From contig NZ_FQVT01000009.1 of NCBI RefSeq assembly GCF_900129445.1, positions 1 through 64,000 on the forward strand: 64,000 nucleotides of DNA. The letters are read 5' to 3'. A model generated the notes under the pieces. That model did no database searches and was not told where the DNA came from. It saw only the letters and a list, made by a program, of their open reading frames with translations. Shown one piece after another: positions 1-64,000 of this stretch (its first letter is position 1; every line of letters starts with the position of its first letter). The stretch comes from Salegentibacter echinorum (GTDB lineage: Bacteria; Bacteroidota; Bacteroidia; Flavobacteriales; Flavobacteriaceae). Position numbers and translations under genes: made by a program.

Positions 1-2
1 TC

Positions 3-80
3 GAACAAAAACAACGAAATATCTTGAAAATAGCAAGAAAACTCGGATATGAACTTTCTGAAAAACAGTTGGTTACATAA
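3..80 (+). CDS. 3' end of an unidentified gene cut by the window start
   Basis: An open frame enters from the left edge and stops at TAA 78-80. The 25 visible residues are basic and helical, ending in GYELSEKQLVT. I do not recognise the family; a transposase or other DNA-binding C-terminus is possible but not shown. It converges on the his operon, with about 140 bases of repeat-like spacer between. Only the tail is visible, so the call rests on an open frame with ordinary composition. Confidence 0.35.
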   Translation, partial: EQKQRNILKIARKLGYELSEKQLVT

Positions 81-83
81 ATA

Positions 84-119
84 CGTCAATGATAGCGACG
101 CAGGAGCGCGGCAATCTGT
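84..119 (-). repeat. Dispersed repeat R1, copy 1
   Basis: Read on the minus strand this matches copies at 5991-6024 and 25723-25757, with the shared core AGATTGCCGCGCTCCT followed by a GTCG...ATGAC motif. All three copies are in spacers. The rest of the 81-218 spacer holds degenerate heptamers (about 184-210) related to the large array at 25799-25928, and no gene. Confidence 0.7.
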
Positions 120-218
120 AGTGGTTCGGAGTTTGTTATTTGGAGTACTGAATACTGCAAGTAAAAACCTTGACTGCCTACTTGATTGAACTTTGAATTT
201 GGAACCTTAAATCATTTT

Positions 219-836
219 CTAATGTCTTTTTTCTAAAACTTCAGCTATATCTTTTAACGAATAGCCCTTCGCTTTGAGCAAAATGAGGTAATGAAATAAC
301 AAATCTGCACTCTCGTTTAGAAAAAGCTCTTCATTATTATCTTTCGCTTCAATAACAGTTTCTACAGCCTCCTCACCTACTTTTTGGGCAATTTTATTCA
401 TTCCGGCGTCAAAAAGTGAAACCACATACGAGTTCTTATCCTCTCGCAATTCTGGCTCAACTTCGCTCATTCGCTTACGCTTGTCGATAATTCCTTCCAA
501 CTGCGATAAAAACCCAAAATTAGGCTTATTTTCTTCTCCCCAACAGGTATCTGTTCCTTTGTGACAGGTAGGTCCTTCTGGATTCACACTAACTAATAAA
601 GTATCATTATCGCAATCATTTTTAATAGCTATCAAATGAAGAAAATTACCACTTTCCTCTCCTTTGGTCCACAACCTATTTTTAGATCTGCTAAAAAAAG
701 TAACTTTCTTGGTTTCGTTGGTTTTAAAAAAAGCTTCTTCATTCATATACCCCAACATTAGGACATTTTTTGTAGAAGCATCCTGAATTATCGCTGGAAC
801 TAATCCGTCGCTGTTTTTATTAAAATCTATGTTCAT
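219..836 (-). CDS. hisIE: Bifunctional phosphoribosyl-AMP cyclohydrolase / phosphoribosyl-ATP pyrophosphatase
   Basis: Catalyses steps 2 and 3 of histidine synthesis: PR-ATP to PR-AMP, then ring opening to ProFAR. The HisI domain covers residues 1-105, with the acidic metal motif DCDND at 74-78 and cysteines at 75, 91 and 98 (CHKGTDTCWG at 91-100) that match the zinc and magnesium sites of the family. The HisE domain covers about 110-205, with EEAVE at 155-159 and ESAD at 175-178. The length of 205 residues is normal for the fusion. It is the last gene of the his operon; the 136-base gap to hisF is repeat sequence. Confidence 0.97.
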   Translation of the reverse strand: MNIDFNKNSDGLVPAIIQDASTKNVLMLGYMNEEAFFKTNETKKVTFFSRSKNRLWTKGEESGNFLHLIAIKNDCDNDTLLVSVNPEGPTCHKGTDTCWGEENKPNFGFLSQLEGIIDKRKRMSEVEPELREDKNSYVVSLFDAGMNKIAQKVGEEAVETVIEAKDNNEELFLNESADLLFHYLILLKAKGYSLKDIAEVLEKRH

Positions 837-879
837 ATCGATATTTTTAATGAATAAGAATAGAGAAGAAAGAGCAAAG

Positions 880-962
880 AATAGAGATACAATATTTCAC
901 AGCTCTTTTTTCTATCCTCTATTTTCTCTTATCTTTGGTCTATTTTCTATCCTCTTTTTTCT
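880..962. repeat. AT-rich spacer repeat (AGAGGATAGAAAATAGA-type)
   Basis: The hisF-hisIE gap holds two near copies of a purine-rich unit, which read on the minus strand as AGAGGATAGAAAATAGA and AGAAAATAGAGGATAGA. A short plus-strand frame over this stretch has low-complexity Phe/Leu composition and is not a gene. It is one of several unrelated repeats in the his spacers. Confidence 0.5.
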
Positions 963-972
963 TTTTTATAAC

Positions 973-1728
973 TTACAACCTAACTTCCACACCATTTTCA
1001 CGAAGTTCTTCCTTTAAATCTTTAATTTCTATTTCTTTAAAGTGAAAAACACTGGCAGCCAAAGCGGCATCGGCTTTTCCTATTTTAAAAGCATCGGTAA
1101 AATGCTGCATATTCCCTGCTCCGCCAGAAGCAATTATAGGAATTTTTAATGCTGAAGATAAAACCGCCAAAGCTTCATTGGCAAACCCCGCTTTTGTCCC
1201 GTCATTATTCATCGAAGTAAATAGGATTTCCCCCGCACCTCGCTCTTCTACTTCTTTTGCCCATTGAAACAAATTAAGGTCGGTTGGAACTTTTCCACCA
1301 ACCAGGTGTACCATCCATTCGCCATTAATTTGTTTTGCATCTATGGCCACGGTGATACACTGACTGCCAAACTTAGCGGATAGTTGATTAATTAAATCTG
1401 GGTTCTTTACTGCTGAAGAGTTTATTGAAACTTTATCGGCGCCGTTTTTAAGCAAAATATCCACATCTTCCACAGAAGAGATTCCCCCGCCCACGGTAAA
1501 GGGTATATTTACTTTTTCAGCTACCCTTCGCACTAAATTGGCCAGGGTTTTTCGTTTTTCTTCCGTAGCAGAAATATCGAGAAAGACCAATTCATCAGCA
1601 CCAGATGTTGCGTAAATTTTAGCCAACTCTACAGGATCACCAGCATCCCTAAGGTTTACAAAGTTCACTCCTTTTACGGTTCTACCATCTTTAATATCCA
1701 GGCAGGGAATAATTCTTTTTGTTAGCAT
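973..1728 (-). CDS. hisF: Imidazole glycerol phosphate synthase cyclase subunit
   Basis: A TIM-barrel subunit that uses ammonia from HisH to turn PRFAR into imidazole glycerol phosphate and AICAR. Catalytic Asp11 lies in [10 protein letters not shown] and Asp130 in TVAIDAKQ; the phosphate-binding loops FTVGGGIS and IIASGGAG are both present. At 251 residues it is full length. It follows hisA after a 55-base gap that contains TTAGAAG-type heptamers. Confidence 0.98.
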
Positions 1729-1783
1729 TTTTTCAATTTAAAGTATAAAGTTAGAAATACGAAATTAGAAGTTTGCGCTATAT

Positions 1784-2545
1784 CTATTCAGATTTGATTA
1801 TATATCTCTCCAATTCTTTTAGCTGAATACGGCCTTCGTAAATCGCTTTACCAATAATAGTTCCTTCGCAACCAATTTCGGCCAGTTTGGGTAGCTCTTT
1901 AAAAGTGGAAATTCCACCGGAAGCGATTAGATGTAAAGATTGCTGCTCCTTCTCGACTGCGCTCGAAGTGACAGCAGTTTCCTCTAAAATTCGCCGATAA
2001 AGTTCAAAAGAAGGTCCCTCTAACATTCCGTCCTTAGAAATATCGGTGCAAATCACATATTTCACGCCTTCTTGCTGATATTTCTGAATAAATGGGATTA
2101 GTTCTTTTTTACTTTCTTCCTGCCAACCGCTTATCGCAATTTTTTCATTGTTGGCATCGGCACCCAAAATTATTTTTTCTGAACCATATTTTTGTAACCA
2201 ATTTTTAAAGGTTTCGGGATCTTTTATAGCGATACTCCCACCCGTAATTTGATTCGCGCCAGATTCAAATGCGATTTTCAAATCTTCATCAGACTTTAGT
2301 CCTCCTCCAAAATCTATCTTCAAGCTAGTTTTAGAAGCGATTTCTTCTAAAATCCTGTAATTCACAATATGTTTTGATTTTGCACCATCCAAATCTACCA
2401 AATGCAAATATTCAATTCCGTGGGCTTCGAAGTTTTTCGCCACTTCCAAGGGATTTTCATTATAAATTTTTTTGGTATTATAATCGCCTTTGGAAAGCCT
2501 TACACACTTTCCTTCAATAATATCTATCGCCGGTATAATTCTCAT
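1784..2545 (-). CDS. hisA: ProFAR isomerase, with an in-frame repeat insertion
   Basis: Isomerises the aminoaldose ProFAR to the aminoketose PRFAR. The (beta/alpha)8 barrel has catalytic Asp8 (IPAIDII) and Asp130 (ILGADAN), with phosphate loops IDFGGGL and IASGGIS. Between helix ELYRRILEE and strand LHLIASGG there are about 14 extra residues (190-203, [14 protein letters not shown]). Their DNA is a known-looking dispersed palindrome with core TCGACTGCGCTCGA. The frame is intact and all catalytic residues are kept, so the enzyme is probably active; the insertion lies at the loop before beta-strand 8. Confidence 0.97.
1937..1978 (-). repeat. Palindromic repeat inserted inside hisA
   Basis: A 42-base stretch contains CTTCTCGACTGCGCTCGAAG, with TCGA...TCGA symmetry, flanked by TGCTG and CAGCA arms. 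It encodes hisA residues 190-203, which have no counterpart in the usual HisA alignment. The sequence resembles intergenic repeats common in Bacteroidota genomes (recalled knowledge). A multiple-of-three length keeps the gene open. Confidence 0.7.
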
Positions 2546-2547
2546 TT

Positions 2548-2577
2548 GAAGTTAGAAGTTAGAGGTTAGAGGTTAAG
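2548..2577. repeat. TTAGAGG/TTAGAAG heptamer run
   Basis: Tandem heptamers (GTTAGAAGTTAGAGGTTAGA) fill the gap between hisA and the four-helix-bundle gene and overlap the latter's stop. Related runs occur at about 1748-1772, 11626-11665, 15028-15045 and 25513-25540, all in spacers next to gene ends. Confidence 0.7.
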
Positions 2578-2938
2578 AACCTTTATTCTTTTGATTTCGT
2601 CTTACGGTATTAATGGACGCTACTATAATAGCCAATATTTCCTCGGCTTCCTTATGTAACTTTTGAGCAATCTTAATTTCCTGATCTTTCATTATTTCCA
2701 TAAATAATTCAAGAAAATACATGCTTTCATCCGCCTCCTCTTCCACAATTTTAAGTTTATTGATAAAATCAGCGGTCGATTTCGCTCGTTGCGAAGCTCT
2801 ATAATTGGCACCAACAGAGCTGGAGCAACGTATAAGTTGATTAGCGTATGCATTGTATTCTCGCGAATATGGAATTCTTCTACAGAAAAACCAACACTCT
2901 AAAGCAAATTTTTTAGTTCTAATCTTCATATCTTGCAT
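2573..2938 (-). CDS. Four-helix-bundle protein (23S rRNA intervening-sequence family)
   Basis: The 121-residue all-helical protein has the features of the S23 / IVS-protein family: an N-terminal KIRTKKFALECWFFCRRIP, the central SSSVGANYRASQRAKS motif, and a conserved acidic EEADES segment. Family members occur inside 23S rRNA intervening sequences, near retroelements (as Avd-like proteins) and as stand-alone genes; a nucleic-acid-binding role is likely but the cellular function is unknown. It sits between hisH and hisA in the same orientation, flanked by heptamer repeats, and has no known link to histidine synthesis. It looks like an acquired insertion that is co-transcribed. Confidence 0.9.
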   Translation of the reverse strand: MQDMKIRTKKFALECWFFCRRIPYSREYNAYANQLIRCSSSVGANYRASQRAKSTADFINKLKIVEEEADESMYFLELFMEIMKDQEIKIAQKLHKEAEEILAIIVASINTVRRNQKNKGS

Positions 2939-2964
2939 AACTTCTAACTTTTAATTTTGTATTT

Positions 2965-3606
2965 CTAACTTTCCAAAAAATTCTTTAAAATCTTCTCGCC
3001 TGCATCACTGCTTTTTTCGGGATGAAATTGTACACCATAAAAATTATCTTTTTGAATAGCCGAGGTATATTCCACCCCATAATTCGTGGAAGCTATGGTT
3101 TCTTCGCATTCTTTTACATAAAAGCTATGTACCAAATAAACGAATTCCTGTTCTGAAATCCCCTCAAATAACTTAGATTTTAAATCGAAAATTCGGTTCC
3201 AACCAATTTGTGGCACTTTTAAGCCGTTATTAAATTTTACCACCTCTGCCTTAAAAATCCCCAATCCTTTCGTATCGCCTTCTTCACAGTAATCGCACAT
3301 TAATTGCATTCCCAGGCATATCCCCAAAACCGGTTGTTTTAAAGTAGGAATCACCTTATCCAGCCCCGTCTTTTTCAGCATTTTCATGGCGCTACTCGCC
3401 TCACCTACACCTGGAAAAATAACCTTATCTGCCAACCTGATTTCTTCGGCATCGCTGCTTAAAATAGCATTATATCCTAACCGCTTTGCTGCAAATTTTA
3501 AACTCTGAATATTCCCAGCGCCGTAATCTATAATTACTAAATCAACGCCCCCTCTAACTCCCCCGAAGGGGGAGGACGTTTCAATCTCTTTTTCTGAAAT
3601 TCTCAA
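2965..3606 (-). CDS. hisH: Imidazole glycerol phosphate synthase glutaminase subunit
   Basis: A class I glutamine amidotransferase that feeds ammonia to HisF. Cys97 (GICLGMQ), His195 and Glu197 (VQFHPEKS) form the triad. The canonical N-terminus VIIDYGAGNIQS begins only at residue 24. The preceding 23 residues include SSPFGGVRGG, the translation of a dispersed GC-rich repeat. No ATG, GTG or TTG lies between the repeat and the VIIDYG core, so translation apparently starts at the ATG at 3606 and reads through the repeat. This suggests an insertion just after the original start codon. Confidence 0.96.
   Translation of the reverse strand: MRISEKEIETSSPFGGVRGGVDLVIIDYGAGNIQSLKFAAKRLGYNAILSSDAEEIRLADKVIFPGVGEASSAMKMLKKTGLDKVIPTLKQPVLGICLGMQLMCDYCEEGDTKGLGIFKAEVVKFNNGLKVPQIGWNRIFDLKSKLFEGISEQEFVYLVHSFYVKECEETIASTNYGVEYTSAIQKDNFYGVQFHPEKSSDAGEKILKNFLES
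3544..3580 (-). repeat. GC-rich dispersed repeat R2 inside the hisH 5' end
   Basis: The plus strand reads CTAACTCCCCCGAAGGGGGA here, a perfect short hairpin in an otherwise AT-rich operon. It encodes hisH residues 11-21. A related copy in inverted orientation lies 50 bases away at 3630-3660. Confidence 0.75.
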
Positions 3607-3629
3607 ATTATATCAAATTAATAGTTTTT

Positions 3630-3660
3630 TATTCCCCCTTCGGGGGCTAGGGGGTTTACA
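3630..3660 (+). repeat. Dispersed repeat R2, inverted copy at the hisB stop
   Basis: CCCCCTTCGGGGGCTAGGGG is the inverted relative of the copy in the hisH 5' end. It abuts the hisB stop codon (3656-3658), and the repeat edge overlaps that codon. The two copies could pair in the mRNA and enclose the hisH start. Confidence 0.7.
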
Positions 3661-4795
3661 ACATTCCTTTTGTAGAAGGAAGGATCATTTTTTCTGCATC
3701 TCGTTTTACGGCCATTTTAATAGCTTTGGCAAAAGCTTTAAAAATAGCTTCAATTTTATGATGTTCGTTTTGGCCTTCTGCTTTTACATTTAAATTGGCT
3801 TTAGCACCATCGGTAAAAGATTTAAAAAAGTGGTAGAACATTTCAGTAGGCATTTTACCAACCATTTCCCGTTTAAAATCAGCTTCCCATACAATCCAGT
3901 TTCTTCCGCCAAAATCTATCGCTACCTGTGCCAGGCAGTCGTCCATAGGTAGGCAAAATCCATATCGTTCTATGCCCAGTTTATCGCCCAGGGCTTTGCT
4001 AAAAAGCTCTCCCAGGGCAATCGCCGTATCTTCTATGGTATGATGCTCATCTACTTCCAAATCGCCTTTAACCTGAATTTCTAGATCCATTTGTCCATGT
4101 CGCGCGATTTGATCCAGCATATGGTCAAAAAAGGATATTCCGGTACTTATTTTAGAATTACCGGTTCCATCTAAATTAAGTTTTATAAAAATATCGGTCT
4201 CGTTGGTCTTTCTACTAATTTCTGCCACGCGGTCTTCCAGTTTTAGAAACTCGTAAATAGCTTTCCAACTTCCGGTTTTTAAAACGATGCTTTCTTTGAC
4301 TATGGCCATTTCATTTTGTACTTCCCCGGTTGCCAAATCCTCGTGCGTATCGATAAAAATTCCTTTTCCACCAAAATTATATGCAAACTCAACATCTGTA
4401 AGTCGGTCGCCAATCATAAAGGAGTGCTCTAAATCATACTCCTCACTATTCAAATACTTCTCCTCCAGCAACCCGGTGTTTGGCTTTCTGGTATGGGCAT
4501 TATCTTTTGCAAAAGTTCTATCCATTAATACTTCACTAAATTCTACACCTTCATTTTTAAAAGTTTTAAGAATAAAATTTTGAATTGGCCAAAAATCGAC
4601 TTCCGGGTAAGCTTCAGTGCCCAAACCATCCTGATTGGTAACCATCACTAATTCAAAATCCAGTTCGGAAGCAATTTTTTTGAGGTAATATAAAGCTTCT
4701 GGATAAAATTCTAACTTCTCTATGCTATCCACCTGGTAATCTTCCGGCTCGTGAATTAAAGTTCCGTCCCGGTCTATAAATAATACTTTTTTCAT
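3656..4795 (-). CDS. hisB: Bifunctional histidinol-phosphatase / imidazole glycerol phosphate dehydratase
   Basis: Carries out the dehydration and the later dephosphorylation steps of the pathway. The N-terminal HAD phosphatase starts at [12 protein letters not shown] (catalytic Asp8 and Asp10). An upstream ATG at 4816 would add seven residues not typical of the family, so 4795 is chosen. The zinc loop of the Escherichia coli enzyme (CxH...CxC) is replaced by [14 protein letters not shown] (about 92-105) with no cysteine. The C-terminal dehydratase, from about 190, has FFDHML and the manganese motif DEHHTIEDT at 249-257. The ending LPSTKGML is normal. Confidence 0.97.
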
Positions 4796-4876
4796 AACTT
4801 TATTTATGCTCTGCACATATTTCAGAGCCTTTTATTTAGTAATGTTTCTCAATATTTTAGAAAAAGCGTTTCGAAA

Positions 4877-5923
4877 TTACTCAAGGCTCTTCAGCGCTTT
4901 AATTAATTTCTCAATCTCTTCTTTAGTTCCAACTGTAAAACGCAGGGTATTTTCACAAAGTGCCTGCGTAGTCCTATTTCTAATCACGATGCCTTTTTCT
5001 AATAATTGCTGATATCTTTTGTTGGCATCATCAACTTTTACCAATATAAAATTAGCATTAGAAGGATAAGATTTTTTCACAGTACGCACTTCAAGTAAAG
5101 CTTTATATAAAACATCCCTTTGATCAACTAGATCAGCTATTTCCGCATTTACTTCATCCATATTCGACACCCTATTTAGAGCGCGTTCCTGGGTGAGTGC
5201 ATTTACATTATATGGCGGTTTAATTTTGTTGAGCACCTGTATGATTTCCTGGGCAGCAAAACAAAGTCCCAACCTAATTCCTGCCATTCCATAAGCCTTG
5301 GATAAGGTTTGCGTAATGACCAAATTTGGAAAATCATTAAGCTTACTAATCCAACTTTCTTCCGAAGAAAAATCAATATAAGCCTCGTCGATAATTATGA
5401 GTCCGTTGAAATTTTCTAATAGTTCCAGTATTTTTTCTTCAGCAAAAGCATTACCGGTAGGATTATTGGGAGAGCACAAAAATATCATTTTCGTGTTTGC
5501 ATCTATCGTTCGTAGAATCTCCTGTAAATTAGGCTGGAAATCTTTGGATAACTGAACCTCTCTATTCTCAATATTATTGATATCAGCCAGTACTTTATAC
5601 ATTCCATAAGTGGGCGGCAGCGTAATCACATTGTCCTGTCCCGGTTCACAAAAAGCACGATAGAGTAGATCCAGGACTTCATCACTGCCATTGCCCAAGA
5701 GAATACTTTCTGGTCCTATCGAATTCATTTTAGCCAACTCAGACTTTAGACTGCGTTGCTGTGGATCTGGATAGCGATTTACGTCGGTTTGAAAGGGGTT
5801 TTCATTGGCGTCTAAAAACACCATTTCAGAGCCTGTAGCTTTAAATTCATCCCGGGCAGAGGAATAAGGTTGCAACTTCGCTACGTTGGGCCTTACCAGG
5901 TTATTTATATTGAAATTTATCAT
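4877..5923 (-). CDS. hisC: Histidinol-phosphate aminotransferase
   Basis: A fold-type I PLP enzyme that transfers the amino group from glutamate to imidazole acetol phosphate. The Schiff-base lysine is Lys209 in TLSKAYGMAG. The PLP-contacting motifs SPNNPTG (about 151-157) and IIDEAYIDF (about 178-186) and the C-terminal RFTVG arginine are present. At 348 residues it is full length. It lies between hisD (125-base repeat-containing gap) and hisB (about 80-base gap). Confidence 0.97.
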   Translation of the reverse strand: MINFNINNLVRPNVAKLQPYSSARDEFKATGSEMVFLDANENPFQTDVNRYPDPQQRSLKSELAKMNSIGPESILLGNGSDEVLDLLYRAFCEPGQDNVITLPPTYGMYKVLADINNIENREVQLSKDFQPNLQEILRTIDANTKMIFLCSPNNPTGNAFAEEKILELLENFNGLIIIDEAYIDFSSEESWISKLNDFPNLVITQTLSKAYGMAGIRLGLCFAAQEIIQVLNKIKPPYNVNALTQERALNRVSNMDEVNAEIADLVDQRDVLYKALLEVRTVKKSYPSNANFILVKVDDANKRYQQLLEKGIVIRNRTTQALCENTLRFTVGTKEEIEKLIKALKSLE

Positions 5924-5990
5924 TTTATAATATTAAATCAGATTAAAAAGTTATTGTGATTTCCGAAACCACCAATTGCAAGTCAACCAC

Positions 5991-6024
5991 AGATTGCCGC
6001 GCTCCTTTGTCGTTCCCAATGACG
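5991..6024 (+). repeat. Dispersed repeat R1, copy 2 (hisD-hisC gap)
   Basis: AGATTGCCGCGCTCCTTTGT followed by CGTTCCCAATGACG matches the copies at 84-119 and 25723-25757. It fills the centre of the 125-base hisD-hisC spacer and is therefore transcribed within the operon. Confidence 0.75.
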
Positions 6025-6048
6025 AGGTATATTGTCACTTTTAAACAT

Positions 6049-7332
6049 TTATTCCAATTCCTTTAAACGTAAACTAACAGCATTCTTATGAGCGTGTAAA
6101 CCTTCAGCTTCAGCCATAATTTCTATTGCCGGTCCAATTTTTTTAATACCTTCTTTGGAAATCTTTTGAAAAGTCATGCTTTTTAAAAAGCTATCCAGGT
6201 TCACTCCGCTATATTGTTTGGCATAGGCATTAGTAGGTAAGGTGTGATTGGTACCTGAAGCATAATCCCCTGCACTCTCTGGAGTAAAGCTCCCTATAAA
6301 TACAGAGCCGGCATTTTGTATTCCTTCCACATAAAAATCTTCGTTCTTTGCAGCAACGATAAAGTGCTCCGGACCATACTCATTAATAAGTTTAAGCGCT
6401 GCTTTGTCATCTTGAAGATACACAAGTCTTGAGTTCTCTATTGACTTATTGGCTATATCTTTGCGTGGAGTTACTTCAAGTTGAGCTTCAACTTCTTTTT
6501 CTACTTTTTTCAGTAGATCTTTAGCGGTAGTTACAAAAATAACCTGGCTATCGGTGCCGTGTTCGGCCTGGCTCAAAAGGTCTGAAGCTATAAACGAAGC
6601 ATTCGCGGTTTCATCTGCAAAAACCAATAATTCTGAAGGACCTGCCGGCATATCTATGGCCACATTGTACTTTGTAGCCAGTTGTTTGGCGACGGTTACA
6701 AATTGATTTCCAGGGCCAAATATTTTATAAACCTTAGGCACGGTTTGGGTTCCAAAAGTCATTGCGGCAATAGCTTGAATCCCTCCTATTTTAAAGATTT
6801 TTGTCACGCCACAAAGCGCTGCGGTGTATAAAATGGCGGGATTTATCTGGCCATTTTTATCAGGAGGGGTACAAAGTACAATCTCCTTACAACCGGCAAT
6901 TGACGCCGGAGCTGCCAACATTAAAATCGTGGAAAACAAGGGGGCACTTCCCCCGGGAATATAAAGTCCCACTTTTTGAATAGGGCGCTTCTCCTGCCAA
7001 CACAAAACGCCGGGTGAAGTTTCTATTTCAATTTTATTGGTTTTTTGTGCCGCATGAAACTTTTCTATGTTCTTTTTCGCAAGCTTTATCGCTTGTTTTA
7101 ATTCTGAAGAAACCTTTGCTTCCCCGTTTTTAATTTCTTCGGAAGAAACCCGCGTATTTTCCAGGTTAACGCCATCAAATAGCTCTGTATATTTGGCGAC
7201 TGCTTCATTTCCTTTATTCTGAACTTCTAAAAAAACCTGATTTACAGTTTCTTCAATATCTGCCACAGTTTGGGTTGGACGCTTTAAAATATCGGCCCAT
7301 TCAGATTCTTTGGGGTTAACAAACTTTTTCAT
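6049..7332 (-). CDS. hisD: Histidinol dehydrogenase
   Basis: A zinc enzyme that oxidises histidinol to histidine in two NAD-dependent steps. Visible motifs are the zinc ligands in SQAEHGTDSQ, the catalytic pair in GPEHFIV, the aspartate in AGDYASGTNHTLPT, and the C-terminal zinc histidine in GLHAHKNAV. The nucleotide-binding loop YIPGGSAP is intact. The length of 427 residues is standard. Its start codon abuts the end of hisG at 7332, so the two are probably translationally coupled. Confidence 0.98.
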   Translation of the reverse strand: MKKFVNPKESEWADILKRPTQTVADIEETVNQVFLEVQNKGNEAVAKYTELFDGVNLENTRVSSEEIKNGEAKVSSELKQAIKLAKKNIEKFHAAQKTNKIEIETSPGVLCWQEKRPIQKVGLYIPGGSAPLFSTILMLAAPASIAGCKEIVLCTPPDKNGQINPAILYTAALCGVTKIFKIGGIQAIAAMTFGTQTVPKVYKIFGPGNQFVTVAKQLATKYNVAIDMPAGPSELLVFADETANASFIASDLLSQAEHGTDSQVIFVTTAKDLLKKVEKEVEAQLEVTPRKDIANKSIENSRLVYLQDDKAALKLINEYGPEHFIVAAKNEDFYVEGIQNAGSVFIGSFTPESAGDYASGTNHTLPTNAYAKQYSGVNLDSFLKSMTFQKISKEGIKKIGPAIEIMAEAEGLHAHKNAVSLRLKELE

Positions 7333-8195
7333 TACAATACCATTTTTTCGATTGGAGCCACCAAAATCCCCTCAGCTCCCTGTTCTTTCAATTCGTCTAT
7401 TACTTCCCAAAACCGCTCTTCATTTATCACTGTATGAATAGAGCTCCAACCATCTTTTGCTAAAGGTAATACTGTGGGGCTGCGCATTCCCGGCAATAAT
7501 TCAATTATATCATACAATTTTTCATTTGGGGCATTAAGCAGAATATATTTTGAAGTCCGAGCATTTAACACAGATTTTAAACGAAACTGTAACTTTTCCA
7601 AAATGGCTTTTCTCTCTTCTGAAATTTTTGGGGAAATTGCTAACACTGCTTCACTTTTTAGCATTACCTCTACTTCTTTTAAGCCATTTTTAAAAAGGGT
7701 GCTACCACTAGAAACTATATCACAAATCCCATCGGCCAGGCCAATATTAGGCGCAATTTCTACAGAACCATTAATTATATGAAGATCTGCCGAAATTCCC
7801 TTGCGTTCTAAAAATTCATTCACAGTATTTGGGTAGGAAGTTGCGATTTTCTTTCCGTCTAAATCCTCAATACTATTGTATGCTAAAGACTTAGGCACTG
7901 CCAGGGAAACACGACATTTAGAGAAACCTAATTTCTCACCTTTAACAATATCTTTACCCTTTTCAATAAGTACATTTTCACCTATAATAGCAACATCTAC
8001 CACACCATCTCTTAAATACTGAGGAATGTCACCATTTCTTAAATACATCACTTCCAGGGGAAAGTTTCGCGAAGAAGCTTTTAGTTGTTCTTTTCCATTA
8101 TCGATAGAAATTCCGGCATCTTTTAAGATCTTTAAAGAATCTTCGTTTAGGCGTCCCGATTTCTGAATAGCAATCCTTAGTTTTTCCTGACTCAT
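7332..8195 (-). CDS. hisG: ATP phosphoribosyltransferase, long form
   Basis: The first, committed step of histidine synthesis: ATP plus PRPP to PR-ATP. The 287-residue length and C-terminal ACT-like domain (about 215-287, ending GILVAPIEKMVL) mark the long HisG form, which is histidine-inhibited and needs no HisZ. The PRPP-binding segment is ICDIVSSGSTLFKNGL. It is the first structural gene after the leader peptide and attenuator, 60 bases downstream of the attenuator T-run. Confidence 0.97.
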   Translation of the reverse strand: MSQEKLRIAIQKSGRLNEDSLKILKDAGISIDNGKEQLKASSRNFPLEVMYLRNGDIPQYLRDGVVDVAIIGENVLIEKGKDIVKGEKLGFSKCRVSLAVPKSLAYNSIEDLDGKKIATSYPNTVNEFLERKGISADLHIINGSVEIAPNIGLADGICDIVSSGSTLFKNGLKEVEVMLKSEAVLAISPKISEERKAILEKLQFRLKSVLNARTSKYILLNAPNEKLYDIIELLPGMRSPTVLPLAKDGWSSIHTVINEERFWEVIDELKEQGAEGILVAPIEKMVL

Positions 8196-8257
8196 ATTTT
8201 AATTTTTCTTATACCTCACAGTCCCGAATAGCTATCAAGACCGTAGGGTTTCTTTTT

Positions 8258-8295
8258 AATAAACAAAAAACCCGTTTGAATAGCTCAAACGGGTT
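8258..8295 (-). terminator. his attenuator (intrinsic terminator)
   Basis: On the minus strand AACCCGTTTGA pairs perfectly over 11 bp with TCAAACGGGTT around a 5-base loop, followed by TTTTTTGTTTATT. It lies between the His-rich leader ORF and hisG, so it can stop transcription before the structural genes. Its 5' arm overlaps the antiterminator partner at 8283-8291. Confidence 0.9.
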
Positions 8296-8343
8296 CTAAA
8301 TATGTTATAAAATTACAACACACCAAATTCACCTCGCCTGAGC
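8283..8343 (-). promoter_or_regulatory. Candidate his antiterminator pairing
   Basis: GCTCAGGCG at 8343-8335, inside the last codons of the leader ORF, can pair over 9 bp (two G-U) with CGTTTGAGC at 8291-8283. The latter covers much of the 5' arm of the terminator. A ribosome stalled on the His codons (8370-8356) would leave this segment free and allow antitermination; one reaching the stop at 8329 would cover it and let the terminator fold. The pairing is seen in the sequence; the mechanism is inferred from classical attenuation. Confidence 0.75.
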
Positions 8344-8388
8344 GCAGTAGTAAATATGATGGTGATGATGTAATTGAATATTCTCCAT
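8329..8388 (-). CDS. hisL: Histidine operon leader peptide
   Basis: The 19-codon ORF reads MENIQLHHHHHIYYCAQAR, with five consecutive histidine codons at positions 7-11. It begins 8 bases after a -7 promoter box and ends 34 bases before the attenuator hairpin. The composition and position identify a stalling leader peptide rather than a functional protein. It is too short for ordinary gene finders. No Shine-Dalgarno is possible if transcription starts where the promoter predicts. Confidence 0.92.
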   Translation of the reverse strand: MENIQLHHHHHIYYCAQAR

Positions 8389-8396
8389 TGTGATTA

Positions 8397-8425
8397 CAAA
8401 GCTAATATTAAATTTTAAATCGCAA
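8397..8425 (-). promoter_or_regulatory. his operon promoter (Bacteroidota type)
   Basis: The minus strand carries TTG (8425-8423), an 18-base spacer and TAGCTTTG (8404-8397), matching the TTG / TAnnTTTG consensus of the primary Bacteroidota sigma factor. The expected start is about 4-5 bases past the box, leaving a 5' leader of about 4 bases before the leader-peptide ATG. Confidence 0.75.
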
Positions 8426-8493
8426 AATTTCTTATGAAATTTTTATCGCTAAAATATGAGAAGCTCATACGACTTAAACTAACGATGTAAATA

Positions 8494-9312
8494 TTAATTG
8501 TTCCCACCAAGGATAAGCGGCATTCCTCCTTCTCCAGACCCTATAATCACAGTTTTAGCATTGTTGGATTTGGCTAGTTCTAACGTAGCCTGAATTCCTT
8601 TTTCTTTTAAAACTTTTTCGGTTAAGGATTCACTTAAAATTCGGTTAGCCCGCGCTTTACCTTCCGCATCAATCCTTTGGCGCTCTGCTTCCTGTTCGGC
8701 CTTGGTTAAACGGAATTCATATTCCAAAGATTCCTGCTCCTGGCGCAATTTACGCTCGATTGCCTCTTTTATGGTAGGCGGAAGTGAAACATCCCTTACC
8801 AAAACTTCATTTACCTGTACATATTGATCTTTTAATAAAACCTGGGTTTCTTCCAGTATTTCATTTTGAATAGCCTCCCGCTTACTGGCATATAATTGCT
8901 CGGGATTATACCGGCCAACCACGGCCCTTGCTGCCGATCTTACCGCCGGCTGCAATAAACGTTGAATATAAGCATCTCCTTTTTCCTGGTGAAGCTTCCC
9001 AAGGTTTTGGTAAGAAGGCTGGAACCAGGTAGAAGCATCTATCCTAATTTCAAGTCCGTTAGAACTTAAAACCTGCATTTTTTCTTCCAGGGATTGTTGT
9101 CTTACTTCGTAAACAAAAACATTATTCCAGGGAGCCACCAGGTGAAAACCTTCGCCTAATGGTGGTTCTTCTGTCACAACCCCGCCACCAAAGGTTTTAT
9201 AAAGCACTCCGGCCTCTCCAGAGTCTATTGTAACCGTAGATTTAGCAACAAAAATAATAAGCACAACGATCCCTATAATTATAGGTATTCCTAATTTGGG
9301 TAATCTTTCCAT
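8494..9312 (-). CDS. SPFH/prohibitin-like membrane protein
   Basis: The 272-residue protein has one N-terminal membrane helix (GIPIIIGIVVLIIFVA, about 8-23), then an SPFH/Band 7 domain (about 28-210) and an alanine- and glutamate-rich coiled coil (REAIQNEILEETQ; RLTKAEQEAERQR). It ends in a glycine-rich tail. Prohibitin-type proteins form large ring assemblies in the membrane and often shield or recruit proteases; the exact role here is unknown. It lies 14 bases after the VWA protein gene and is likely co-transcribed with it. Confidence 0.9.
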   Translation of the reverse strand: MERLPKLGIPIIIGIVVLIIFVAKSTVTIDSGEAGVLYKTFGGGVVTEEPPLGEGFHLVAPWNNVFVYEVRQQSLEEKMQVLSSNGLEIRIDASTWFQPSYQNLGKLHQEKGDAYIQRLLQPAVRSAARAVVGRYNPEQLYASKREAIQNEILEETQVLLKDQYVQVNEVLVRDVSLPPTIKEAIERKLRQEQESLEYEFRLTKAEQEAERQRIDAEGKARANRILSESLTEKVLKEKGIQATLELAKSNNAKTVIIGSGEGGMPLILGGNN

Positions 9313-9326
9313 CTATAAAATTTAGT

Positions 9327-11357
9327 TTAAATTAATCCTTTATATTTTCTGAAAAACCATTCTGCGGCAAGTATTAAAACAAGCAGAAAGAGCAAGTAGT
9401 GCCAGTCTATCAAAGGTACAATATTTTCACGGCTTTTTTGTATTGGCTTGTATTTATCGTCCACTAAAAGCTTATTGATCAAATCACTAATAGAGGTGGC
9501 AGTATAAACATTTGTAGCAGAATTTTGACCTAATTTCCTCATCCCTGTCAGGTTTGCTGTATTAAATTGCTGCTCAACATTAAAAGCAATGATTTCGAAG
9601 CTCCCGGAACGTTTAATCCCAGTTTTTTTTTCTTTAATTGTAAAGTCGTAATTACCGGGAACGAGGTTTCCTAAATTTACTGTATAATTATTATTTTTTA
9701 AAACTAATTGCGCTTCCAAAATTTCCCCCTCTTTTTTTACTGAAATTTCTAAATTGGCATTGGGATCAAATTGATAATTTTGATCAAAGAAATTTGCGGT
9801 GAGCACTATTGGTTCGTTCTCGTAATAAAAAGATTGGTAATCTATGGTTAAACGATCCCTTCTCTTATTTGAAGCGATATTTTGCACCAATTTGCCCATA
9901 AAATTGTCGAAAGTTTCAAAACTATCATTTTTAAGAAAGGAAGCCGCACGCCAGCGCCATATATTTTCCCCAAAGATAAACCCGGTTTTATGATCTTGAG
10001 TTTCGGAAACGGAAAATAAAGGCTGAGTAGTGGATTCGTTTTCTATCTTCTGAAAAAAGATACTTTGCAAGGCTTTATTTGCTATTTTCAAACTTCCGAA
10101 TTTATCTTCCAGGGGCGGGAATTTTTCGGCTTCAAAATCCTCAAATTGAAATTGATTAAAATTTGGATTCTTTAAAGCAAAAATTTCCTGGGATTGGTTC
10201 GAAAAATCTTTTGATACATAATCCTGAATTTGATTAACAAATTGCCAATTGGTCCCTGTACCCGTCACCAATAGATAGTTTTTATCCTGTTTTTTAATAT
10301 CCTTTATTAAGGCTGAAAATGCCCTGGTAGGCTGATACAAAATTACCAGTTGATAATCTTCCAAATCATCAAAATTACCATCTATTGTTTTAATGCTTAG
10401 GCTTCGCTGTTCATTAGCTTCAATAGATTTTTTGAAAGCGCCTAAATCTGGATGAGAGATTGCAGTTGCCAGTAAAATCTTGCTGCGCTCGTCCACCACT
10501 TCAACAGCAAACTTTTTTCTATTGTTCAGTTTGTTTTTTTCGTTTTTTAAAGGAATTATTTCAGCTTCATAGGAAAGTACCCCAAGTCGATTAGCCGGTA
10601 ATTCAGCCTGAATCACTGCGGAATTATTTTCAGCATCGAAAGCAACCTCTTCAGAAAAAACCACATTTCCTTCCGCTTTAATCACAAAACGCGACTGCAA
10701 AGATTTTTCCCCGGAATAGGAAAGGATAGCTTCCACGGGCAAGCGATTATTTAAAAACGCATAGGTATTGGTGTTTAACCTTGAGATTTTTAAATCCAGG
10801 TACTGCGCAGTGTCTCCCAGTACAACAGGAAATATCTGCTGATTATTCTTAGGCTGAAAATATTGAAAATCCCGCCCCAAACTTTGATTACCATCAGACA
10901 ACAAAATGATTGCAGCCGGTTTTTCCCTGGTTAATTCTTTTAAAGATTTTAATGCTGCAGTAATATTGGTTTGTGGTTCATTAAAATTTGGAGATGTTCC
11001 CTGCACCAATTCGCTACCGAAATTGCATTGATTTATTTCAAAACGTGACTGTAATTCCTGATTATTCTTAAGCTTTTGCAACAGCCTGGTAAGTGTGTCT
11101 TGCTGTTTTAAATGAACAATAGATTCTGAGTTATCTACTGCCAGGAAAAGATTGGCTTTTTCCAGTTCAAAATCGGTTCTGGTAATTCTTGGATTGATAA
11201 ACAATAAGAACAAAATAAAAACAGACAAAAACCTAAGTGTAGCAAAAATGTAGGTATCCCTATTTCTTTTTTTAGTTCTAAAGAAATATTGAAAAAAACT
11301 AAACCCCAACGATACTAAAATCGCCAGGGTTATATACAAAATCGTTATTATTTCCAT
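9327..11357 (-). CDS. VWA-domain membrane protein
   Basis: The 676-residue protein has two N-terminal membrane helices (about 5-25 and 37-58), a VWA-like domain with MIDAS motif LFLAVDNSES (about 70) and IILLSDGNQS (about 150), a long periplasmic beta-rich region, and one C-terminal helix (LLFLLVLILAAEWFF). This resembles the membrane-anchored BatA/B-like and DUF4159-type proteins of Bacteroidota, often of unknown function. Its pairing with the SPFH gene suggests a joint envelope assembly. Not otherwise recognised. Confidence 0.85.
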   Translation of the reverse strand: MEIITILYITLAILVSLGFSFFQYFFRTKKRNRDTYIFATLRFLSVFILFLLFINPRITRTDFELEKANLFLAVDNSESIVHLKQQDTLTRLLQKLKNNQELQSRFEINQCNFGSELVQGTSPNFNEPQTNITAALKSLKELTREKPAAIILLSDGNQSLGRDFQYFQPKNNQQIFPVVLGDTAQYLDLKISRLNTNTYAFLNNRLPVEAILSYSGEKSLQSRFVIKAEGNVVFSEEVAFDAENNSAVIQAELPANRLGVLSYEAEIIPLKNEKNKLNNRKKFAVEVVDERSKILLATAISHPDLGAFKKSIEANEQRSLSIKTIDGNFDDLEDYQLVILYQPTRAFSALIKDIKKQDKNYLLVTGTGTNWQFVNQIQDYVSKDFSNQSQEIFALKNPNFNQFQFEDFEAEKFPPLEDKFGSLKIANKALQSIFFQKIENESTTQPLFSVSETQDHKTGFIFGENIWRWRAASFLKNDSFETFDNFMGKLVQNIASNKRRDRLTIDYQSFYYENEPIVLTANFFDQNYQFDPNANLEISVKKEGEILEAQLVLKNNNYTVNLGNLVPGNYDFTIKEKKTGIKRSGSFEIIAFNVEQQFNTANLTGMRKLGQNSATNVYTATSISDLINKLLVDDKYKPIQKSRENIVPLIDWHYLLFLLVLILAAEWFFRKYKGLI

Positions 11358-11666
11358 AGAATTAAAAAGTACGAAATTTGCACGCTATTTATTTTACAGA
11401 AGTCAGTAGTATAGAATATGTTATGATTAAACCAGTTTTTCAGAAAGGCTGGTATTAATTAATCCTACAAGGTTTCGAAAACCTTGCAGGATGGTCTTGC
11501 GTGATCCTTTTAGGTGCTTTTGAGGGAGGTGCCCATTTATAGAATTCATCAGCTTCCCACTTTTAACCTCTTCTAAGAATTCATCATAACATTATACAAT
11601 ATACGATCTACACTATACATTTTAGACTCCCACTTCTAACCTCTAACTTCCCACTTCTAACTTCTT
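11358..11666. repeat. Spacer with palindrome and heptamer repeats
   Basis: The 309-base spacer has no gene. At 11462-11492 ATCCTACAAGGTTTtcgAAA pairs with ACCTTGCAGGAT in a long hairpin of a type frequent in Bacteroidota spacers. From about 11626 to 11665 heptamers of the CTAACTT/CTAACCT family run up to the fabG stop. Confidence 0.6.
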
Positions 11667-12413
11667 TTAAGTATTCATTCCGCCATCTACGTGAAGCACC
11701 TGTCCTGTAATATATGCGCTTAAATCGCTACCAAGGAACACGCAGGTGTTGGCAATATCTTCAGGAGAGCCTCCTCTTTTTAACGGAATAGCCTGTCGCC
11801 AGCCATCTACCACTTTCTCATCAAGTTTAGCGGTCATTTCGGTTTCAATAAACCCTGGAGCCACGACATTGGTCCTGATATTTCGGGAGCCTAATTCCTG
11901 AGCCATAGATTTGGAAAATCCTATAATTCCTGCTTTAGAAGCCGCGTAATTCGCCTGGCCGGCATTTCCGCTCACGCCCACCACAGAACTCATATTGATA
12001 ATACTTCCTTTGCGTTGTTTGAGCATGGTGCGTTGCACTGCTTTGGTCATATTAAAGATAGACTTCAGGTTTACTTCAATTACCTTATCAAAATCCTCTT
12101 CACTCATTCGCATAAGTAGGTTATCTTTAGTAATCCCCGCGTTGTTGACCAAAATATCAATACTACCAAAATCTTCAGCCACATCTTTTACCAATTGATC
12201 TGCTTCTTTAAAACTTGCAGCGTTAGATTGGTATGCTTTTGCTTTTACGCCAAGTTTACTTAATTCTTCAGCCAAAACATTTGCGGCATCGGCAGAAGAA
12301 TTATAGGTAAATGCTACATTAGCTCCCTGTTTAGCAAAAACTTCGGCTATTCCCTTTCCTATTCCGCGGCTCCCGCCGGTGATTATCGCATTTTTTCCTT
12401 CTAATAATTTCAT
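11667..12413 (-). CDS. fabG: 3-oxoacyl-ACP reductase
   Basis: A short-chain dehydrogenase of type II fatty acid synthesis, reducing 3-oxoacyl-ACP with NADPH. It has the cofactor loop TGGSRGIGKGIA (about 12-23), NNAG at about 88, the catalytic Ser in INMSSVVG, and YAASK (about 155-159). The 248-residue length and C-terminal GQVLHVDGGMNT are diagnostic of FabG. A TATATTTG box lies 35 bases upstream, so it probably has its own promoter behind the sucD terminator. Confidence 0.96.
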   Translation of the reverse strand: MKLLEGKNAIITGGSRGIGKGIAEVFAKQGANVAFTYNSSADAANVLAEELSKLGVKAKAYQSNAASFKEADQLVKDVAEDFGSIDILVNNAGITKDNLLMRMSEEDFDKVIEVNLKSIFNMTKAVQRTMLKQRKGSIINMSSVVGVSGNAGQANYAASKAGIIGFSKSMAQELGSRNIRTNVVAPGFIETEMTAKLDEKVVDGWRQAIPLKRGGSPEDIANTCVFLGSDLSAYITGQVLHVDGGMNT

Positions 12414-12447
12414 ATATGAATAAATTGTTGTTGTTCATTTTGTATTT

Positions 12448-12455
12448 CAAATATA
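12448..12455 (-). promoter_or_regulatory. fabG promoter -7 box
   Basis: TATATTTG on the minus strand matches TAnnTTTG, 35 bases before the fabG ATG and after the sucD terminator hairpin. No clear TTG is at the right spacing, so only the -7 element is supported. Confidence 0.5.
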
Positions 12456-12471
12456 GCAAAAGCAAGCACTT

Positions 12472-12523
12472 AGAAATAAAAAATCCTCCTGTATTTAGTT
12501 TTTGCACCAAATAAGGAGGATTC
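12472..12523 (-). terminator. sucD intrinsic terminator
   Basis: On the minus strand AATCCTCCT pairs with AGGAGGATT around a loop of about 23 bases, followed by a T-run (TTTTTTATTT). It lies 20 bases after the sucD stop. Confidence 0.8.
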
Positions 12524-12543
12524 TAATATATATTCAGTTAAGC

Positions 12544-13419
12544 TTATGCTTTTAAAACTTCTGCTACGGTTTTCCCTATTTCAGCAGGAGAATCTACAAC
12601 GTGAATTCCGTTTTCTTTAAGGATGGCTTTTTTGGCTTGTGCTGTATCTTCGCTACCACCAACAATCGCACCTGCGTGACCCATTGTTCTTCCGGCTGGC
12701 GCGGTTTCCCCGGCGATAAAGCCAACAACCGGTTTTTTATTACCATTTTCTTTTACCCAGGTCGCGGCATCGGCTTCCAGTTGACCACCAATCTCACCAA
12801 TCATTACGATACACTCGGTTTCATCATCATTCATCAATAACTCTACTGCTTCTTTGGTAGTAGTACCAATAATTGGATCTCCTCCAATACCAATAGCCGT
12901 AGTGATTCCCAAACCTTGTTTTACCACCTGGTCTGCAGCTTCATAGGTTAATGTTCCAGATTTTGATACGATACCAACTTTTCCTTTTTTGAAAACAAAT
13001 CCTGGCATAATCCCAACCTTCGCTTCCTCTGGTGTAATCACCCCGGGACAGTTTGGTCCGATTAATCGGCAGTCTTTATCCTTAATATAATTAGAAGCTT
13101 TTACCATATCTGCAACAGGAATTCCTTCCGTAATCGCGATAATTACTTTTATACCGGCATCGGCAGCTTCCATAATGGCGTCGGCAGCAAAAGCGGGTGG
13201 CACAAAAATAATGGAAACATCGGCTCCGGTTTTTTCTACAGCATCAGATACTGTATTAAAAACAGGTTTTCCCAAATGTTCCTGGCCACCTTTTGTAGGG
13301 GTAACCCCACCAACCACATTAGTGCCGTAATCTATCATTTGTTCTGCGTGGAAAGTACCTTCACTTCCGGTAAATCCCTGCACAATTATTTTCGAATTTT
13401 TATTAACTAAAACGCTCAT
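12544..13419 (-). CDS. sucD: Succinyl-CoA ligase alpha subunit
   Basis: Citric acid cycle enzyme forming succinate and a nucleoside triphosphate from succinyl-CoA. The CoA-binding Rossmann motif [13 protein letters not shown] is at about 16-28. The phosphohistidine lies in [10 protein letters not shown] near 248. The length of 291 residues is normal. No sucC is adjacent; in Bacteroidota the beta subunit gene is often elsewhere. It is flanked by its own -7 box and terminator, suggesting a single-gene unit. Confidence 0.97.
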
Positions 13420-13441
13420 AATTTTTTGATTTTTGCGATTA

Positions 13442-13449
13442 CAAAAATA
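13442..13449 (-). promoter_or_regulatory. sucD promoter -7 box
   Basis: TATTTTTG on the minus strand fits TAnnTTTG, 22 bases before the sucD ATG. The 269-base spacer 13420-13688 is AT-rich and holds nothing else I can support. Confidence 0.5.
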
Positions 13450-13688
13450 GGTTTTTAAAAATGAAACTTAAAGTTTTTCAACTGAAGTTTATTTCAATTT
13501 CAACACATTTAAGCCTTTAAATCTGAAAAAATACGTTAAATCTATTTTTACTACAGAAAATATTAAAACAAGAAAAGTAATTTAGGTTATATAAATCTTA
13601 TTGTCCAATTGAAGTAACAAGATTTCCAAATGTCAAGACTACAGCAAAAGAAGAAATGACTAAGCTATACCCAATTAAAAATTAAATT

Positions 13689-14084
13689 TTAAGCCCAGGG
13701 ATTATCGTCTATATCTTCACCTAATTGGGAGATTTGAACACCTTTAAAAAGTTTATTATCCTTAAGTTCCCAAATAGCTATAAAGTGTGCCAAAGGGATT
13801 TCTTCATCGGGATTTTCAATAGTTTCTACGTAATATGTGAACTCTATTGCAATTTGATCTTTCTCTCTTACTGTTTTTTCTATTTCAGCTTTAAAAGAAG
13901 TGAAGTTCCTGCTTAGATCTTCGCGAAGCTCATGAATTCCATCATAATCCAACCTTCTGATTCCGGTCGTACCGTACCAGGTAAGATTTACGTGGGGATG
14001 CAAATAATTGTTCAATAAATCGTCCTCTCCGTTAAATAATGAAGTGTATAATTTCTCGACAATTTCTTTACTTTCTAAGCCCAT
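13689..14084 (-). CDS. NTF2/SnoaL-like small protein
   Basis: The 131-residue protein has the helix-then-sheet pattern of the NTF2-like superfamily: an N-terminal VEKLYTSLFNGEDDLLNNYL helix, HPHVNLTWYGTTG, and C-terminal strands FIAIWELKDNKLFKGVQISQ. Members include SnoaL-type cyclases and many orphan proteins, so no reaction is assigned. It starts 8 bases after the second lpxD-like gene and is probably co-transcribed with it. Confidence 0.85.
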   Translation of the reverse strand: MGLESKEIVEKLYTSLFNGEDDLLNNYLHPHVNLTWYGTTGIRRLDYDGIHELREDLSRNFTSFKAEIEKTVREKDQIAIEFTYYVETIENPDEEIPLAHFIAIWELKDNKLFKGVQISQLGEDIDDNPWA

Positions 14085-14092
14085 AAATTATT

Positions 14093-15022
14093 CTATTTTA
14101 ATTTTTGCAGCAATTTAGGAATTTGCTTTAAATAAACCTGTTCTTTAAGAAAACTTCTTACTTCTTGCGCCGGGGTCCCCCAATAAGTTATTCCGGGTTT
14201 AGAAGATTTGGTAAGCCCAGCCTGGGCCATAAGCACAGTGCCTTTAGCAATTGTAACGTCACTTCTAATCCCGGCCTGGCCCCAAATAGTAACTTCATCT
14301 TCTACAATAACACAGCCGGCAATTCCTACCTGACTGGCAATTAGACATTTTTTACCGATAACAGTATCGTGTCCCACTTGTATAAGATTATCCAGTTTAG
14401 TGTCTTCTCCTATTGTGGTAGCTCCCGTTACCCCCTTATCTATGGTACAGTTTGCGCCAATTTCCACATTATTTTCAATAACCACGTGTCCTGAAGACCG
14501 TAACTTATCAAAGCCTGCCGGCCTGTTCTTATAGTAAAAAGCATCACTTCCCAACACAGTACCAGAGTGAATAATGACGTTGTCGCCTATTTGCGTATTA
14601 TCATATATACTCACATTGGCATGAATGAGACAGTTTGTACCAATTTTCACATTATTGCCAATAAAGACATTTGGTTGAATATGGGTCCCCTCACCTATTT
14701 GTGCCGAATCTGATATTAACTTTTTAGATTTTTCAAATGGTTTAAAATATTGAGTGAGTTTATTAAAATCTAAAAACGGATCTTCTGAAATTAATAGTGC
14801 TTTACCTTCGGGACAATCCACTCTCTTATTGATAAGAATTATAGTCGCTGCAGACTTTAATGCTTTATCGTAATATTTGGGATGATCTACAAAAACAATA
14901 TCCCCGTTTTGCACAACGTGAATCTCATTCATTCCTTTAACCGGAAAATTTGCATCGCCTATATATTCACAGTCAATGATAGTTGCGATTTGTTGAAGCG
15001 TATGTTCTTGCGGAAATTTCAT
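14093..15022 (-). CDS. LpxD-like UDP-GlcNAc acyltransferase paralogue
   Basis: The 309-residue left-handed beta-helix protein has hexapeptide repeats from about 100 to 270. The N-terminal domain (about 1-95) resembles that of LpxD, and a conserved histidine sits in IQVGHDTVIG at the position of the LpxD catalytic base. It differs clearly from the 341-residue LpxD encoded at 17884-18909. It may acylate a second sugar nucleotide or use a different acyl chain. The gap to efp holds repeats, so it may be a separate unit. Confidence 0.88.
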   Translation of the reverse strand: MKFPQEHTLQQIATIIDCEYIGDANFPVKGMNEIHVVQNGDIVFVDHPKYYDKALKSAATIILINKRVDCPEGKALLISEDPFLDFNKLTQYFKPFEKSKKLISDSAQIGEGTHIQPNVFIGNNVKIGTNCLIHANVSIYDNTQIGDNVIIHSGTVLGSDAFYYKNRPAGFDKLRSSGHVVIENNVEIGANCTIDKGVTGATTIGEDTKLDNLIQVGHDTVIGKKCLIASQVGIAGCVIVEDEVTIWGQAGIRSDVTIAKGTVLMAQAGLTKSSKPGITYWGTPAQEVRSFLKEQVYLKQIPKLLQKLK

Positions 15023-15027
15023 AATAA

Positions 15028-15110
15028 AAGTTAGAGGTTAGAGGTTGATTCAACTCAAAATTCGCGTATAATTGCTTCGACAAGCTCAGCATGACATTGT
15101 GAAAATCCTC
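15028..15110. repeat. Spacer repeats between efp and the lpxD paralogue
   Basis: The 102-base gap starts with two AGTTAGAGGTTAGAGG heptamers and then holds GCTTCGACAAGCTCAGCATG, a sequence with CTTCGA/TCGA-like symmetry resembling the repeat found in hisA. No gene is present. Confidence 0.55.
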
Positions 15111-15124
15111 AGGCTAAGCTTGTT

Positions 15125-15691
15125 TTATTCTTTAATTCTCTCTTTATAAGTTCCCTTATCTGTTTCAATTCTAACTTTATCACCTTCATTGATAAATAAA
15201 GGCACGTTTACTTCGGCGCCTGTTTCAAGAGTGGCGGGTTTTGTTGCATTAGTGGCGGTATTACCTTTTACACCCGGCTCGGTATGAGCAACTTCCAATA
15301 CTACACTAGCCGGCATTTCTACAGAAAGAGGTGCATTATCTTCGGTATTGATAATTACGGTTACCACCTCTCCTTCTTTTAGTAATTTAGGCATATCCAA
15401 CGCATTTTCTACAAGACGAATTTGCGAGTAGTCCTCTACATTCATAAAGTGATAGAAATCTTCATCGCTATACAAATATTGGAATTTCTGCGTTTCTACC
15501 CGAATATCTTCAATTTTATGCCCGGCAGAAAAAGTATTTTCCACGGTTTTACCTGTGGTAACGCTTTTAAGTTTAGTACGCACAAAAGCAGGTCCCTTAC
15601 CTGGTTTCACATGAAGAAATTCGATTATTTTGTAAATATCATGATTGTAACGAATACACAATCCATTTCTTATATCGCTTGTATTAGCCAT
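15125..15691 (-). CDS. efp: Elongation factor P
   Basis: Helps ribosomes form peptide bonds at polyproline stretches. The 188-residue, three-domain beta-barrel protein has the tip loop HVKPGKGPAFVR, with the Lys that is modified in many bacteria at about 32. The C-terminal KVRIETDKGTYKER is the usual EF-P signature region. It lies 8 bases after lpxA and so ends the lipid A operon transcript. Confidence 0.97.
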   Translation of the reverse strand: MANTSDIRNGLCIRYNHDIYKIIEFLHVKPGKGPAFVRTKLKSVTTGKTVENTFSAGHKIEDIRVETQKFQYLYSDEDFYHFMNVEDYSQIRLVENALDMPKLLKEGEVVTVIINTEDNAPLSVEMPASVVLEVAHTEPGVKGNTATNATKPATLETGAEVNVPLFINEGDKVRIETDKGTYKERIKE

Positions 15692-15699
15692 AGTATATT

Positions 15700-16485
15700 T
15701 TAATTTGAGCTAAAGTATCCTTTCATGACACCTCGCTGTGAGTTTTTAATAAATTCTAAAATTTCATCTCTTTCTGCCGTGGCTTGCATTTCTGCTTCAA
15801 TAATAGTTACCGCCTGGGAATTGTTATAATTCCGCTGATATAAAATTCTATATATATCCTGAATTTCCCTTATTTTATCGGTGCTAAATCCTCTCCTACG
15901 CAAGCCAATAGAATTAATCCCCACATAAGAAAGCGGTTCTCTACCACCTTTAACAAAAGGCGGGACATCTTTTCTTACCAAAGAACCACCGGTTACAAAA
16001 GCGTGCTTCCCAATGCTGCAAAATTGTTGTATGGCCGTCATACCGGCAAGTACCACATAATCTCCTACATTAATATGTCCTGCCAGGGTACTATTATTTG
16101 AGAAAATACAGTGATCTCCCACAATACAATCATGGGCTATATGGCAGTAAGCCATAATCCAGCAATTTTTACCAATTACCGTTTTCATTCGGTCTGAAGT
16201 ACCTCTATTGATCGTAACACACTCTCTTATGGTTGTATTGTCGCCAATTACAGTGATGGTATCTTCATCATCAAATTTTTTATCCTGTGGAATAGCGGAA
16301 ATAACCGCCCCCGGAAAAATACTGCAATTTTTTCCTATTCGGGCACCTTCCATGATCGTAACATTAGATCCAATCCAGGTTCCTTCGCCAATAACCACAT
16401 CATTATGTATGGTAGTAAAGGGTTCTATTACTACATTTTTAGCAATTTTGGCACCGGGATGGACGTAAGCTAAAGGCTGGTTCAT
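15700..16485 (-). CDS. lpxA: UDP-N-acetylglucosamine acyltransferase
   Basis: First lipid A step: transfers 3-hydroxyacyl from ACP to UDP-GlcNAc in the cytoplasm. Hexapeptide repeats cover about 5-190, and the catalytic His lies in CHIAHDCIVGDH (about 123-128). The C-terminal helical domain is about 195-261. The ATG overlaps the stop of lpxC-fabZ by 4 bases (ATGA), which indicates translational coupling. Confidence 0.97.
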   Translation of the reverse strand: MNQPLAYVHPGAKIAKNVVIEPFTTIHNDVVIGEGTWIGSNVTIMEGARIGKNCSIFPGAVISAIPQDKKFDDEDTITVIGDNTTIRECVTINRGTSDRMKTVIGKNCWIMAYCHIAHDCIVGDHCIFSNNSTLAGHINVGDYVVLAGMTAIQQFCSIGKHAFVTGGSLVRKDVPPFVKGGREPLSYVGINSIGLRRRGFSTDKIREIQDIYRILYQRNYNNSQAVTIIEAEMQATAERDEILEFIKNSQRGVMKGYFSSN

Positions 16486-17891
16486 ATTTTTTCTTTTGTT
16501 TTTACAATTTGCGCCATCAGCACGGCTTCGGTAGCTAATTTTCCGTTAACATAAGCATAGCCCTGCATTTGGCAAATTCCGCGACGAATAGGTGCCAATA
16601 ATTCCAACTTAAAAATTAAGGTGTCACCGGGAACAACCTGTTGTTTAAACCGTACATTATCTATTTTCATAAAGTAAGTAAGGTAATTCTCGGGATCTGG
16701 TACAGATTTTAATGCTAGAATTCCGCCCGTTTGCGCCATAGCTTCTACCTGAAGCACTCCGGGCATCACCGGTTTCCCCGGGAAGTGCCCCACAAAAAAT
16801 GGCTCATTCATCGTCACATTTTTAACTCCAATTACGCAACTTTCAGTACAGGTATATATTTTATCTACCAATAGGAATGGTGAACGATGTGGCAAAATAT
16901 CCATAATATCATTCACATTCATTAAAGGCTTGGATTCTAAATCTACCTTTGGAACATTATTTCGTTTTTCAGCCTTAATAATTTTAGCCATTTTCTTTGC
17001 AAATTGAGTGTTTACAAAGTGTCCCGGCTTATTAGCAATCACCTTACCTCTTATTCTTGTGCCTATTAAAGCCAGATCTCCAACAACATCCAAAAGTTTA
17101 TGGCGTGCAGCTTCATTAGGATAGTGTAAGGTTAAATTGTCTAATATTCCATTAGGTTTTACCGAAATATTGTCCTTATTAAAAACGCCACGTAATTTTT
17201 CGAAGGTTTCTTCACCAATTTCCTTATCTACATAAACAATGGCATTGTTAAGGTCACCGCCTTTAATAAGTCCGTGATCTATTAATGCTTCCAACTCGTG
17301 CAGAAAACTAAAAGTGCGGGCATTCGCTATTTGGCTCTTGAATTCTGATAGTTTATTCATAGAAGCGTTTTGCGTGCCCAAAACTTTAGTTTCAAAATCT
17401 ACCATAGTAGTCACCTGGTATTCTTCTGAAGGCATCACAATTATTTCACTTCCACTTTCGTCGTCGTGGTAAGTAATCACTTCGTTAACCACAAATTCCT
17501 CACGATCTGCTTCCTGGGCAACCACACCTGCTTTTTCTAAAGCTTCTACAAAAAACTTAGAAGATCCATCCATAATAGGAGGCTCTGAAGCATTCAGCTC
17601 AATAACAATATTGTCTAAATTTAAGCCAACGCAAGCTGCCAGCACGTGCTCTGAAGTTTGAATCTTCACCCCGTTTTTTTCCAGGTTCGTGCCGCGTTGG
17701 GTATTTACCACATAATTTACATCTGCTTCAATTTGTGGCGCTCCTTCCAGGTCAACTCTTTTAAATATGAATCCAGTATTCTCTGCCCCGGGTTTAAAAG
17801 TCATTTTCACTTCTTGTCCCGTATGCAAGCCTACTCCTTCCAGAGAAATCTCCTTATCTATGGTATATTGTTTCGACAATTTTTCAGCCAT
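16482..17891 (-). CDS. lpxC-fabZ: Fused LpxC deacetylase / FabZ dehydratase
   Basis: The N-terminal domain (about 1-310) is the zinc deacetylase LpxC, the committed lipid A step. Zinc ligands are the His in TSEHVLAA and the His and Asp in [15 protein letters not shown]. The C-terminal domain (about 325-469) is FabZ, with [13 protein letters not shown] and the active-site segment [19 protein letters not shown]. The fusion is typical of Bacteroidota and couples supply of acyl chains to lipid A synthesis. It overlaps lpxD by 8 bases and lpxA by 4. Confidence 0.97.
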
Positions 17892-18909
17892 TATTTATTT
17901 TTTTTTCTAATTGGTTAAGTCTATTAATGGTTTTAGGTAAGTTTTTAAAATGGACATAAGATTTATTAAAATCACCGTAACCAAAGGCCGGGGAACCTTG
18001 CAACAACTCATCATCTTTCACATTTCTACCTATTCCCGCCTGCGCCTGGATCTTAACCCGGTCTCCAATCTGCAAATGGCCTACAATACCAACCTGCCCG
18101 CCAATAATACAGTTTTTACCAATCTTGGTAGAGCCGGCAACTCCAGTTTGGGCGGCGATTACCGTATTTACGCCAATTTCTACATTGTGGGCTATTTGAA
18201 TTTGATTATCCAATTTCACCCCCTCTTTTATGCGTGTAGCACCTAAAGTGGCACGATCTATAGTCGTACCTGCTCCAATTTCTACGTGATCTTCTATAAT
18301 TACATTCCCAATTTGTGGCACCTTGGTGTATCTTCCCTCTTCATCTGGACTAAAACCAAAGCCATCACCACCAATAATCACCCCACTATGAATAACACAG
18401 TCATTCCCAATAATAGTTTCAGAATAAATTTTCACCCCGGGATAAATGATGACATCATTTCCAATTTCGGCATTATCGCCTATATATACATCGGGATAAA
18501 TTTTCACATTGTTTCCTATCTTCACCTTGTTCCCAATATAAGAAAATGCTCCCAGGTAAAGATCTTCTCCAAATGTGGCAGAATCTGAAACATAATTAGG
18601 CTTCTCGATTCCTTTTTTATTTAGTTTTATCTGGTTGTAATATTCCAGGAGTTTGATAAAGGATTTATAAGCATCTTTTACTTTTATAAGTGTAGTGCTA
18701 ATTTCTTCCTCTGCTTCAAAACTGTCATTAACAATGACAATAGAAGATTTAGTAGAATAAATATAGGAGGTATATTTGGGATTGCTTAGAAAGGTAAGGG
18801 AATCTTCCCCTCCTTCTTCAATCTTAGCAAGTTCAGAAACCTCGACTTCTGGATTGCCCTCAACTTTTCCATCGAGAATCTCTGCTATTTGTGTTGCTGT
18901 AAACTTCAT
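17884..18909 (-). CDS. lpxD: UDP-3-O-(3-hydroxyacyl)glucosamine N-acyltransferase
   Basis: Third lipid A step, adding the N-linked hydroxyacyl chain. The N-terminal uridine-binding domain is about 1-100, the hexapeptide beta-helix about 105-300, and the C-terminal helix about 310-341. The catalytic base is the His of [10 protein letters not shown] (about 240). Length and motifs match the standard LpxD. It lies 23 bases after the HD hydrolase gene and overlaps lpxC. Confidence 0.97.
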
Positions 18910-18932
18910 TCCGGCAAAAATAAAAAAAATAG

Positions 18933-20162
18933 TTAATTTTTAGGTTTTGGATAGCATATATAATATTTAACCACTGTTTTAGACAGTGCTTTTAAGTTTA
19001 ATTGATCAGATGTTTTGGCCACATCACTAATCTTCCCATTTTTATGAAGAATATTGATATTATCATTTTCGCTTTTATAAGCCGTATTGGTTACTTCACC
19101 ACTAAATACAAAATAACCCGCTTCTTTTTCTGAAATCCCCATACGCTGCTGAAGTTCCAAAAGTCGTTTCTGCAATTTCTCCCTGGAAGGTTTCTTCTTT
19201 TTAATCTTAACTTTTAAGAGGTCGCGGTTAATGATCATTCTACATAAATTGCTAAGCACATAATCTTCCTCATACTGCCAATCTTTCATAGCAGATATAA
19301 TATCATAATCATCTAAACGTGCAAAAATGCCTAATGTTTTATGGGTAAAATTCGACGGACCAATTTTATTATCCAGAAAATAAGCCAGTGCACTGCTGCA
19401 AGGTAGTTTAACTCCCCCGGCTACAAGCTCTTTAGCTCTTTTTAAAACTCTAATTATCAGCTGCTCGGCTACCAGGCTAGTTTTATGTAGATACACCTGC
19501 CAGTACATTAAACGTCTTGCAACTAAAAATTTTTCTACGGAATAAATACCTTTTTCTTCAATAACCAGGTTATCATCAACTACATTAAGCATAGTAATTA
19601 AGCGTTGGCTATTTATATTACCTTCGGCGACCCCGGTATAAAAACTATCCCGTTTTAGATAATCTAATCTATCCATATCAAGTTGGCTGGTTATTAACTG
19701 GTATAAAAACCTGCGCTTATAATTCCCTTTAAATATTTGGAGAGCCAACGTTAAATTTTGGTTAAACTCTTTATTCATTTCCTCCATAAAAAGCAGCGAA
19801 ATACGCTCGTGATCTATACCTTCTACAATGCTGTGTTCCATAGCGTGGGAAAAAGGTCCATGGCCTATATCATGCAGGAGAATAGCGATTTGCAAAGCTT
19901 CTTCTTCAGCTTCAGAAATCTCAACACCCTTATACCTAAGCACCTGCACCGCTTTTTGCATTAAATGCACACAGCCAATCGCGTGGTGAAACCTGGTATG
20001 ATGTGCCCCGGGATAAACTAAAAATGACATACCCATTTGGGAAATTCTGCGTAAGCGTTGAAAGTAAGGATGCTCAATAATATTGAAAATTCGCTCACTG
20101 GGAATAGTAATAAATCCGTAAATTGGATCGTTTAATATTTTAAGTTTATGAGATGAAGCCAA
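18933..20162 (-). CDS. HD-domain phosphohydrolase
   Basis: The 409-residue protein belongs to the YdhJ-like / dGTPase-like HD family. The N-terminal [14 protein letters not shown] is characteristic. The metal-binding residues are in [10 protein letters not shown] and in [16 protein letters not shown] (about 95-110). A nucleotide is the likely substrate but is not known. The start is TTG at 20162: a stop lies just upstream in frame and the next ATG would remove the conserved N-terminus. It heads the lpxD operon. Confidence 0.93.
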
Positions 20163-20186
20163 ATCTTATTAAATGTTGATGTTGAA

Positions 20187-20194
20187 CAAATATA
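20187..20194 (-). promoter_or_regulatory. Promoter -7 box of the HD-lpxD operon
   Basis: TATATTTG on the minus strand fits TAnnTTTG, 24 bases before the TTG start of the HD gene. This 169-base region is divergent with porX. A frame on the minus strand here is not supported as a gene. Confidence 0.5.
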
Positions 20195-20331
20195 CATATA
20201 TATTTTGCCCCACCCGAAATTGCGAAAATGCAATTTCCACCTTTCAAAGGAAGAGGTTATAAGCCTAGCAAACCATAGCAAAAGGGTGCCTGGCAACTTT
20301 AAAAAACACAAACGCATAAAAAGCATAAATC

Positions 20332-21885
20332 ATGAATAAAATAAAAATACTTTGGGTAGATGATGAAATAGATTTATTAAAACCACATATAATTTTTCTT
20401 GAATCTAAGGATTATGAAGTAATGACTTCCCAAAGCGGAACAGAAGCTTTAGAACAAATAGAAGAAGAAAGTTTTGATATTGTCTTTTTAGATGAAAATA
20501 TGCCTGGTCTTACGGGACTGGAAACTTTATCTGAAATAAAAGAAAAACAAGCCAGCCTTCCCGTAGTAATGATCACCAAAAGTGAAGAAGAGTACATTAT
20601 GGAGGAAGCCATTGGTTCTAAAATTGCCGATTACCTTATAAAACCTGTTAATCCAAACCAGATCTTATTGAGTATTAAAAAGAATTTGGACCATTCCCGG
20701 TTGGTTTCAGAAAAAACAACTTCCAGTTACCAACAAGAGTTTAGAAAAATTGCGATGGAGCTTAGTCAAATAAATACTTTTGAAGAATGGGCCGAGCTTT
20801 ATCAAAGACTTATTTACTGGGAGTTACAGCTGGAAGAGCTGGAAGACAGTGGAATGTTTGAAATCCTGGAATCACAAAAATTGGAGGCAAACACCCAATT
20901 CTGTAAATTTATTGATAGAGAATATCCAACCTGGTTTGATAAAGGTGCCGAGGCGCCCACAATGTCCCATACTATTTTTAAAGAAAAAATTGTTCCTGAA
21001 ATTAACAAAGAACAGCCCACACTTTTAGTAGTAGTAGACAATTTAAGATATGACCAATGGAGGGCCCTGGAACCGGTAATTTCCAATTATTATAAAAAAG
21101 AGAAAGAAGAACCTTATTATAGCATTCTTCCCACCGCTACCCAATATGCGCGTAATGCCATGTTCTCTGGATTAATGCCCAGTGAAATGGAAAAATTGTT
21201 CCCGCAATACTGGAAAAATGACACCGATGAAGGCGGTAAAAACAATCACGAAGCCGAATTTTTGGCCGAACAATTAAAAAGACTCGGAAAAGACTATAAG
21301 CACGAATATCATAAAATCACCAGTTTAAAAGCGGGCAGAAAACTCGCCGATAACTTTAAAACCCAAAAAGAGAACGAGCTTACCGTGGTAGTCTATAATT
21401 TTGTAGATATGCTCTCCCATTCCAAAACCGAAATGGAGGTAATTAAGGAACTGGCCTCTAATGATAAATCATACAGATCGCTTACCCACAGCTGGTTTAA
21501 AAACTCTCCCTTGTTAGACATTATTCAACAAGCACGGCAATTAGGTTTTAAATTAATTATCACTACAGACCACGGAACTATAAATGTAAAGAATCCTTCT
21601 AAAGTAATTGGCGATAAAAACACCAGTTTAAACCTACGTTATAAAACAGGAAAAAGCCTAACCTACGATGATAAGGATGTACTGGCGGCAACCAAACCAA
21701 AATCTGTTCACCTGCCCACTATTAATATGAGCAGTTCATTTATTTTTGCAAAAGGCGATCTCTTTTTCGCATACCCAAATAACTATAACCACTATGTGAG
21801 TTATTACCGAAATACTTATCAGCATGGTGGGGTTTCCCTGGAAGAAATGGTAATTCCTTTTGTAGTGATGAATCCCAGGAATTAG
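20332..21885 (+). CDS. porX: Type IX secretion response regulator with PglZ domain
   Basis: PorX works with the kinase PorY and controls type IX secretion and gliding genes. The receiver domain (1-125) has acidic Asp10-Asp11, the phospho-acceptor Asp54 in FLDENMPG, and the conserved Lys in DYLIKP. A helical linker follows, then a PglZ/alkaline-phosphatase-like domain (about 205-517) with VVVDNLRYDQW, the Thr of LPTATQYARNA, and IITTDHG. In characterised PorX this domain is a zinc phosphodiesterase. At 517 residues it is full length. No porY is visible nearby. Confidence 0.95.
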   Translation: MNKIKILWVDDEIDLLKPHIIFLESKDYEVMTSQSGTEALEQIEEESFDIVFLDENMPGLTGLETLSEIKEKQASLPVVMITKSEEEYIMEEAIGSKIADYLIKPVNPNQILLSIKKNLDHSRLVSEKTTSSYQQEFRKIAMELSQINTFEEWAELYQRLIYWELQLEELEDSGMFEILESQKLEANTQFCKFIDREYPTWFDKGAEAPTMSHTIFKEKIVPEINKEQPTLLVVVDNLRYDQWRALEPVISNYYKKEKEEPYYSILPTATQYARNAMFSGLMPSEMEKLFPQYWKNDTDEGGKNNHEAEFLAEQLKRLGKDYKHEYHKITSLKAGRKLADNFKTQKENELTVVVYNFVDMLSHSKTEMEVIKELASNDKSYRSLTHSWFKNSPLLDIIQQARQLGFKLIITTDHGTINVKNPSKVIGDKNTSLNLRYKTGKSLTYDDKDVLAATKPKSVHLPTINMSSSFIFAKGDLFFAYPNNYNHYVSYYRNTYQHGGVSLEEMVIPFVVMNPRN

Positions 21886-21887
21886 TT

Positions 21888-21965
21888 GATGTGTTGATGT
21901 GTTGATGTGTTGATGCGAGAATGTGATAATATGATGATGTGATGATGTGATGATGTGATGATAAG
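21888..21965 (+). repeat. Octamer tandem arrays (TTGATGTG, then ATGATGTG)
   Basis: Just after the porX stop come four TTGATGTG-like units, a degenerate stretch, and then three to four ATGATGTG units. Related single units occur at 22163-22200, 48683-48715 and beside the R3 repeats. They contain no long ORF and look like replication-slippage arrays. Confidence 0.75.
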
Positions 21966-22059
21966 TTAATATGACAATTTACATATTGGAGCAAACTTCA
22001 AAAAACATTTAACTACAACTGGGTGATTAGTCAGTTTTGTTAAACTAACTATACTAATT

Positions 22060-22172
22060 TCCCCCCGAAAACCCGGAAAAGTAACGCCCAGAAGCTCCTC
22101 CCCATTTTTCAACGGGAGGTGGGTTTTCTGCTTTTTCAGCAGAAAGGTCGGAGGGGTTTTGTTGATGTGATC
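22060..22172 (+). repeat. Dispersed repeat R3, copy 1
   Basis: A two-hairpin element: CTCCTCCCC...GGGAGGTGG, then TTTTCTGC...GCAGAAA, ending in CGGAGGGGTTTTGTTGATG. A close copy lies at 25577-25690. Both follow plus-strand genes and are followed by TTGTTGATG. The rest of the 22173-22325 spacer is AT-rich with no gene. Confidence 0.8.
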
Positions 22173-22325
22173 ATTTGACAATATGATGATTCGCTGATTT
22201 GCAAATTGGTTTAAATAAATTAAAACCGAGAACGACAATTCTTCCACAAGCTTCACCCATTCTATTTTACCATTGAATTATAAAAAAGGGGAATTTACCC
22301 CTAAACACGTAACTACATTATTTCT

Positions 22326-22333
22326 TATATTTG
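22326..22333 (+). promoter_or_regulatory. tsaE promoter -7 box
   Basis: TATATTTG fits TAnnTTTG, 33 bases before the tsaE ATG, giving a 5' leader of about 26-30 bases. No convincing TTG is seen upstream. Confidence 0.5.
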
Positions 22334-22366
22334 TAGTGTTGATTTAGTTAAAATCTAAACAAATTT

Positions 22367-22771
22367 ATGCCATTAACCTACAATTTAGCGCAAATTGAAG
22401 AAGCTGCGCAATATATTCTTAAACATAGTAAGAGCAAAATAATACTTTTTTACGGGGACATGGGGGCTGGTAAAACAACGCTTATTACCAGTCTCGTTAA
22501 AGCTTTAGGAAGCGAGGATAAAGTGTCTAGCCCTACCTTTTCGTTAGTAAATGAATATAGCTCCCCTACAAATTCCATATTTCATTTCGATTTCTATCGA
22601 ATCGATGATGAAAATGAAGCTTTAGATATAGGTCTGGAGGAATATTTAAACGAGGATGCCTTTATTTTTATAGAGTGGCCACAAAAAATTGGAGGTTTTC
22701 TCGAGGAAAACTTTCAAAAAGTTGATATAATAACGAAAGACAAAAATTTAAGGATGTTAATGTTAAGTTAA
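22367..22771 (+). CDS. tsaE: tRNA t6A synthesis ATPase
   Basis: The ATPase partner of TsaB and TsaD in making N6-threonylcarbamoyladenosine at tRNA position 37. The Walker A motif is GDMGAGKTT (about 29-37). Further family motifs are SPTFSLVNEY, FHFDFYRI and FIFIEWPQKI. At 134 residues it is normal. Its position between porX and an alanine dehydrogenase-like gene is shared by many Flavobacteriaceae, from recalled knowledge. Confidence 0.95.
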   Translation: MPLTYNLAQIEEAAQYILKHSKSKIILFYGDMGAGKTTLITSLVKALGSEDKVSSPTFSLVNEYSSPTNSIFHFDFYRIDDENEALDIGLEEYLNEDAFIFIEWPQKIGGFLEENFQKVDIITKDKNLRMLMLS

Positions 22772-22977
22772 TTAAATGTTAATAAACTCTAAATAATCTT
22801 CGGAATCGCATATTAGCATAAATTGAATATAGGTGACAGTTCAAAATAAAATACATTAGAATTTTCAATTTTTTTTAAAGTATTTGCATTATTGATTTAG
22901 TGGCATAAAGTATTTAATCTTTAAATAATCTCCATTTTTTCTTTTAAAAAGTCGGCAAAAGTACGATTAATGTATTA

Positions 22978-23008
22978 ATTTTTAGCTTGTTATATTGCTG
23001 TAGGTTTG
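22978..23008 (+). promoter_or_regulatory. Candidate promoter for the small peptide gene
   Basis: TAGGTTTG at 23001-23008 fits the -7 box, with a weak TTT about 19 bases upstream, 42 bases before the ATG at 23051. The 279-base AT-rich spacer 22772-23050 otherwise holds nothing I can name. Confidence 0.45.
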
Positions 23009-23050
23009 CTTCAGTAAACAAAACGAAATAACAATCTAAACTATATTATT

Positions 23051-23197
23051 ATGAGAATTAAAGCAGTACTTTTCGCAACAGCAATTTTTGGAGCAAGTTT
23101 TTTTGTAACTTCAACCGCCGATAACGATAATCACAATGATCAACAAAAAGAACAAGCAGTGGACAAAAGACTCATCAAAGTTCCTTCTGCTGGGTAG
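23051..23197 (+). CDS. Small secreted peptide precursor (48 aa)
   Basis: The ORF encodes a signal-peptide-like start (MRIKAVLFATAIFGASFF), a polar Asp/Asn/Gln linker and the C-terminus VDKRLIKVPSAG. The predicted mature peptide is about 25 residues. A promoter-like box lies 42 bases upstream. I do not recognise a family; similar short exported peptides with a basic C-terminal motif occur in Flavobacteriia. Its last 62 bases overlap, in another frame, the start of the membrane protein gene at 23136. A frameshift joining the two is possible but not indicated. Confidence 0.6.
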   Translation: MRIKAVLFATAIFGASFFVTSTADNDNHNDQQKEQAVDKRLIKVPSAG

Positions 23198-23732
23198 TAT
23201 TATTGCCTTAAGCATAGCTTTTTCACCTTATCTTTTTTACTTATATGAGATTTTCCCAAGCGGTCCCGTTTGGGAAACTTCTCTTTTTACTTATGAAAGT
23301 AAATATTATCAGGATGTATTGACTGCCGCCTGGACCTATCTTGGTAAAATCACCCCTTTATTTCTTCTTTTTATTTGGTTTTTCACCTGTAAACACTGGT
23401 GGTATCACGCTATATTAATACCAATCGCTATGTATTCCTATCAAATCATAGTAACCTTTTACGATGATGTATATGCCGATAATTCTTTTATTATGGACAC
23501 CGACGGGCTTTTATATTTAGCTCCATTTTTTATAATTATCCTTTCGATTGTTTACCTTATACGTATCAAAATCTTTGATCGTATTTATGGTATTGACCTT
23601 AGTGAAATTGATGAAACAGAAGTTTCGGTATTTTCAAATATGTCTGAAAAAGACCGAAAAGAAATAAAAGCCTTTAGGCAGAAGGAAGAACAATGGCAAC
23701 CTATTGAAGAAGAATACTATAGAAATCTTTAG
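23136..23732 (+). CDS. Four-helix membrane protein of unknown function
   Basis: The 198-residue protein has about four hydrophobic helices: LLLGSIIALSIAFSPYLFYL, ITPLFLLFIWFFTC, AILIPIAMYSYQIIVTF and LYLAPFFIIILSIVYLI. A charged cytoplasmic tail rich in Glu/Lys follows. No catalytic motif is visible and the family is not recognised. The start at 23136 lies inside the upstream small ORF; no later ATG comes before the first helix. Translational coupling to the peptide is plausible. Confidence 0.8.
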   Translation: MINKKNKQWTKDSSKFLLLGSIIALSIAFSPYLFYLYEIFPSGPVWETSLFTYESKYYQDVLTAAWTYLGKITPLFLLFIWFFTCKHWWYHAILIPIAMYSYQIIVTFYDDVYADNSFIMDTDGLLYLAPFFIIILSIVYLIRIKIFDRIYGIDLSEIDETEVSVFSNMSEKDRKEIKAFRQKEEQWQPIEEEYYRNL

Positions 23733-23783
23733 CGATTGTTTTAAAATTAATTGTATTTTACCTTACTAAAGTAATGCATCACT

Positions 23784-24983
23784 ATGGCTAAACAGGTTTC
23801 TCCTTTTACCAAAGAACAATTAATTCCGCAGGAAGAAACTCTTGAAATTCAACAAAACAAGGGAGAATTATTTATTGGCATTCCACAGGAAACTTCATAC
23901 CAGGAAAAACGAATTTGCTTAAGTCCCGATGCTGTTGCGGCTATCACTGCTCACGGCCATCGTGTAATGATAGAATCGGGGGCGGGAAAATGGGCTCGTT
24001 TTAGCGATAAAGATTTTTCTAACGCCGGTGCCGAAATCACTAAAGACACACAAAAAGTATTCTCCTGTCCTACAATCTTAAAAATAGAACCACCTTCCCT
24101 GGACGAATTGGATATGATCAATCCGCAGACCATATTAATTTCTGCGCTTCAGCTTAAAACACAATGTAAAGCCTATTTCCAAAAATTGGCAGAAAAGCGT
24201 ATTACGGCCCTGGGGTTTGAATTTATAAGGGATGAAGATAACACTTATCCGTTGGTGCGGGCATTAAGTGAAATTGCCGGCACCGCTTCAGTGCTTATTG
24301 CTTCAGAAATTATGAGTAACAACATCAACGGCAACGGGCTTATGTTTGGGAATATAAGCGGCGTTCCACCGGTAGAGGTGGTTATTCTCGGGGCTGGTAC
24401 TGTAGGAGAATTTGCCGCCAGATCTGCGTTGGGACTTGGTGCCAATATTAAAGTTTTTGACAGTTCCCTTACCAAACTTCGTACAATTCAGAATAATCTC
24501 AATCAAACTTTCTATACTTCAACCATTCAACCAAAAAATCTAAGTAAGGCTATAAAACGTTGTGATGTACTTATTGGCGCTGTTCGCGGTAAAAACAGGA
24601 GTCCGGTACTAATTTCCGAAGATATGGTAGCAACAATGAAGCGCGGTGCTGTGCTTATAGATGTGAGTATAGATATGGGCGGTTGCATCGAAACCAGTGA
24701 GGTTACCTCGCATGATAAGCCTATTTTCACCAAACATAACGTCTTACATTACTGTGTGCCCAATATTCCTTCCCGGTACGCCAGGACTTCTTCTTTATCT
24801 ATCAGTAATATCTTTACGCCTTATCTTTTACACATTGGAGAAGAAGGCGGATTGGAAAATACACTTCGATTTGATAAAGGTTTGAGAAATGGTTTGTACT
24901 TTTACCACGGGATTTTAACTAATAAATCTATCGCCGAGTGGTTTGATCTTTCTTACCGTGATATTAATTTATTGATTTTTTGA
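23784..24983 (+). CDS. ald: Alanine dehydrogenase
   Basis: An NAD-dependent oxidoreductase of the alanine dehydrogenase / PntA N-terminal family. It has GIPQETSYQEKRICLSPDAV (about 33-52), the Rossmann loop VILGAGTVGEFAARSA (about 203-218) with acidic residue in VFDSS, and the C-terminal PNIPSRYARTSS substrate region. The length of 399 residues is somewhat longer than the classical 370, mainly through an N-terminal extension of about 30 residues, usual in this lineage. It probably converts L-alanine to pyruvate; lysine-metabolism relatives cannot be fully excluded. Confidence 0.9.
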   Translation: MAKQVSPFTKEQLIPQEETLEIQQNKGELFIGIPQETSYQEKRICLSPDAVAAITAHGHRVMIESGAGKWARFSDKDFSNAGAEITKDTQKVFSCPTILKIEPPSLDELDMINPQTILISALQLKTQCKAYFQKLAEKRITALGFEFIRDEDNTYPLVRALSEIAGTASVLIASEIMSNNINGNGLMFGNISGVPPVEVVILGAGTVGEFAARSALGLGANIKVFDSSLTKLRTIQNNLNQTFYTSTIQPKNLSKAIKRCDVLIGAVRGKNRSPVLISEDMVATMKRGAVLIDVSIDMGGCIETSEVTSHDKPIFTKHNVLHYCVPNIPSRYARTSSLSISNIFTPYLLHIGEEGGLENTLRFDKGLRNGLYFYHGILTNKSIAEWFDLSYRDINLLIF

Positions 24984-25135
24984 TACTATCCCAAATTCCC
25001 GGTTTTCCGGAAACACAAAAATTTTAAAGCGTTTAAATGAGGTCAGCATGAAATGCTGAACGCAAAAACCAGCAACCCACAGGAAATGATAATAAACCTG
25101 TGCTGAATTTCTATAAAAAGATTAAAGAAATATAT

Positions 25136-25513
25136 ATGAAATTGATTCATCGAATAGGTTATTTCTCTGTAGGTTTATTCTTCGGAATAATGTTTTTAAT
25201 ATTCTTTCTTAGCGGAAAACGATCTTCCTGTGATTATCTCCCAGACGCCCGGGTTTTGAAAAATATAAGAATTAAAGAGCGCAAATTTTCTCCTGAAGCT
25301 TTTAGCTATTTTGAAGCCAATAAGTTAGATACCGCTTTGGTGTCTCAAAGTTTAAAAAATGGTGATGTGGATTTTGGCCGCAGCAATACCGATGGGGACC
25401 CGTGTAATGTTTTTTTAATCACCAATAAAGTGGAGAACAAAACGCTTGAACTAAAAATTGAAAATTGCGACAGCATCGCAACCGTGCAGAAAGTTGCTTT
25501 AAAGAATGAATAA
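25136..25513 (+). CDS. DUF4258-type membrane-anchored small protein
   Basis: From the ATG at 25136 the product has 125 residues: one N-terminal membrane helix (IGYFSVGLFFGIMFLIFFL), then a soluble domain with ARVLKNIRIKER and GDVDFGRSNTD. Similar proteins in Flavobacteriaceae are labelled DUF4258; function is unknown. An upstream ATG at 25100 adds 12 residues before the membrane helix and is less likely. Confidence 0.75.
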   Translation: MKLIHRIGYFSVGLFFGIMFLIFFLSGKRSSCDYLPDARVLKNIRIKERKFSPEAFSYFEANKLDTALVSQSLKNGDVDFGRSNTDGDPCNVFLITNKVENKTLELKIENCDSIATVQKVALKNE

Positions 25514-25576
25514 AGTACGAGGTTAGAGGTTAGAGGTTTAAGGCTAAAAAAGTCAATAAACAACAAACTAATATTA

Positions 25577-25690
25577 AAACCCGAAAGTCGGAGAAAGGAA
25601 AGCCAAAAAGTTCCTCCCCTATTTTTTCAAGGGGAGGTGGATTTTCTGCTTTTCAGCAGAAAAGACGGAGGGTTTTTTGTTGATGGGTTG
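25577..25690 (+). repeat. Dispersed repeat R3, copy 2
   Basis: The same two-hairpin layout as 22060-22172: CCTCCCC...GGGGAGGTGG, TTTTCTGCTTTTCAGCAGAAAA, CGGAGGGTTTTTTGTTGATG. It is preceded by GGTTAGAGGTTAGAGG heptamers at 25517-25540. It sits after the DUF4258 gene, where its T-runs could also act in termination. Confidence 0.8.
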
Positions 25691-25722
25691 TATGGTAATT
25701 GAAATCAACCCCCGACCAGCAA

Positions 25723-25757
25723 CAGATTGCCACGCTCCTATGTCGCTCGCAATGACC
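25723..25757 (+). repeat. Dispersed repeat R1, copy 3
   Basis: CAGATTGCCACGCTCCTATG followed by TCGCTCGCAATGAC matches the copies at 84-119 and 5991-6024. It lies between R3 copy 2 and the heptamer array, so this 540-base spacer is a stack of different repeats. Confidence 0.75.
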
Positions 25758-25798
25758 AGTAACCAGTGTCGCAGTATTCACTTGGTGCTGGAAACAGC

Positions 25799-25928
25799 TC
25801 AAGGTTCAAGGTTCAAGGTTCAAGGTTCAAGGTTCAAGGTTCAAGGTTCAAGGTTCAAGGTTCAAGGTTCAAGGTTCAAGGTTCAAGGTTCAAGGTTCAA
25901 GGTTCAAGGTTCAAGGTTCAAGGTTCAA
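25799..25928. repeat. 18.5-copy perfect heptamer array (TCAAGGT)n
   Basis: A 130-base perfect tandem repeat of TCAAGGT. Because 7 is not a multiple of 3, every frame translates to the 7-residue period GSRFKVQ, and two overlapping frames stay open; these are not genes. Degenerate relatives occur at about 184-210 and 60293-60315. The unbroken periodicity implies recent expansion and likely length variability. Confidence 0.95.
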
Positions 25929-26052
25929 TTAACCGCATCGTCCTTCGTCCTCGCTCTCAACAAACAACAAACATTAAGAATTTACGAAACGACGTAACAA
26001 GTCAAGCAAACTGACAACCCAGAACTGAGAACTGACAACTGAGAAACGAGAA

Positions 26053-26508
26053 CTATTCCTCCAGTATTTGATTGCTATGGTCTTTGGTTTTCACCTTTTT
26101 AATTACCTCTTCAATTTTTCCTTCTTCATCAATAATAAAAGTTGTTCGGTGGATTCCCTCATATTCTTTTCCCATAAATTTTTTGGCTCCCCAAACGCCG
26201 TAGGCATTTATCACTTCCTTATCCTCATCTGCCAATAGTGGAAATGGCAACTCGTATTTATTCTTAAAATATGTTTGTTTTCTTTGCGTGTCTGCACTTA
26301 CACCAAGGATTGCATATCCTTTTTCTTCAAATATTTTCCAATTATCCCTTAAATTACAGGCTTCGGCCGTACAGCCGGGAGTGCTGGCTTTGGGATAAAA
26401 AAACAGCACCAATTTCTTTCCTTTAAAATCACTTAATTTTACAGTATTGCCATCCTGATCTGACACAGAAAATTCCGGGGCTTTATCACCAACCTCTAAT
26501 GTTGTCAT
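26053..26508 (-). CDS. bcp: Thioredoxin-dependent peroxiredoxin (BCP/PrxQ type)
   Basis: Reduces hydrogen and organic peroxides using thioredoxin. The peroxidatic Cys46 and resolving Cys51 are in TPGCTAEACNLRD, the C-x4-C spacing of atypical 2-Cys BCP proteins. The 151-residue length is normal. HRTTFIIDEEGKIE is the conserved C-terminal strand. It stands alone on the minus strand, divergent from nth. Confidence 0.96.
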   Translation of the reverse strand: MTTLEVGDKAPEFSVSDQDGNTVKLSDFKGKKLVLFFYPKASTPGCTAEACNLRDNWKIFEEKGYAILGVSADTQRKQTYFKNKYELPFPLLADEDKEVINAYGVWGAKKFMGKEYEGIHRTTFIIDEEGKIEEVIKKVKTKDHSNQILEE

Positions 26509-26552
26509 ATTTCTTATTTTTGTAGTTATTCATTTTGACTTTAACCAAAGGT

Positions 26553-26726
26553 ATGAAAAATCAAGTACCTCTTGAAAAGTCCAGGAGATACCCTTAGGAA
26601 TATATTTTCCAGGAATTAGGATCTGGAGAAAACCATCTGGAAGGATTAGAGACTCTTCAAGATTTATACAATATAAAGAAGACAGAAAAACTACAGTATT
26701 TAAACACTCTTTTCAGAAATGAGTGA
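26553..26726 (+). pseudogene. Short ORF interrupted by one amber codon
   Basis: From ATG 26553 a frame of 14 codons meets TAG at 26595 and then continues open for 42 codons to TGA at 26726, ending just before nth. The downstream part (GLETLQDLYNIKKTEKLQYL) has the look of a real helical protein. It may be the remnant of a short gene; no family is recognised. No amber suppression signal is visible. Confidence 0.35.
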
Positions 26727-26744
26727 CATTAAACAATATTAAAT

Positions 26745-27404
26745 ATGACCAAAAAAGAAAAAGTAAGTTTTGTTATTGATACTTTAAATGATATTTATCC
26801 TGAAATCCCCATTCCCCTAGATCATAAAGATCCTTACACACTACTCATTGCAGTTCTACTTTCTGCCCAGAGCACCGATGTGAGGGTAAACCAAATCACT
26901 CCATTACTTTTTGAGGTAGCAGATAACCCCAGGGATATGGTTAAACTTTCTGTAGAAGAAATTAGGGAAATTATCAAACCGGTAGGATTATCTCCTATGA
27001 AATCTAAGGGGATTCACGGACTGTCTAAAATATTATTGGAAAAGCACGACGGACAGGTGCCAGCAGATTTTGAAGCTCTAGAGGCCTTACCTGCGGTGGG
27101 ACATAAAACAGCCAGTGTGGTGATGTCGCAGGCGTTCAACGTACCTGCATTCCCTGTAGATACACATATTCATCGTTTAATGTATCGTTGGAATTTAACA
27201 AATGGTAAAAATGTAAAACAAACCGAAAAAGATGCCAAACGCTTATTCCCAAAAGATCTTTGGAACAGGCTTCATTTGCAGATAATTTGGTATGGTAGGC
27301 AATACTCCCCGGCCCGTGGCTGGGATCTTGAGAAGGATATAATTACAAAAACAATTGGCAGAAAAACTGTACTTAAAGAATATGACCGGAAGAAGAAAAA
27401 ATAA
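26745..27404 (+). CDS. nth: Endonuclease III, lacking the Fe-S cluster motif
   Basis: Base-excision repair glycosylase/AP lyase for oxidised pyrimidines. The helix-hairpin-helix ends in LPAVGHKTASVV with the catalytic Lys (about 121), and the catalytic Asp is in FPVDTHIHR (about 139). In E. coli the C-terminus carries four cysteines for a 4Fe-4S cluster; here that region (YGRQYSPARGWDLEKDI) has no cysteine at all. The length of 219 is normal, so the cluster loop has been remodelled rather than truncated. Confidence 0.95.
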   Translation: MTKKEKVSFVIDTLNDIYPEIPIPLDHKDPYTLLIAVLLSAQSTDVRVNQITPLLFEVADNPRDMVKLSVEEIREIIKPVGLSPMKSKGIHGLSKILLEKHDGQVPADFEALEALPAVGHKTASVVMSQAFNVPAFPVDTHIHRLMYRWNLTNGKNVKQTEKDAKRLFPKDLWNRLHLQIIWYGRQYSPARGWDLEKDIITKTIGRKTVLKEYDRKKKK

Positions 27405-27667
27405 AGTGATATGAATTAATATACCGGGGGCTATTGAACAATGAGTAAACTTCTTTACAAAAACGAATGTTGTATAATGTAGATTGTATGTAAAGTTTGT
27501 TTGAGAAAAATCGCTATTCATAAAACGGGACTATTTCAGCTCCTAATAATTCGGGAAAACTTCATTAAAGTGATTAGTTTTCCTCATTTGAATACCAATA
27601 AAACTTTTGAAGGGGAGCGTGTAAAACCATTCGTATGTCTAACGTAGCCTTTTGAATTTTAAACATG

Positions 27668-27706
27668 AAAAAGGCTGTTTTAATTAATTTTAAAACAGCC
27701 TTTTAT
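27668..27706 (-). terminator. Terminator of the aconitase gene (possibly bidirectional)
   Basis: AAAAAGGCTGTTTTA pairs with TAAAACAGCCTTTTAT, with A/T tracts on both sides, 18 bases after the aconitase stop. The remaining nth-aconitase spacer (27405-27667) shows no gene or repeat that I can support. Confidence 0.8.
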
Positions 27707-27723
27707 TAATTACCTAAAGTTTA

Positions 27724-29715
27724 CTAAGCATCGGTGCCAAGTTGATTAGCATCAATACGCTCTTTAAACTCATTGATAATTCCACCTTTCAGTAGAATCT
27801 TAATCTGGCGGTCACTTAACGTATGCTTCGTTTCAAAGCTCACCGTGTCCCCGTTAGATTTTATGACATTTACCTTAATGTTATTTCTGTTTTCAATGTC
27901 TTCTCTAAGGTTTTCAAATTTCACTTTATCACCCTGTTCAATTTTCTCATAGTCTGCAATATCCAAAAACTCCAAAGGTAAAATTCCGAAATTCACCAGG
28001 TTTTGCCAGGCAATTCTAGCATAGCTATTTGCAATTACTGCCACCTGACCTAAATATTTTGGTGCAATCGCGGCATGTTCCCTACTGGAGCCCTGAGCAT
28101 AGTTATCTTTTGCTACTACAATATGACCACCGTGATCTTCTTTCGCCTTCATAGCCCGATCATAAAACGTTTCATCTATAACCGTATAAGCGAATTTACT
28201 TATCTCAGGCAGGTTACTTCTAAAAGGCAATACTTCTGCCCCTGCTTTTAAAATTCCATCGGTAGAAATATTATCGCCCATTTTTAAAAGCACCGGTACC
28301 TCGCAATCATCTTTCATTGGTTCGATATGCGGTAAGGATTTGATATTGGGACCTTTCTCCAACTGTACCTGGGAACCATCTTCGGGAGGCGCTACCAACA
28401 TATCTTCTTTAATAATATGATACTCGGGATATTCGAATTTAGGATACTTCATATCGTATAATTTCTCTAAATCCCGCGGATCTGTAATTTTACCGGTTAA
28501 AGCTGAAGCCGCCGCTGTCTCGGGACTACATAAATACACCTGGTCATCCTTAGTACCCGATCTATCTGGGAAGTTTCGCGGCATGGTACGCAAACTAATG
28601 GTATTTGAAGCTGGTGCCTGTCCCATTCCTATACAGCCCATACACCCAGATTGGTGAAAACGTGCACCTGCTTTTATCAAATTCGCAAAAGCCCTATTTT
28701 CAATCATATTTTGAATTATCTGTCTTGAAGTAGGGTTTATATCAAAAGAAACGTCATTATTTACGGCTTTATCCTCTACAATTGCTCCCGCTATCCAAAA
28801 ATCCCGTAAACCGGGATTTGCAGAAGAGCCTATTACTACCTGGCTAATTGGTTTCCCCGCAACTTCACTAACGGGAACAACATTCCCGGGGCTGGTTGGT
28901 AAGGCAATTAAAGGTACCAGATCATCTAAAATAATTTCTTCATGAAGATCATATTCACATCCTTCATCTGCCAGTAATTCTCTCCAATCATCTTCACGCT
29001 CCTGAGATTTTAAAAATCTTTTCGTTTCTAAATCACTAGGAAAAACTGTAGTAGTTGCACCGAGTTCAGCGCCCATATTGGCAATCACGTGCCTATCCAT
29101 CGCGCTTAAATTTTCAAGACCTTCTCCGTAATATTCAATAACTTTTCCCACACCACCTTTAACATCGTGACGCCTAAGCATTTCTAAAATCACATCTTTG
29201 GCACTAACCCAGTCTGGTAACTTTCCGGTTAATTTTACACCCCAAACTTTTGGCATTTTTACATAATAAGGTTGTCCTGCAATTGCAGCAGCAACATCAA
29301 GTCCGCCGGTACCAATGGCCAGCATTCCAAGAGAACCTGCTGCAGGGGTATGACTATCTGAACCTACCATGGTTTTCCCCGGTTTTCCAAATCTTTCCAT
29401 ATGCACAGGGTGGCTCACCCCATTACCGGGTCGGCTATACCAAAGTCCGAATTTTTTCGCGGCCGAAAGCAAGAATAAATGGTCATCGGCATTTTTAAAA
29501 TCGGTTTGCAGTAAGTTGTGATCTACATATTGAACCGCTACTTCCGTCTGGGCTTTCTTTAATCCCATAGCTTCCAGTTCCAATTGCACTAAAGTACCGG
29601 TTGCATCCTGTAATAATGCCTGGTCTATTTTGATCCCAATTTCCTTTCCGGGAATTAGCTCGCCTTCCAGCAAGTGTTCTCTGATTAATTTTTGTGTTAC
29701 ATTTAATTTGGACAT
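27724..29715 (-). CDS. Aconitate hydratase, Aquifex type
   Basis: Citric acid cycle isomerisation of citrate to isocitrate. The 663-residue protein has MVGSDSHTPAAGSLGMLAIG, the cluster pair Cys-x2-Cys in HQSGCMGCIGMGQAP, and the swivel domain motif YAQGSSREHAAIAP. The loop that normally supplies the first cluster cysteine (IGSCTN) reads IGSSANPGLRD here, so the usual ligand is Ser. The protein is shorter than classical AcnA (about 890), which fits the compact family. Related dehydratases are possible, but the genome context gives no other hint. Confidence 0.9.
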   Translation of the reverse strand: MSKLNVTQKLIREHLLEGELIPGKEIGIKIDQALLQDATGTLVQLELEAMGLKKAQTEVAVQYVDHNLLQTDFKNADDHLFLLSAAKKFGLWYSRPGNGVSHPVHMERFGKPGKTMVGSDSHTPAAGSLGMLAIGTGGLDVAAAIAGQPYYVKMPKVWGVKLTGKLPDWVSAKDVILEMLRRHDVKGGVGKVIEYYGEGLENLSAMDRHVIANMGAELGATTTVFPSDLETKRFLKSQEREDDWRELLADEGCEYDLHEEIILDDLVPLIALPTSPGNVVPVSEVAGKPISQVVIGSSANPGLRDFWIAGAIVEDKAVNNDVSFDINPTSRQIIQNMIENRAFANLIKAGARFHQSGCMGCIGMGQAPASNTISLRTMPRNFPDRSGTKDDQVYLCSPETAAASALTGKITDPRDLEKLYDMKYPKFEYPEYHIIKEDMLVAPPEDGSQVQLEKGPNIKSLPHIEPMKDDCEVPVLLKMGDNISTDGILKAGAEVLPFRSNLPEISKFAYTVIDETFYDRAMKAKEDHGGHIVVAKDNYAQGSSREHAAIAPKYLGQVAVIANSYARIAWQNLVNFGILPLEFLDIADYEKIEQGDKVKFENLREDIENRNNIKVNVIKSNGDTVSFETKHTLSDRQIKILLKGGIINEFKERIDANQLGTDA

Positions 29716-29882
29716 AGTTGATTAATTTTAACCTTTAAAATATTAATTTTTAGACGAGTAATAAGGCACTTTAACAATATCTTAAAGCATTTTACCACCA
29801 TTATTCCTGGATCTGCGTAATTATGCAATCAAAACGGTTAAGCCAGGCTTCTTGCAACTTCATTTGATTTAAAAAACAACAT

Positions 29883-29970
29883 AAAAAAGCTGTTTGAATA
29901 CTACTTTTCGAATAATTAGAACCTCGCGATTGAAATATATTCTCAAAAACAGTATAGAAACAGCTTTTAA
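29883..29970 (-). terminator. Possible terminator of the MBL-like gene
   Basis: AAAAGCTGTTT on the minus strand (near 29960) can pair with AAACAGCTTTT (near 29890) across a loop of about 60 bases, followed by TTTATG. The large loop weakens the call. The rest of 29716-29883 holds nothing I can support. Confidence 0.4.
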
Positions 29971-29983
29971 ATTTCTTTATAAT

Positions 29984-30700
29984 TTAGCTCTGGCTAAGCG
30001 AATTTAAAATATCTCGCTCCTGCCCCTCTTCAATGTTAAAGCCGGGTTTTCCTTTTCTAGGAAACAAATAAGAGAACTCTTCTCTAAAGGCGCTCCAACT
30101 TTCCGCAAGACCATAATCGTCATTAGACCTTTCCATTTTTGGCCTTTTAAAAGTATTTAGATCTGAATCGTAAGCAGAACCTTCTGCATCTTCCCCCGGA
30201 AATAACATTCCGTCATTAATTTCAGAATAAATAATTACCGATGCGCCACCATTGCCCGGTAAATCAAATACTTTAAGCCCAAAATCCTTTAAAGTTCCTT
30301 TGCGCTCTAAAATATCTTTAGTTTTAAACTTGTCTTTAAAATTGTTTCTCGGATGCGCAAATATTGGAGCGTTACCGGCATCTTTGGAAAGCGTTTCTAA
30401 ATTAGCATAGGCATTTTCTAGAATTCCGTCGCAGGTAATAAGAATTCCCTTTATTTTATAACCGTCTTCTACCAGTTTTTTTACAGCTTTTTTGCTAGAT
30501 TCTTCCACCACATCAATTAGCAAAATATCCTGTCTGTTTATATGTCTTAAAGCGTATCCCTGGTTGAAAACGCCATCTTTTTCTTCACCTTTAATAATAA
30601 AAGTATCGGGTATTAGTTTTAAAAATTTCCCGGTTTCACCTTTTTCAATAAATTCGGCAGATTGGCTATGTAATACCTCCATTTTGTCAACTGTCTTCAT
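29984..30700 (-). CDS. Metallo-beta-lactamase-fold-like protein without the usual metal motif
   Basis: The 238-residue protein follows the MBL layout: ILLIDVVEESS, a following helix and GYKIKGILITCDGI, IFAHPRN, LPGNGGASVIIYSE, MLFPGEDAEGS. At the place of the metal-binding THxHxDH the sequence is ITCDGILENAY, so the first metal site is absent; single histidine AHPRN and the Asp of GEDA remain. A non-hydrolytic or altered role is likely. It has no operon partners. Confidence 0.7.
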   Translation of the reverse strand: MKTVDKMEVLHSQSAEFIEKGETGKFLKLIPDTFIIKGEEKDGVFNQGYALRHINRQDILLIDVVEESSKKAVKKLVEDGYKIKGILITCDGILENAYANLETLSKDAGNAPIFAHPRNNFKDKFKTKDILERKGTLKDFGLKVFDLPGNGGASVIIYSEINDGMLFPGEDAEGSAYDSDLNTFKRPKMERSNDDYGLAESWSAFREEFSYLFPRKGKPGFNIEEGQERDILNSLSQS

Positions 30701-31380
30701 ATTCTATTGTATTTAAATTAGTTGTTTGAAGATACGAATTGCACTTCTTCAGCACAAGGCTTTAACGAGGCTTTAGGAGAGTTTTAACTAAGCAGAAAAG
30801 AAGAATAGGCGCCGTGTTGCTAAAGACTAAATGCTATTTTTTGACGAGCGCCACAATAAGAGCAGAAAGGAATACCAAAACGGTCTTTTTCTATCGCTAA
30901 ATGTCCTGGCTTAAGTGCTTTTTCCAAAGCTTTTTATTGGCATAAAGCAGCGTTTATTTTTCAGCTTTTTGCCGGTTTGATAAATTTTGAAATTGCGGTA
31001 CAAGTATGAATATTTTAAAGTAAAAAGAGATTTGTTTTATAGCGGTCTATATTTAAACCTAGTATGGTTTTCCAGGAAATTTACTTTATTACAACTATAC
31101 TTTCTTAAAAATTACTACCATTTACATTACCATTTTACTAAAATAGGAACCGATTTTTCTAATGTTTTCTTCGGAATTTTTACTTCGGAAACCATTTCTA
31201 AGATTTCAGGTTTAATATTCTCGCAGTTAATATTCCTAAAAATAAAATCTTTGGAAACCTGATGATAAGGTTTAAACTCTTTCCGCAGAATTTTCGTCAA
31301 AATGTAAGAGCCGGGCCACAAAGAGAAATGGCCAGCTATAAGACAATTGCTTAATTATAGAGTCGTATTTTAAAAAAACA
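30701..31380. other. Gene-poor spacer with possible gene remnants
   Basis: About 680 bases without a supported gene. On the minus strand a TTG-started frame at 30820-30927 contains a Cys-x2-Cys (FGIPFCSYCGARQ), and another at 31127-31321 (TTG start, ending VPILVKW) has protein-like composition. Both are short, lack good starts and match nothing I know. They look like remains of decayed genes. Confidence 0.35.
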
Positions 31381-31399
31381 ACATTTCAGAAATGTAATC

Positions 31400-31496
31400 A
31401 ACAGCCTCGACCCAGGGGTGCGCAGTATGCTTCCGAAAAAGCTCTTTTATTTCGAGCCCCCCGGGGATTAAACCCCTGGCTATCGCCCTGCGATTA
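31400..31496. repeat. REP-like palindromic element
   Basis: GC-rich arms CCAGGGGTG (31412) and CCCCCGGGGATTAAACCCCT (31458-31477) are set in AT-rich DNA, with nested symmetry around CCAGGGG / CCCCTGG and TCGA. The layout resembles dispersed palindromes of other Bacteroidota. It lies immediately after the SDR gene's 3' end. Confidence 0.6.
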
Positions 31497-31502
31497 AAAA
31501 AA

Positions 31503-32297
31503 CTACTTAAGGTGCTCTCCCCCATTTACAGGAATAATGGTTCCGGTAACCCAATCTGCTTCATCTTTACTTAACAAATACACCATATTGGCGATATTAT
31601 TTGGCACGGTGAGTCGTTTAAAAGGATTGTGCTTAAGAGCGTGAACTCTAAGAGTCTCATTACCGGGAATCATTTGAAAAGACCTGGTTACGGTCACTCC
31701 CGCCTGGATACAATTTGCCCTAATTCCGTGGGGTGCAAACTCTAAAGCAATGCTTCTCGTGATTGCTTCTAAAGCAACCTTTGCTGCCGAAACCGCTGCA
31801 TAATTGGCCCAGGCTTTTTTATTGCCTTCGCTGGTAAAAGAAATAATTCTAGCGTCTTTGGCAAATAAATTGAACTTGTAAATCGCTTTGGTCCAATCAT
31901 AAAGGCTAATCGCCATGGCATCTATAGTAACCTGAAAATCTATATTTTCGAGAGTTGGTTCCTCACCTGTCATTGGCTTTAAGTTTCCTTTAGAGATACT
32001 GTGAACTAAAGTCCTCACTTTTCCTTCTGTACCTAAAACTTCAGCGATTTGATTAATAAGGCTTTCTCGTTTTTCAGCATTTGTGGCATCCACATTAAAA
32101 CTTTCAAAATTAACTTGTTGCTTCTTTATATCTTCAAAGGCTTCTTCAATTTCAGCAATATCTGCTCGCTTATCGCGGTGAACTACAATAATATTCATCC
32201 CGTGACGCGCCAATTTCCTGGCGGTAGCAAAGCCAAGGCCGCTACTTCCGCCTAAAATTATCGCCCAATAATTAGTGTCTTTAAATTCCTTTACCAT
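31503..32297 (-). CDS. Enoyl-ACP reductase-like SDR (YX6K type)
   Basis: The 264-residue short-chain dehydrogenase has the cofactor loop GGSSGLGFATARK (about 16-28), LVHSISKGN and the catalytic motif YAAVSAAK, a Tyr-x6-Lys spacing used by FabI/FabL enoyl-ACP reductases rather than the common YxxxK. The ending GTIIPVNGGEHLK is SDR-like. It may reduce enoyl thioesters in lipid or pigment synthesis. It starts one base after the stop of the decayed polyketide synthase frame, so the two were probably one operon. Confidence 0.85.
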   Translation of the reverse strand: MVKEFKDTNYWAIILGGSSGLGFATARKLARHGMNIIVVHRDKRADIAEIEEAFEDIKKQQVNFESFNVDATNAEKRESLINQIAEVLGTEGKVRTLVHSISKGNLKPMTGEEPTLENIDFQVTIDAMAISLYDWTKAIYKFNLFAKDARIISFTSEGNKKAWANYAAVSAAKVALEAITRSIALEFAPHGIRANCIQAGVTVTRSFQMIPGNETLRVHALKHNPFKRLTVPNNIANMVYLLSKDEADWVTGTIIPVNGGEHLK

Positions 32298-32298
32298 T

Positions 32299-32620
32299 TT
32301 AATAAAACTCTTTGTGCCTGTTCCCTTGCTTCGGGTTGTTTTTTATAAACTCCTCCAAAACATAAAGCACGGTTACACTATTAATATTTCCATATTTGTA
32401 AAACACTTCTCGTGTTTTCGTTTATATTTTTACCTAAGTTAGCAAAAAGATCTTCAACTGTTTGCTTTATTTTCTTTCCACCGGGATGAAATGTAAAATG
32501 GTTTATATCTGGTAGCTCGTTTTTTGCGTCTATATTATTAACGACCTTTGTTACTTTAAAAATATCTATTTCAAAATTTTCAAAAGAGGGAAAAGTTTCA
32601 GTAGAAAGATTTTTAACCAC
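32299..32620 (-). pseudogene. 3' remnant of a type III polyketide synthase
   Basis: A 79-codon frame contains HFTFHPGGKKIKQTVEDLF and NENTRSVLQ. The next frame continues with YGNINSVTVLYVLEEFIKN. Together they match the C-terminus of chalcone/stilbene synthase-family enzymes (HPGG with the catalytic His, then VLxxYGN-S-VLFVL). The switch of frame near 32394-32397, at a CAAATA run, is best explained by a two-base loss. The upstream two thirds, including the cysteine nucleophile, are missing; weak coding-like traces extend to about 32700. Confidence 0.75.
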
Positions 32621-32762
32621 AAACTTCTGGGAATATCCCTTTTTTGCAATTAAAATAATCTCCTTTATAAACCGGAAAAGATGAATGCCAGCGGGTAGCC
32701 AGCGAAATCAACAATAATAATGATTTCGATGTCATTCATGCCTTTAATGTAGAAAAAAGAAT

Positions 32763-32797
32763 AAAAAAAATCCCGACTTGAAAGCCGGGATTTTTAA
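32763..32797 (-). terminator. Terminator after the OmpA-family lipoprotein gene
   Basis: On the minus strand AAAAATCCCGG...TCGGGATTTTTTTTAT forms a GC-rich hairpin followed by a T-run, 23 bases after the stop at 32820. Confidence 0.85.
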
Positions 32798-32819
32798 TAA
32801 AGTGTATTTAGAACGGTAA

Positions 32820-33521
32820 TTACTGGTTACCCGTCTTCTGCTTTGCTTCTCGTTTTAGATCTTCATTCGCGATAATAGCTAATTCTACCCTACGGTTTTT
32901 AGCTCTACCTTCAGCAGTAGAATTATCATATTTTGGCTGATTTTCACCATACCATTTTGTTTCAAACCTACCGTTACTTAATCCCTGTCCAGCAAGGTAA
33001 TTTGTTACCGCCTGGGCACGGTTTTTTGAAAGGGTAAGGTTATAACTTTCTGCACCGGTATTATCGGTATGTCCTTCTATCAAAATGTTAGAATCTGGAT
33101 ATTCTTTAAAGATAGAAGCTAATTTATTTAAGGTTTGCTGGGATTTCGAATTGATATTGTATTTTTCAGTATCAAAATACACTCCGCTACTTTCATCAAA
33201 AGTCACATTAATCCCTTCACCTACACGTTCTACTTCTGCACCGGGCACTTCGCGCTCAATTTCTTTAGCTTGCTTGTCCATGCGGTTACCAATATAACCT
33301 CCGGCAGCACCACCTACAACGCCACCAATAATGGCACCCAGGGCTGTATTACCGTCTCCAACATTATTTCCTATAACGCCACCAATTGCAGCACCACTAC
33401 CGGCACCAATAACAGCGCCTTTTTGTTTGTTATTTGCATTCTGTACAGCATCACAACCAAATAGCATAGTAGCTGCAAAGAGCATAGCGAACATTCTATT
33501 TATTGTCATCTTCATAATCAT
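32820..33521 (-). CDS. OmpA-family lipoprotein with glycine zipper
   Basis: The 233-residue protein has a lipoprotein signal with lipobox LFGC (Cys about 23), a glycine-zipper region (GAGSGAAIGGVIGNN; GAIIGGVVGGAAGGYIGN, about 38-80), and a C-terminal OmpA domain (about 105-215). The peptidoglycan-binding signature is GHTDNTGAESYNLTLSKNRA. It likely tethers the outer membrane to peptidoglycan. Three in-frame ATGs occur at the start (33521, 33515, 33509). It is 9 bases after the lipocalin-like lipoprotein gene and probably co-transcribed. Confidence 0.93.
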   Translation of the reverse strand: MIMKMTINRMFAMLFAATMLFGCDAVQNANNKQKGAVIGAGSGAAIGGVIGNNVGDGNTALGAIIGGVVGGAAGGYIGNRMDKQAKEIEREVPGAEVERVGEGINVTFDESSGVYFDTEKYNINSKSQQTLNKLASIFKEYPDSNILIEGHTDNTGAESYNLTLSKNRAQAVTNYLAGQGLSNGRFETKWYGENQPKYDNSTAEGRAKNRRVELAIIANEDLKREAKQKTGNQ

Positions 33522-33530
33522 TAATTTATT

Positions 33531-34013
33531 TTAAAGTTTAGAAAAATTCATTCGAATCACAAATGGAGAACCATCAAGCATTACAGATTGTTCCCATACC
33601 ATTTGCGTTGCAGAAACCGATCTTAAATTAAGTCTGAACCCCTGATTTCCAGTAGTCGAATCATAATCTGCGTTAGTTGGTTTTAGTAGGAAATCATAAA
33701 CTCCTTCCGGCGTATTTTCTTCATCAATCGACCATATAAAATAACGCTGACCTCCATCACAATTAGGCCCCTGTACATTGTAAGCACCACGGTTGTTATT
33801 AGAAATAAAATTCCAGGTACTATTTTCAAAACAGGATGCATTGGCCTCATTAAATAAAGTCACGTCAAATTCCCCCGAATTTTTAGGATAGGTCACACTG
33901 GTAAGCGTCCAATCTCCATTAAAAGTTTTTCTCGCCTCTCTGGCTTGTTTACTTGGTCCACAGGCAGCAAATAAAATCGCTACCACACCAAGAATTAGAA
34001 TTTTTCTCATCAT
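33531..34013 (-). CDS. Lipocalin-like lipoprotein
   Basis: The 160-residue protein has a signal ending in lipobox FAAC (Cys about 18), then a beta-rich domain beginning FNGDWTLTSVTYP and ending MVWEQSVMLDGSPFVIRMNF, as in lipocalin-like domains of Bacteroidota. Two cysteines in the mature domain could bridge. The ligand is unknown. It precedes the OmpA-like lipoprotein in the same operon. Confidence 0.85.
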   Translation of the reverse strand: MMRKILILGVVAILFAACGPSKQAREARKTFNGDWTLTSVTYPKNSGEFDVTLFNEANASCFENSTWNFISNNNRGAYNVQGPNCDGGQRYFIWSIDEENTPEGVYDFLLKPTNADYDSTTGNQGFRLNLRSVSATQMVWEQSVMLDGSPFVIRMNFSKL

Positions 34014-34129
34014 TTATTGTTTTAATTTAAAAATAAACTACCTCGCAGCAAGCCTACTTAAGATTAAATAGGAAGATTACTTTGGTTTTGATACAAGTCT
34101 CGAGGTATTTAAATTTCGATTATCGAGTA

Positions 34130-34175
34130 AAAATCCAATGTTTTCGGGATTTACCGTTTTTAAAACATTGGATTT
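34130..34175 (-). terminator. Terminator after the DUF1328 gene
   Basis: AAATCCAATGTTTT pairs with AAAACATTGGATTT around a loop of about 17 bases, with a T-run on the minus side (ATTTTTAC). It lies in the 284-base spacer between the DUF1328 gene and the lipoprotein operon; no gene is seen in the rest. Confidence 0.65.
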
Positions 34176-34297
34176 CTCATTTTAATTTTTTTCTTCTTCA
34201 TAAGAAGTTAAAAAGGTTTCTATTTGGAAAGAAACTTTTTTAATCTTTATTTCCATTACCTACAAGCTGTAAGGTTAACAGCATTGCTTTCTACAAA

Positions 34298-34459
34298 TTA
34301 TCTTCTAAATAATCTACTAATAAGTGAAATCACCAGTAGTACCAGGAAAATGTAAAATATAATTTTTGCAATATCGGCGAATCCTTCTGCCATTCCTCCA
34401 AAACCAAAAACAGCGGCCACCAGGGCAATAATTAAGAAAATAACGATTAAACGTATCAT
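34298..34459 (-). CDS. DUF1328 mini membrane protein (YtjA-like)
   Basis: A 53-residue, very hydrophobic protein reads [20 protein letters not shown], then [13 protein letters not shown], a second helix and SRLFRR. The two-helix layout with the central [14 protein letters not shown] turn is the DUF1328 signature. The function is unknown; relatives are small stress- or envelope-linked proteins. It is below usual ORF length cut-offs. Confidence 0.9.
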
Positions 34460-34589
34460 AATATTAGATTTTTAGATTAGTTATCAACTAAATTACAGCA
34501 GCAAATGAAGTGACACAAAAGATTATTAATACTTTAACAAGCCTAATGTTAAGGAATCTTAATTCTATGTTTGATTTCGCTAATTTTTA

Positions 34590-36596
34590 TTAATAAGCTA
34601 TTAATTCCAGTAATTTTTCCTGAAAACGCTGCTTCGGGAGATAGCCTTCTTCCAAACCTGGTGCAAATGGAATGGGCGTTTCCAGACTACCTACCCGCAT
34701 CACAGGAGCATCCAAAAACTCAAAACAAGATTCTGAAATTAATGCTGAAATTTCTGAAGCCAAACTGCCAAAAAGTGAATCTTCAGTAAGCACAAGAGCT
34801 TTTCCGCATTTTCTAACCGAAGCGATGATACATTCGATATCTAAAGGTTGCAAACTTCGTAGATCTATAAGTTCTATTTCTTCCAATTCATTTTTGGCTA
34901 TGATTTCCATTGCCCAATGCACCGCCGCGCCATAGGTAATCACACTCACTTTAGAGCCTCGCTGTAAAACCGAAGCTTTACCAAAAGGTAAAGTGTAATA
35001 GTCTTGCGGCACTTCCTGGCGAATGCTTCTATACAATGCTTTATGTTCAAAAAACAAAACAGGATTAGGATCGTTAAAAGCAGTATTTAATAAGCCTTTG
35101 GCATCATAGGGAAAGGCTGGGTAGATTACTTTTAACCCGGGAACTTTAGTAAACCAGGCTTCATTGGTTTGGCTGTGAAATGGTCCTGCACCTACATCTG
35201 CACCACAGGGCATTCTTATGACAACATCGGCATTTTGGTTCCATCTAAAATTAGATTTTGCCAGGTAATTTACAATGGGGTTAAAGCCAGAACTCACAAA
35301 ATCTCCAAACTGCATCTCTACCATAGCTTTCATACCATTTATAGCAAGACCCATTGCGGCTCCTATCACCGCCGATTCACATATTGGGGTATTCCTAACC
35401 CTATCTTTTCCAAATTTAGCGACTAAACCTTCGGTGATTTTAAAAACCCCACCATATTCAGCAATATCCTGTCCCATTAATACCAGCGAGTTGTGACGAT
35501 GCATACTTTGTGCTACCGCCTGGGCGATAGCGTCTATAAGTCGAATATTTTCTGAGGCATCAACACTCTGTATATCTTCATATTTAAAATTCTGAAAAAC
35601 ATCATTCAACTCTTTTGTTTCATCAAAAGTAGTAATGGGTTCTTTGTTCGCAGTCTCTAAATGCGTATCAATCTCAAGTTTAATTTTCTCTTTAAAATCT
35701 TCATCCTGGGCTTCAGAAAGAATATTTTCATTCTTTAAAAACCTCCTGAAATTGTCTATAGGATCTTTCTGCTCCCAAAACTTCATCAAATCTTCTGGCA
35801 CATATTTAGTACCGCTAGCTTCTTCGTGGCCACGTCTTCTAAAGGTTTTAAATTCTATTAAAACCGGCCTGGGATCATTTCTAATACTTTCGGCAATTTT
35901 AGAAACACGGGTATATACTTCAATAATATTATTTCCATCTATAATATGCGACTCCATACCGTAGCCCTGTCCTCTATCAGCTATGTTTTCACAACGATAC
36001 TGCTCATTGGTAGGTGTGGAAAGTCCGTAGCCATTATTTTCAACACAAAATATAACCGGCAACTCCCAAACTGAAGCAATATTAAGCGCTTCGTGAAAAT
36101 CTCCTTCACTGGTACCACCTTCCCCGGTAAAAACTGCTGTAAGCTTATTCTCCTTCTTTAGTTTATGTGCCAGGGCAATACCATTGGCCACGCCAAGCTG
36201 TGGCCCCAGGTGAGAAATCATCCCAATTATTTTATACTCTTGCGTACCAAAATGAAAACTGCGATCCCTACCTTTAGTGAAACCATTTTGTTTTCCCTGC
36301 CACTGCGAAAACAGTCTATTTAAAGGGACGTCTCTAGTGGTAAATACGCCCAAATTGCGGTGCATTGGTAAAATATACTCATCTTTATTTAAAGCTTTCG
36401 CTACACCAACTGAAATCGCTTCCTGACCTATCCCGCTAAACCATTTTGATACTTTTCCCTGTCGAAGAAGGATTAACATTTTTTCTTCAATTAATCTTGG
36501 TTTCAGCAACGCATTATATAAGTCTAATAGTTCTGATGAAGAAAGTTGGTTTTTCTGAAAAGTAATCTTGTTTTTTTCTGAAGTATCTGGCTGCAT
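34590..36596 (-). CDS. Fused alpha/beta 2-oxo acid dehydrogenase E1
   Basis: A thiamine-diphosphate enzyme decarboxylating branched-chain 2-oxo acids (or pyruvate). The alpha half (to about 330) has FTGEGGTSEGDFHEALN and NNGYGLSTP for ThDP/Mg binding; the beta half (about 350-668) has MGQDIAEYGGVFKIT and GADVGAGPFHSQ. The fusion is common in Bacteroidota, where it supplies iso-branched fatty acid primers. The frame extends to a TTG at 36624-36626, but a -7 box at 36614-36621 lies inside that extension, so the ATG at 36596 is chosen. No E2 or E3 gene is adjacent. Confidence 0.93.
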   Translation of the reverse strand: MQPDTSEKNKITFQKNQLSSSELLDLYNALLKPRLIEEKMLILLRQGKVSKWFSGIGQEAISVGVAKALNKDEYILPMHRNLGVFTTRDVPLNRLFSQWQGKQNGFTKGRDRSFHFGTQEYKIIGMISHLGPQLGVANGIALAHKLKKENKLTAVFTGEGGTSEGDFHEALNIASVWELPVIFCVENNGYGLSTPTNEQYRCENIADRGQGYGMESHIIDGNNIIEVYTRVSKIAESIRNDPRPVLIEFKTFRRRGHEEASGTKYVPEDLMKFWEQKDPIDNFRRFLKNENILSEAQDEDFKEKIKLEIDTHLETANKEPITTFDETKELNDVFQNFKYEDIQSVDASENIRLIDAIAQAVAQSMHRHNSLVLMGQDIAEYGGVFKITEGLVAKFGKDRVRNTPICESAVIGAAMGLAINGMKAMVEMQFGDFVSSGFNPIVNYLAKSNFRWNQNADVVIRMPCGADVGAGPFHSQTNEAWFTKVPGLKVIYPAFPYDAKGLLNTAFNDPNPVLFFEHKALYRSIRQEVPQDYYTLPFGKASVLQRGSKVSVITYGAAVHWAMEIIAKNELEEIELIDLRSLQPLDIECIIASVRKCGKALVLTEDSLFGSLASEISALISESCFEFLDAPVMRVGSLETPIPFAPGLEEGYLPKQRFQEKLLELIAY

Positions 36597-36613
36597 AGTG
36601 AACGTTTCTTTCT

Positions 36614-36621
36614 CAAATGTA
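36614..36621 (-). promoter_or_regulatory. E1 fusion promoter -7 box
   Basis: TACATTTG on the minus strand fits TAnnTTTG, 17 bases before the chosen ATG, with TTA about 17 bases further upstream. Its place downstream of the alternative TTG start rules that start out if this promoter is the one used. Confidence 0.55.
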
Positions 36622-36679
36622 ACCAAAAATATAAATGATAAGAAATTTAAAAAGCCTCGGGAACTCTCATATTTTTAGT

Positions 36680-36687
36680 TAACTTTG
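36680..36687 (+). promoter_or_regulatory. Promoter -7 box of the 36.7-39.9 kb operon
   Basis: TAACTTTG fits TAnnTTTG, 31 bases before the ATG at 36719 and divergent from the E1 promoter. No TTG is clear upstream. Confidence 0.45.
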
Positions 36688-36718
36688 ATTGATAAATTTT
36701 GAAAAAACTTAGTAATAT

Positions 36719-37675
36719 ATGGCGATGAATAATATTCCCAGTGTAGATCTGGCCGATTTTCTTTCTAAAGATGAGGCAAAAAAGCAGAAGTTTGTTCAAG
36801 AAATTGGAAAAGCTTATGAAGAAATTGGCTTTGTAGCTTTAAAAAATCATTTCTTAGTAGAAAAACTGGAAACTAACCTTTATAAAGAGGTAAAGAGTTT
36901 TTTTGATCTTCCGCTAGAAGTTAAAAAGAAATATGAAATTGAAGGTTTGGCAGGACAACGCGGTTATATTTCATTTGGAAAAGAACACGCTAAAGGTAAG
37001 AAAGAAGGTGATTTAAAGGAATTTTGGCATTTTGGACAGATTCCAGATAAAGATGCAAATTTAACAGAGGATTATCCAGAAAATATTCAGGTTGAAGAAG
37101 TAGAAGATTTCAATGCCGTAGGAATGGAAGCTTATAAAATGCTGGAAAAAACCGGTATTTATGTTTTACGTGCCCTGGCTTTATACATTGGTTTGGAAGA
37201 ACATTATTTTGATCATTGGGCCAGTAATGGAAATAGTATCTTAAGGCCTATACATTACCCACCAATCACCGAGGAGCCTAAGGGCGCTGTTAGAGCGGGA
37301 GCGCACGGTGATATTAATTTAATCACTTTATTAATGGGAGCATCCTCGGGGGGATTACAGGTTTTAAGAAAAGATGGAGAATGGATAGATGCGGTTCCTA
37401 AGAAGGATGAATTGGTGATTAATGTTGGTGATATGTTAGAAAGACATACCAATAATAAGTTACGTTCCACCATTCACCGGGTGATCAATCCTCCAAAAGA
37501 AGAATGGGACAAACCAAGATATTCTATTCCTTTCTTTATGCATCCTAGAAGTGAGATGCGTTTAGATTGTTTAGAAGAATGTATAGATGAAGAAAATCCC
37601 AAGCAATACGAAGATATTACCGCTGGAGAATTTTTACATCAACGATTAGTAGAAATAGGACTCTTAAAAAAATAA
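36719..37675 (+). CDS. 2-oxoglutarate/Fe(II)-dependent oxygenase, isopenicillin N synthase family
   Basis: The 318-residue protein has the DIOX_N domain (about 5-110) and the 2OG-Fe(II) domain (about 170-290). Iron ligands are His and Asp in AHGDINLITLL and the distal His in RSTIHRVINPP; RYSIPFF holds the co-substrate Arg. The substrate is not evident. It is the first gene of a tight four-gene operon (gaps of 3, 27 and 1 bases), whose other products suggest no single pathway. Confidence 0.93.
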   Translation: MAMNNIPSVDLADFLSKDEAKKQKFVQEIGKAYEEIGFVALKNHFLVEKLETNLYKEVKSFFDLPLEVKKKYEIEGLAGQRGYISFGKEHAKGKKEGDLKEFWHFGQIPDKDANLTEDYPENIQVEEVEDFNAVGMEAYKMLEKTGIYVLRALALYIGLEEHYFDHWASNGNSILRPIHYPPITEEPKGAVRAGAHGDINLITLLMGASSGGLQVLRKDGEWIDAVPKKDELVINVGDMLERHTNNKLRSTIHRVINPPKEEWDKPRYSIPFFMHPRSEMRLDCLEECIDEENPKQYEDITAGEFLHQRLVEIGLLKK

Positions 37676-37678
37676 TTT

Positions 37679-38032
37679 ATGGCTAAGAAGAAAATGGGGT
37701 TGGAAGATCTTGGCGGTTTAGTATATTCCACCAATGATAATCTTGAAAACACAGCAAATGAAAATGAAGCTGAAGAATCTTTGGAACCCCGGGAACAATA
37801 TTTAGAAGCACACTTTAGTAATAAAGGAAGGGGTGGTAAAACCGTGACTATTATTAAAGGTTTCCAGGGGCCTGAAGAAGATTTAATTGCCCTAGGAAAA
37901 AAGCTAAAAAAGAAATGTGGTGTAGGCGGTTCTACCAAAGACGGTGAAATTATCATACAGGGTGATGATAGGGAAAAAATTATGGAACTTCTTAGAAAAG
38001 ACTCCTATAATGTTAAACGTGTTGGCGGATAA
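37679..38032 (+). CDS. SUI1/YciH-like translation initiation factor
   Basis: The 117-residue protein has a low-complexity acidic N-terminus (about 15-40) and a SUI1/eIF1 domain (about 45-117) with GKTVTIIKGFQGPEEDL and KKKCGVGGSTKDGEIIIQGD. Bacterial homologues resemble eIF1 and may influence start-codon selection; direct evidence is sparse. It begins 3 bases after the oxygenase gene. Confidence 0.92.
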   Translation: MAKKKMGLEDLGGLVYSTNDNLENTANENEAEESLEPREQYLEAHFSNKGRGGKTVTIIKGFQGPEEDLIALGKKLKKKCGVGGSTKDGEIIIQGDDREKIMELLRKDSYNVKRVGG

Positions 38033-38059
38033 TTTTATAATTGAGAATTAAATTTTGCT

Positions 38060-38992
38060 ATGAGTAGTAATGCGCTGCACATTATTAATGGAGACGGTCT
38101 TACCGAAACGGTTAAAAGTCTCGAAATTCCCGGTCAAATTATTGTTTGGAGGGAATTACTTTGTGAAGGTCGGTGTATAAAGAAGGTTGGCTCAAAAGAT
38201 TTTATAGAAGAAAGACAAAAATTCTTAGGAGAAACCTATGGAATTTCTTCAGAAGATTACCTGGATAAATTCGTTTCGCAACTGGAAAAGTTAAAGCAGG
38301 TAGAAAACTACGATCACGTAGTTTTGTGGTTTGAATTCGATCTTTTTTGCCATATAAATATGTTAGCTGCTATTAGCTTTTATTTGGAGCACAAAGTTGA
38401 AAAACCTTTTTATTTAGTTTGCAGCAAACGACTAAAGGGAGAAAATGAATTAACCCCGCTATCTCATTTATCCCCCAAAAACTTATTAAATCATTACGAG
38501 AATAAAATTAAACTTACCGAAGATGACCTGGCAATTGCCTCTTTAGTTTGGGAACTTTATTGTGGAAGCAACCCCCAAAAGCTTAAGAGACAAATTAAGA
38601 AAACTTCAAATTTTGAATATTTATCCAGTTGCATTAGGGCACATATTGAACGATACCCAAATAGTGTTACCGGTATTAATACTTTAGAAAAAAATATCCT
38701 TAAACTCATAGAAAATCAAAACATTACCTCCTATAACCAATTCTTAGGATATGCTTTGCAGTACCAGGGATATTATGGATATAGCGATTCTCAAATGGAG
38801 CGTCTATTGAAAAAACTGGAAATATTTTACACCTTTAAAGATGGTAAACTCACGTTAACGGAAAGTGGTAATAAAGTACTGGAAAGGGAAAAGAGTTTTT
38901 ACCAGGACCTAAAAACCGATGAATATATGGGAGGTTCTAAAATCTTTGATTTTCTATACGATTCCGATTCTCATAAAATCTTAAAACTATAA
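38060..38992 (+). CDS. DUF1835 domain protein
   Basis: The 310-residue protein begins with ALHIINGDGLTETVKSLEI and VVLWFEFDLFCHINML, the pattern of DUF1835 proteins, which are of unknown function. The C-terminal region (about 175-300) is helical and may be a winged-helix-like domain. No signal peptide or membrane helix is seen. It sits 1 base before the nucleoside phosphorylase gene, suggesting coupled expression. Confidence 0.88.
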   Translation: MSSNALHIINGDGLTETVKSLEIPGQIIVWRELLCEGRCIKKVGSKDFIEERQKFLGETYGISSEDYLDKFVSQLEKLKQVENYDHVVLWFEFDLFCHINMLAAISFYLEHKVEKPFYLVCSKRLKGENELTPLSHLSPKNLLNHYENKIKLTEDDLAIASLVWELYCGSNPQKLKRQIKKTSNFEYLSSCIRAHIERYPNSVTGINTLEKNILKLIENQNITSYNQFLGYALQYQGYYGYSDSQMERLLKKLEIFYTFKDGKLTLTESGNKVLEREKSFYQDLKTDEYMGGSKIFDFLYDSDSHKILKL

Positions 38993-38993
38993 T

Positions 38994-39863
38994 ATGGCCA
39001 TAAAAGCTTCAGAGTTTATCCAAAATAAGGATGGTAGTGTTTACCATCTCAATTTATTACCAGAACATTTGGCCGAGACGGTAATCACCGTTGGAGACCC
39101 CGATCGCGTAGAGAAGGTCACCCGATATTTTGATTCCGTAGAACATAAAATTCAAAAAAGGGAATTTCATACCCAAACCGGTACTTATAAAGGAAAACGA
39201 ATAAGTGTGATTTCTACCGGTATTGGGCCAGACAATATAGACATTGTTATTAACGAGCTGGATGCCCTGGTAAATATAGATTTTAAAACCCGTGAACTTA
39301 AAGAGGAAAAAACCAGTTTAGATATTATTAGAATTGGAACTACCGGTTCCATACAAAAAGAGATTCCGGTAGATGCTTTTATAATAAGTGAAAGCGCTAT
39401 CGGTTTAGACGGATTGCTTCATTTTTATGAGAGCGAGCACATTCAGGACCTTGATTTTCAGGAAGCTTTTATTAAACATTTAAATTGGTTTGATAAAAAA
39501 GCAGCGCCTTACATCGTTTCGGGTGGAGATAAACTTATCGCGCGTATGCAGGGGAAAGACACTTTTAAAGGAATAACCGGAACAAATATAGGTTTTTACG
39601 GCCCACAAGGTAGAATTTTAAGGCTTACCCTTCAGGATAATGAAATGAATGATAAATTAGGTTCATTTTCTTACAAAGACCGCGAAATAACCAATTTAGA
39701 AATGGAAACCTCGGCTATCTATGGTTTATCCAAATTATTAGGACATCAGGCTATTTCAATGAATGCGATTATTGCTAATCGAGCAGCCGGAACTTTCTCT
39801 AGAAACCCTAAAGAAACCGTAGATAAGCTTATAAAATATAGCCTGGAGAAGCTGGTAGATTAA
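38994..39863 (+). CDS. Nucleoside phosphorylase (uridine phosphorylase-like)
   Basis: Splits nucleosides to base and ribose-1-phosphate. The 289-residue protein has the phosphate-binding VITVGDPDRVEKV (about 30-42), ISTGIGPDNIDIV, RIGTTGSIQ and the ribose/base motif NLEMETSAIYGLSKLLG. The general build is that of the PNP/Udp hexameric family, of a Bacteroidota variant somewhat longer than E. coli Udp (253). The base preference is uncertain. Confidence 0.92.
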   Translation: MAIKASEFIQNKDGSVYHLNLLPEHLAETVITVGDPDRVEKVTRYFDSVEHKIQKREFHTQTGTYKGKRISVISTGIGPDNIDIVINELDALVNIDFKTRELKEEKTSLDIIRIGTTGSIQKEIPVDAFIISESAIGLDGLLHFYESEHIQDLDFQEAFIKHLNWFDKKAAPYIVSGGDKLIARMQGKDTFKGITGTNIGFYGPQGRILRLTLQDNEMNDKLGSFSYKDREITNLEMETSAIYGLSKLLGHQAISMNAIIANRAAGTFSRNPKETVDKLIKYSLEKLVD

Positions 39864-40096
39864 TTTTCATCAAAAATCTCTTATAGAAAAACATGGTTTC
39901 TGTTTAACAGTACGTTTATATTTATCTCTTCATTCTCATTTTTTCGTTCTTAGATTGTCTTACGGGTAAAAAACCTATTCTAAGAGAGGACTCTTCTGTT
40001 CGGCGGCTATAGGTGTTGAATTTCAGCCTGTTACAACTATAACAGTTTAATTAAGCTGCAACCAAAATTATTTAAACCACATGTTGTTGCAAATAA

Positions 40097-40136
40097 GAAG
40101 ACCGTCTCACAGTTAAGTGAAACGGTCTCTTTTGTT
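40097..40136 (+). terminator. Terminator, probably serving both converging genes
   Basis: AGACCGT...CTCAC pairs with GTGAA...ACGGTCT, followed on the plus strand by CTTTTGTT. It lies between the operon ending at 39863 and the lipoprotein gene that ends at 40179. The rest of 39864-40178 has no gene. Confidence 0.75.
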
Positions 40137-40178
40137 CATCAATAAATAAAACTTAACCTTATTAAATACTACGATGAA

Positions 40179-41747
40179 CTACAGATTATATCCCAGATCT
40201 TGCAAAGTTTGGACGATAAGATCTGCATAATATTGAGCTGAATCCCCATCATTTACATCATATACATAGGCAAATTCACTCCTATCAGATAAACCATTGC
40301 TTCCGCTATAGTTACCGGTACCATCTTCTACGGCATGGATTAAGTCTTCAAAGTCATCAAACCCATCTACTTGAAAAACCACTCCTCTGTAATAATTTGT
40401 TGGGAATGAAGCCACTCGACCACGTAAAGTGGATATGTCAGTATCATAAGTGACGGTCCTTGGTGAATTAATATCCCACGATGCTCCAATATTATGATAC
40501 ACAAATTGCGCTTCATCCTGGAAAACCAAAGCAATTACATTCCCCGTTGGTGTATCCCCTTCAATATTAAGCATATTAAAAGTTCGTTCGGTAGGATTTT
40601 GAATTACACGTACTTTAGCGTCATATTCATCTTCATCATCTCCATACAGTGGTAATAAAGCATCTTTAAGTAAAGTATTTCTCATAGTTTGTAAAGGTGC
40701 TAAAGTACTGTTCATAGAACCGGAAGAATCAAAGTAAATATATATTTCGGTATCCTCATCTATCACTGGCGGTGGTCCTCCATTTCCTCCATTGTCTCCA
40801 AAAATGTTTGGAGTATCTGAAGAACTACATCCTTCGAAGAAGTGATAATAATCTACATTGTCTTCACCATCGAATAAACCTTTTACAGTAGCATCGGTAA
40901 AGGAACCAGAACGTACTACTTCCCCATCTATACTAATTTCAATATAATAATTGTCTTCACCTTCTCTATCGGGTAAGAAGAAACATAATGGATCGGCATA
41001 TTCATCGCCATCATTATTTGTATCTACATTATTCTCAACATCGGCATATAGTACTGCACCGGTATTATCGGTACCAGACCAGATATTTACAGAATAGTCG
41101 GCAACTGCGTGTCTTCCATTCTCACCGCAAATATTACCAAAAATACAGAATTCAATTGCTTCGGTACCAATAATATCAAAGAATAGGTAACCGTATTGGT
41201 TTACCATGCGATCGTCAAAACAAAGTACATTTACATCAACATACTTTTTTACTCCCGCACCCAGTTCAATATCCATAGGTAAAGCCATATCTACCCAGTC
41301 TGCCATATCGCTTCCACTAGCTGGAGCAACCCAAATTAGGTTATCATCAGCATCGTAAACTGCAAAATAATCCAGACTATAAGAGCCGGGCATAAGTTCT
41401 AAATCTGAAGAATATTCTGTAAAATATTCATCATTTCCATCTCCATCAAAATCACCGGGAGTTGGATTTACATCGACCATTACCGGGCTGGCCATTGTTC
41501 CTACATTTTCTGGTCCTGTTAAAACCACATGAACATAAGCCGGAGCTTCTTCAGAACATTCCGGTAACTCTTCCAGCGCTTGTTTAGTAGCGGGATTTTT
41601 AGAAATCATGTCATTAATAACTGCACCAAAAGAAAGTGTAGCAACATCATCATTACCGCCAATTTCCTGATTTTCTTCTTTACTACATGAAACCATAACT
41701 AATGAAAGTACGGCCATGTACATCAAATAATGTTTAATTCTTTTCAT
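40179..41747 (-). CDS. Secreted lipoprotein with VWA-like MIDAS motif
   Basis: The 522-residue, very acidic protein has a lipoprotein signal with lipobox VMVSC (Cys about 21), an N-terminal beta-sandwich-like half with calcium-type runs (DFDGDGNDE; NNDGDE), and a VWA-like C-terminal domain that starts at IYIYFDSSGSMNSTLAPL (about 335). This is the DxSxS metal site. The Asp-rich loops suggest calcium binding. Unrecognised as a family; surface adhesion or extracellular sensing is possible but not shown. Confidence 0.8.
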   Translation of the reverse strand: MKRIKHYLMYMAVLSLVMVSCSKEENQEIGGNDDVATLSFGAVINDMISKNPATKQALEELPECSEEAPAYVHVVLTGPENVGTMASPVMVDVNPTPGDFDGDGNDEYFTEYSSDLELMPGSYSLDYFAVYDADDNLIWVAPASGSDMADWVDMALPMDIELGAGVKKYVDVNVLCFDDRMVNQYGYLFFDIIGTEAIEFCIFGNICGENGRHAVADYSVNIWSGTDNTGAVLYADVENNVDTNNDGDEYADPLCFFLPDREGEDNYYIEISIDGEVVRSGSFTDATVKGLFDGEDNVDYYHFFEGCSSSDTPNIFGDNGGNGGPPPVIDEDTEIYIYFDSSGSMNSTLAPLQTMRNTLLKDALLPLYGDDEDEYDAKVRVIQNPTERTFNMLNIEGDTPTGNVIALVFQDEAQFVYHNIGASWDINSPRTVTYDTDISTLRGRVASFPTNYYRGVVFQVDGFDDFEDLIHAVEDGTGNYSGSNGLSDRSEFAYVYDVNDGDSAQYYADLIVQTLQDLGYNL

Positions 41748-42091
41748 AATTGATAATTTGTTGGTTAATAATATGGTTAAAAGTCAATTCGGAATACTCC
41801 AAATTTCTTGAAATTCGTAGGGAGATATAGTTGGGGAAGCTTTATCAAAGGACACCTAATTAAATAGGCTTACCTTTTAGATCGAATTAAAATTAAGCAT
41901 AAGTTATTAGTATCGATATGGAGGAAAACCCACTATTTTTTCCAATATGCAGATGAAAAACAGGTTTTCACAAAAATACCTCTTCACATTATCAATTAGC
42001 TTTTTCAAAAACCCGGAAGAAAAAACCTTCTTGAGTCTATTTGCAATCTCGTATTTAACACAAAATTAAAAGCAATTTATAGGCTTATTCG
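41748..42091. other. AT-rich divergent spacer without a gene
   Basis: The region between the VWA lipoprotein and ppk1 is about 370 bases and AT-rich. I see no ORF, repeat family or strong hairpin in it apart from the promoter element near ppk1. It probably carries promoters for both genes. Confidence 0.6.
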
Positions 42092-42099
42092 TACTTTTG
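42092..42099 (+). promoter_or_regulatory. ppk1 promoter -7 box
   Basis: TACTTTTG fits TAnnTTTG, 19 bases before the ppk1 ATG. A TTA lies 23 bases upstream of the box, a weak -33 match. Confidence 0.5.
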
Positions 42100-42118
42100 G
42101 TTAAACCACTAACCGATA

Positions 42119-44185
42119 ATGCAAGATCCAAAGGAAATCCCCTTAAAGCATAGAGACCTTAACTGGCTTAGCTTTAATGCCAGAGTTTTACAAGAGGCCG
42201 AAGACAAGATAAATCCGCTATATGAGCGGATTCGTTTTTTGGCGATTTTTTCATCAAATTTAGATGAATATTTTAGGGTTCGGGTTTCCCAGCTACGCCA
42301 AATGAAAAGGGTAGAAAAAAGTATTAGGAAGAAATTAGCTTTAAAGCCTTCTAAAACCACCAAAGAAATTATCAAAAAAGTAAAAATTCAACAAGATAAA
42401 TTTGGTGCAATTTACGAGAAGCAAATTCTTCCGGAACTTGCTGAAAATGGTATTTTTCTATTAGGAGCAGAGCATTTTACCAGTTCACAAAAAAGTTTTG
42501 CAGCCAGCTATTTTCAGAAAAATATTAAACAACATCTTGACCCCAGAATAATTAAGGTTCATAAAGAACAAGAACTATTTCTTGAAAATGCCGAGCTCTA
42601 TTTAATCGTGCAGTTTGATGCAAAAGAGGAATTAGGTCTCGTTAATATTCCCGTGGATGCCTGCGGAAGATTTATAAATTTAGAAAATGACTCAAAAGGT
42701 CATGATATTACATATTTAGACGAAATTATCCGTAGCCAAATTGCTACAATTTTTGAGGAAAAAACGATAACTGGAATTTTTGAGATAAAATTATCCCGGG
42801 ATGCAGAACTGTATATAGAAGATCAATATGAAGGAGTGCTTGCAGAAAAAATATACAATTCTCTTGCGCAACGTGACGATGGACAGCCCACCCGTTTACT
42901 TTATGACGCCCAGATGCCTGCTGCGCTTCAAAAAACTATAAGAAAGCTTTTAAAACTGGGAAAAATAGATATGATGCCCGGTGGGAAATACCATAATTTT
43001 AATGATTTTTTGTCGTTTCCCGATCCTACTAATAATCCTAATTTAAATTTTAAAAAGTTCCCAAACATAAAACACAGGGAACTAGAAAACTCGGCAGATT
43101 ATTTCAAGACAATTTCACAAAAAGACCAGTCATTACACTTTCCTTTTATGTCTTTTGCCTATGTAGAGAATTTCTTGCAACAGGCAGTGAATGATAACAA
43201 TGTGAGCGCTATAAAAATTTCCCTATACAGGGTGGCAGATGAATCCCGACTTACCAATCTCCTATTGCGTGCCCTGGAAAAAGGTAAAGAGGTTACTGTT
43301 TTTGTAGAAGCGAAAGCCAGGTTCGATGAAGAAAATAACATTGTTTGGGGAAAGAAATTTGAAGAAAAAGGTGCACACGTTATATATTCTTATCCCAAAA
43401 TAAAAGTACACTCTAAAATTATGCTCATTCAACGAATGGAAAATGAGCAGGTAGTAAATTATGCCTATATAGGGACCGGAAATTTTAACAGCGAGACCTC
43501 AAAAATCTATTGTGATCACGCGATTTTAACAGCCAATAAAAATATTGCCAAAGAACTTTCCCGACTATTTATGGTACTGGAAGGTGAACTCATTATCCCA
43601 AGAGAGAAAAATTTACTTATTTCTCCTTTTTCCACCCGGCAGGAATTCAATAGAATGATTTACAACGAAATAGATAATGCCAGAGATGGTAAAAAGGCAA
43701 AAATTACAGCTAAAATGAATAGCCTGGAAGATCCCGGGATTATTGCTCTTTTGTATCGCGCCAGTCAGGAAGGAGTAGAAATTAGGTTATTAGTGCGGGG
43801 ATTCACCTGCTTGATTCCGGGTATTAAAAATTTAAGCGAGAACATCTATATGACCAGTATTGTAGATAGGTATTTGGAACACGGTAGAATCTATATTTTT
43901 GAAAATGACGGTGACGAAAAAATTTACTTCGGAAGTGCAGATTGGATGACACGTAATCTTTCCCGGCGCATAGAAGTACTTGCACCCATTTTAGATAAAG
44001 ATCTAGCGCAAGAATTTAAGGAAATTCTGGAAATCCAACTTCAGGATAATGTTAAAGCGAGAATACAGGATGCTGAAGAAACAAACAAATATGTGCCTAA
44101 AGCTGAAGGTGAAAAACCAATTAGGTCACAATATGAAATATACAACTATTTAAAGCAAAAGCATGAAACAAGAGGGCAGTCTTAG
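42119..44185 (+). CDS. ppk1: Polyphosphate kinase 1
   Basis: Makes polyphosphate from ATP, reversibly. The 688-residue protein has the N-terminal domain (HRDLNWLSFNARVLQEAED, about 8-26), a middle domain and two PLD-like C-terminal domains. The autophosphorylated His is in IKVHSKIMLIQR (about 430), and the second active-site His in YLEHGRIYIF (about 585). FIEAKARFDEENN-type residues bind ATP. All expected motifs are kept. Confidence 0.96.
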   Translation: MQDPKEIPLKHRDLNWLSFNARVLQEAEDKINPLYERIRFLAIFSSNLDEYFRVRVSQLRQMKRVEKSIRKKLALKPSKTTKEIIKKVKIQQDKFGAIYEKQILPELAENGIFLLGAEHFTSSQKSFAASYFQKNIKQHLDPRIIKVHKEQELFLENAELYLIVQFDAKEELGLVNIPVDACGRFINLENDSKGHDITYLDEIIRSQIATIFEEKTITGIFEIKLSRDAELYIEDQYEGVLAEKIYNSLAQRDDGQPTRLLYDAQMPAALQKTIRKLLKLGKIDMMPGGKYHNFNDFLSFPDPTNNPNLNFKKFPNIKHRELENSADYFKTISQKDQSLHFPFMSFAYVENFLQQAVNDNNVSAIKISLYRVADESRLTNLLLRALEKGKEVTVFVEAKARFDEENNIVWGKKFEEKGAHVIYSYPKIKVHSKIMLIQRMENEQVVNYAYIGTGNFNSETSKIYCDHAILTANKNIAKELSRLFMVLEGELIIPREKNLLISPFSTRQEFNRMIYNEIDNARDGKKAKITAKMNSLEDPGIIALLYRASQEGVEIRLLVRGFTCLIPGIKNLSENIYMTSIVDRYLEHGRIYIFENDGDEKIYFGSADWMTRNLSRRIEVLAPILDKDLAQEFKEILEIQLQDNVKARIQDAEETNKYVPKAEGEKPIRSQYEIYNYLKQKHETRGQS

Positions 44186-44245
44186 TAAGCATTCGCAGTA
44201 AGCGGTTTCCGACGGACAGTCTTTTAAAGTTAAAATATAAAATTT

Positions 44246-45100
44246 ATGAAAACAATTAAAGTAGGCGGTGTTCCAGAGCATTTTAACCTGCCCTGGCATT
44301 TATGTATAGAAGAAAAACTTTTTGAGAAAGAAGGAGTAAACGTAATCTGGAAGGACTTTCCAGGTGGCACCGGCGCCATGAATAAGGCTTTAAAAACGGG
44401 AGAGATAGACGTTGCCGTGATACTCACCGAAGGAGTGATAAAGGATATTAGTGCAAATGCCAATACTAAAATTATACAAACTTACATAGGTTCACCTTTA
44501 ATTTGGGGAATTCACGTAGCTGCCGACTCTAACTTTAATTCGGTTGAAGAATTAAAGAATACTAAGGCAGCAATTAGTAGGGAAGGTTCTGGTTCCCACC
44601 TTATGACTTATATAAATGCGCAGAATCATCAATGGGATACCCAAAAAGATCTAAAATTTGAAATCGTTAAAAATCTGGATGGAGCCGTTGAAGCATTATC
44701 AAAAGACGAAGCACAATATTTTATGTGGGAGCACTTTACTACAAAACCATTGGTAGATAAAAGGATTTTTAGACGCGTAGCAGATTGTCCCACACCCTGG
44801 CCCTGTTTTGTAATCGCAGCAAGAAACCATACAATTACCGCAGAAAAAGACCGACTCAAAAAAATGTTGCAGGTCCTTAATAATAAGACAAAAGATTTTA
44901 AAGACCTGCCCCATATTGCCGAAATATTGGCTGAAAAATATGATCAAAAATTAGAGGACATTAAGCAATGGTTAGCAATAACAGAGTGGAGCCAGGAACA
45001 ACTCTCTACAGCCGAATTAGAAAAAATTCAGGATAAATTATTAGCGCTTAAATTAATTTCAAAAAAACAGCATAATTCTAAATTAATTTATAATTTGTAG
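44246..45100 (+). CDS. Cytoplasmic substrate-binding-protein-like protein
   Basis: The 284-residue protein has the periplasmic-binding-protein type II fold of the NMT1/ThiY and SsuA families (GVPEHFNLPWHLCIEEKLF; GTGAMNKALKTGEIDVAV; SREGSGSHLMTYINAQ). It has no signal peptide or lipobox, and no ABC permease or ATPase gene is near. It may be an enzyme or sensor derived from a binding protein, perhaps related to thiamine-precursor proteins. The ligand is unknown. Confidence 0.82.
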   Translation: MKTIKVGGVPEHFNLPWHLCIEEKLFEKEGVNVIWKDFPGGTGAMNKALKTGEIDVAVILTEGVIKDISANANTKIIQTYIGSPLIWGIHVAADSNFNSVEELKNTKAAISREGSGSHLMTYINAQNHQWDTQKDLKFEIVKNLDGAVEALSKDEAQYFMWEHFTTKPLVDKRIFRRVADCPTPWPCFVIAARNHTITAEKDRLKKMLQVLNNKTKDFKDLPHIAEILAEKYDQKLEDIKQWLAITEWSQEQLSTAELEKIQDKLLALKLISKKQHNSKLIYNL

Positions 45101-45126
45101 CCAAATTCATCCCTCAATTATAATTA

Positions 45127-45690
45127 ATGAAAAACTACTTTCTACTCAGTTTCCTTTTTATTTCCACTTTTAGTTTTGCTCAGGATTTAGATAATTCCCC
45201 AGACAAAAGGGATGTTACTCAAAACGAATTGAGTATTGGAGCCTTAAATATTGTGGCTTTTGGGGCTTTAGATATCACGTATGAGCGTATTATAAATGAA
45301 AATTCAAGCTGGGCAATAGAAACTTTTATTCAGGCTTTAGACCGCGATAGTGAAGATGTAGCCGATGCCTTTTATAAAGATTTTTCGCTTACCGGGAAAT
45401 ACAAATATTTTTTTGGCGACCGTTATGCTCGTGGCTTCTATGTACACGGTTTTGGTATGATCTCAAACGGTGAATTTGAAGATCGCTACGTGACAGACCC
45501 AAACGGAAATGGTTACTACGAAGACGAAAGATATACAGATTTCGCCCTTGGTTTTGGCCTGGGTGGTAAATTTGTATCCACCGGCGGCTTTTTTCTCGAT
45601 TTGGGCGCCGGGATTGGTAGGAATCTACTAAATGACAGCTCCCCAACTATTGTAGGGCAATTTAATGTAAATGTGGGCTTCAGGTTTTAA
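45127..45690 (+). CDS. Outer-membrane beta-barrel-like secreted protein
   Basis: The 187-residue protein has a signal peptide (MKNYFLLSFLFISTFSFAQ) and alternating short strands rich in Gly and aromatic residues (LNIVAFGALDITYERII; GFGLGGKFVSTGGFFLDLG), ending in FNVNVGFRF. A C-terminal Phe after alternating residues is usual for outer-membrane barrels. The function is unknown. It converges on ung with a 4-base gap. Confidence 0.8.
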   Translation: MKNYFLLSFLFISTFSFAQDLDNSPDKRDVTQNELSIGALNIVAFGALDITYERIINENSSWAIETFIQALDRDSEDVADAFYKDFSLTGKYKYFFGDRYARGFYVHGFGMISNGEFEDRYVTDPNGNGYYEDERYTDFALGFGLGGKFVSTGGFFLDLGAGIGRNLLNDSSPTIVGQFNVNVGFRF

Positions 45691-45694
45691 AAAA

Positions 45695-46360
45695 TCACCA
45701 ATCGATAGGTTGTTTGCCATGTTGCTCTAAATATTCGTTTGCTTTACTAAAATGTTTATTTCCAAACCAATAACCACGGTTAGCACTCAAAGGCGAGGGA
45801 TGACCGCTGGTTAAAATTAAATGTTTACTGGCATCAATTTTAGTGCTTTTTCGCTTTGCATAACCTCCCCACAACATAAAAACCACATGTTCTTTTTCTG
45901 CGGAAATAATCTCTATCACACGATCTGTAAATTTTTCCCATCCCTTTTTTTGATGCGATCCCGCTTCATGCGCCCTAACCGTGAGCGTAGCATTTAACAA
46001 TAAAACCCCTTGATTAGCCCATCGCTCTAAATTACCGGATGACGGAATAGGTTTCCCTAAATCTTCCTGAATTTCCCTAAAAATATTTTGTAGGGAAGGC
46101 GGAGTTCTAATCCCATCATTAACCGAAAATGAAAGTCCGTTGGCCTGGCCGGTACCATGATAGGGATCCTGGCCCAAGATCACCACTTTCGTATTCTGAA
46201 AACTGGCGTGATCAAAAGCAGCAAAGATTTTACTACCCTTAGGAAAGCAGGTATATTCGGTGTATTCCTTTTTTACAAAAGCTGTGAGTTCTTTAAAATA
46301 GTCTCTTTCAAATTCGTCTGTTAGTTCTTTTTTCCAGCTGGAGTGTATGGCCACGTTCAT
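45695..46360 (-). CDS. ung: Uracil-DNA glycosylase
   Basis: Removes uracil from DNA as the first step of base-excision repair. Family 1 motifs are present: the water-activating Asp in ILGQDPYHGTGQANGLSFS (about 65-83) and the His of LTSGHPSPLSANRGYW (about 190). The 221-residue length is standard. Confidence 0.98.
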   Translation of the reverse strand: MNVAIHSSWKKELTDEFERDYFKELTAFVKKEYTEYTCFPKGSKIFAAFDHASFQNTKVVILGQDPYHGTGQANGLSFSVNDGIRTPPSLQNIFREIQEDLGKPIPSSGNLERWANQGVLLLNATLTVRAHEAGSHQKKGWEKFTDRVIEIISAEKEHVVFMLWGGYAKRKSTKIDASKHLILTSGHPSPLSANRGYWFGNKHFSKANEYLEQHGKQPIDW

Positions 46361-46461
46361 ATATTTATATTTAAATCACAATTTGAGAATTCAGCACAAA
46401 TATATAATCATCTACCTGCCCATTTTCACGTTTAGCATCAAGATGGTTTCATTTTATTGAG

Positions 46462-46469
46462 TAAATTTG
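46462..46469 (+). promoter_or_regulatory. mutS2 promoter -7 box
   Basis: TAAATTTG fits TAnnTTTG, 26 bases before the mutS2 ATG in the divergent spacer with ung. No TTG at the right spacing is clear. Confidence 0.5.
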
Positions 46470-46495
46470 CAGCACCTCAAAAGTAGGGAAATTTT

Positions 46496-48685
46496 ATGAT
46501 TAAAATAACAGCTAAGAGCCTTACAGACCTGGAATTTCCAACCGTATGTCAACAAATATCAGATTTGTGCATTACCGGGCCCGGGAAAGAGAAGGCATTA
46601 AAAATACAACCATACAAAACTTATAAAAGCACCATTTTTGGACTTGATCAAACCAATGAATATGTGAGTTCAAAAACCAGGGAAAGCCGAATTCCTAATC
46701 ATGGATTTGATGCTATAAAATCTGAATTACGCACCCTGGAGATTGAAGAAGCTGTCCTGGAAGTGAGCAGCTTTAGGAAAATTTTTAGCCTTTCAGAAAC
46801 TGTAAATACACAAATTAAGTTTTTTAGGAAATTTAAAGAATATTATCCCAATCTTTACGAAACTACTGCTCAAGTAGAATTTACCACCGAAATTATAGAC
46901 AATATCGCACGGGTAATAAATAAATTTGGCGAGTTAAAAGACGATGCCACTCCCCTGCTGCAATCGGTGCGACGTTCTATAAATTCGGTTAAGGGCCAGA
47001 TCAATTCCAGTTTTGCTAAAGCACTTACTACCTATCATTCCTATGGATATTTAGATGAAATTAAAGAGAGTGTCGTAGAAAATGTGCGGGTTTTAGCTGT
47101 AAAAGCAATGTACCGCCGTAAAGTAAAAGGCGGGATTCTGGGAAATTCCAAAACCGGAAGTATCGTTTATATTCAGCCCGAAGCCACTTTCCAGTACACC
47201 CGTGAGCTTAACAACCTGGAATATGAGGAAAAAGAAGAAATAAAACGGATTTTAAAAGAATTAACCAATAAAATAAGACCTTTTAAACCGCTTTTAATCG
47301 ATTATCAAAGATTGCTCTGTGAGATAGATGTAATTGCCGCCAAAGCAAAATATGCTGAAATGATTAACGGCCTGCTTCCTAAAATCACTACCGAACGGGA
47401 AATGCAGCTCAAAGACGCCTATCACCCCTTGCTTTATTTAAATAATAAAAAAAAAGGAGATAAAACCTATCCGCAAAGTATTGAGCTGACACAAAATAAC
47501 CGCATTATTGTGATCTCTGGACCCAATGCCGGCGGAAAAAGTATTACTTTGAAAACTGTTGGTTTGCTACAACTTATGCTGCAAAGCGGTATTTTAATTC
47601 CCGTCCACGAATATAGTAGAATGTGCCTTTTTGATAAAATACTTACCGATATTGGGGATAATCAATCTATAGAAAATCATTTAAGTACCTACAGCTACCG
47701 ACTTAAAAACATGAATTATTTTCTTCGGAAGTGTGATAATAAAACCCTCTTCCTAATTGACGAATTCGGTACCGGTAGTGACCCCGAGCTAGGTGGTGCT
47801 TTGGCTGAAACTTTTTTGGAAGTATTCTACGAAAAAGAATCCTTTGGTATTTTAACCACGCATTACGCCAATTTAAAAAAGTTGGCCAATGAGACAGCTT
47901 ATATGAGCAACGCTAATATGCTTTTCGATTCTCAAAGCCTGGAACCCATATTCAAACTTCAGGTTGGGGAAGCCGGAAGTTCCTTTACCTTTGAAGTTGC
48001 TCAAAAAAATGGTATCCCCTACAGCTTGATAAACCGTTCCCGAAAAAAGGTAGAAAAAGGAAAAATAAGGTTTGACCGCAGTATTGCCAAATTGCAAAAA
48101 GAACGTTCTAAACTGCAAAAAACCACAGATTCCTTAAAATCTAAAGAACAAAAAGCTGCTAACGAAAAAGAAAAACTGGAAGCCACCAATAGCCGAATTC
48201 AGGAGAAATTAGAAAACTATCAGGAGCTTTATGACAGTAATCAGCGGCTTATTTATATGGGACAAAAGTTGAATGATCTAAGTGAGAAATACTTCAGCAA
48301 TAAAAATAAAAAAGAACTCATTGGGGAGTTTTTAAAGTTTGTAGAAATAGAAAACTCCAAGCGCAAAAAAGAATCGGCGAAAAAGCGTAAGATTCAAAAG
48401 GAAAAAGAAAGGAAAGTTCAGCAAGAAGTTAAAAAAGAAGTGGCGGTAATTCGCAAAAAGAAAAAAGAAGAGAAAGCCAAAACTTCGGCCGAAGACCGAG
48501 AAAAAGCCAATAAACCCAAAACCATCCCAAAACTTGGTGATAGGGTGCGCCTGGAAGATAGCCGTTCTGTAGGTACCTTAGACGATATTGAAAAAGGAAA
48601 AGCTACCGTGAATTACGGTATGTTTACCACAAAAGTAGATTTAGATAAACTGGAGTTGGTACAGGCGATGAAGAAAAAAAGTTGA
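46496..48685 (+). CDS. mutS2: MutS2-type protein without Smr domain
   Basis: The 729-residue protein has the MutS core and clamp helices (about 1-320), the ATPase with Walker A ISGPNAGGKSITLKT (about 340) and Walker B LFLIDEFGTGSDPELGG (about 420), a long Lys/Glu coiled coil (about 520-660), and a C-terminal KOW-like segment (LGDRVRLEDSRSVGTLDD). The Smr endonuclease domain that ends classical MutS2 is absent. In known MutS2 proteins roles include suppressing recombination or rescuing stalled ribosomes; without Smr the action must differ. Confidence 0.93.
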   Translation: MIKITAKSLTDLEFPTVCQQISDLCITGPGKEKALKIQPYKTYKSTIFGLDQTNEYVSSKTRESRIPNHGFDAIKSELRTLEIEEAVLEVSSFRKIFSLSETVNTQIKFFRKFKEYYPNLYETTAQVEFTTEIIDNIARVINKFGELKDDATPLLQSVRRSINSVKGQINSSFAKALTTYHSYGYLDEIKESVVENVRVLAVKAMYRRKVKGGILGNSKTGSIVYIQPEATFQYTRELNNLEYEEKEEIKRILKELTNKIRPFKPLLIDYQRLLCEIDVIAAKAKYAEMINGLLPKITTEREMQLKDAYHPLLYLNNKKKGDKTYPQSIELTQNNRIIVISGPNAGGKSITLKTVGLLQLMLQSGILIPVHEYSRMCLFDKILTDIGDNQSIENHLSTYSYRLKNMNYFLRKCDNKTLFLIDEFGTGSDPELGGALAETFLEVFYEKESFGILTTHYANLKKLANETAYMSNANMLFDSQSLEPIFKLQVGEAGSSFTFEVAQKNGIPYSLINRSRKKVEKGKIRFDRSIAKLQKERSKLQKTTDSLKSKEQKAANEKEKLEATNSRIQEKLENYQELYDSNQRLIYMGQKLNDLSEKYFSNKNKKELIGEFLKFVEIENSKRKKESAKKRKIQKEKERKVQQEVKKEVAVIRKKKKEEKAKTSAEDREKANKPKTIPKLGDRVRLEDSRSVGTLDDIEKGKATVNYGMFTTKVDLDKLELVQAMKKKS

Positions 48686-48779
48686 TGTGGTGATTGGATA
48701 ATGTGTTAATTTGATGAATTGCAAATGAGAGTATATTGCAATGCTTTACCAAAGCCTTGAAAAAAATAAATAGGTTAAA

Positions 48780-49193
48780 ATGAAGTTACCTGAAAACAAA
48801 AAAATCATTCTTTTTGATGGCGTTTGCAACCTCTGTAATAATGTGGTTACTTTTGTGATTAAGCACGATAAAAAAGATGTGTTTCGCTTTGCTTCTTTGC
48901 AAAGTGAGCTGGGTAAAAAGCTTGTTGCAGAGCGCGACTTAGATCCAAACGATCTGGATTCCGTTGTGCTTATAGAACCCGGGGTAGCGTATTACCGTAA
49001 ATCCACCGCTGCTTTAGAAATCTCACGGGAACTTTCTGGGGGCTATTCCCTACTCAAAAACTTTCTTTTTATTCCCGAAGGCTTACGGGACAGCGTTTAT
49101 AATTTTGTCGCCAATAATCGGTATAAATGGTATGGTAAAAAAGAAAGCTGTATGATCCCCACACCAGAATTAAAAGCAAAATTTTTGGATTAA
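48780..49193 (+). CDS. DCC-family thiol-disulfide oxidoreductase (YuxK-like)
   Basis: The 137-residue protein has the signature DGVCNLCNNVVTFV (about 14-27), with the DxxCxxC that names the DCC family, and later RFASLQSELGKKL and YRKSTAALEI. A thioredoxin-like fold and redox role are inferred. It lies 94 bases after mutS2 on the same strand. Confidence 0.92.
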   Translation: MKLPENKKIILFDGVCNLCNNVVTFVIKHDKKDVFRFASLQSELGKKLVAERDLDPNDLDSVVLIEPGVAYYRKSTAALEISRELSGGYSLLKNFLFIPEGLRDSVYNFVANNRYKWYGKKESCMIPTPELKAKFLD

Positions 49194-49319
49194 ACGCCTT
49201 CAGGCTTCTGCAAAATATAATTCTTTACTATTCGGCGACTTCGTTCATTTGCCTTTAAGTATTAAGAAAATAGCACAATTCTTTAGATAAATATTTTCGG
49301 GTATTGTAAAAACTTCGAA

Positions 49320-50663
49320 TTACGCCTTCTCTTCTTTTACCTCTTTTACTGTAGTTTCACCTCCTGGATGATAATCGTCGTCCCAGTTTTTAACATTAGG
49401 AGGCCCCATTTTATCTACAGATTTTGCAACCATTAGCGAAACAGCAGCGTCTCCAGTTACATTAACCATAGTTCTACACATATCCAAAGGCCTGTCAACG
49501 GCAAAAATAAGTGCCAGGCCGGCTTCAGGGATTCCCGCCTGTGCCAAAACAATAACCAGCATCACCATTCCTGCTCCCGGCACTGCAGCAGAACCTATAG
49601 AAGCCAGGGTTGCTGTAGCGATAATTCCCAATTGTGTTGCGATACTTAGATCCATTCCAAAAGCCTGCGCGATAAATACTGCTGCGACAGCCTGGTACAA
49701 ACTTGTTCCATCCATATTAATAGTCGCTCCTATGGGTAATACAAAACTTGTTACTTCGCTGTGAACCCCCATATGCTCCTCTACCCTTTCCATAGTTACC
49801 GGCAGGGTTGCAGCACTAGAACTGGTTGAAAACGCCAATAATTGGGCAGGTGCAATCCCGTTCATGAAGAAAGTGGGTTTGTTTTTTGTAACGACCCAAA
49901 CCAATAAGATATAAAACCCTATCATAAGTGCAAGACCAAGAAGTACGGTTCCACCATATAAAGCCAGGGCTGCAAAAAGATCGGTGCTAGGTGATTCTAC
50001 CACTAAAGCAGCTAATAGTGCAAACACACCATAAGGCGCAGTTAGCATAATTATATCGATCATCTTGAGGATGACTTCATTAAAACCATCAAAGAATTCT
50101 TTAACCGGTTTGGCCGTTTTTTCAGGAATTAGAATAAGGCCTATTCCAAAGAAAATAGCAAAGAAAATAACCTGTAACATATTGGCGTTGTCACCGGCAG
50201 CGGCAAAAATATTATCGGGCACAAGATCTTCAAGAGCTTGTAAAGGTCCTGTTTCACGTTGTTTATCGGCATCAGCTTTAATACCCGAGGCATCGCCCTC
50301 ATAACTGGAAATAAGATCTTGTTGGGTTTCTGCAGATATTGCATTACCCGGTTTCACGAGATTCACCATAAGTAAGCCAATAGATACCGCAACGATCGTG
50401 GTAAAAATATAAGCTCCTATAGTTCGATATCCCATTTTAGAGAGCTTGGAAATATCTTTAAGATCTGAAATTCCTTTAATAAGAGAAGCCAGGATTAAAG
50501 GCACTGCAATTAATTTAAGGGCGCTTATAAAAATATTACCAAAAGGTTTAATCCAATCGTCAATAAAATCGGCTCCCCAGGTAAAATTTGTCAGGATAAG
50601 GGCAAAAATAACCCCGGCGGCCATTCCCAATAAAATCTGCCAATGCAGTGCAAGTTTTTTCAT
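49320..50663 (-). CDS. Dicarboxylate/amino acid:cation symporter (DAACS family)
   Basis: The 447-residue membrane protein has eight or more hydrophobic helices, the serine-rich hairpin AFSTSSSAATLPVTMERV (about 285), the NMDGTSLYQAVAAVFIAQ segment (about 322) and GMVMLVIVLAQAGIPEAGLA. These are the substrate and sodium sites of GltPh/DctA transporters. Substrate could be glutamate, aspartate or C4-dicarboxylates. It stands in a single-gene unit just after aroC. Confidence 0.95.
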   Translation of the reverse strand: MKKLALHWQILLGMAAGVIFALILTNFTWGADFIDDWIKPFGNIFISALKLIAVPLILASLIKGISDLKDISKLSKMGYRTIGAYIFTTIVAVSIGLLMVNLVKPGNAISAETQQDLISSYEGDASGIKADADKQRETGPLQALEDLVPDNIFAAAGDNANMLQVIFFAIFFGIGLILIPEKTAKPVKEFFDGFNEVILKMIDIIMLTAPYGVFALLAALVVESPSTDLFAALALYGGTVLLGLALMIGFYILLVWVVTKNKPTFFMNGIAPAQLLAFSTSSSAATLPVTMERVEEHMGVHSEVTSFVLPIGATINMDGTSLYQAVAAVFIAQAFGMDLSIATQLGIIATATLASIGSAAVPGAGMVMLVIVLAQAGIPEAGLALIFAVDRPLDMCRTMVNVTGDAAVSLMVAKSVDKMGPPNVKNWDDDYHPGGETTVKEVKEEKA

Positions 50664-50693
50664 ATTATAATGTTTCTGCTTCTTTGTAGTTAC

Positions 50694-51758
50694 TTATATT
50701 TTTGCTGTTTTATTCTGAAGTAAGTAATCGGCAATCACCAATGCGGCCATTGCTTCTACAATGGGGACCGCGCGTGGTACCACACAAGGGTCGTGTCTTC
50801 CTTTTCCTTCCATTTCTACATTCTCGCCCTGTTTATTTATGGTATCCTGTTTTTGCATAATGGTTGCAACCGGCTTAAAAGCCACATTAAAATAAATATC
50901 CATACCGTTAGAAATCCCTCCCTGAATGCCGCCACTTAGATTGGTTTTGGTTGTGCCGTCTTCATTAAAAAGATCGTTGTGTTGGCTACCTTTCATTTTG
51001 GTACCACCAAAACCGCTACCGTATTCAAAACCTTTTACAGCGTTTATAGAAAGCATTGCTTTTCCCAATTCAGCGTGTAATTTATCGAAAACCGGTTCTC
51101 CCAGGCCTTTTGGCATATTTCTAATTACACACTGCACGGTTCCGCCTACGGTATCCCCTTCTTTTCTAATTTGCTTAATATAGGCTTCCATTTTTTCTGC
51201 AGAAGCCGCATCTGGACAGCGCACGGGATTTGTTTCTATGAGATCAAAATCAAGATCTTTTATAGCTGTTTCCAATTCAATTTCCCCAACTGAGGCAGTA
51301 TAGGCATTAAATTGGATTTCTTTTAAAAATTGTTTGGCTACGGCTCCTGCCACTACCCTACAGGCAGTTTCTCGAGCCGAAGACCTTCCTCCGCCGCGAT
51401 AATCGCGTACGCCATACTTTTCATCATAAGTATAATCGGCGTGACTGGGACGGTAAGTATCCTTTATATGTGAGTAATCTTTTGATTTTTGATTGGCATT
51501 CTTTATCACAAAGCCCATAGGTGTTCCCGTAGTCATTCCTTCAAAAATACCAGAGTGAAATTCTACCGTATCTGGTTCTTTTCGCTGGGTAACAATTGCC
51601 GATTGTCCCGGTTTTCTTCTATTTAATTCGGTTTGTATCTTTTCCAAATCAAGTTGAATGCCCGCGGGACACCCATCTATTATCCCTCCAATTGCCTGCC
51701 CGTGAGACTCTCCAAAGGTGGTAAGTTTAAATAATTTTCCGAAGGAATTTCCTGCCAT
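50694..51758 (-). CDS. aroC: Chorismate synthase
   Basis: Final shikimate pathway step, forming chorismate from EPSP with reduced FMN. Signature regions are [34 protein letters not shown] and [20 protein letters not shown]. The family start [20 protein letters not shown] fits the ATG at 51758; a further ATG at 51776 lies over the promoter -7 box and would add six unusual residues. Length from 51758 is 354. Confidence 0.97.
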
Positions 51759-51773
51759 TTTTATGATTTTAAA

Positions 51774-51781
51774 CAAATGTA
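51774..51781 (-). promoter_or_regulatory. aroC promoter -7 box
   Basis: TACATTTG on the minus strand fits TAnnTTTG, 15 bases before the chosen aroC ATG, with TTT about 19 bases upstream. It overlaps the alternative ATG at 51776 and so decides the start. Confidence 0.6.
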
Positions 51782-51916
51782 ATTTTTTCAGGGAATATTT
51801 AAAAATCTATATTCACTTAAAAATTTTAAATTAATTTCAATTTTTGAGCATCAGGATAATTTTATCCTGAAATATTCGTAAATCCTATACCTGTTTTTTT
51901 AAAATAATAAGCTCAG

Positions 51917-54835
51917 CTAAACAAGCGCCTCCCTTAAAATACTCACGGGATGCTTTGAAACTCGCTTTGTACCATCATAAATTTGATGCCTGCAACTTGT
52001 TCCGTTGGCCGAGATCACCGTTTCTTCAGGGGTTTTTCTTACCGCCGGAAAAAGTGTTTGCTCGCCAATATTCATACTAATATCATAATGTTCTTTTTCA
52101 TAACCAAAAGAACCTGCCATCCCGCAACAACCGGAAGGAATTATGGTCACTTTAAAGTGCTGCGGAAGGTTTAAAATATCGAATGTATGCGAGATGTTAG
52201 ACAATGCTTTTTGGTGACAGTGCCCATGTATTTTTATATCTTTTTTTGCTGAAGTAAACTGCTGCGCTTTAATATTGCCTAAAGCTATTTCTTTTTTGAG
52301 AAATTCTTCAATCAAAAAGCAATTTTTCGCCAGGTTTTCCGCATCTGTTTTATTATTGGCCAAACGTAAATATTCATCCCTAAAAGTAAGTATTGCTGAA
52401 GGCTCTGTGCCTATTAATGGGGCTTCTTTAGAGATTATATCTTTAAAAATTCCAATGTTTTTATTGGCAAGTACTTTCGCTTCTTCCAGAAATCCCTTAG
52501 AAATATGGCTTCTACCGCTTTCTTCGTGTTTTACAAACTCTACGCGATAATTTAGTTCGTGCAACAACTCTAAAGCGTCAATACCCATTTCTGCGTCCAA
52601 AAAATTAGTGAACTCATCATTAAAGAAATAAATAGTTTTAATAGGTTTTTCCAGCTGAAAACGTTTTTGATTCTTTTGGTAATAAGCGCCCAGACTTTGT
52701 TTTGCCAGGGTTGGCAAGTTGCGCTTAGGTGCTACGCCCATAACTTTCTTAGCAATCCCTGAAGTCAGGGAGTTTTTAAAAAAGAAGTTAGCAACTCCGG
52801 GAACTTTAGAAGCCAAACGGTTCATTTTACCATTATGAGCAAAACCTTTATTCCGCAGGGATTTTCCGTTTGATTTTTGGTATTGATATTGAAATTCTGC
52901 TTTTAAAGCTGCGACATCTACACTAGAAGGGCATTCACTTTTACAACCCTTACAGCTAATACATAAATCGAAAACCTCTTTAAGCTCTTCATTATCAAAT
53001 TTGTTAGCTTTATCTGAATTGGTTAAAAATTCCCGCAAAGCATTGGCACGAGCACGCGTCGTATCTTTTTCATCTTTTGTAGCCCTAAAGCTGGGACACA
53101 TGGTTCCACCTGCTTCGGCAGATTTACGGCAATCTCCACTTCCGTTACATTTTTCAGCAAGTTTAAGAATCCCTTCTGATTCCGAGAAATCCATTAAGGT
53201 TTCAACCTGTGGTTCTTTCCTATCTGTTTCATACCGCAACGATGTGTCCATAGGCGCAGTATCTGTAATCTTGCCTGGATTGAAAATATTATGAGGATCA
53301 AAAGTATATTTTATATCTCTTAAAATCCCATAATTCTTTGGGCCAATCATCATCTCGATGAATTCGGCCCGAACCCTTCCGTCACCGTGTTCGCCACTTA
53401 AGGAACCATTATATTTTTTTACCAGTTTAGCTACAGCGGTGGTAATTTCCCTAAAGAGTTTTACATCTTCAGATTTTTTAAGGTTTAGAATGGGACGTAA
53501 ATGCAATTCGCCGGCACCGGCGTGTGCGTAATAAACCGCATCCTGCCCATAATCTTTCATTATTTCGGCAAATTCGGAAATATAATCTGCAAGGTATTCT
53601 ATTGCCACTGCGGTGTCTTCAATACAAGCCACTGCTTTTTTATCGCCAATAATATTCCCCAGTAAGCCCAGACCGGCTTTGCGCAATTCCATAGCCAGCT
53701 CAATCTGTTCGCCCATTAAAACCGGAAAGGCATAACTATGCCCGGAAGCTTTTAAAGTTTCCAAAACTGCTTTGCTCTGTTTTTGAACTTCCTGCTGTGT
53801 ATTTGCACGAATCTCAAGCATCAATATGGCTTTAGGGTCTCCTTCTATAAAAAAACGGTTTTCTTTATATTTTAAGTTTTGTTTGGTACAATCTAAGATA
53901 GTTTTATCCATCATTTCACAGGTGTAAAGCGAATGTTCCATAACCGGCACCACGGCTTGCATGCAATCTTCAATACTGGTGAAATGTGCTGCGATCATTG
54001 CTGCTTCCGGGGGTTGCAAGTCGTCTAGCTTCAACGTGATCTCTGTGGTAAACGCTAAAGTACCTTCACTTCCACACAATAGTTTACACAGGTTTAAAGG
54101 TTCTTTTTCAGCTTCAGAAAAAACATTGGTATAAATAAGCTCATCTATAGCGTACCCGGTATTTCTGCGATGCAGACTTCTGGGAGGAAACTTATCAATG
54201 AGTTCTTTTTTATTTTCTTCGGAAGAAAGATGTTTATTAATACTTCTGTAAATATCTCCTTCCAGATTCTCTAATTTCAGTTTTTGCTGAAATTCTTCCG
54301 CAGAAATATCTTTAAATTCAGCTTCATTCCCATCGCTTAATATCGTTTTTAATGAAACTAACTTTTCGCGAGTTGTACCATATTTAATAGAGGTTGTTCC
54401 GCTGGAATTATTTCCTACCATTCCGCCAATCATACATCTATTAGATGTAGATGTGTTAGGACCAAAAAATAAACCGCATTCCTTTAATATACGGTTAAGA
54501 TCATCGCGAATAACGCCCGGTTGAAGTGTTACCGTTTTTTCCTGCTCATTTATAGCGACGATATTGGTAAAGTGTTTGGAGACATCTACCACAATACCAT
54601 CTCCCACACACTGGCCGGCGAGAGAAGTTCCTGCGGTCCTGGGGATTAAAGATGTGTTATTCTTTTTAGCAAAATGAATAAGTTTTTTTAAATCTTCGTT
54701 ATTCCTGGGATAACAAACGGCTAAGGGTATTTCACGATAAACGGAAGCGTCTGTGGCAAAAATAGACCGCCACAATTTATCGTCATATAATTGGCCCTCA
54801 AGCTCTTGTGCAAAATGCCTAAGTTTCTCTTTCAT
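51917..54835 (-). CDS. FAD-binding and Fe-S-binding oxidase (D-2-hydroxyacid dehydrogenase type)
   Basis: The 972-residue protein joins an FAD_binding_4 domain (about 35-225; IPRTAGTSLAGQCVGDGIVV and GGMVGNNSSGTTSIKYG), an FAD-oxidase C domain (about 245-520, HLRPILNL; SGEHGDGRVRAEF), a 4Fe-4S dicluster (CNGSGDCRKS and CISCKGCKSECPSSVD, about 575-640), and a CCG-type C-terminus (IPSGCCGMAGSFGYE). This layout matches YdiJ-like D-2-hydroxyglutarate/D-lactate dehydrogenases, which pass electrons to the quinone pool. The exact substrate is not clear. Confidence 0.93.
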   Translation of the reverse strand: MKEKLRHFAQELEGQLYDDKLWRSIFATDASVYREIPLAVCYPRNNEDLKKLIHFAKKNNTSLIPRTAGTSLAGQCVGDGIVVDVSKHFTNIVAINEQEKTVTLQPGVIRDDLNRILKECGLFFGPNTSTSNRCMIGGMVGNNSSGTTSIKYGTTREKLVSLKTILSDGNEAEFKDISAEEFQQKLKLENLEGDIYRSINKHLSSEENKKELIDKFPPRSLHRRNTGYAIDELIYTNVFSEAEKEPLNLCKLLCGSEGTLAFTTEITLKLDDLQPPEAAMIAAHFTSIEDCMQAVVPVMEHSLYTCEMMDKTILDCTKQNLKYKENRFFIEGDPKAILMLEIRANTQQEVQKQSKAVLETLKASGHSYAFPVLMGEQIELAMELRKAGLGLLGNIIGDKKAVACIEDTAVAIEYLADYISEFAEIMKDYGQDAVYYAHAGAGELHLRPILNLKKSEDVKLFREITTAVAKLVKKYNGSLSGEHGDGRVRAEFIEMMIGPKNYGILRDIKYTFDPHNIFNPGKITDTAPMDTSLRYETDRKEPQVETLMDFSESEGILKLAEKCNGSGDCRKSAEAGGTMCPSFRATKDEKDTTRARANALREFLTNSDKANKFDNEELKEVFDLCISCKGCKSECPSSVDVAALKAEFQYQYQKSNGKSLRNKGFAHNGKMNRLASKVPGVANFFFKNSLTSGIAKKVMGVAPKRNLPTLAKQSLGAYYQKNQKRFQLEKPIKTIYFFNDEFTNFLDAEMGIDALELLHELNYRVEFVKHEESGRSHISKGFLEEAKVLANKNIGIFKDIISKEAPLIGTEPSAILTFRDEYLRLANNKTDAENLAKNCFLIEEFLKKEIALGNIKAQQFTSAKKDIKIHGHCHQKALSNISHTFDILNLPQHFKVTIIPSGCCGMAGSFGYEKEHYDISMNIGEQTLFPAVRKTPEETVISANGTSCRHQIYDGTKRVSKHPVSILREALV

Positions 54836-54918
54836 AATATGGCTAAAGTTAAAGAATTTTACAGAATAGACTTAACAGATTTTTAAAGAATATTAACAAT
54901 AGATTGGCTCAACAAGGG

Positions 54919-54948
54919 TTTTAAGATAAATTTTAACATCTAAATTTG
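54919..54948 (+). promoter_or_regulatory. Promoter of the 165-residue outer-membrane protein
   Basis: TAAATTTG at 54941-54948 fits the -7 box, with TTT 19 bases upstream at 54919-54921. The ATG follows 26 bases later. Confidence 0.6.
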
Positions 54949-54974
54949 CGACACTAACACATAAAAAATCAAAG

Positions 54975-55472
54975 ATGAAAAAACTGTTTTTACTTGCCGC
55001 TTTTGTGATCGGCGCCGGACTTTATAATCAGGCAGAAGCTCAAACTATTTCAGATAATGCTTTGGGGTTAAGATTTGGTGGCGGTGATGGTGTAGGAGCC
55101 GAGGTTTCCTACCAAAGAGCGCTGGGAATGGACAACAACCGTCTGGAAGTGGATTTTGGATGGCGAAATAATAGCGATTTCGATGCGGTTAAACTTACTG
55201 GATTATATCAATGGGTTTGGAATATTGAAGGTGGCTTTAACTGGTATGCTGGTGTAGGCGCCGGACTATTAAGTGTTAATGCCGAAGATTATTATGACGA
55301 CGACGATGGTACTTATTTATTTGTAGCCGGTGATATTGGTATTGAATATAGTTTTGATATCCCATTAATGTTATCGCTAGACTTTAGACCAGAATTTGGT
55401 TTCTTTAGTGACAACGATGTCTTGAATGAATTCGCTCCAGATATTGCGCTTGGAGTAAGATATCAATTCTAA
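54975..55472 (+). CDS. Small outer-membrane beta-barrel protein
   Basis: The 165-residue protein has a signal peptide (MKKLFLLAAFVIGAGLYNQ, cut near AEA-QT), then amphipathic strands (LGLRFGGGDGVGAEVSYQRA; FNWYAGVGAGLLSV; IGIEYSFDIPLMLSLDFRPE) and a C-terminal ALGVRYQF. This is a typical eight-strand OMP-like barrel. The function is unknown. It has its own promoter and terminator. Confidence 0.85.
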   Translation: MKKLFLLAAFVIGAGLYNQAEAQTISDNALGLRFGGGDGVGAEVSYQRALGMDNNRLEVDFGWRNNSDFDAVKLTGLYQWVWNIEGGFNWYAGVGAGLLSVNAEDYYDDDDGTYLFVAGDIGIEYSFDIPLMLSLDFRPEFGFFSDNDVLNEFAPDIALGVRYQF

Positions 55473-55490
55473 AGAATTATAGTTTAATAA

Positions 55491-55523
55491 TAAAAAAGGG
55501 ACGGTTTAGCCGACCCTTTTTTA
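55491..55523 (+). terminator. Bidirectional terminator
   Basis: AAAAAAGGGACGG...CCGACCCTTTTTT is a near-perfect hairpin with A and T tracts on both sides. It lies between the outer-membrane protein gene and bshA, which converge here. Confidence 0.88.
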
Positions 55524-55558
55524 TTATTAATTTTGACTACAAGCAACGCTTATAGCAC

Positions 55559-56704
55559 TTACTTTAAACTTAAATTAGCAGCGTTTAAAGCTTTCTCATA
55601 AATTTCTTCATAGAAAGGCAGCACATTTTCTAAATCGAATTTAGCGGCTACTTTTTTAGCATTGGCTTTAAATTTCTCCAGGTTTTCTTCATTTTCTAAA
55701 ATTCTAATGGCATTATTTGCCATATCCTGAACATCCTCAACATTGCTTAAATAACCAGAAACCCCGTGAATATTTACCTCGGGCAAGCCACCGGTATTCG
55801 TAGAAATTATGGCTACCTCATTAACCATAGCTTCCAGGGCAGAAAGACCAAAACTCTCTTTTTCCGAAGGCAATAAAAACAGGTCTGAAAAACACAAAAT
55901 TTTATCAATCTCGTGACTTTGCCCCAGGAACATAACCTTATTAGTAATATTTAATTCATCAACCAAATCTTCAGCCATAGCTTTTTCGGGGCCTTCGCCA
56001 ACCATCATTAATTTAGCATCAACTTTTTTCTGTATTTCATAGAAAACTTTTATTACATCATCTATTCGCTTTACTTTTCTAAAATTACTAATATGTGTGA
56101 TAATCTTTTCCTCATGCTCGGCCATCATCTCCCTCTGGCAATCGGTAAATTCTTTTTCATCATACTTACTACAATCTATAAAGTTGGGAATTACTTCAAT
56201 GTTTTTCTTAATCTTAAAAGATTTTAAAGTATCTTCTTTTAAGCTTTTAGAAACCGAAGTCACTACATCGCTGTTGTTTATACTAAAAGTCACGGCCGGT
56301 TTGTAAAACGGGTGATTACCAACCAGGGTAATATCTGTCCCGTGCAGGGTTGTGACCATGGGGAGTTTATAGCCTTCTTCAGCTAACATTTTTTTGGCCA
56401 TATAACCGGCATAAGCGTGAGGAATGGCATAGTGAACGTGTAAAAGTTCTATCTTAAATTGTTTGACTACGTTTACTAATTTACTACTCAAGGCCAATTC
56501 ATAGGGCTGATAGTGAAAGAGAGGATATTCTGGCACGTGGACTTCGTGAAAACGTACATTTCCAGAAAGCTGATCTAAGCGCACCGGCTGGCTATAGGTT
56601 ACAAAATGTATTTCGTGACCACGTTTGGCCAGGGCAAGCCCCAACTCTGTAGCAACTACTCCGCTCCCACCAAATGTAGGATAACAAACAATGGCTATTT
56701 TCAT
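55559..56704 (-). CDS. bshA: N-acetyl-alpha-D-glucosaminyl L-malate synthase
   Basis: First step of bacillithiol synthesis: UDP-GlcNAc plus L-malate. GT-B glycosyltransferase family 4, with the N-terminal glycine loop YPTFGGSGVVATELGLALA (about 8-26) characteristic of BshA, HGTDITLVG, ISNFRKVKRIDDV, and the nucleotide-binding ESFGLSALEAM (about 280). The length of 381 is normal. Presence implies bacillithiol in this organism; bshB and bshC are not in the window. Confidence 0.96.
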   Translation of the reverse strand: MKIAIVCYPTFGGSGVVATELGLALAKRGHEIHFVTYSQPVRLDQLSGNVRFHEVHVPEYPLFHYQPYELALSSKLVNVVKQFKIELLHVHYAIPHAYAGYMAKKMLAEEGYKLPMVTTLHGTDITLVGNHPFYKPAVTFSINNSDVVTSVSKSLKEDTLKSFKIKKNIEVIPNFIDCSKYDEKEFTDCQREMMAEHEEKIITHISNFRKVKRIDDVIKVFYEIQKKVDAKLMMVGEGPEKAMAEDLVDELNITNKVMFLGQSHEIDKILCFSDLFLLPSEKESFGLSALEAMVNEVAIISTNTGGLPEVNIHGVSGYLSNVEDVQDMANNAIRILENEENLEKFKANAKKVAAKFDLENVLPFYEEIYEKALNAANLSLK

Positions 56705-56760
56705 TAAAATTAGTTTTAAACTGTAGTATTAAGCAGGTGCTAAACGCTTTTGAGTCTCTT

Positions 56761-59688
56761 TTAAAAATCTATAGCATCATAAATAACCTGTTGTATTTTT
56801 GTTCTAATACTTTCCGTAATGAGCTTCCGGTTGGTGGCATCTGGAAAAGTTCGATTAGACAAAAATACATAAACAATTTCTTCTTCGGGGTCTGCCCAGG
56901 CAAATGTCCCTGTGAAGCCGCTATGGCCAAAGCTTTTCATAGAAAGACAATTACAGGTAGGACCGGCAGTTCCCAGTTGGGGTTTGTCGAAACCAACGCC
57001 CCGCCTTACATTTTCATCACAATAATAACAGGTGTTGAACTTATCTACGGTACTTTCTTTTAAATACCGGGTACCTCCATAATAACCACCATTAAGGTAG
57101 AGCTGCATTATTTTTGCCACATCGCCCGCATTGCTAAACAATCCTGCATGCCCACCAATACCGCCCTGCAAAGCCGCTCCCTGATCGTGAACAGTCCCCT
57201 GTACCAATTGCCCTCTCCAAAATTTATCGACTTCTGTAGGAACAATTTGCTCTAGTGGAAAGCGGGATTCCGGTAAATATGAAGTATGATTTGCACCAAG
57301 AGATTTATAAATTTTTTCCTGGGTAAGATTATTTAAAGTATTTCCATAAAAAGATTCGAGATAGTACTTCATGATATAAAAGGGAAGATCACTATATCTA
57401 TATTCTTTCTTACTCCGCAGTTTACTTTCTTTGATAGTATTAATAATAGAATCTTTAAAATCGCTGCGCAAATACATTTTATTAGCAACCCTGGTATTGA
57501 ATGAGTCTGAAGGGGTTTTCCTAATATAATCCTTAGATAGTTTTTTTGTTTCAGAGTCTATCGTACTAATATGAAAAGGGATCCACGGTGCCAACCGGGC
57601 ATAATGCATAAGCATATCCTGTAATCTTAGATTCGCTTTGTTCGAACCTCGAAAAACCGGCATAAGTTCTCCTAACCTTGAATCGAAAGACAGCACATTT
57701 TTTTCCTCCAATTCCATAACCAGGGGCAAAGTTGCCAAAATCTTGGTTAAACTGGCCAGATCGTAAACAGAGGTATCCCTTACCGGATTTTTTTTCGCAT
57801 AAGTGTGATACCCAAAATTCTTGTTGTAAATAATTTTTCCCTTTCTGGCCACCAAAATTTGTGCACCAGGTGTCATTTTATCTTTTATAGCTGCGTTAAT
57901 TATACTATCTATTTTTCGCAGTTTATAAGAATTAAGTCCAACGCTTTCCGGTAAACCATAAGCCAACCGGTTTAGATTTTTTGTGAGGTAGCCAGTTCCT
58001 TCCGGGAAATTATCACCAATACTTACCGGTAGTTTCCCCCTGGCCTGGATAGCTCCAAAAAGCATTTGCGCTGCTTTTTTCTGTGCTATTGTATTGTTTT
58101 GATAGCTCACTAAAATACTTTCAAGCTCGGTAATTCCACTTACATCCCTTAAAGCATAAGGGCTGGCAAATAGATTTAAAACAGTTTTATTTTGTTGTGA
58201 GATTTGTTGTAGCCAATGCAACTCGGCAATAGAAAACCGATAATTAGCCCAGGGATTCTCATCGGGTTTGTGAAAACCTACTATTACCAGGTCATATTCT
58301 TTTAATTTCTCAAGTAACTGGGAAAGCTTTATAGCACTTACCCAATCTACATTTGCGTAACTTCTTAATTCTTTTAAAAACGGACTTCCATCTGCATTTC
58401 CAAAATTTACATAAGCAATCTTTTGCTCCAAATTTTTAATTGGTAATAAGCCTTTATTGTTTTTAATAAGCGTTTGAGCGTTTTCAAAAAGATTGTTCAG
58501 TAAAACGCTATCACGAACTGTATGTAACTCTTCTGACAGGAAGTTTCTGTGTACAGGTTTTAATCTATTTAAGCCGGCTTTATATTTAGCTTGCAATATT
58601 TTTTTTACCGAATGTTGCAGCCTTTCCTCAGAAATTATATTGTTATGATAGGCATCTATAAGCACCTGTGAGGCAATTTGCACCTCGGCGGGCATTAAAA
58701 GCACATCATTTCCGGCTAAAAAAGCCCTAAGGGAGGCGTCGCCGGGCTCAGTGTTTCCAGTTACCCCTTTCATGGCCAGGGCGTCGGTAAAAATTAGTCC
58801 TTTAAACCGCATCTTTTCTTTCAACAAATTGGTAACCACCGCTCTTGAAAGTGAGGCCGGGACTCCTCTTCTTTCCTGAAGTGCGGGAACATTTAAATGT
58901 CCCACCATGATACTGCGTAGGCCTTTATTGATTAATGGATAATAAGGATAAAGCTCTAAACTATCTATACGTTGCCTGGAAAATGGAATGGTAGGCAAAC
59001 TTTTGTGGGAATCTGTGTCGGTATCTCCATGACCGGGAAAGTGTTTCGCACTAGCCAAAACATTCTCCCGCTGCATTCCCTGCATAAAAGCCAGGGATTT
59101 TTTGGCTACATTAATTTTATTTTCTCCAAAAGAACGATTACCAATTATAGGATTTTTAGGGTTAGTATTGATATCTACAACCGGTGCGAAATTAATATGA
59201 ACCCCCAATCTTTTGGTGTGCCTGGAAATCGTAGCACCGGCTTCTTCAATTAATTTATTATTTTGAATCGCACCAAGGGTCATATTCCAGGGCAGTGCAA
59301 ATGTAGAATCGAGACGCATGGACAAACCCCACTCGGCATCCATACCAATAAGCAATGGAATTTCTGATAATACCTGAAGTTCGTTGGTTAATTTAGCCTG
59401 CCGCCCGGGGCCTCCTTTAGAGAATATTACTCCACCAATTTTTTCTTCGGAAATAAACTTTTTAGTTTTTGCAATGACTGAAGCATCTGCTTTTGAAGCA
59501 AGACTGGTCATAAACAACTGGCCTACTTTTTCCTTTAAGTTTAAGTTGTCGTAAATACTATCCACCCATTTCTCCTGTTTTTTGGCATCTTGGGTTACCA
59601 AAGGATTAGTTTGGGACGCAAGCCTGGAAACAGAAAATAATAAAAGGGTTAAGATAAGGATTTTCGGAGCGGGGAAAATTTTCATCAA
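56761..59688 (-). CDS. Fused GH3 (NagZ-like) and serine beta-lactamase-like protein
   Basis: The 975-residue protein has a signal peptide, a GH3 domain (about 40-390) with the NagZ motif KHFPGHGDTDTDSHKSLP and the nucleophile Asp in FTDALAMKGV, a GH3 C-terminal domain (about 410-570), and a class C beta-lactamase-like domain (about 590-975). The latter has SxxK in LASLTKILATL, YSD (RYSDLPFY) and the KTG-equivalent HSG in GHSGFTGT. It may hydrolyse beta-N-acetylglucosaminides and act on peptidoglycan peptides in the periplasm. It ends 4 bases into the next gene. Confidence 0.92.
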   Translation of the reverse strand: MMKIFPAPKILILTLLLFSVSRLASQTNPLVTQDAKKQEKWVDSIYDNLNLKEKVGQLFMTSLASKADASVIAKTKKFISEEKIGGVIFSKGGPGRQAKLTNELQVLSEIPLLIGMDAEWGLSMRLDSTFALPWNMTLGAIQNNKLIEEAGATISRHTKRLGVHINFAPVVDINTNPKNPIIGNRSFGENKINVAKKSLAFMQGMQRENVLASAKHFPGHGDTDTDSHKSLPTIPFSRQRIDSLELYPYYPLINKGLRSIMVGHLNVPALQERRGVPASLSRAVVTNLLKEKMRFKGLIFTDALAMKGVTGNTEPGDASLRAFLAGNDVLLMPAEVQIASQVLIDAYHNNIISEERLQHSVKKILQAKYKAGLNRLKPVHRNFLSEELHTVRDSVLLNNLFENAQTLIKNNKGLLPIKNLEQKIAYVNFGNADGSPFLKELRSYANVDWVSAIKLSQLLEKLKEYDLVIVGFHKPDENPWANYRFSIAELHWLQQISQQNKTVLNLFASPYALRDVSGITELESILVSYQNNTIAQKKAAQMLFGAIQARGKLPVSIGDNFPEGTGYLTKNLNRLAYGLPESVGLNSYKLRKIDSIINAAIKDKMTPGAQILVARKGKIIYNKNFGYHTYAKKNPVRDTSVYDLASLTKILATLPLVMELEEKNVLSFDSRLGELMPVFRGSNKANLRLQDMLMHYARLAPWIPFHISTIDSETKKLSKDYIRKTPSDSFNTRVANKMYLRSDFKDSIINTIKESKLRSKKEYRYSDLPFYIMKYYLESFYGNTLNNLTQEKIYKSLGANHTSYLPESRFPLEQIVPTEVDKFWRGQLVQGTVHDQGAALQGGIGGHAGLFSNAGDVAKIMQLYLNGGYYGGTRYLKESTVDKFNTCYYCDENVRRGVGFDKPQLGTAGPTCNCLSMKSFGHSGFTGTFAWADPEEEIVYVFLSNRTFPDATNRKLITESIRTKIQQVIYDAIDF

Positions 59689-60170
59689 CTAATAAAACGC
59701 TTGTGCCAACTTTCAGCAGCAGGAACCTCCCAATCTGAAAGAAATTCAGCTTTATTATTTACCAAATTATTAAAAACGATAGTTTTTGAGGAAACTGACC
59801 TGTTTTTAGCCATTTTCCTAAAATCTGAAAGGGTTTTATAAGCGATAAACTCTCCTTGCTTATAAGATACATTCATTTTATCCAAAAGATCTACATTATA
59901 ATCTTTCTCCAGTTGTTGGATAAAATGCACCGAGGCATCTATAGAACAACCACTGGCCGCATTCACATTTTGATCGAGACCAAGCACAATAAAACGTTTG
60001 TATTTTATTACATAACCGGCCTGGAGATCACTTCCATGCACTGTCCATTGCGTAACAAATTCATCTAAACGAGATTTTAACTCTTCCAGTTCTGCTTCGG
60101 TAAATGAACGATTGGCCTGGTATATCCATACCCGCGCATTATCGGGCAAATCTTTAAAAGGTACTAACAT
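59685..60170 (-). CDS. Conserved protein of unknown function (misnamed ABC transporter ATPase)
   Basis: The 161-residue protein starts LVPFKDLPDNARVWIYQANR and contains GCSIDASVHFIQQLEKD and IAYKTLSDFRKMAKNRSV. Homologues across Bacteroidota carry an ABC transporter ATPase label from old annotation, but no Walker A or B is present. Its stop overlaps the start of the GH3 fusion by 4 bases, so translation is probably coupled. No function assigned. Confidence 0.85.
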   Translation of the reverse strand: MLVPFKDLPDNARVWIYQANRSFTEAELEELKSRLDEFVTQWTVHGSDLQAGYVIKYKRFIVLGLDQNVNAASGCSIDASVHFIQQLEKDYNVDLLDKMNVSYKQGEFIAYKTLSDFRKMAKNRSVSSKTIVFNNLVNNKAEFLSDWEVPAAESWHKRFIS

Positions 60171-60257
60171 AATTCGCTAAATAAGTTAACTACAAAACTA
60201 AATCATATAATTGCTGTCGCCAATATAGTTATGGCATTTAACGTTTCTGGGATAGTT

Positions 60258-60316
60258 TGATGTTTGGTGTTTGGTGTTTAGGGTTTGGAGATTCAAACCT
60301 TGAACTTTGAACCTGA
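60258..60316. repeat. Heptamer repeats (GTTTGGT-type and ACCTTGA-type)
   Basis: TTTGGTGTTTGGTGTTTAGG is a short tandem heptamer, followed by ACCTTGAACTTTGAACCTGA, a degenerate relative of the TCAAGGT array at 25799-25928 in opposite orientation. They fill the 159-base gap before the (Fe-S) protein gene. Confidence 0.65.
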
Positions 60317-60329
60317 AATTTTAAACCAA

Positions 60330-61121
60330 TTAAAGATCCTGTGCGTTTGCAATAAGTTCTGCTACGTCCATCACTTCCACACTATCTTCTTTATTTTTTC
60401 CTTTAACACCGTCGGTCATCATAGTGTTACAGAAAGGACAACCCGCAGCAATCACTTCCGGTTTTACTTCCATTGCCTGCTCGGTACGTTCTATATTCAC
60501 GTCTTTATTTCCCGGCTCTGGTTCTTTAAACATCTGCGCTCCCCCGGCACCGCAACACATGCCTTTCTCTTTGCAGTTACGCATTTCCAGCAGTTCAACT
60601 TCAAGTTTTCTAAGCAAGTCGCGCGGAGCTTCATATTCTCCGTTACCCCTGCCTAAATAACAAGGATCGTGAAAAGTGATACGTTTTCCTTTAAATTTCC
60701 CGCCTTCAACCTTTAACCTTCCTTCGGCCAAAAGGGATTTGAGGAATTGCGTATGGTGTAGAACTTCATAATTTCCACCAAGTCCCGGATATTCATTTTT
60801 TATGGTATTGAAACAATGTGGGCAGGCGGTAACGATTTTTTTTATTTCATAGCCGTTTAGAACTTCAATATTTGTAACGGCCTGCATTTGGAACAAAAAT
60901 TCATTCCCGGCACGTTTAGCAGGATCCCCGGTACAACTTTCTTCGGTACCTAAAACGGCAAAATCAACTTTTGCGTTATGTAACAATTTCACAAAAGCTT
61001 TGGTGATTTTTTTTGCCCTATCATCAAAACTACCGGCACAACCTACCCAAAATAAGACTTCGGGTTTTTTGCCTTGAGCCATATATTCGGCCATAGTAGG
61101 TACTTTTAATGCTTCTGCCAT
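60330..61121 (-). CDS. CCG-domain (Fe-S) protein, HdrB/GlcF-like
   Basis: The 263-residue protein has two cysteine-rich CCG domains: VGCAGSFDDRA and TACPHCFNTIKNEYPG in the first, then FHDPCYLGRGNGEYE and MCCGAGGAQMFKEPE in the second. Such domains bind Fe-S clusters in heterodisulfide-reductase-like and glycolate oxidase complexes. It follows the 446-residue Fe-S membrane protein after a 118-base gap, and the two together look like one electron-transfer module. Confidence 0.93.
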   Translation of the reverse strand: MAEALKVPTMAEYMAQGKKPEVLFWVGCAGSFDDRAKKITKAFVKLLHNAKVDFAVLGTEESCTGDPAKRAGNEFLFQMQAVTNIEVLNGYEIKKIVTACPHCFNTIKNEYPGLGGNYEVLHHTQFLKSLLAEGRLKVEGGKFKGKRITFHDPCYLGRGNGEYEAPRDLLRKLEVELLEMRNCKEKGMCCGAGGAQMFKEPEPGNKDVNIERTEQAMEVKPEVIAAGCPFCNTMMTDGVKGKNKEDSVEVMDVAELIANAQDL

Positions 61122-61239
61122 AATCTATATCCTTTTTTTATTCAGTTTAAAAATTTCAACAGGAATTATTTTTTATGCTTTTCATCAATAAACCGCAAAT
61201 GCTTTTTCCAGACTTTACAAGCACTTCAAAAAAACAAGT

Positions 61240-62580
61240 CTAGTTTTCCTTGGCCCAGTTAAGTCTGTCCTGCTGATTGTAAGGCCAGGGAGCCCCATTA
61301 TTTTCGATATTGGTCATAGAAATTGCCAATTCATTTGGAGCCGAGCTCTGTTCCATCATTAAATAACGTCGCATTTCTACAATAATGGAAAGCGGATCTA
61401 TCCCCACGGGACAAGCTTCCACACAAGCGTTACAGGTGGTACAGGCCCACAATTCTTCTTCTAATATAAAATCTCCCAACAACTGTTTTCCGTTGTCTTC
61501 ATATTTTCCTTTTTTATTGATAATTTCCCCAACCTCTTCTAATCTATCCCGGGTATCCATCATAATCTTTCTTGGCGAAAGTTTTTTACCGGTACGATTT
61601 GCGGGACACTCGGAAGTACATCGCCCACACTCGGTACATGTATATGAATTTAATAATTGCACCCTGTTAAGATCAAAAACATCTGAAGCACCAAACTTTT
61701 CAGGCTCTCCTTCTTCTTCCTCTTCTGCCGGGGCGGCAAAAGGATCGGCATCAGGATCCATCATTAATTTTACTTCATCGGTTACCGACTGCAGGTTATT
61801 GAATTCACCCTGGGGCTGTAATTTCGAATAATACACATTTGGAAAAGCCAGTAGGATATGCAGGTGTTTTGAATAATATAAATAATTCAGAAAAAACAAG
61901 ATTCCTAAAATATGCAACCACCAGGCGGTCCTTTCAATAATTATCAAAGTGGCATTACTCATGCCGTCAAAAATTGGTAAAAGGAATTGGCTTACCGGAA
62001 AGCTGCCCATAATCCCCGCTTCGCTACTGTAATGAGGCGCACCATTAAGCTGTAGTTGATAATCTGTAGCATTCATCACCAAAAAGAGGATCATTAAGAC
62101 CATCTCGAAATAAAGAATATAATTGGCATCATTTTTTGGCCAGCCTTTTAATTCATTTCCTAAAAACCGATATATGTTAATAAGGTTTCTTCTAATCCAA
62201 AATACCACCACCCCAACAAAAACCAACAACGCTAAAATTTCAAAAAAACCGATTAAAAAGCTGTAAAAGCCACCCATAAAAGATAAAATTCGGTGTGTAC
62301 CGAACAATCCATCTATGATAATCTCAAGAACTTCAATATTAATAATGATAAAACCTACGTAAACAATTACGTGAAGAAAACCAGAAATTGGTCTTTTAAC
62401 CATTTTACTCTGGCCCAGGGCTATTTTAGCCATTTTACCAAAGCGCTCTCCAGAATTGTCACTCCTATCTATTTCTTTTCCCAGGTTAATATTTCGAATT
62501 AACCTTCGAATATTTCTAACAAAGAAACCAATCCCTGCAACCAGGGCTATAAGAAATAAAATTTGGGCGATAATTTGCAT
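61240..62580 (-). CDS. Membrane-bound 4Fe-4S dicluster protein
   Basis: The 446-residue protein has an N-terminal membrane part with about five helices (first at 3-22; others near 70-150, 165-240), like a haem b/NarI-type anchor, then an acidic linker and a ferredoxin domain with CTECGRCTSECPANRTG and CTTCNACVEACPVGIDPL (about 320-410). This suggests electron transfer between a quinone pool and the CCG protein encoded downstream. In other bacteria similar pairs accompany electron-transfer flavoproteins. The substrate is unknown. Confidence 0.92.
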   Translation of the reverse strand: MQIIAQILFLIALVAGIGFFVRNIRRLIRNINLGKEIDRSDNSGERFGKMAKIALGQSKMVKRPISGFLHVIVYVGFIIINIEVLEIIIDGLFGTHRILSFMGGFYSFLIGFFEILALLVFVGVVVFWIRRNLINIYRFLGNELKGWPKNDANYILYFEMVLMILFLVMNATDYQLQLNGAPHYSSEAGIMGSFPVSQFLLPIFDGMSNATLIIIERTAWWLHILGILFFLNYLYYSKHLHILLAFPNVYYSKLQPQGEFNNLQSVTDEVKLMMDPDADPFAAPAEEEEEGEPEKFGASDVFDLNRVQLLNSYTCTECGRCTSECPANRTGKKLSPRKIMMDTRDRLEEVGEIINKKGKYEDNGKQLLGDFILEEELWACTTCNACVEACPVGIDPLSIIVEMRRYLMMEQSSAPNELAISMTNIENNGAPWPYNQQDRLNWAKEN

Positions 62581-62589
62581 ATAAGTTTA

Positions 62590-63546
62590 TTATTTAACCG
62601 AATCCTTTTCCTTAGGCTCCTGGTAAGGCCCAGGGTTCTTCCCAAAAACAGAGAAGTGTACATATCGTTTAGGATTCAACTTAATGTCCTGTAATAATTG
62701 TTCCATTTGCATGGTTGCATTCTCAAGGTTGTTATAGAGCGCATCGTCGTTAATCAATTTTCCTGCAGTACCTTCTTTATTGTTTAATTTATTGGATACA
62801 CTTTCAAAATCTGCCACGACTTTTTCGAGATCGTTTGTAATTTTACCAATATTCATTCTCGATAAGGTATCAGAAAATTGATTAAAATTAGTAGTCATTT
62901 CATCAATATTCGTAAAGGTACGGTCTAATTTTCCAGAATTTCTCCCCACAATACCTTCTAAAGTATTTGCAGTCACTTTAAAAGAAGCAACTGTTGCGTT
63001 TAAGTCTTTAAATGTATGCTGAATGGCATATCGAGTACTATCATTGAGTACTTTATTAACCGCAGTCAATAAAGAATCTGCACTTACAATGGTATTTTCC
63101 ACTTTTTCCTGAAGCGGTGTTAAACGCTCGTTCACCAACTCCATAATGCCTTCTTCGGTATCACTGGGAAGAGTATCCCCAGATTTTGCCATTTGGTTAA
63201 TTTCGTAATCTGGGAGAATAGCCAAAGATTTTCCGCCAATAATATTACCTCCATAAATTTGAGCGGTACTATTTTTAGAAAACTCAAAATCACTTTCCAC
63301 CGTAAAGGTTACAACCAGGGTACCTTTTTTATCAAGAAAGTTAATTTCGGTTACCTGTCCCACTTTTAAGCCATTAATTGTCACTGTAGAAGAAGGTGAG
63401 AGACCCTCCACATCATTATAGACCGCATGGAAAGTGCGGTTGGATTCCAAAAGGTTTTTTCCTTCCAAAAAACTATATCCAAAAATAAGTAGAACTATAG
63501 CAATAATTGCTAAAAGTGCGGTTTTAACCTCGCGTGTAAATTTCAA
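62590..63546 (-). CDS. MlaD/MCE-domain protein
   Basis: The 318-residue protein has a single N-terminal membrane helix (ALLAIIAIVLLIFGYSF, about 10-26), an MCE domain (about 37-115; VTINGLKVGQVTEINFL), and a helical C-terminal tail. MlaD-type proteins form hexamers that move phospholipids between the membranes, usually with MlaE/MlaF, which are not adjacent here. It precedes the Fe-S membrane gene by 9 bases in the same direction. Confidence 0.93.
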   Translation of the reverse strand: MKFTREVKTALLAIIAIVLLIFGYSFLEGKNLLESNRTFHAVYNDVEGLSPSSTVTINGLKVGQVTEINFLDKKGTLVVTFTVESDFEFSKNSTAQIYGGNIIGGKSLAILPDYEINQMAKSGDTLPSDTEEGIMELVNERLTPLQEKVENTIVSADSLLTAVNKVLNDSTRYAIQHTFKDLNATVASFKVTANTLEGIVGRNSGKLDRTFTNIDEMTTNFNQFSDTLSRMNIGKITNDLEKVVADFESVSNKLNNKEGTAGKLINDDALYNNLENATMQMEQLLQDIKLNPKRYVHFSVFGKNPGPYQEPKEKDSVK

Positions 63547-63600
63547 AAGCTATTTTTTTAAGATAAGGACAAATTTAAAAATAAAAATAGAAAAGAATTG

Positions 63601-64000
63601 CTAATTAACTTTAGTTTTTAACGCGTCATTAACGCTAATCTTTTTTCCATCCTTAAAAGCAACAATATAACTAGACGGATAACCGTTTTGTTTTGCCTTA
63701 CCGTGTATGCTTTTTATTTCTACATAATCTGATGTCGCTCCATAATAATATTTATATAAATCTCCTTCTCTAGCGCGTTCTACGTTTTGTAAACCTTTAA
63801 AATTATAGGGACGTGTTTTTAACTTTTTTGAACCTGCGGCCAATTGTACTTTAAACGTAATACCCTCGTAAATTTGGCTGGGTTGCTCCTCTACTCGGCC
63901 CGGTGCCAGATCTTCAACACTTTCTAAACTGGAGAGATTTATACTTTGAGCATATTTATTTATAGCAGCCACAATGGAGGCAGCCATTTTATTTTGTCCA
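63601..64000 (-). CDS. N-acetylmuramoyl-L-alanine amidase, C-terminal part
   Basis: The frame continues past the right edge of the window (GQNK precedes the ATG at 63987), so this is only the 3' part. It shows the end of the amidase helix (ASIVAAINKYAQS) and a SPOR-like domain: FKVQLAAGSKKLKTRPYNF, EGDLYKYYYGATSDY and YPSSYIVAFKDGKKISV. SPOR binds denuded peptidoglycan glycans. It would cleave the amide bond between MurNAc and L-Ala in the periplasm. MlaD follows after 54 bases. Confidence 0.85.
   Translation of the reverse strand, partial: GQNKMAASIVAAINKYAQSINLSSLESVEDLAPGRVEEQPSQIYEGITFKVQLAAGSKKLKTRPYNFKGLQNVERAREGDLYKYYYGATSDYVEIKSIHGKAKQNGYPSSYIVAFKDGKKISVNDALKTKVN

Follow-up and report, generated by a model that had tools for sequence, protein, structure and literature searches.

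A probable ribosome-mediated attenuator upstream of hisG in Salegentibacter echinorum, with a predicted near-leaderless leader peptide and related elements across the class Bacteroidia

The region upstream of hisG in Salegentibacter echinorum very probably carries a his-operon transcription attenuator of the classical, ribosome-mediated type, a reading to which we assign a probability of about 0.92. In the 64,000-nt stretch of DNA that was analysed (hereafter, the window), the presumed operon hisG-D-C-B-H-(four-helix-bundle ORF)-A-F-IE occupies positions 219-8195, as delineated by NCBIfam matches and with co-transcription presumed. Its first gene, hisG (7332..8195, minus strand), was assigned by its ORF and a match to TIGR00070 (HisG), and the four-helix-bundle protein gene (TIGR02436; 2573-2938, minus strand) lies between hisH and hisA. 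The ten best relatives of its HisG all come from Salegentibacter, at 90-93% identity, and a genome placed in this genus and S. sediminis share one and the same leader (L082 and L009). Upstream of hisG, direct reading of the minus strand reveals a leader ORF of 19 codons followed by TGA (8388-8329), which encodes the peptide MENIQLHHHHHIYYCAQAR, is kept in relatives, and contains five consecutive His codons (8356..8370) that we propose as the stall site.

The leader ORF is followed, 31 nt past its stop codon, by an intrinsic terminator (8265..8297, minus strand), supported by folding and by a permutation test, which has an 11-bp core (8295-8285 / 8279-8269) and a T-run at 8270-8265. The 5' arm of this terminator, segment 3 (8283..8294, minus strand), is a shared arm that can pair either with segment 4 of the terminator or with segment 2 (8331..8343, minus strand), the 5' arm of the antiterminator, which comprises the AQAR codons at the end of the leader ORF and the first base of its stop codon. 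The assignment of segment 3 rests on pairing and a permutation test, and that of segment 2 on pairing and on conservation at synonymous sites. The alternative pairing consists of 9 bp between GCTCAGGCG (8343-8335) and CGTTTGAGC (8291-8283), lengthened by GGT/ACC over one bulged A to 12 bp with an energy of -18.9 kcal/mol, such that the leader end GCTCAGGCGaGGT (8343-8331) pairs with the terminator arm ACCCGTTTGAGC (8294-8283). An earlier note, made from the sequence alone, had described the ORF with its His run, the 11-bp hairpin with its T-run and the 9-bp alternative pairing, and had read them as a classical his attenuator; each of these parts was recovered here, and the sequence analysis favours the same reading, with the mechanism itself as a prediction. 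The interval given in that note, 8258-8388, encloses the leader and the terminator and leaves out the predicted promoter at 8427-8397.

The leader RNA as a whole folds more stably than expected (z of -4.22 against 200 dinucleotide shuffles, one of which was equally good). Within the window sequence, masking the RNA covered by a stalled ribosome and extending the transcript only to the terminator loop led to formation of the antiterminator (-27.0), and masking the stop-codon region led to formation of the terminator alone. When the stall mask was combined with the complete terminator, the minimum-energy fold was the terminator (-28.6), so that antitermination would have to rest on the order of folding, that is, on kinetics; in classical attenuators the decision is likewise held to be kinetic. 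Without a ribosome, and with the RNA extending only to the loop, the minimum-energy fold was the antiterminator (-28.5). We also considered that the terminator might belong to a shared terminator cassette, and rejected this because its exact pattern occurs only once in the organism's own genome.

Taken with their conservation, spacing and covariation, which are described below, these parts suggest the following model, in which the transcription start, translation, stalling, termination and the response to histidine are all predictions. Transcription would start about 4 nt before the leader ATG, and a ribosome would load near the 5' end of the RNA without a Shine-Dalgarno site. With ample charged His-tRNA, the ribosome would reach the stop codon and cover segment 2, leaving segment 3 to pair with segment 4, and transcription would stop at the T-run. 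With charged His-tRNA scarce, the ribosome would stall on the His codons and leave segment 2 free to pair with segment 3 before segment 4 is synthesized, and hisG would be transcribed.

The spacing of the element is compatible with such a switch. Segment 2 of the window begins 12 nt past the last His codon, and, given the usual size of the ribosome footprint, a ribosome on that codon is predicted to leave segment 2 exposed, whereas a ribosome at the stop codon would cover it. Segment 2 was searched for solely downstream of the His run, and its distance from the last His codon has a median of 12 nt in 117 distinct leaders of the Flavobacteriaceae (middle half 6-12) and of 13 nt in 45 leaders from outside the family (middle half 11-16). 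Measured from the first His codon, the distance has medians of 24 and 28 nt, and segment 2 ends at a median of -2 nt (family) or +4 nt (outside) relative to the end of the stop codon. In a quarter of the family leaders the gap behind the last His codon is 6 nt or less, and in these the relevant stall would need to occur at earlier His codons. Distinct leaders carry between 3 and 6 His codons in the family and between 3 and 7 outside it.

Folding and permutation further point to an additional hairpin, 1:1' (8306..8380, minus strand), in which the leader, from its start to the last His codon, is paired with the stop codon and with the spacer that follows it, placing segment 2 near the loop. Eight or more bases paired in this way occur in 157/161 distinct leaders, as compared with a shuffled mean of 57.3, and a stricter count, requiring at least 6 His-codon bases paired with the spacer, is satisfied in 99/161 leaders versus 23.9 after shuffling. 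The mean z of the 1:1' fold is -2.79 in the 117 family leaders and -2.34 in 44 leaders from outside, and matched arms outperform permuted ones, with 0/5000 permutations being as good. Hairpin 1:1' may occupy segment 2, and so hold it in protection, after the ribosome has departed; as the antiterminator was the minimum-energy fold even without a ribosome, we advance this protecting role as a proposal. A self-hairpin of the post-stop spacer was weak in the family (mean z -1.39) and unsupported outside it (mean z 0.00), and was dropped.

To assess conservation we collected 199 regions upstream of hisG, comprising the window, 109 loci from searches of relatives and 89 further loci, with some strains present in both collections and retained in the 199-locus counts. 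Of this total, 139 loci were assigned to the Flavobacteriaceae by record title or kinship (one of them, L076, is titled only as Flavobacteriales): they are a subset of the loci that exist in the family and stem from the best 80 relatives, from the best 30 plus 26 chosen of 166 matching genomes, and from 3 genomes of the class sample. The remaining 60 loci represent one per outside-family genome with a hisG match, the class sample consisting of 139 genomes, of which 64 matched and 4 belonged to the family. A search for ORFs of 6-60 codons that have 3 or more His within 7 residues was positive at 189/199 loci; the reverse strand gave 13 positives and mononucleotide shuffles gave 7.0 on average. 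With at least 4 His, 134 of the 199 loci were positive, versus 0 on the reverse strand and 0.4 in shuffled sequences. At one of the 189 loci (L190) the detected ORF appears spurious by eye, the leader visible there carrying HTH. Among the ten loci missed, four (L071, L125, L178, L191) show by eye a leader with two adjacent His codons and a terminator, and another (L162) has a weaker HH ORF ahead of a hairpin; nothing clear was seen by eye at L117, L131, L138, L171 and L173.

A leader together with a terminator at or below -9 kcal/mol was detected in 132/139 family loci and 45/60 outside loci. This automatic criterion misses terminators in L044, L049 and L098 that are seen with a simple hairpin finder, by which leader and hairpin were found together in 110/111 loci (the window entering twice, once under the handle L081); the simple finder chose a shifted hairpin in L045, L059 and L107. 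By the automatic criterion, 15/60 outside loci lack a leader or a terminator, and one of the 45 outside positives (L161) looks spurious and was excluded from the permutation test described below.

The prevalence of the terminator bears on a variant model in which the leader peptide acts mainly through Rho or through translation of hisG, and not through an intrinsic terminator. Four loci from other families of the same class (L144, L145, L153, L168), which carry His-rich ORFs before hisG and no clear T-run terminator, lend this model some plausibility, but the window and 132 of the 139 family loci carry a terminator at or below -9 kcal/mol, which argues against it, and we regard it as very unlikely for the element described here. 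Three of these four leaders end in HHSS, with an inverted repeat of the CCTC..GAGG type at the stop codon, and it is possible that the four have a different, Rho-dependent or translational, output.

Within the Flavobacteriaceae, segment 3 is nearly invariant (CCCGTTTGAG), and hence little covariation can be seen there. Outside the family the paired arms differ, for example CGGTAAGTCG with AGGCTTACC, ATAGGTGAG with CGCCTAT, and CGCGGGTGGC with CCCACCCGC. Across 42 dereplicated outside loci, representing 28 core sequences, the mean energy of the 2:3 pairing was -13.6 kcal/mol for matched arms and -10.6 kcal/mol for permuted ones, and 0/5000 permutations reached the observed sum, a count that is not an exact probability because the loci are related to one another. 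In 37/42 cases the pairing with a locus's own arm was better than the average over arms whose core differed. Tested one by one against mononucleotide-shuffled segment 2, only 23/43 outside loci reached p ≤ 0.05.

Within the family, the codons making up segment 2 hardly vary at their synonymous sites, GCG being used in 98/117 and AGG in 82/117 distinct leaders. An AQAR tail ends 45/117 distinct family leaders, and QAR or LAR tails end many more. Such recurrence, together with the ability of His-rich peptides to bind metals, could suggest that the ORF encodes a small functional peptide and that the hairpin is a constitutive partial terminator. However, conservation within the family resides at synonymous sites, so that the recurrent tail is most simply explained by a constraint on the RNA and not on the peptide, and in other families the tail and the terminator arm change in concert; we therefore hold a functional peptide to be extremely improbable. 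The earlier note had said that a His run or a pairing not conserved in relatives would speak against an attenuator, and what we find is a retained His run, pairing that covaries between families and near-fixed synonymous sites.

Beyond the class, 19 of 54 matching genomes were inspected. Three of these (L214-L216) combine a His-rich leader with a terminator, and perfectly matching segments are visible by eye in at least L214 and L216 (GCGCCGG/CCGGCGC and AGCCGGG/CCCGGCT, respectively). Two more, from another class of the same phylum (L217, L218), have very His-rich ORFs of 25-27 codons before hisG, for which a terminator was not found; one is doubtful (L219), and 13/19 showed no such leader or terminator.

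The position of the predicted promoter (8397..8427, minus strand) suggests how translation of the leader might begin. It consists of TTTTG (8427-8423), an 18-nt spacer and a Bacteroidota -7 box, TAGCTTTG (8404-8397), which ends 8 nt upstream of the leader ATG. In Flavobacterium psychrophilum the -7 box was placed at -12 to -5 (PMC9723704), a position that here would put the transcription start at about 8392 and leave a 5' UTR of 4 nt (8389..8392, minus strand). The motif TA..TTT[GA] lies 5-10 nt before the ATG in 95/121 distinct family upstream regions, mostly at 7-9 nt, as compared with 4.0 expected from mononucleotide shuffling, and the strict form TAnnTTTG is present in 62/121. Outside the family, a box occurs at 5-10 nt in 7/45 upstream regions (0.7 expected) and others are spread to distances of up to 32 nt; the relaxed TA..TTT[GA] box is absent from 13/121 family and 7/45 outside upstream regions. 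None of four Shine-Dalgarno-like words was found in the last 18 nt before the ATG in any of the 166 upstream regions. The ATG-initiated leader of the window has an A at -3, as do 70/121 distinct family upstream regions, and in Flavobacterium johnsoniae translation is reported to start without Shine-Dalgarno sites, aided by an A at -3 (PMC6847099).

Judged by the position of the box, translation of the leader peptide probably begins within a few nucleotides of the transcript's 5' end, in a near-leaderless manner and without a Shine-Dalgarno site. This predicted start near the 5' end had escaped the earlier note, which remarked that initiation in this phylum depends little on Shine-Dalgarno sites. 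The median 5' UTR reported for F. psychrophilum is 24 nt, with leaderless mRNAs making up 5.5% (PMC9723704), and about 3.7% of 5' UTRs in Bacteroides thetaiotaomicron are under 10 nt (PMC7366714), so that a conserved UTR of 3-5 nt would be unusual. We lean, by a narrow margin over even odds, towards an old, class-wide his attenuator of the Bacteroidota whose leader peptide is nearly leaderless in most of the Flavobacteriaceae examined. If so, ribosome loading would be needed as the 5' end emerges from RNA polymerase, without a Shine-Dalgarno site or a normal 5' UTR, and the element would report on start-site finding and on transcription-translation coupling in the Bacteroidota. Classical attenuation requires a ribosome close behind RNA polymerase, and the class-wide covariation opens such coupling to test in a phylum that lacks Shine-Dalgarno sites.

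Other amino-acid biosynthesis loci of the same genome were surveyed for comparable arrangements. Directly upstream of pheA (L201 1327-1404, contig C16), a leader-like ORF, MNSLINWNAFYFFYFYFWNRNGNAM, is followed by a strong terminator, a possible Phe/Tyr attenuator; upstream of a trpE-like gene (L203 1248-1304, contig C38), a leader-like ORF, MKNCIANNWWWKNYVNTS, is likewise followed by a terminator, a possible Trp attenuator. A simple test of segment 2:3 pairing did not support an antiterminator at either locus (p = 0.16 for pheA and p = 0.98 for trpE). At ilvD (L202) the sole candidate ORF falls within the gene itself and was discarded, and two homoserine dehydrogenase loci yielded no leader candidate, the stretch for one of them (L205) starting inside the gene, with the upstream region outside it.

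The combination of a terminator and an alternative pairing would, taken alone, suit any transcriptional riboswitch, and we considered that the RNA itself might sense tRNA-His or histidine as a T-box or riboswitch, with the small ORF present by chance. Yet a scan of the whole window against Rfam at the gathering score gave no match, and the 22 sub-threshold matches at the locus include no T-box and no riboswitch. Moreover, the ORF, the His run and the distance to segment 2 are retained although the sequences differ, and termination is predicted to yield a transcript of only about 128 nt, near whose predicted 5' end the ORF starts. We judge this reading to be highly unlikely. In a relaxed scan of positions 8150-8520, the His_leader family (RF00514) scored 31.9 bits, below its cut-off of 49; PyrR, anti-hemB, Thr_leader and others, all below their own cut-offs, were taken as chance matches driven by the terminator and set aside. 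Across 99 genomes of the class, RF00514 exceeded its cut-off in none and gave weaker matches in 16, and in those genomes with both a weaker match and a listed hisG match, the weaker match was located elsewhere (under stricter search filters). The sequences collected here could also seed an RNA family that is missed by the present His_leader model.

The attenuator that we propose resembles the his attenuator of Salmonella and E. coli in having a leader peptide with a run of His codons and mutually exclusive terminator and antiterminator structures before hisG. It differs from that system (RF00514) in lacking a Shine-Dalgarno site, in its predicted 5' UTR of 4 nt, and in a nested hairpin between the His-codon region and the post-stop spacer, in place of the A:B, C:D, E:F chain of hairpins in the Salmonella and E. 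coli his leader. This type of switch has long been known, and it is the spread and the almost leader-free start of a his attenuator that have been little described for the Bacteroidota. In 2010, leader-peptide systems had, to the knowledge of the authors of one study, been demonstrated solely in Proteobacteria and Actinobacteria, with the exception of the ermC leader (PMC2965389). In 2021, a transcriptome of F. psychrophilum gave strong clues that amino-acid operons are preceded by leader-peptide attenuators, and pointed out a 5' element of hisG that is conserved in other Flavobacteriaceae and has no Rfam entry (PMC9723704). That element shares with the present one the gene, the family and the lack of an Rfam match, and the two are likely to be identical, a comparison made by description, as for hisG the passages concerned present neither a sequence nor pairing nor covariation. 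The earlier note's extension of attenuation to this phylum is supported by sequence, and in view of that report the attenuator is not a first there. Beyond PMC9723704, no description of the element was recognised in our search of openly available papers; new here are the anatomy of the element, its covariation, its class-wide spread, the extra hairpin and the near-leaderless position of the promoter. In a different phylum, the his attenuators described for Firmicutes similarly combine leader peptides of three to five successive His codons with a terminator and an antiterminator, a likeness of description (PMC9413887). Leader peptides that are themselves leaderless are already known, as in the trpL attenuator of the alphaproteobacterium Sinorhizobium meliloti (PMC7298713), which has its leader ORF at or beside the 5' end of the transcript, as we propose for hisG, and differs in responding to Trp and in that its 5' end is reported at the ATG, whereas the 5' end described here is predicted.
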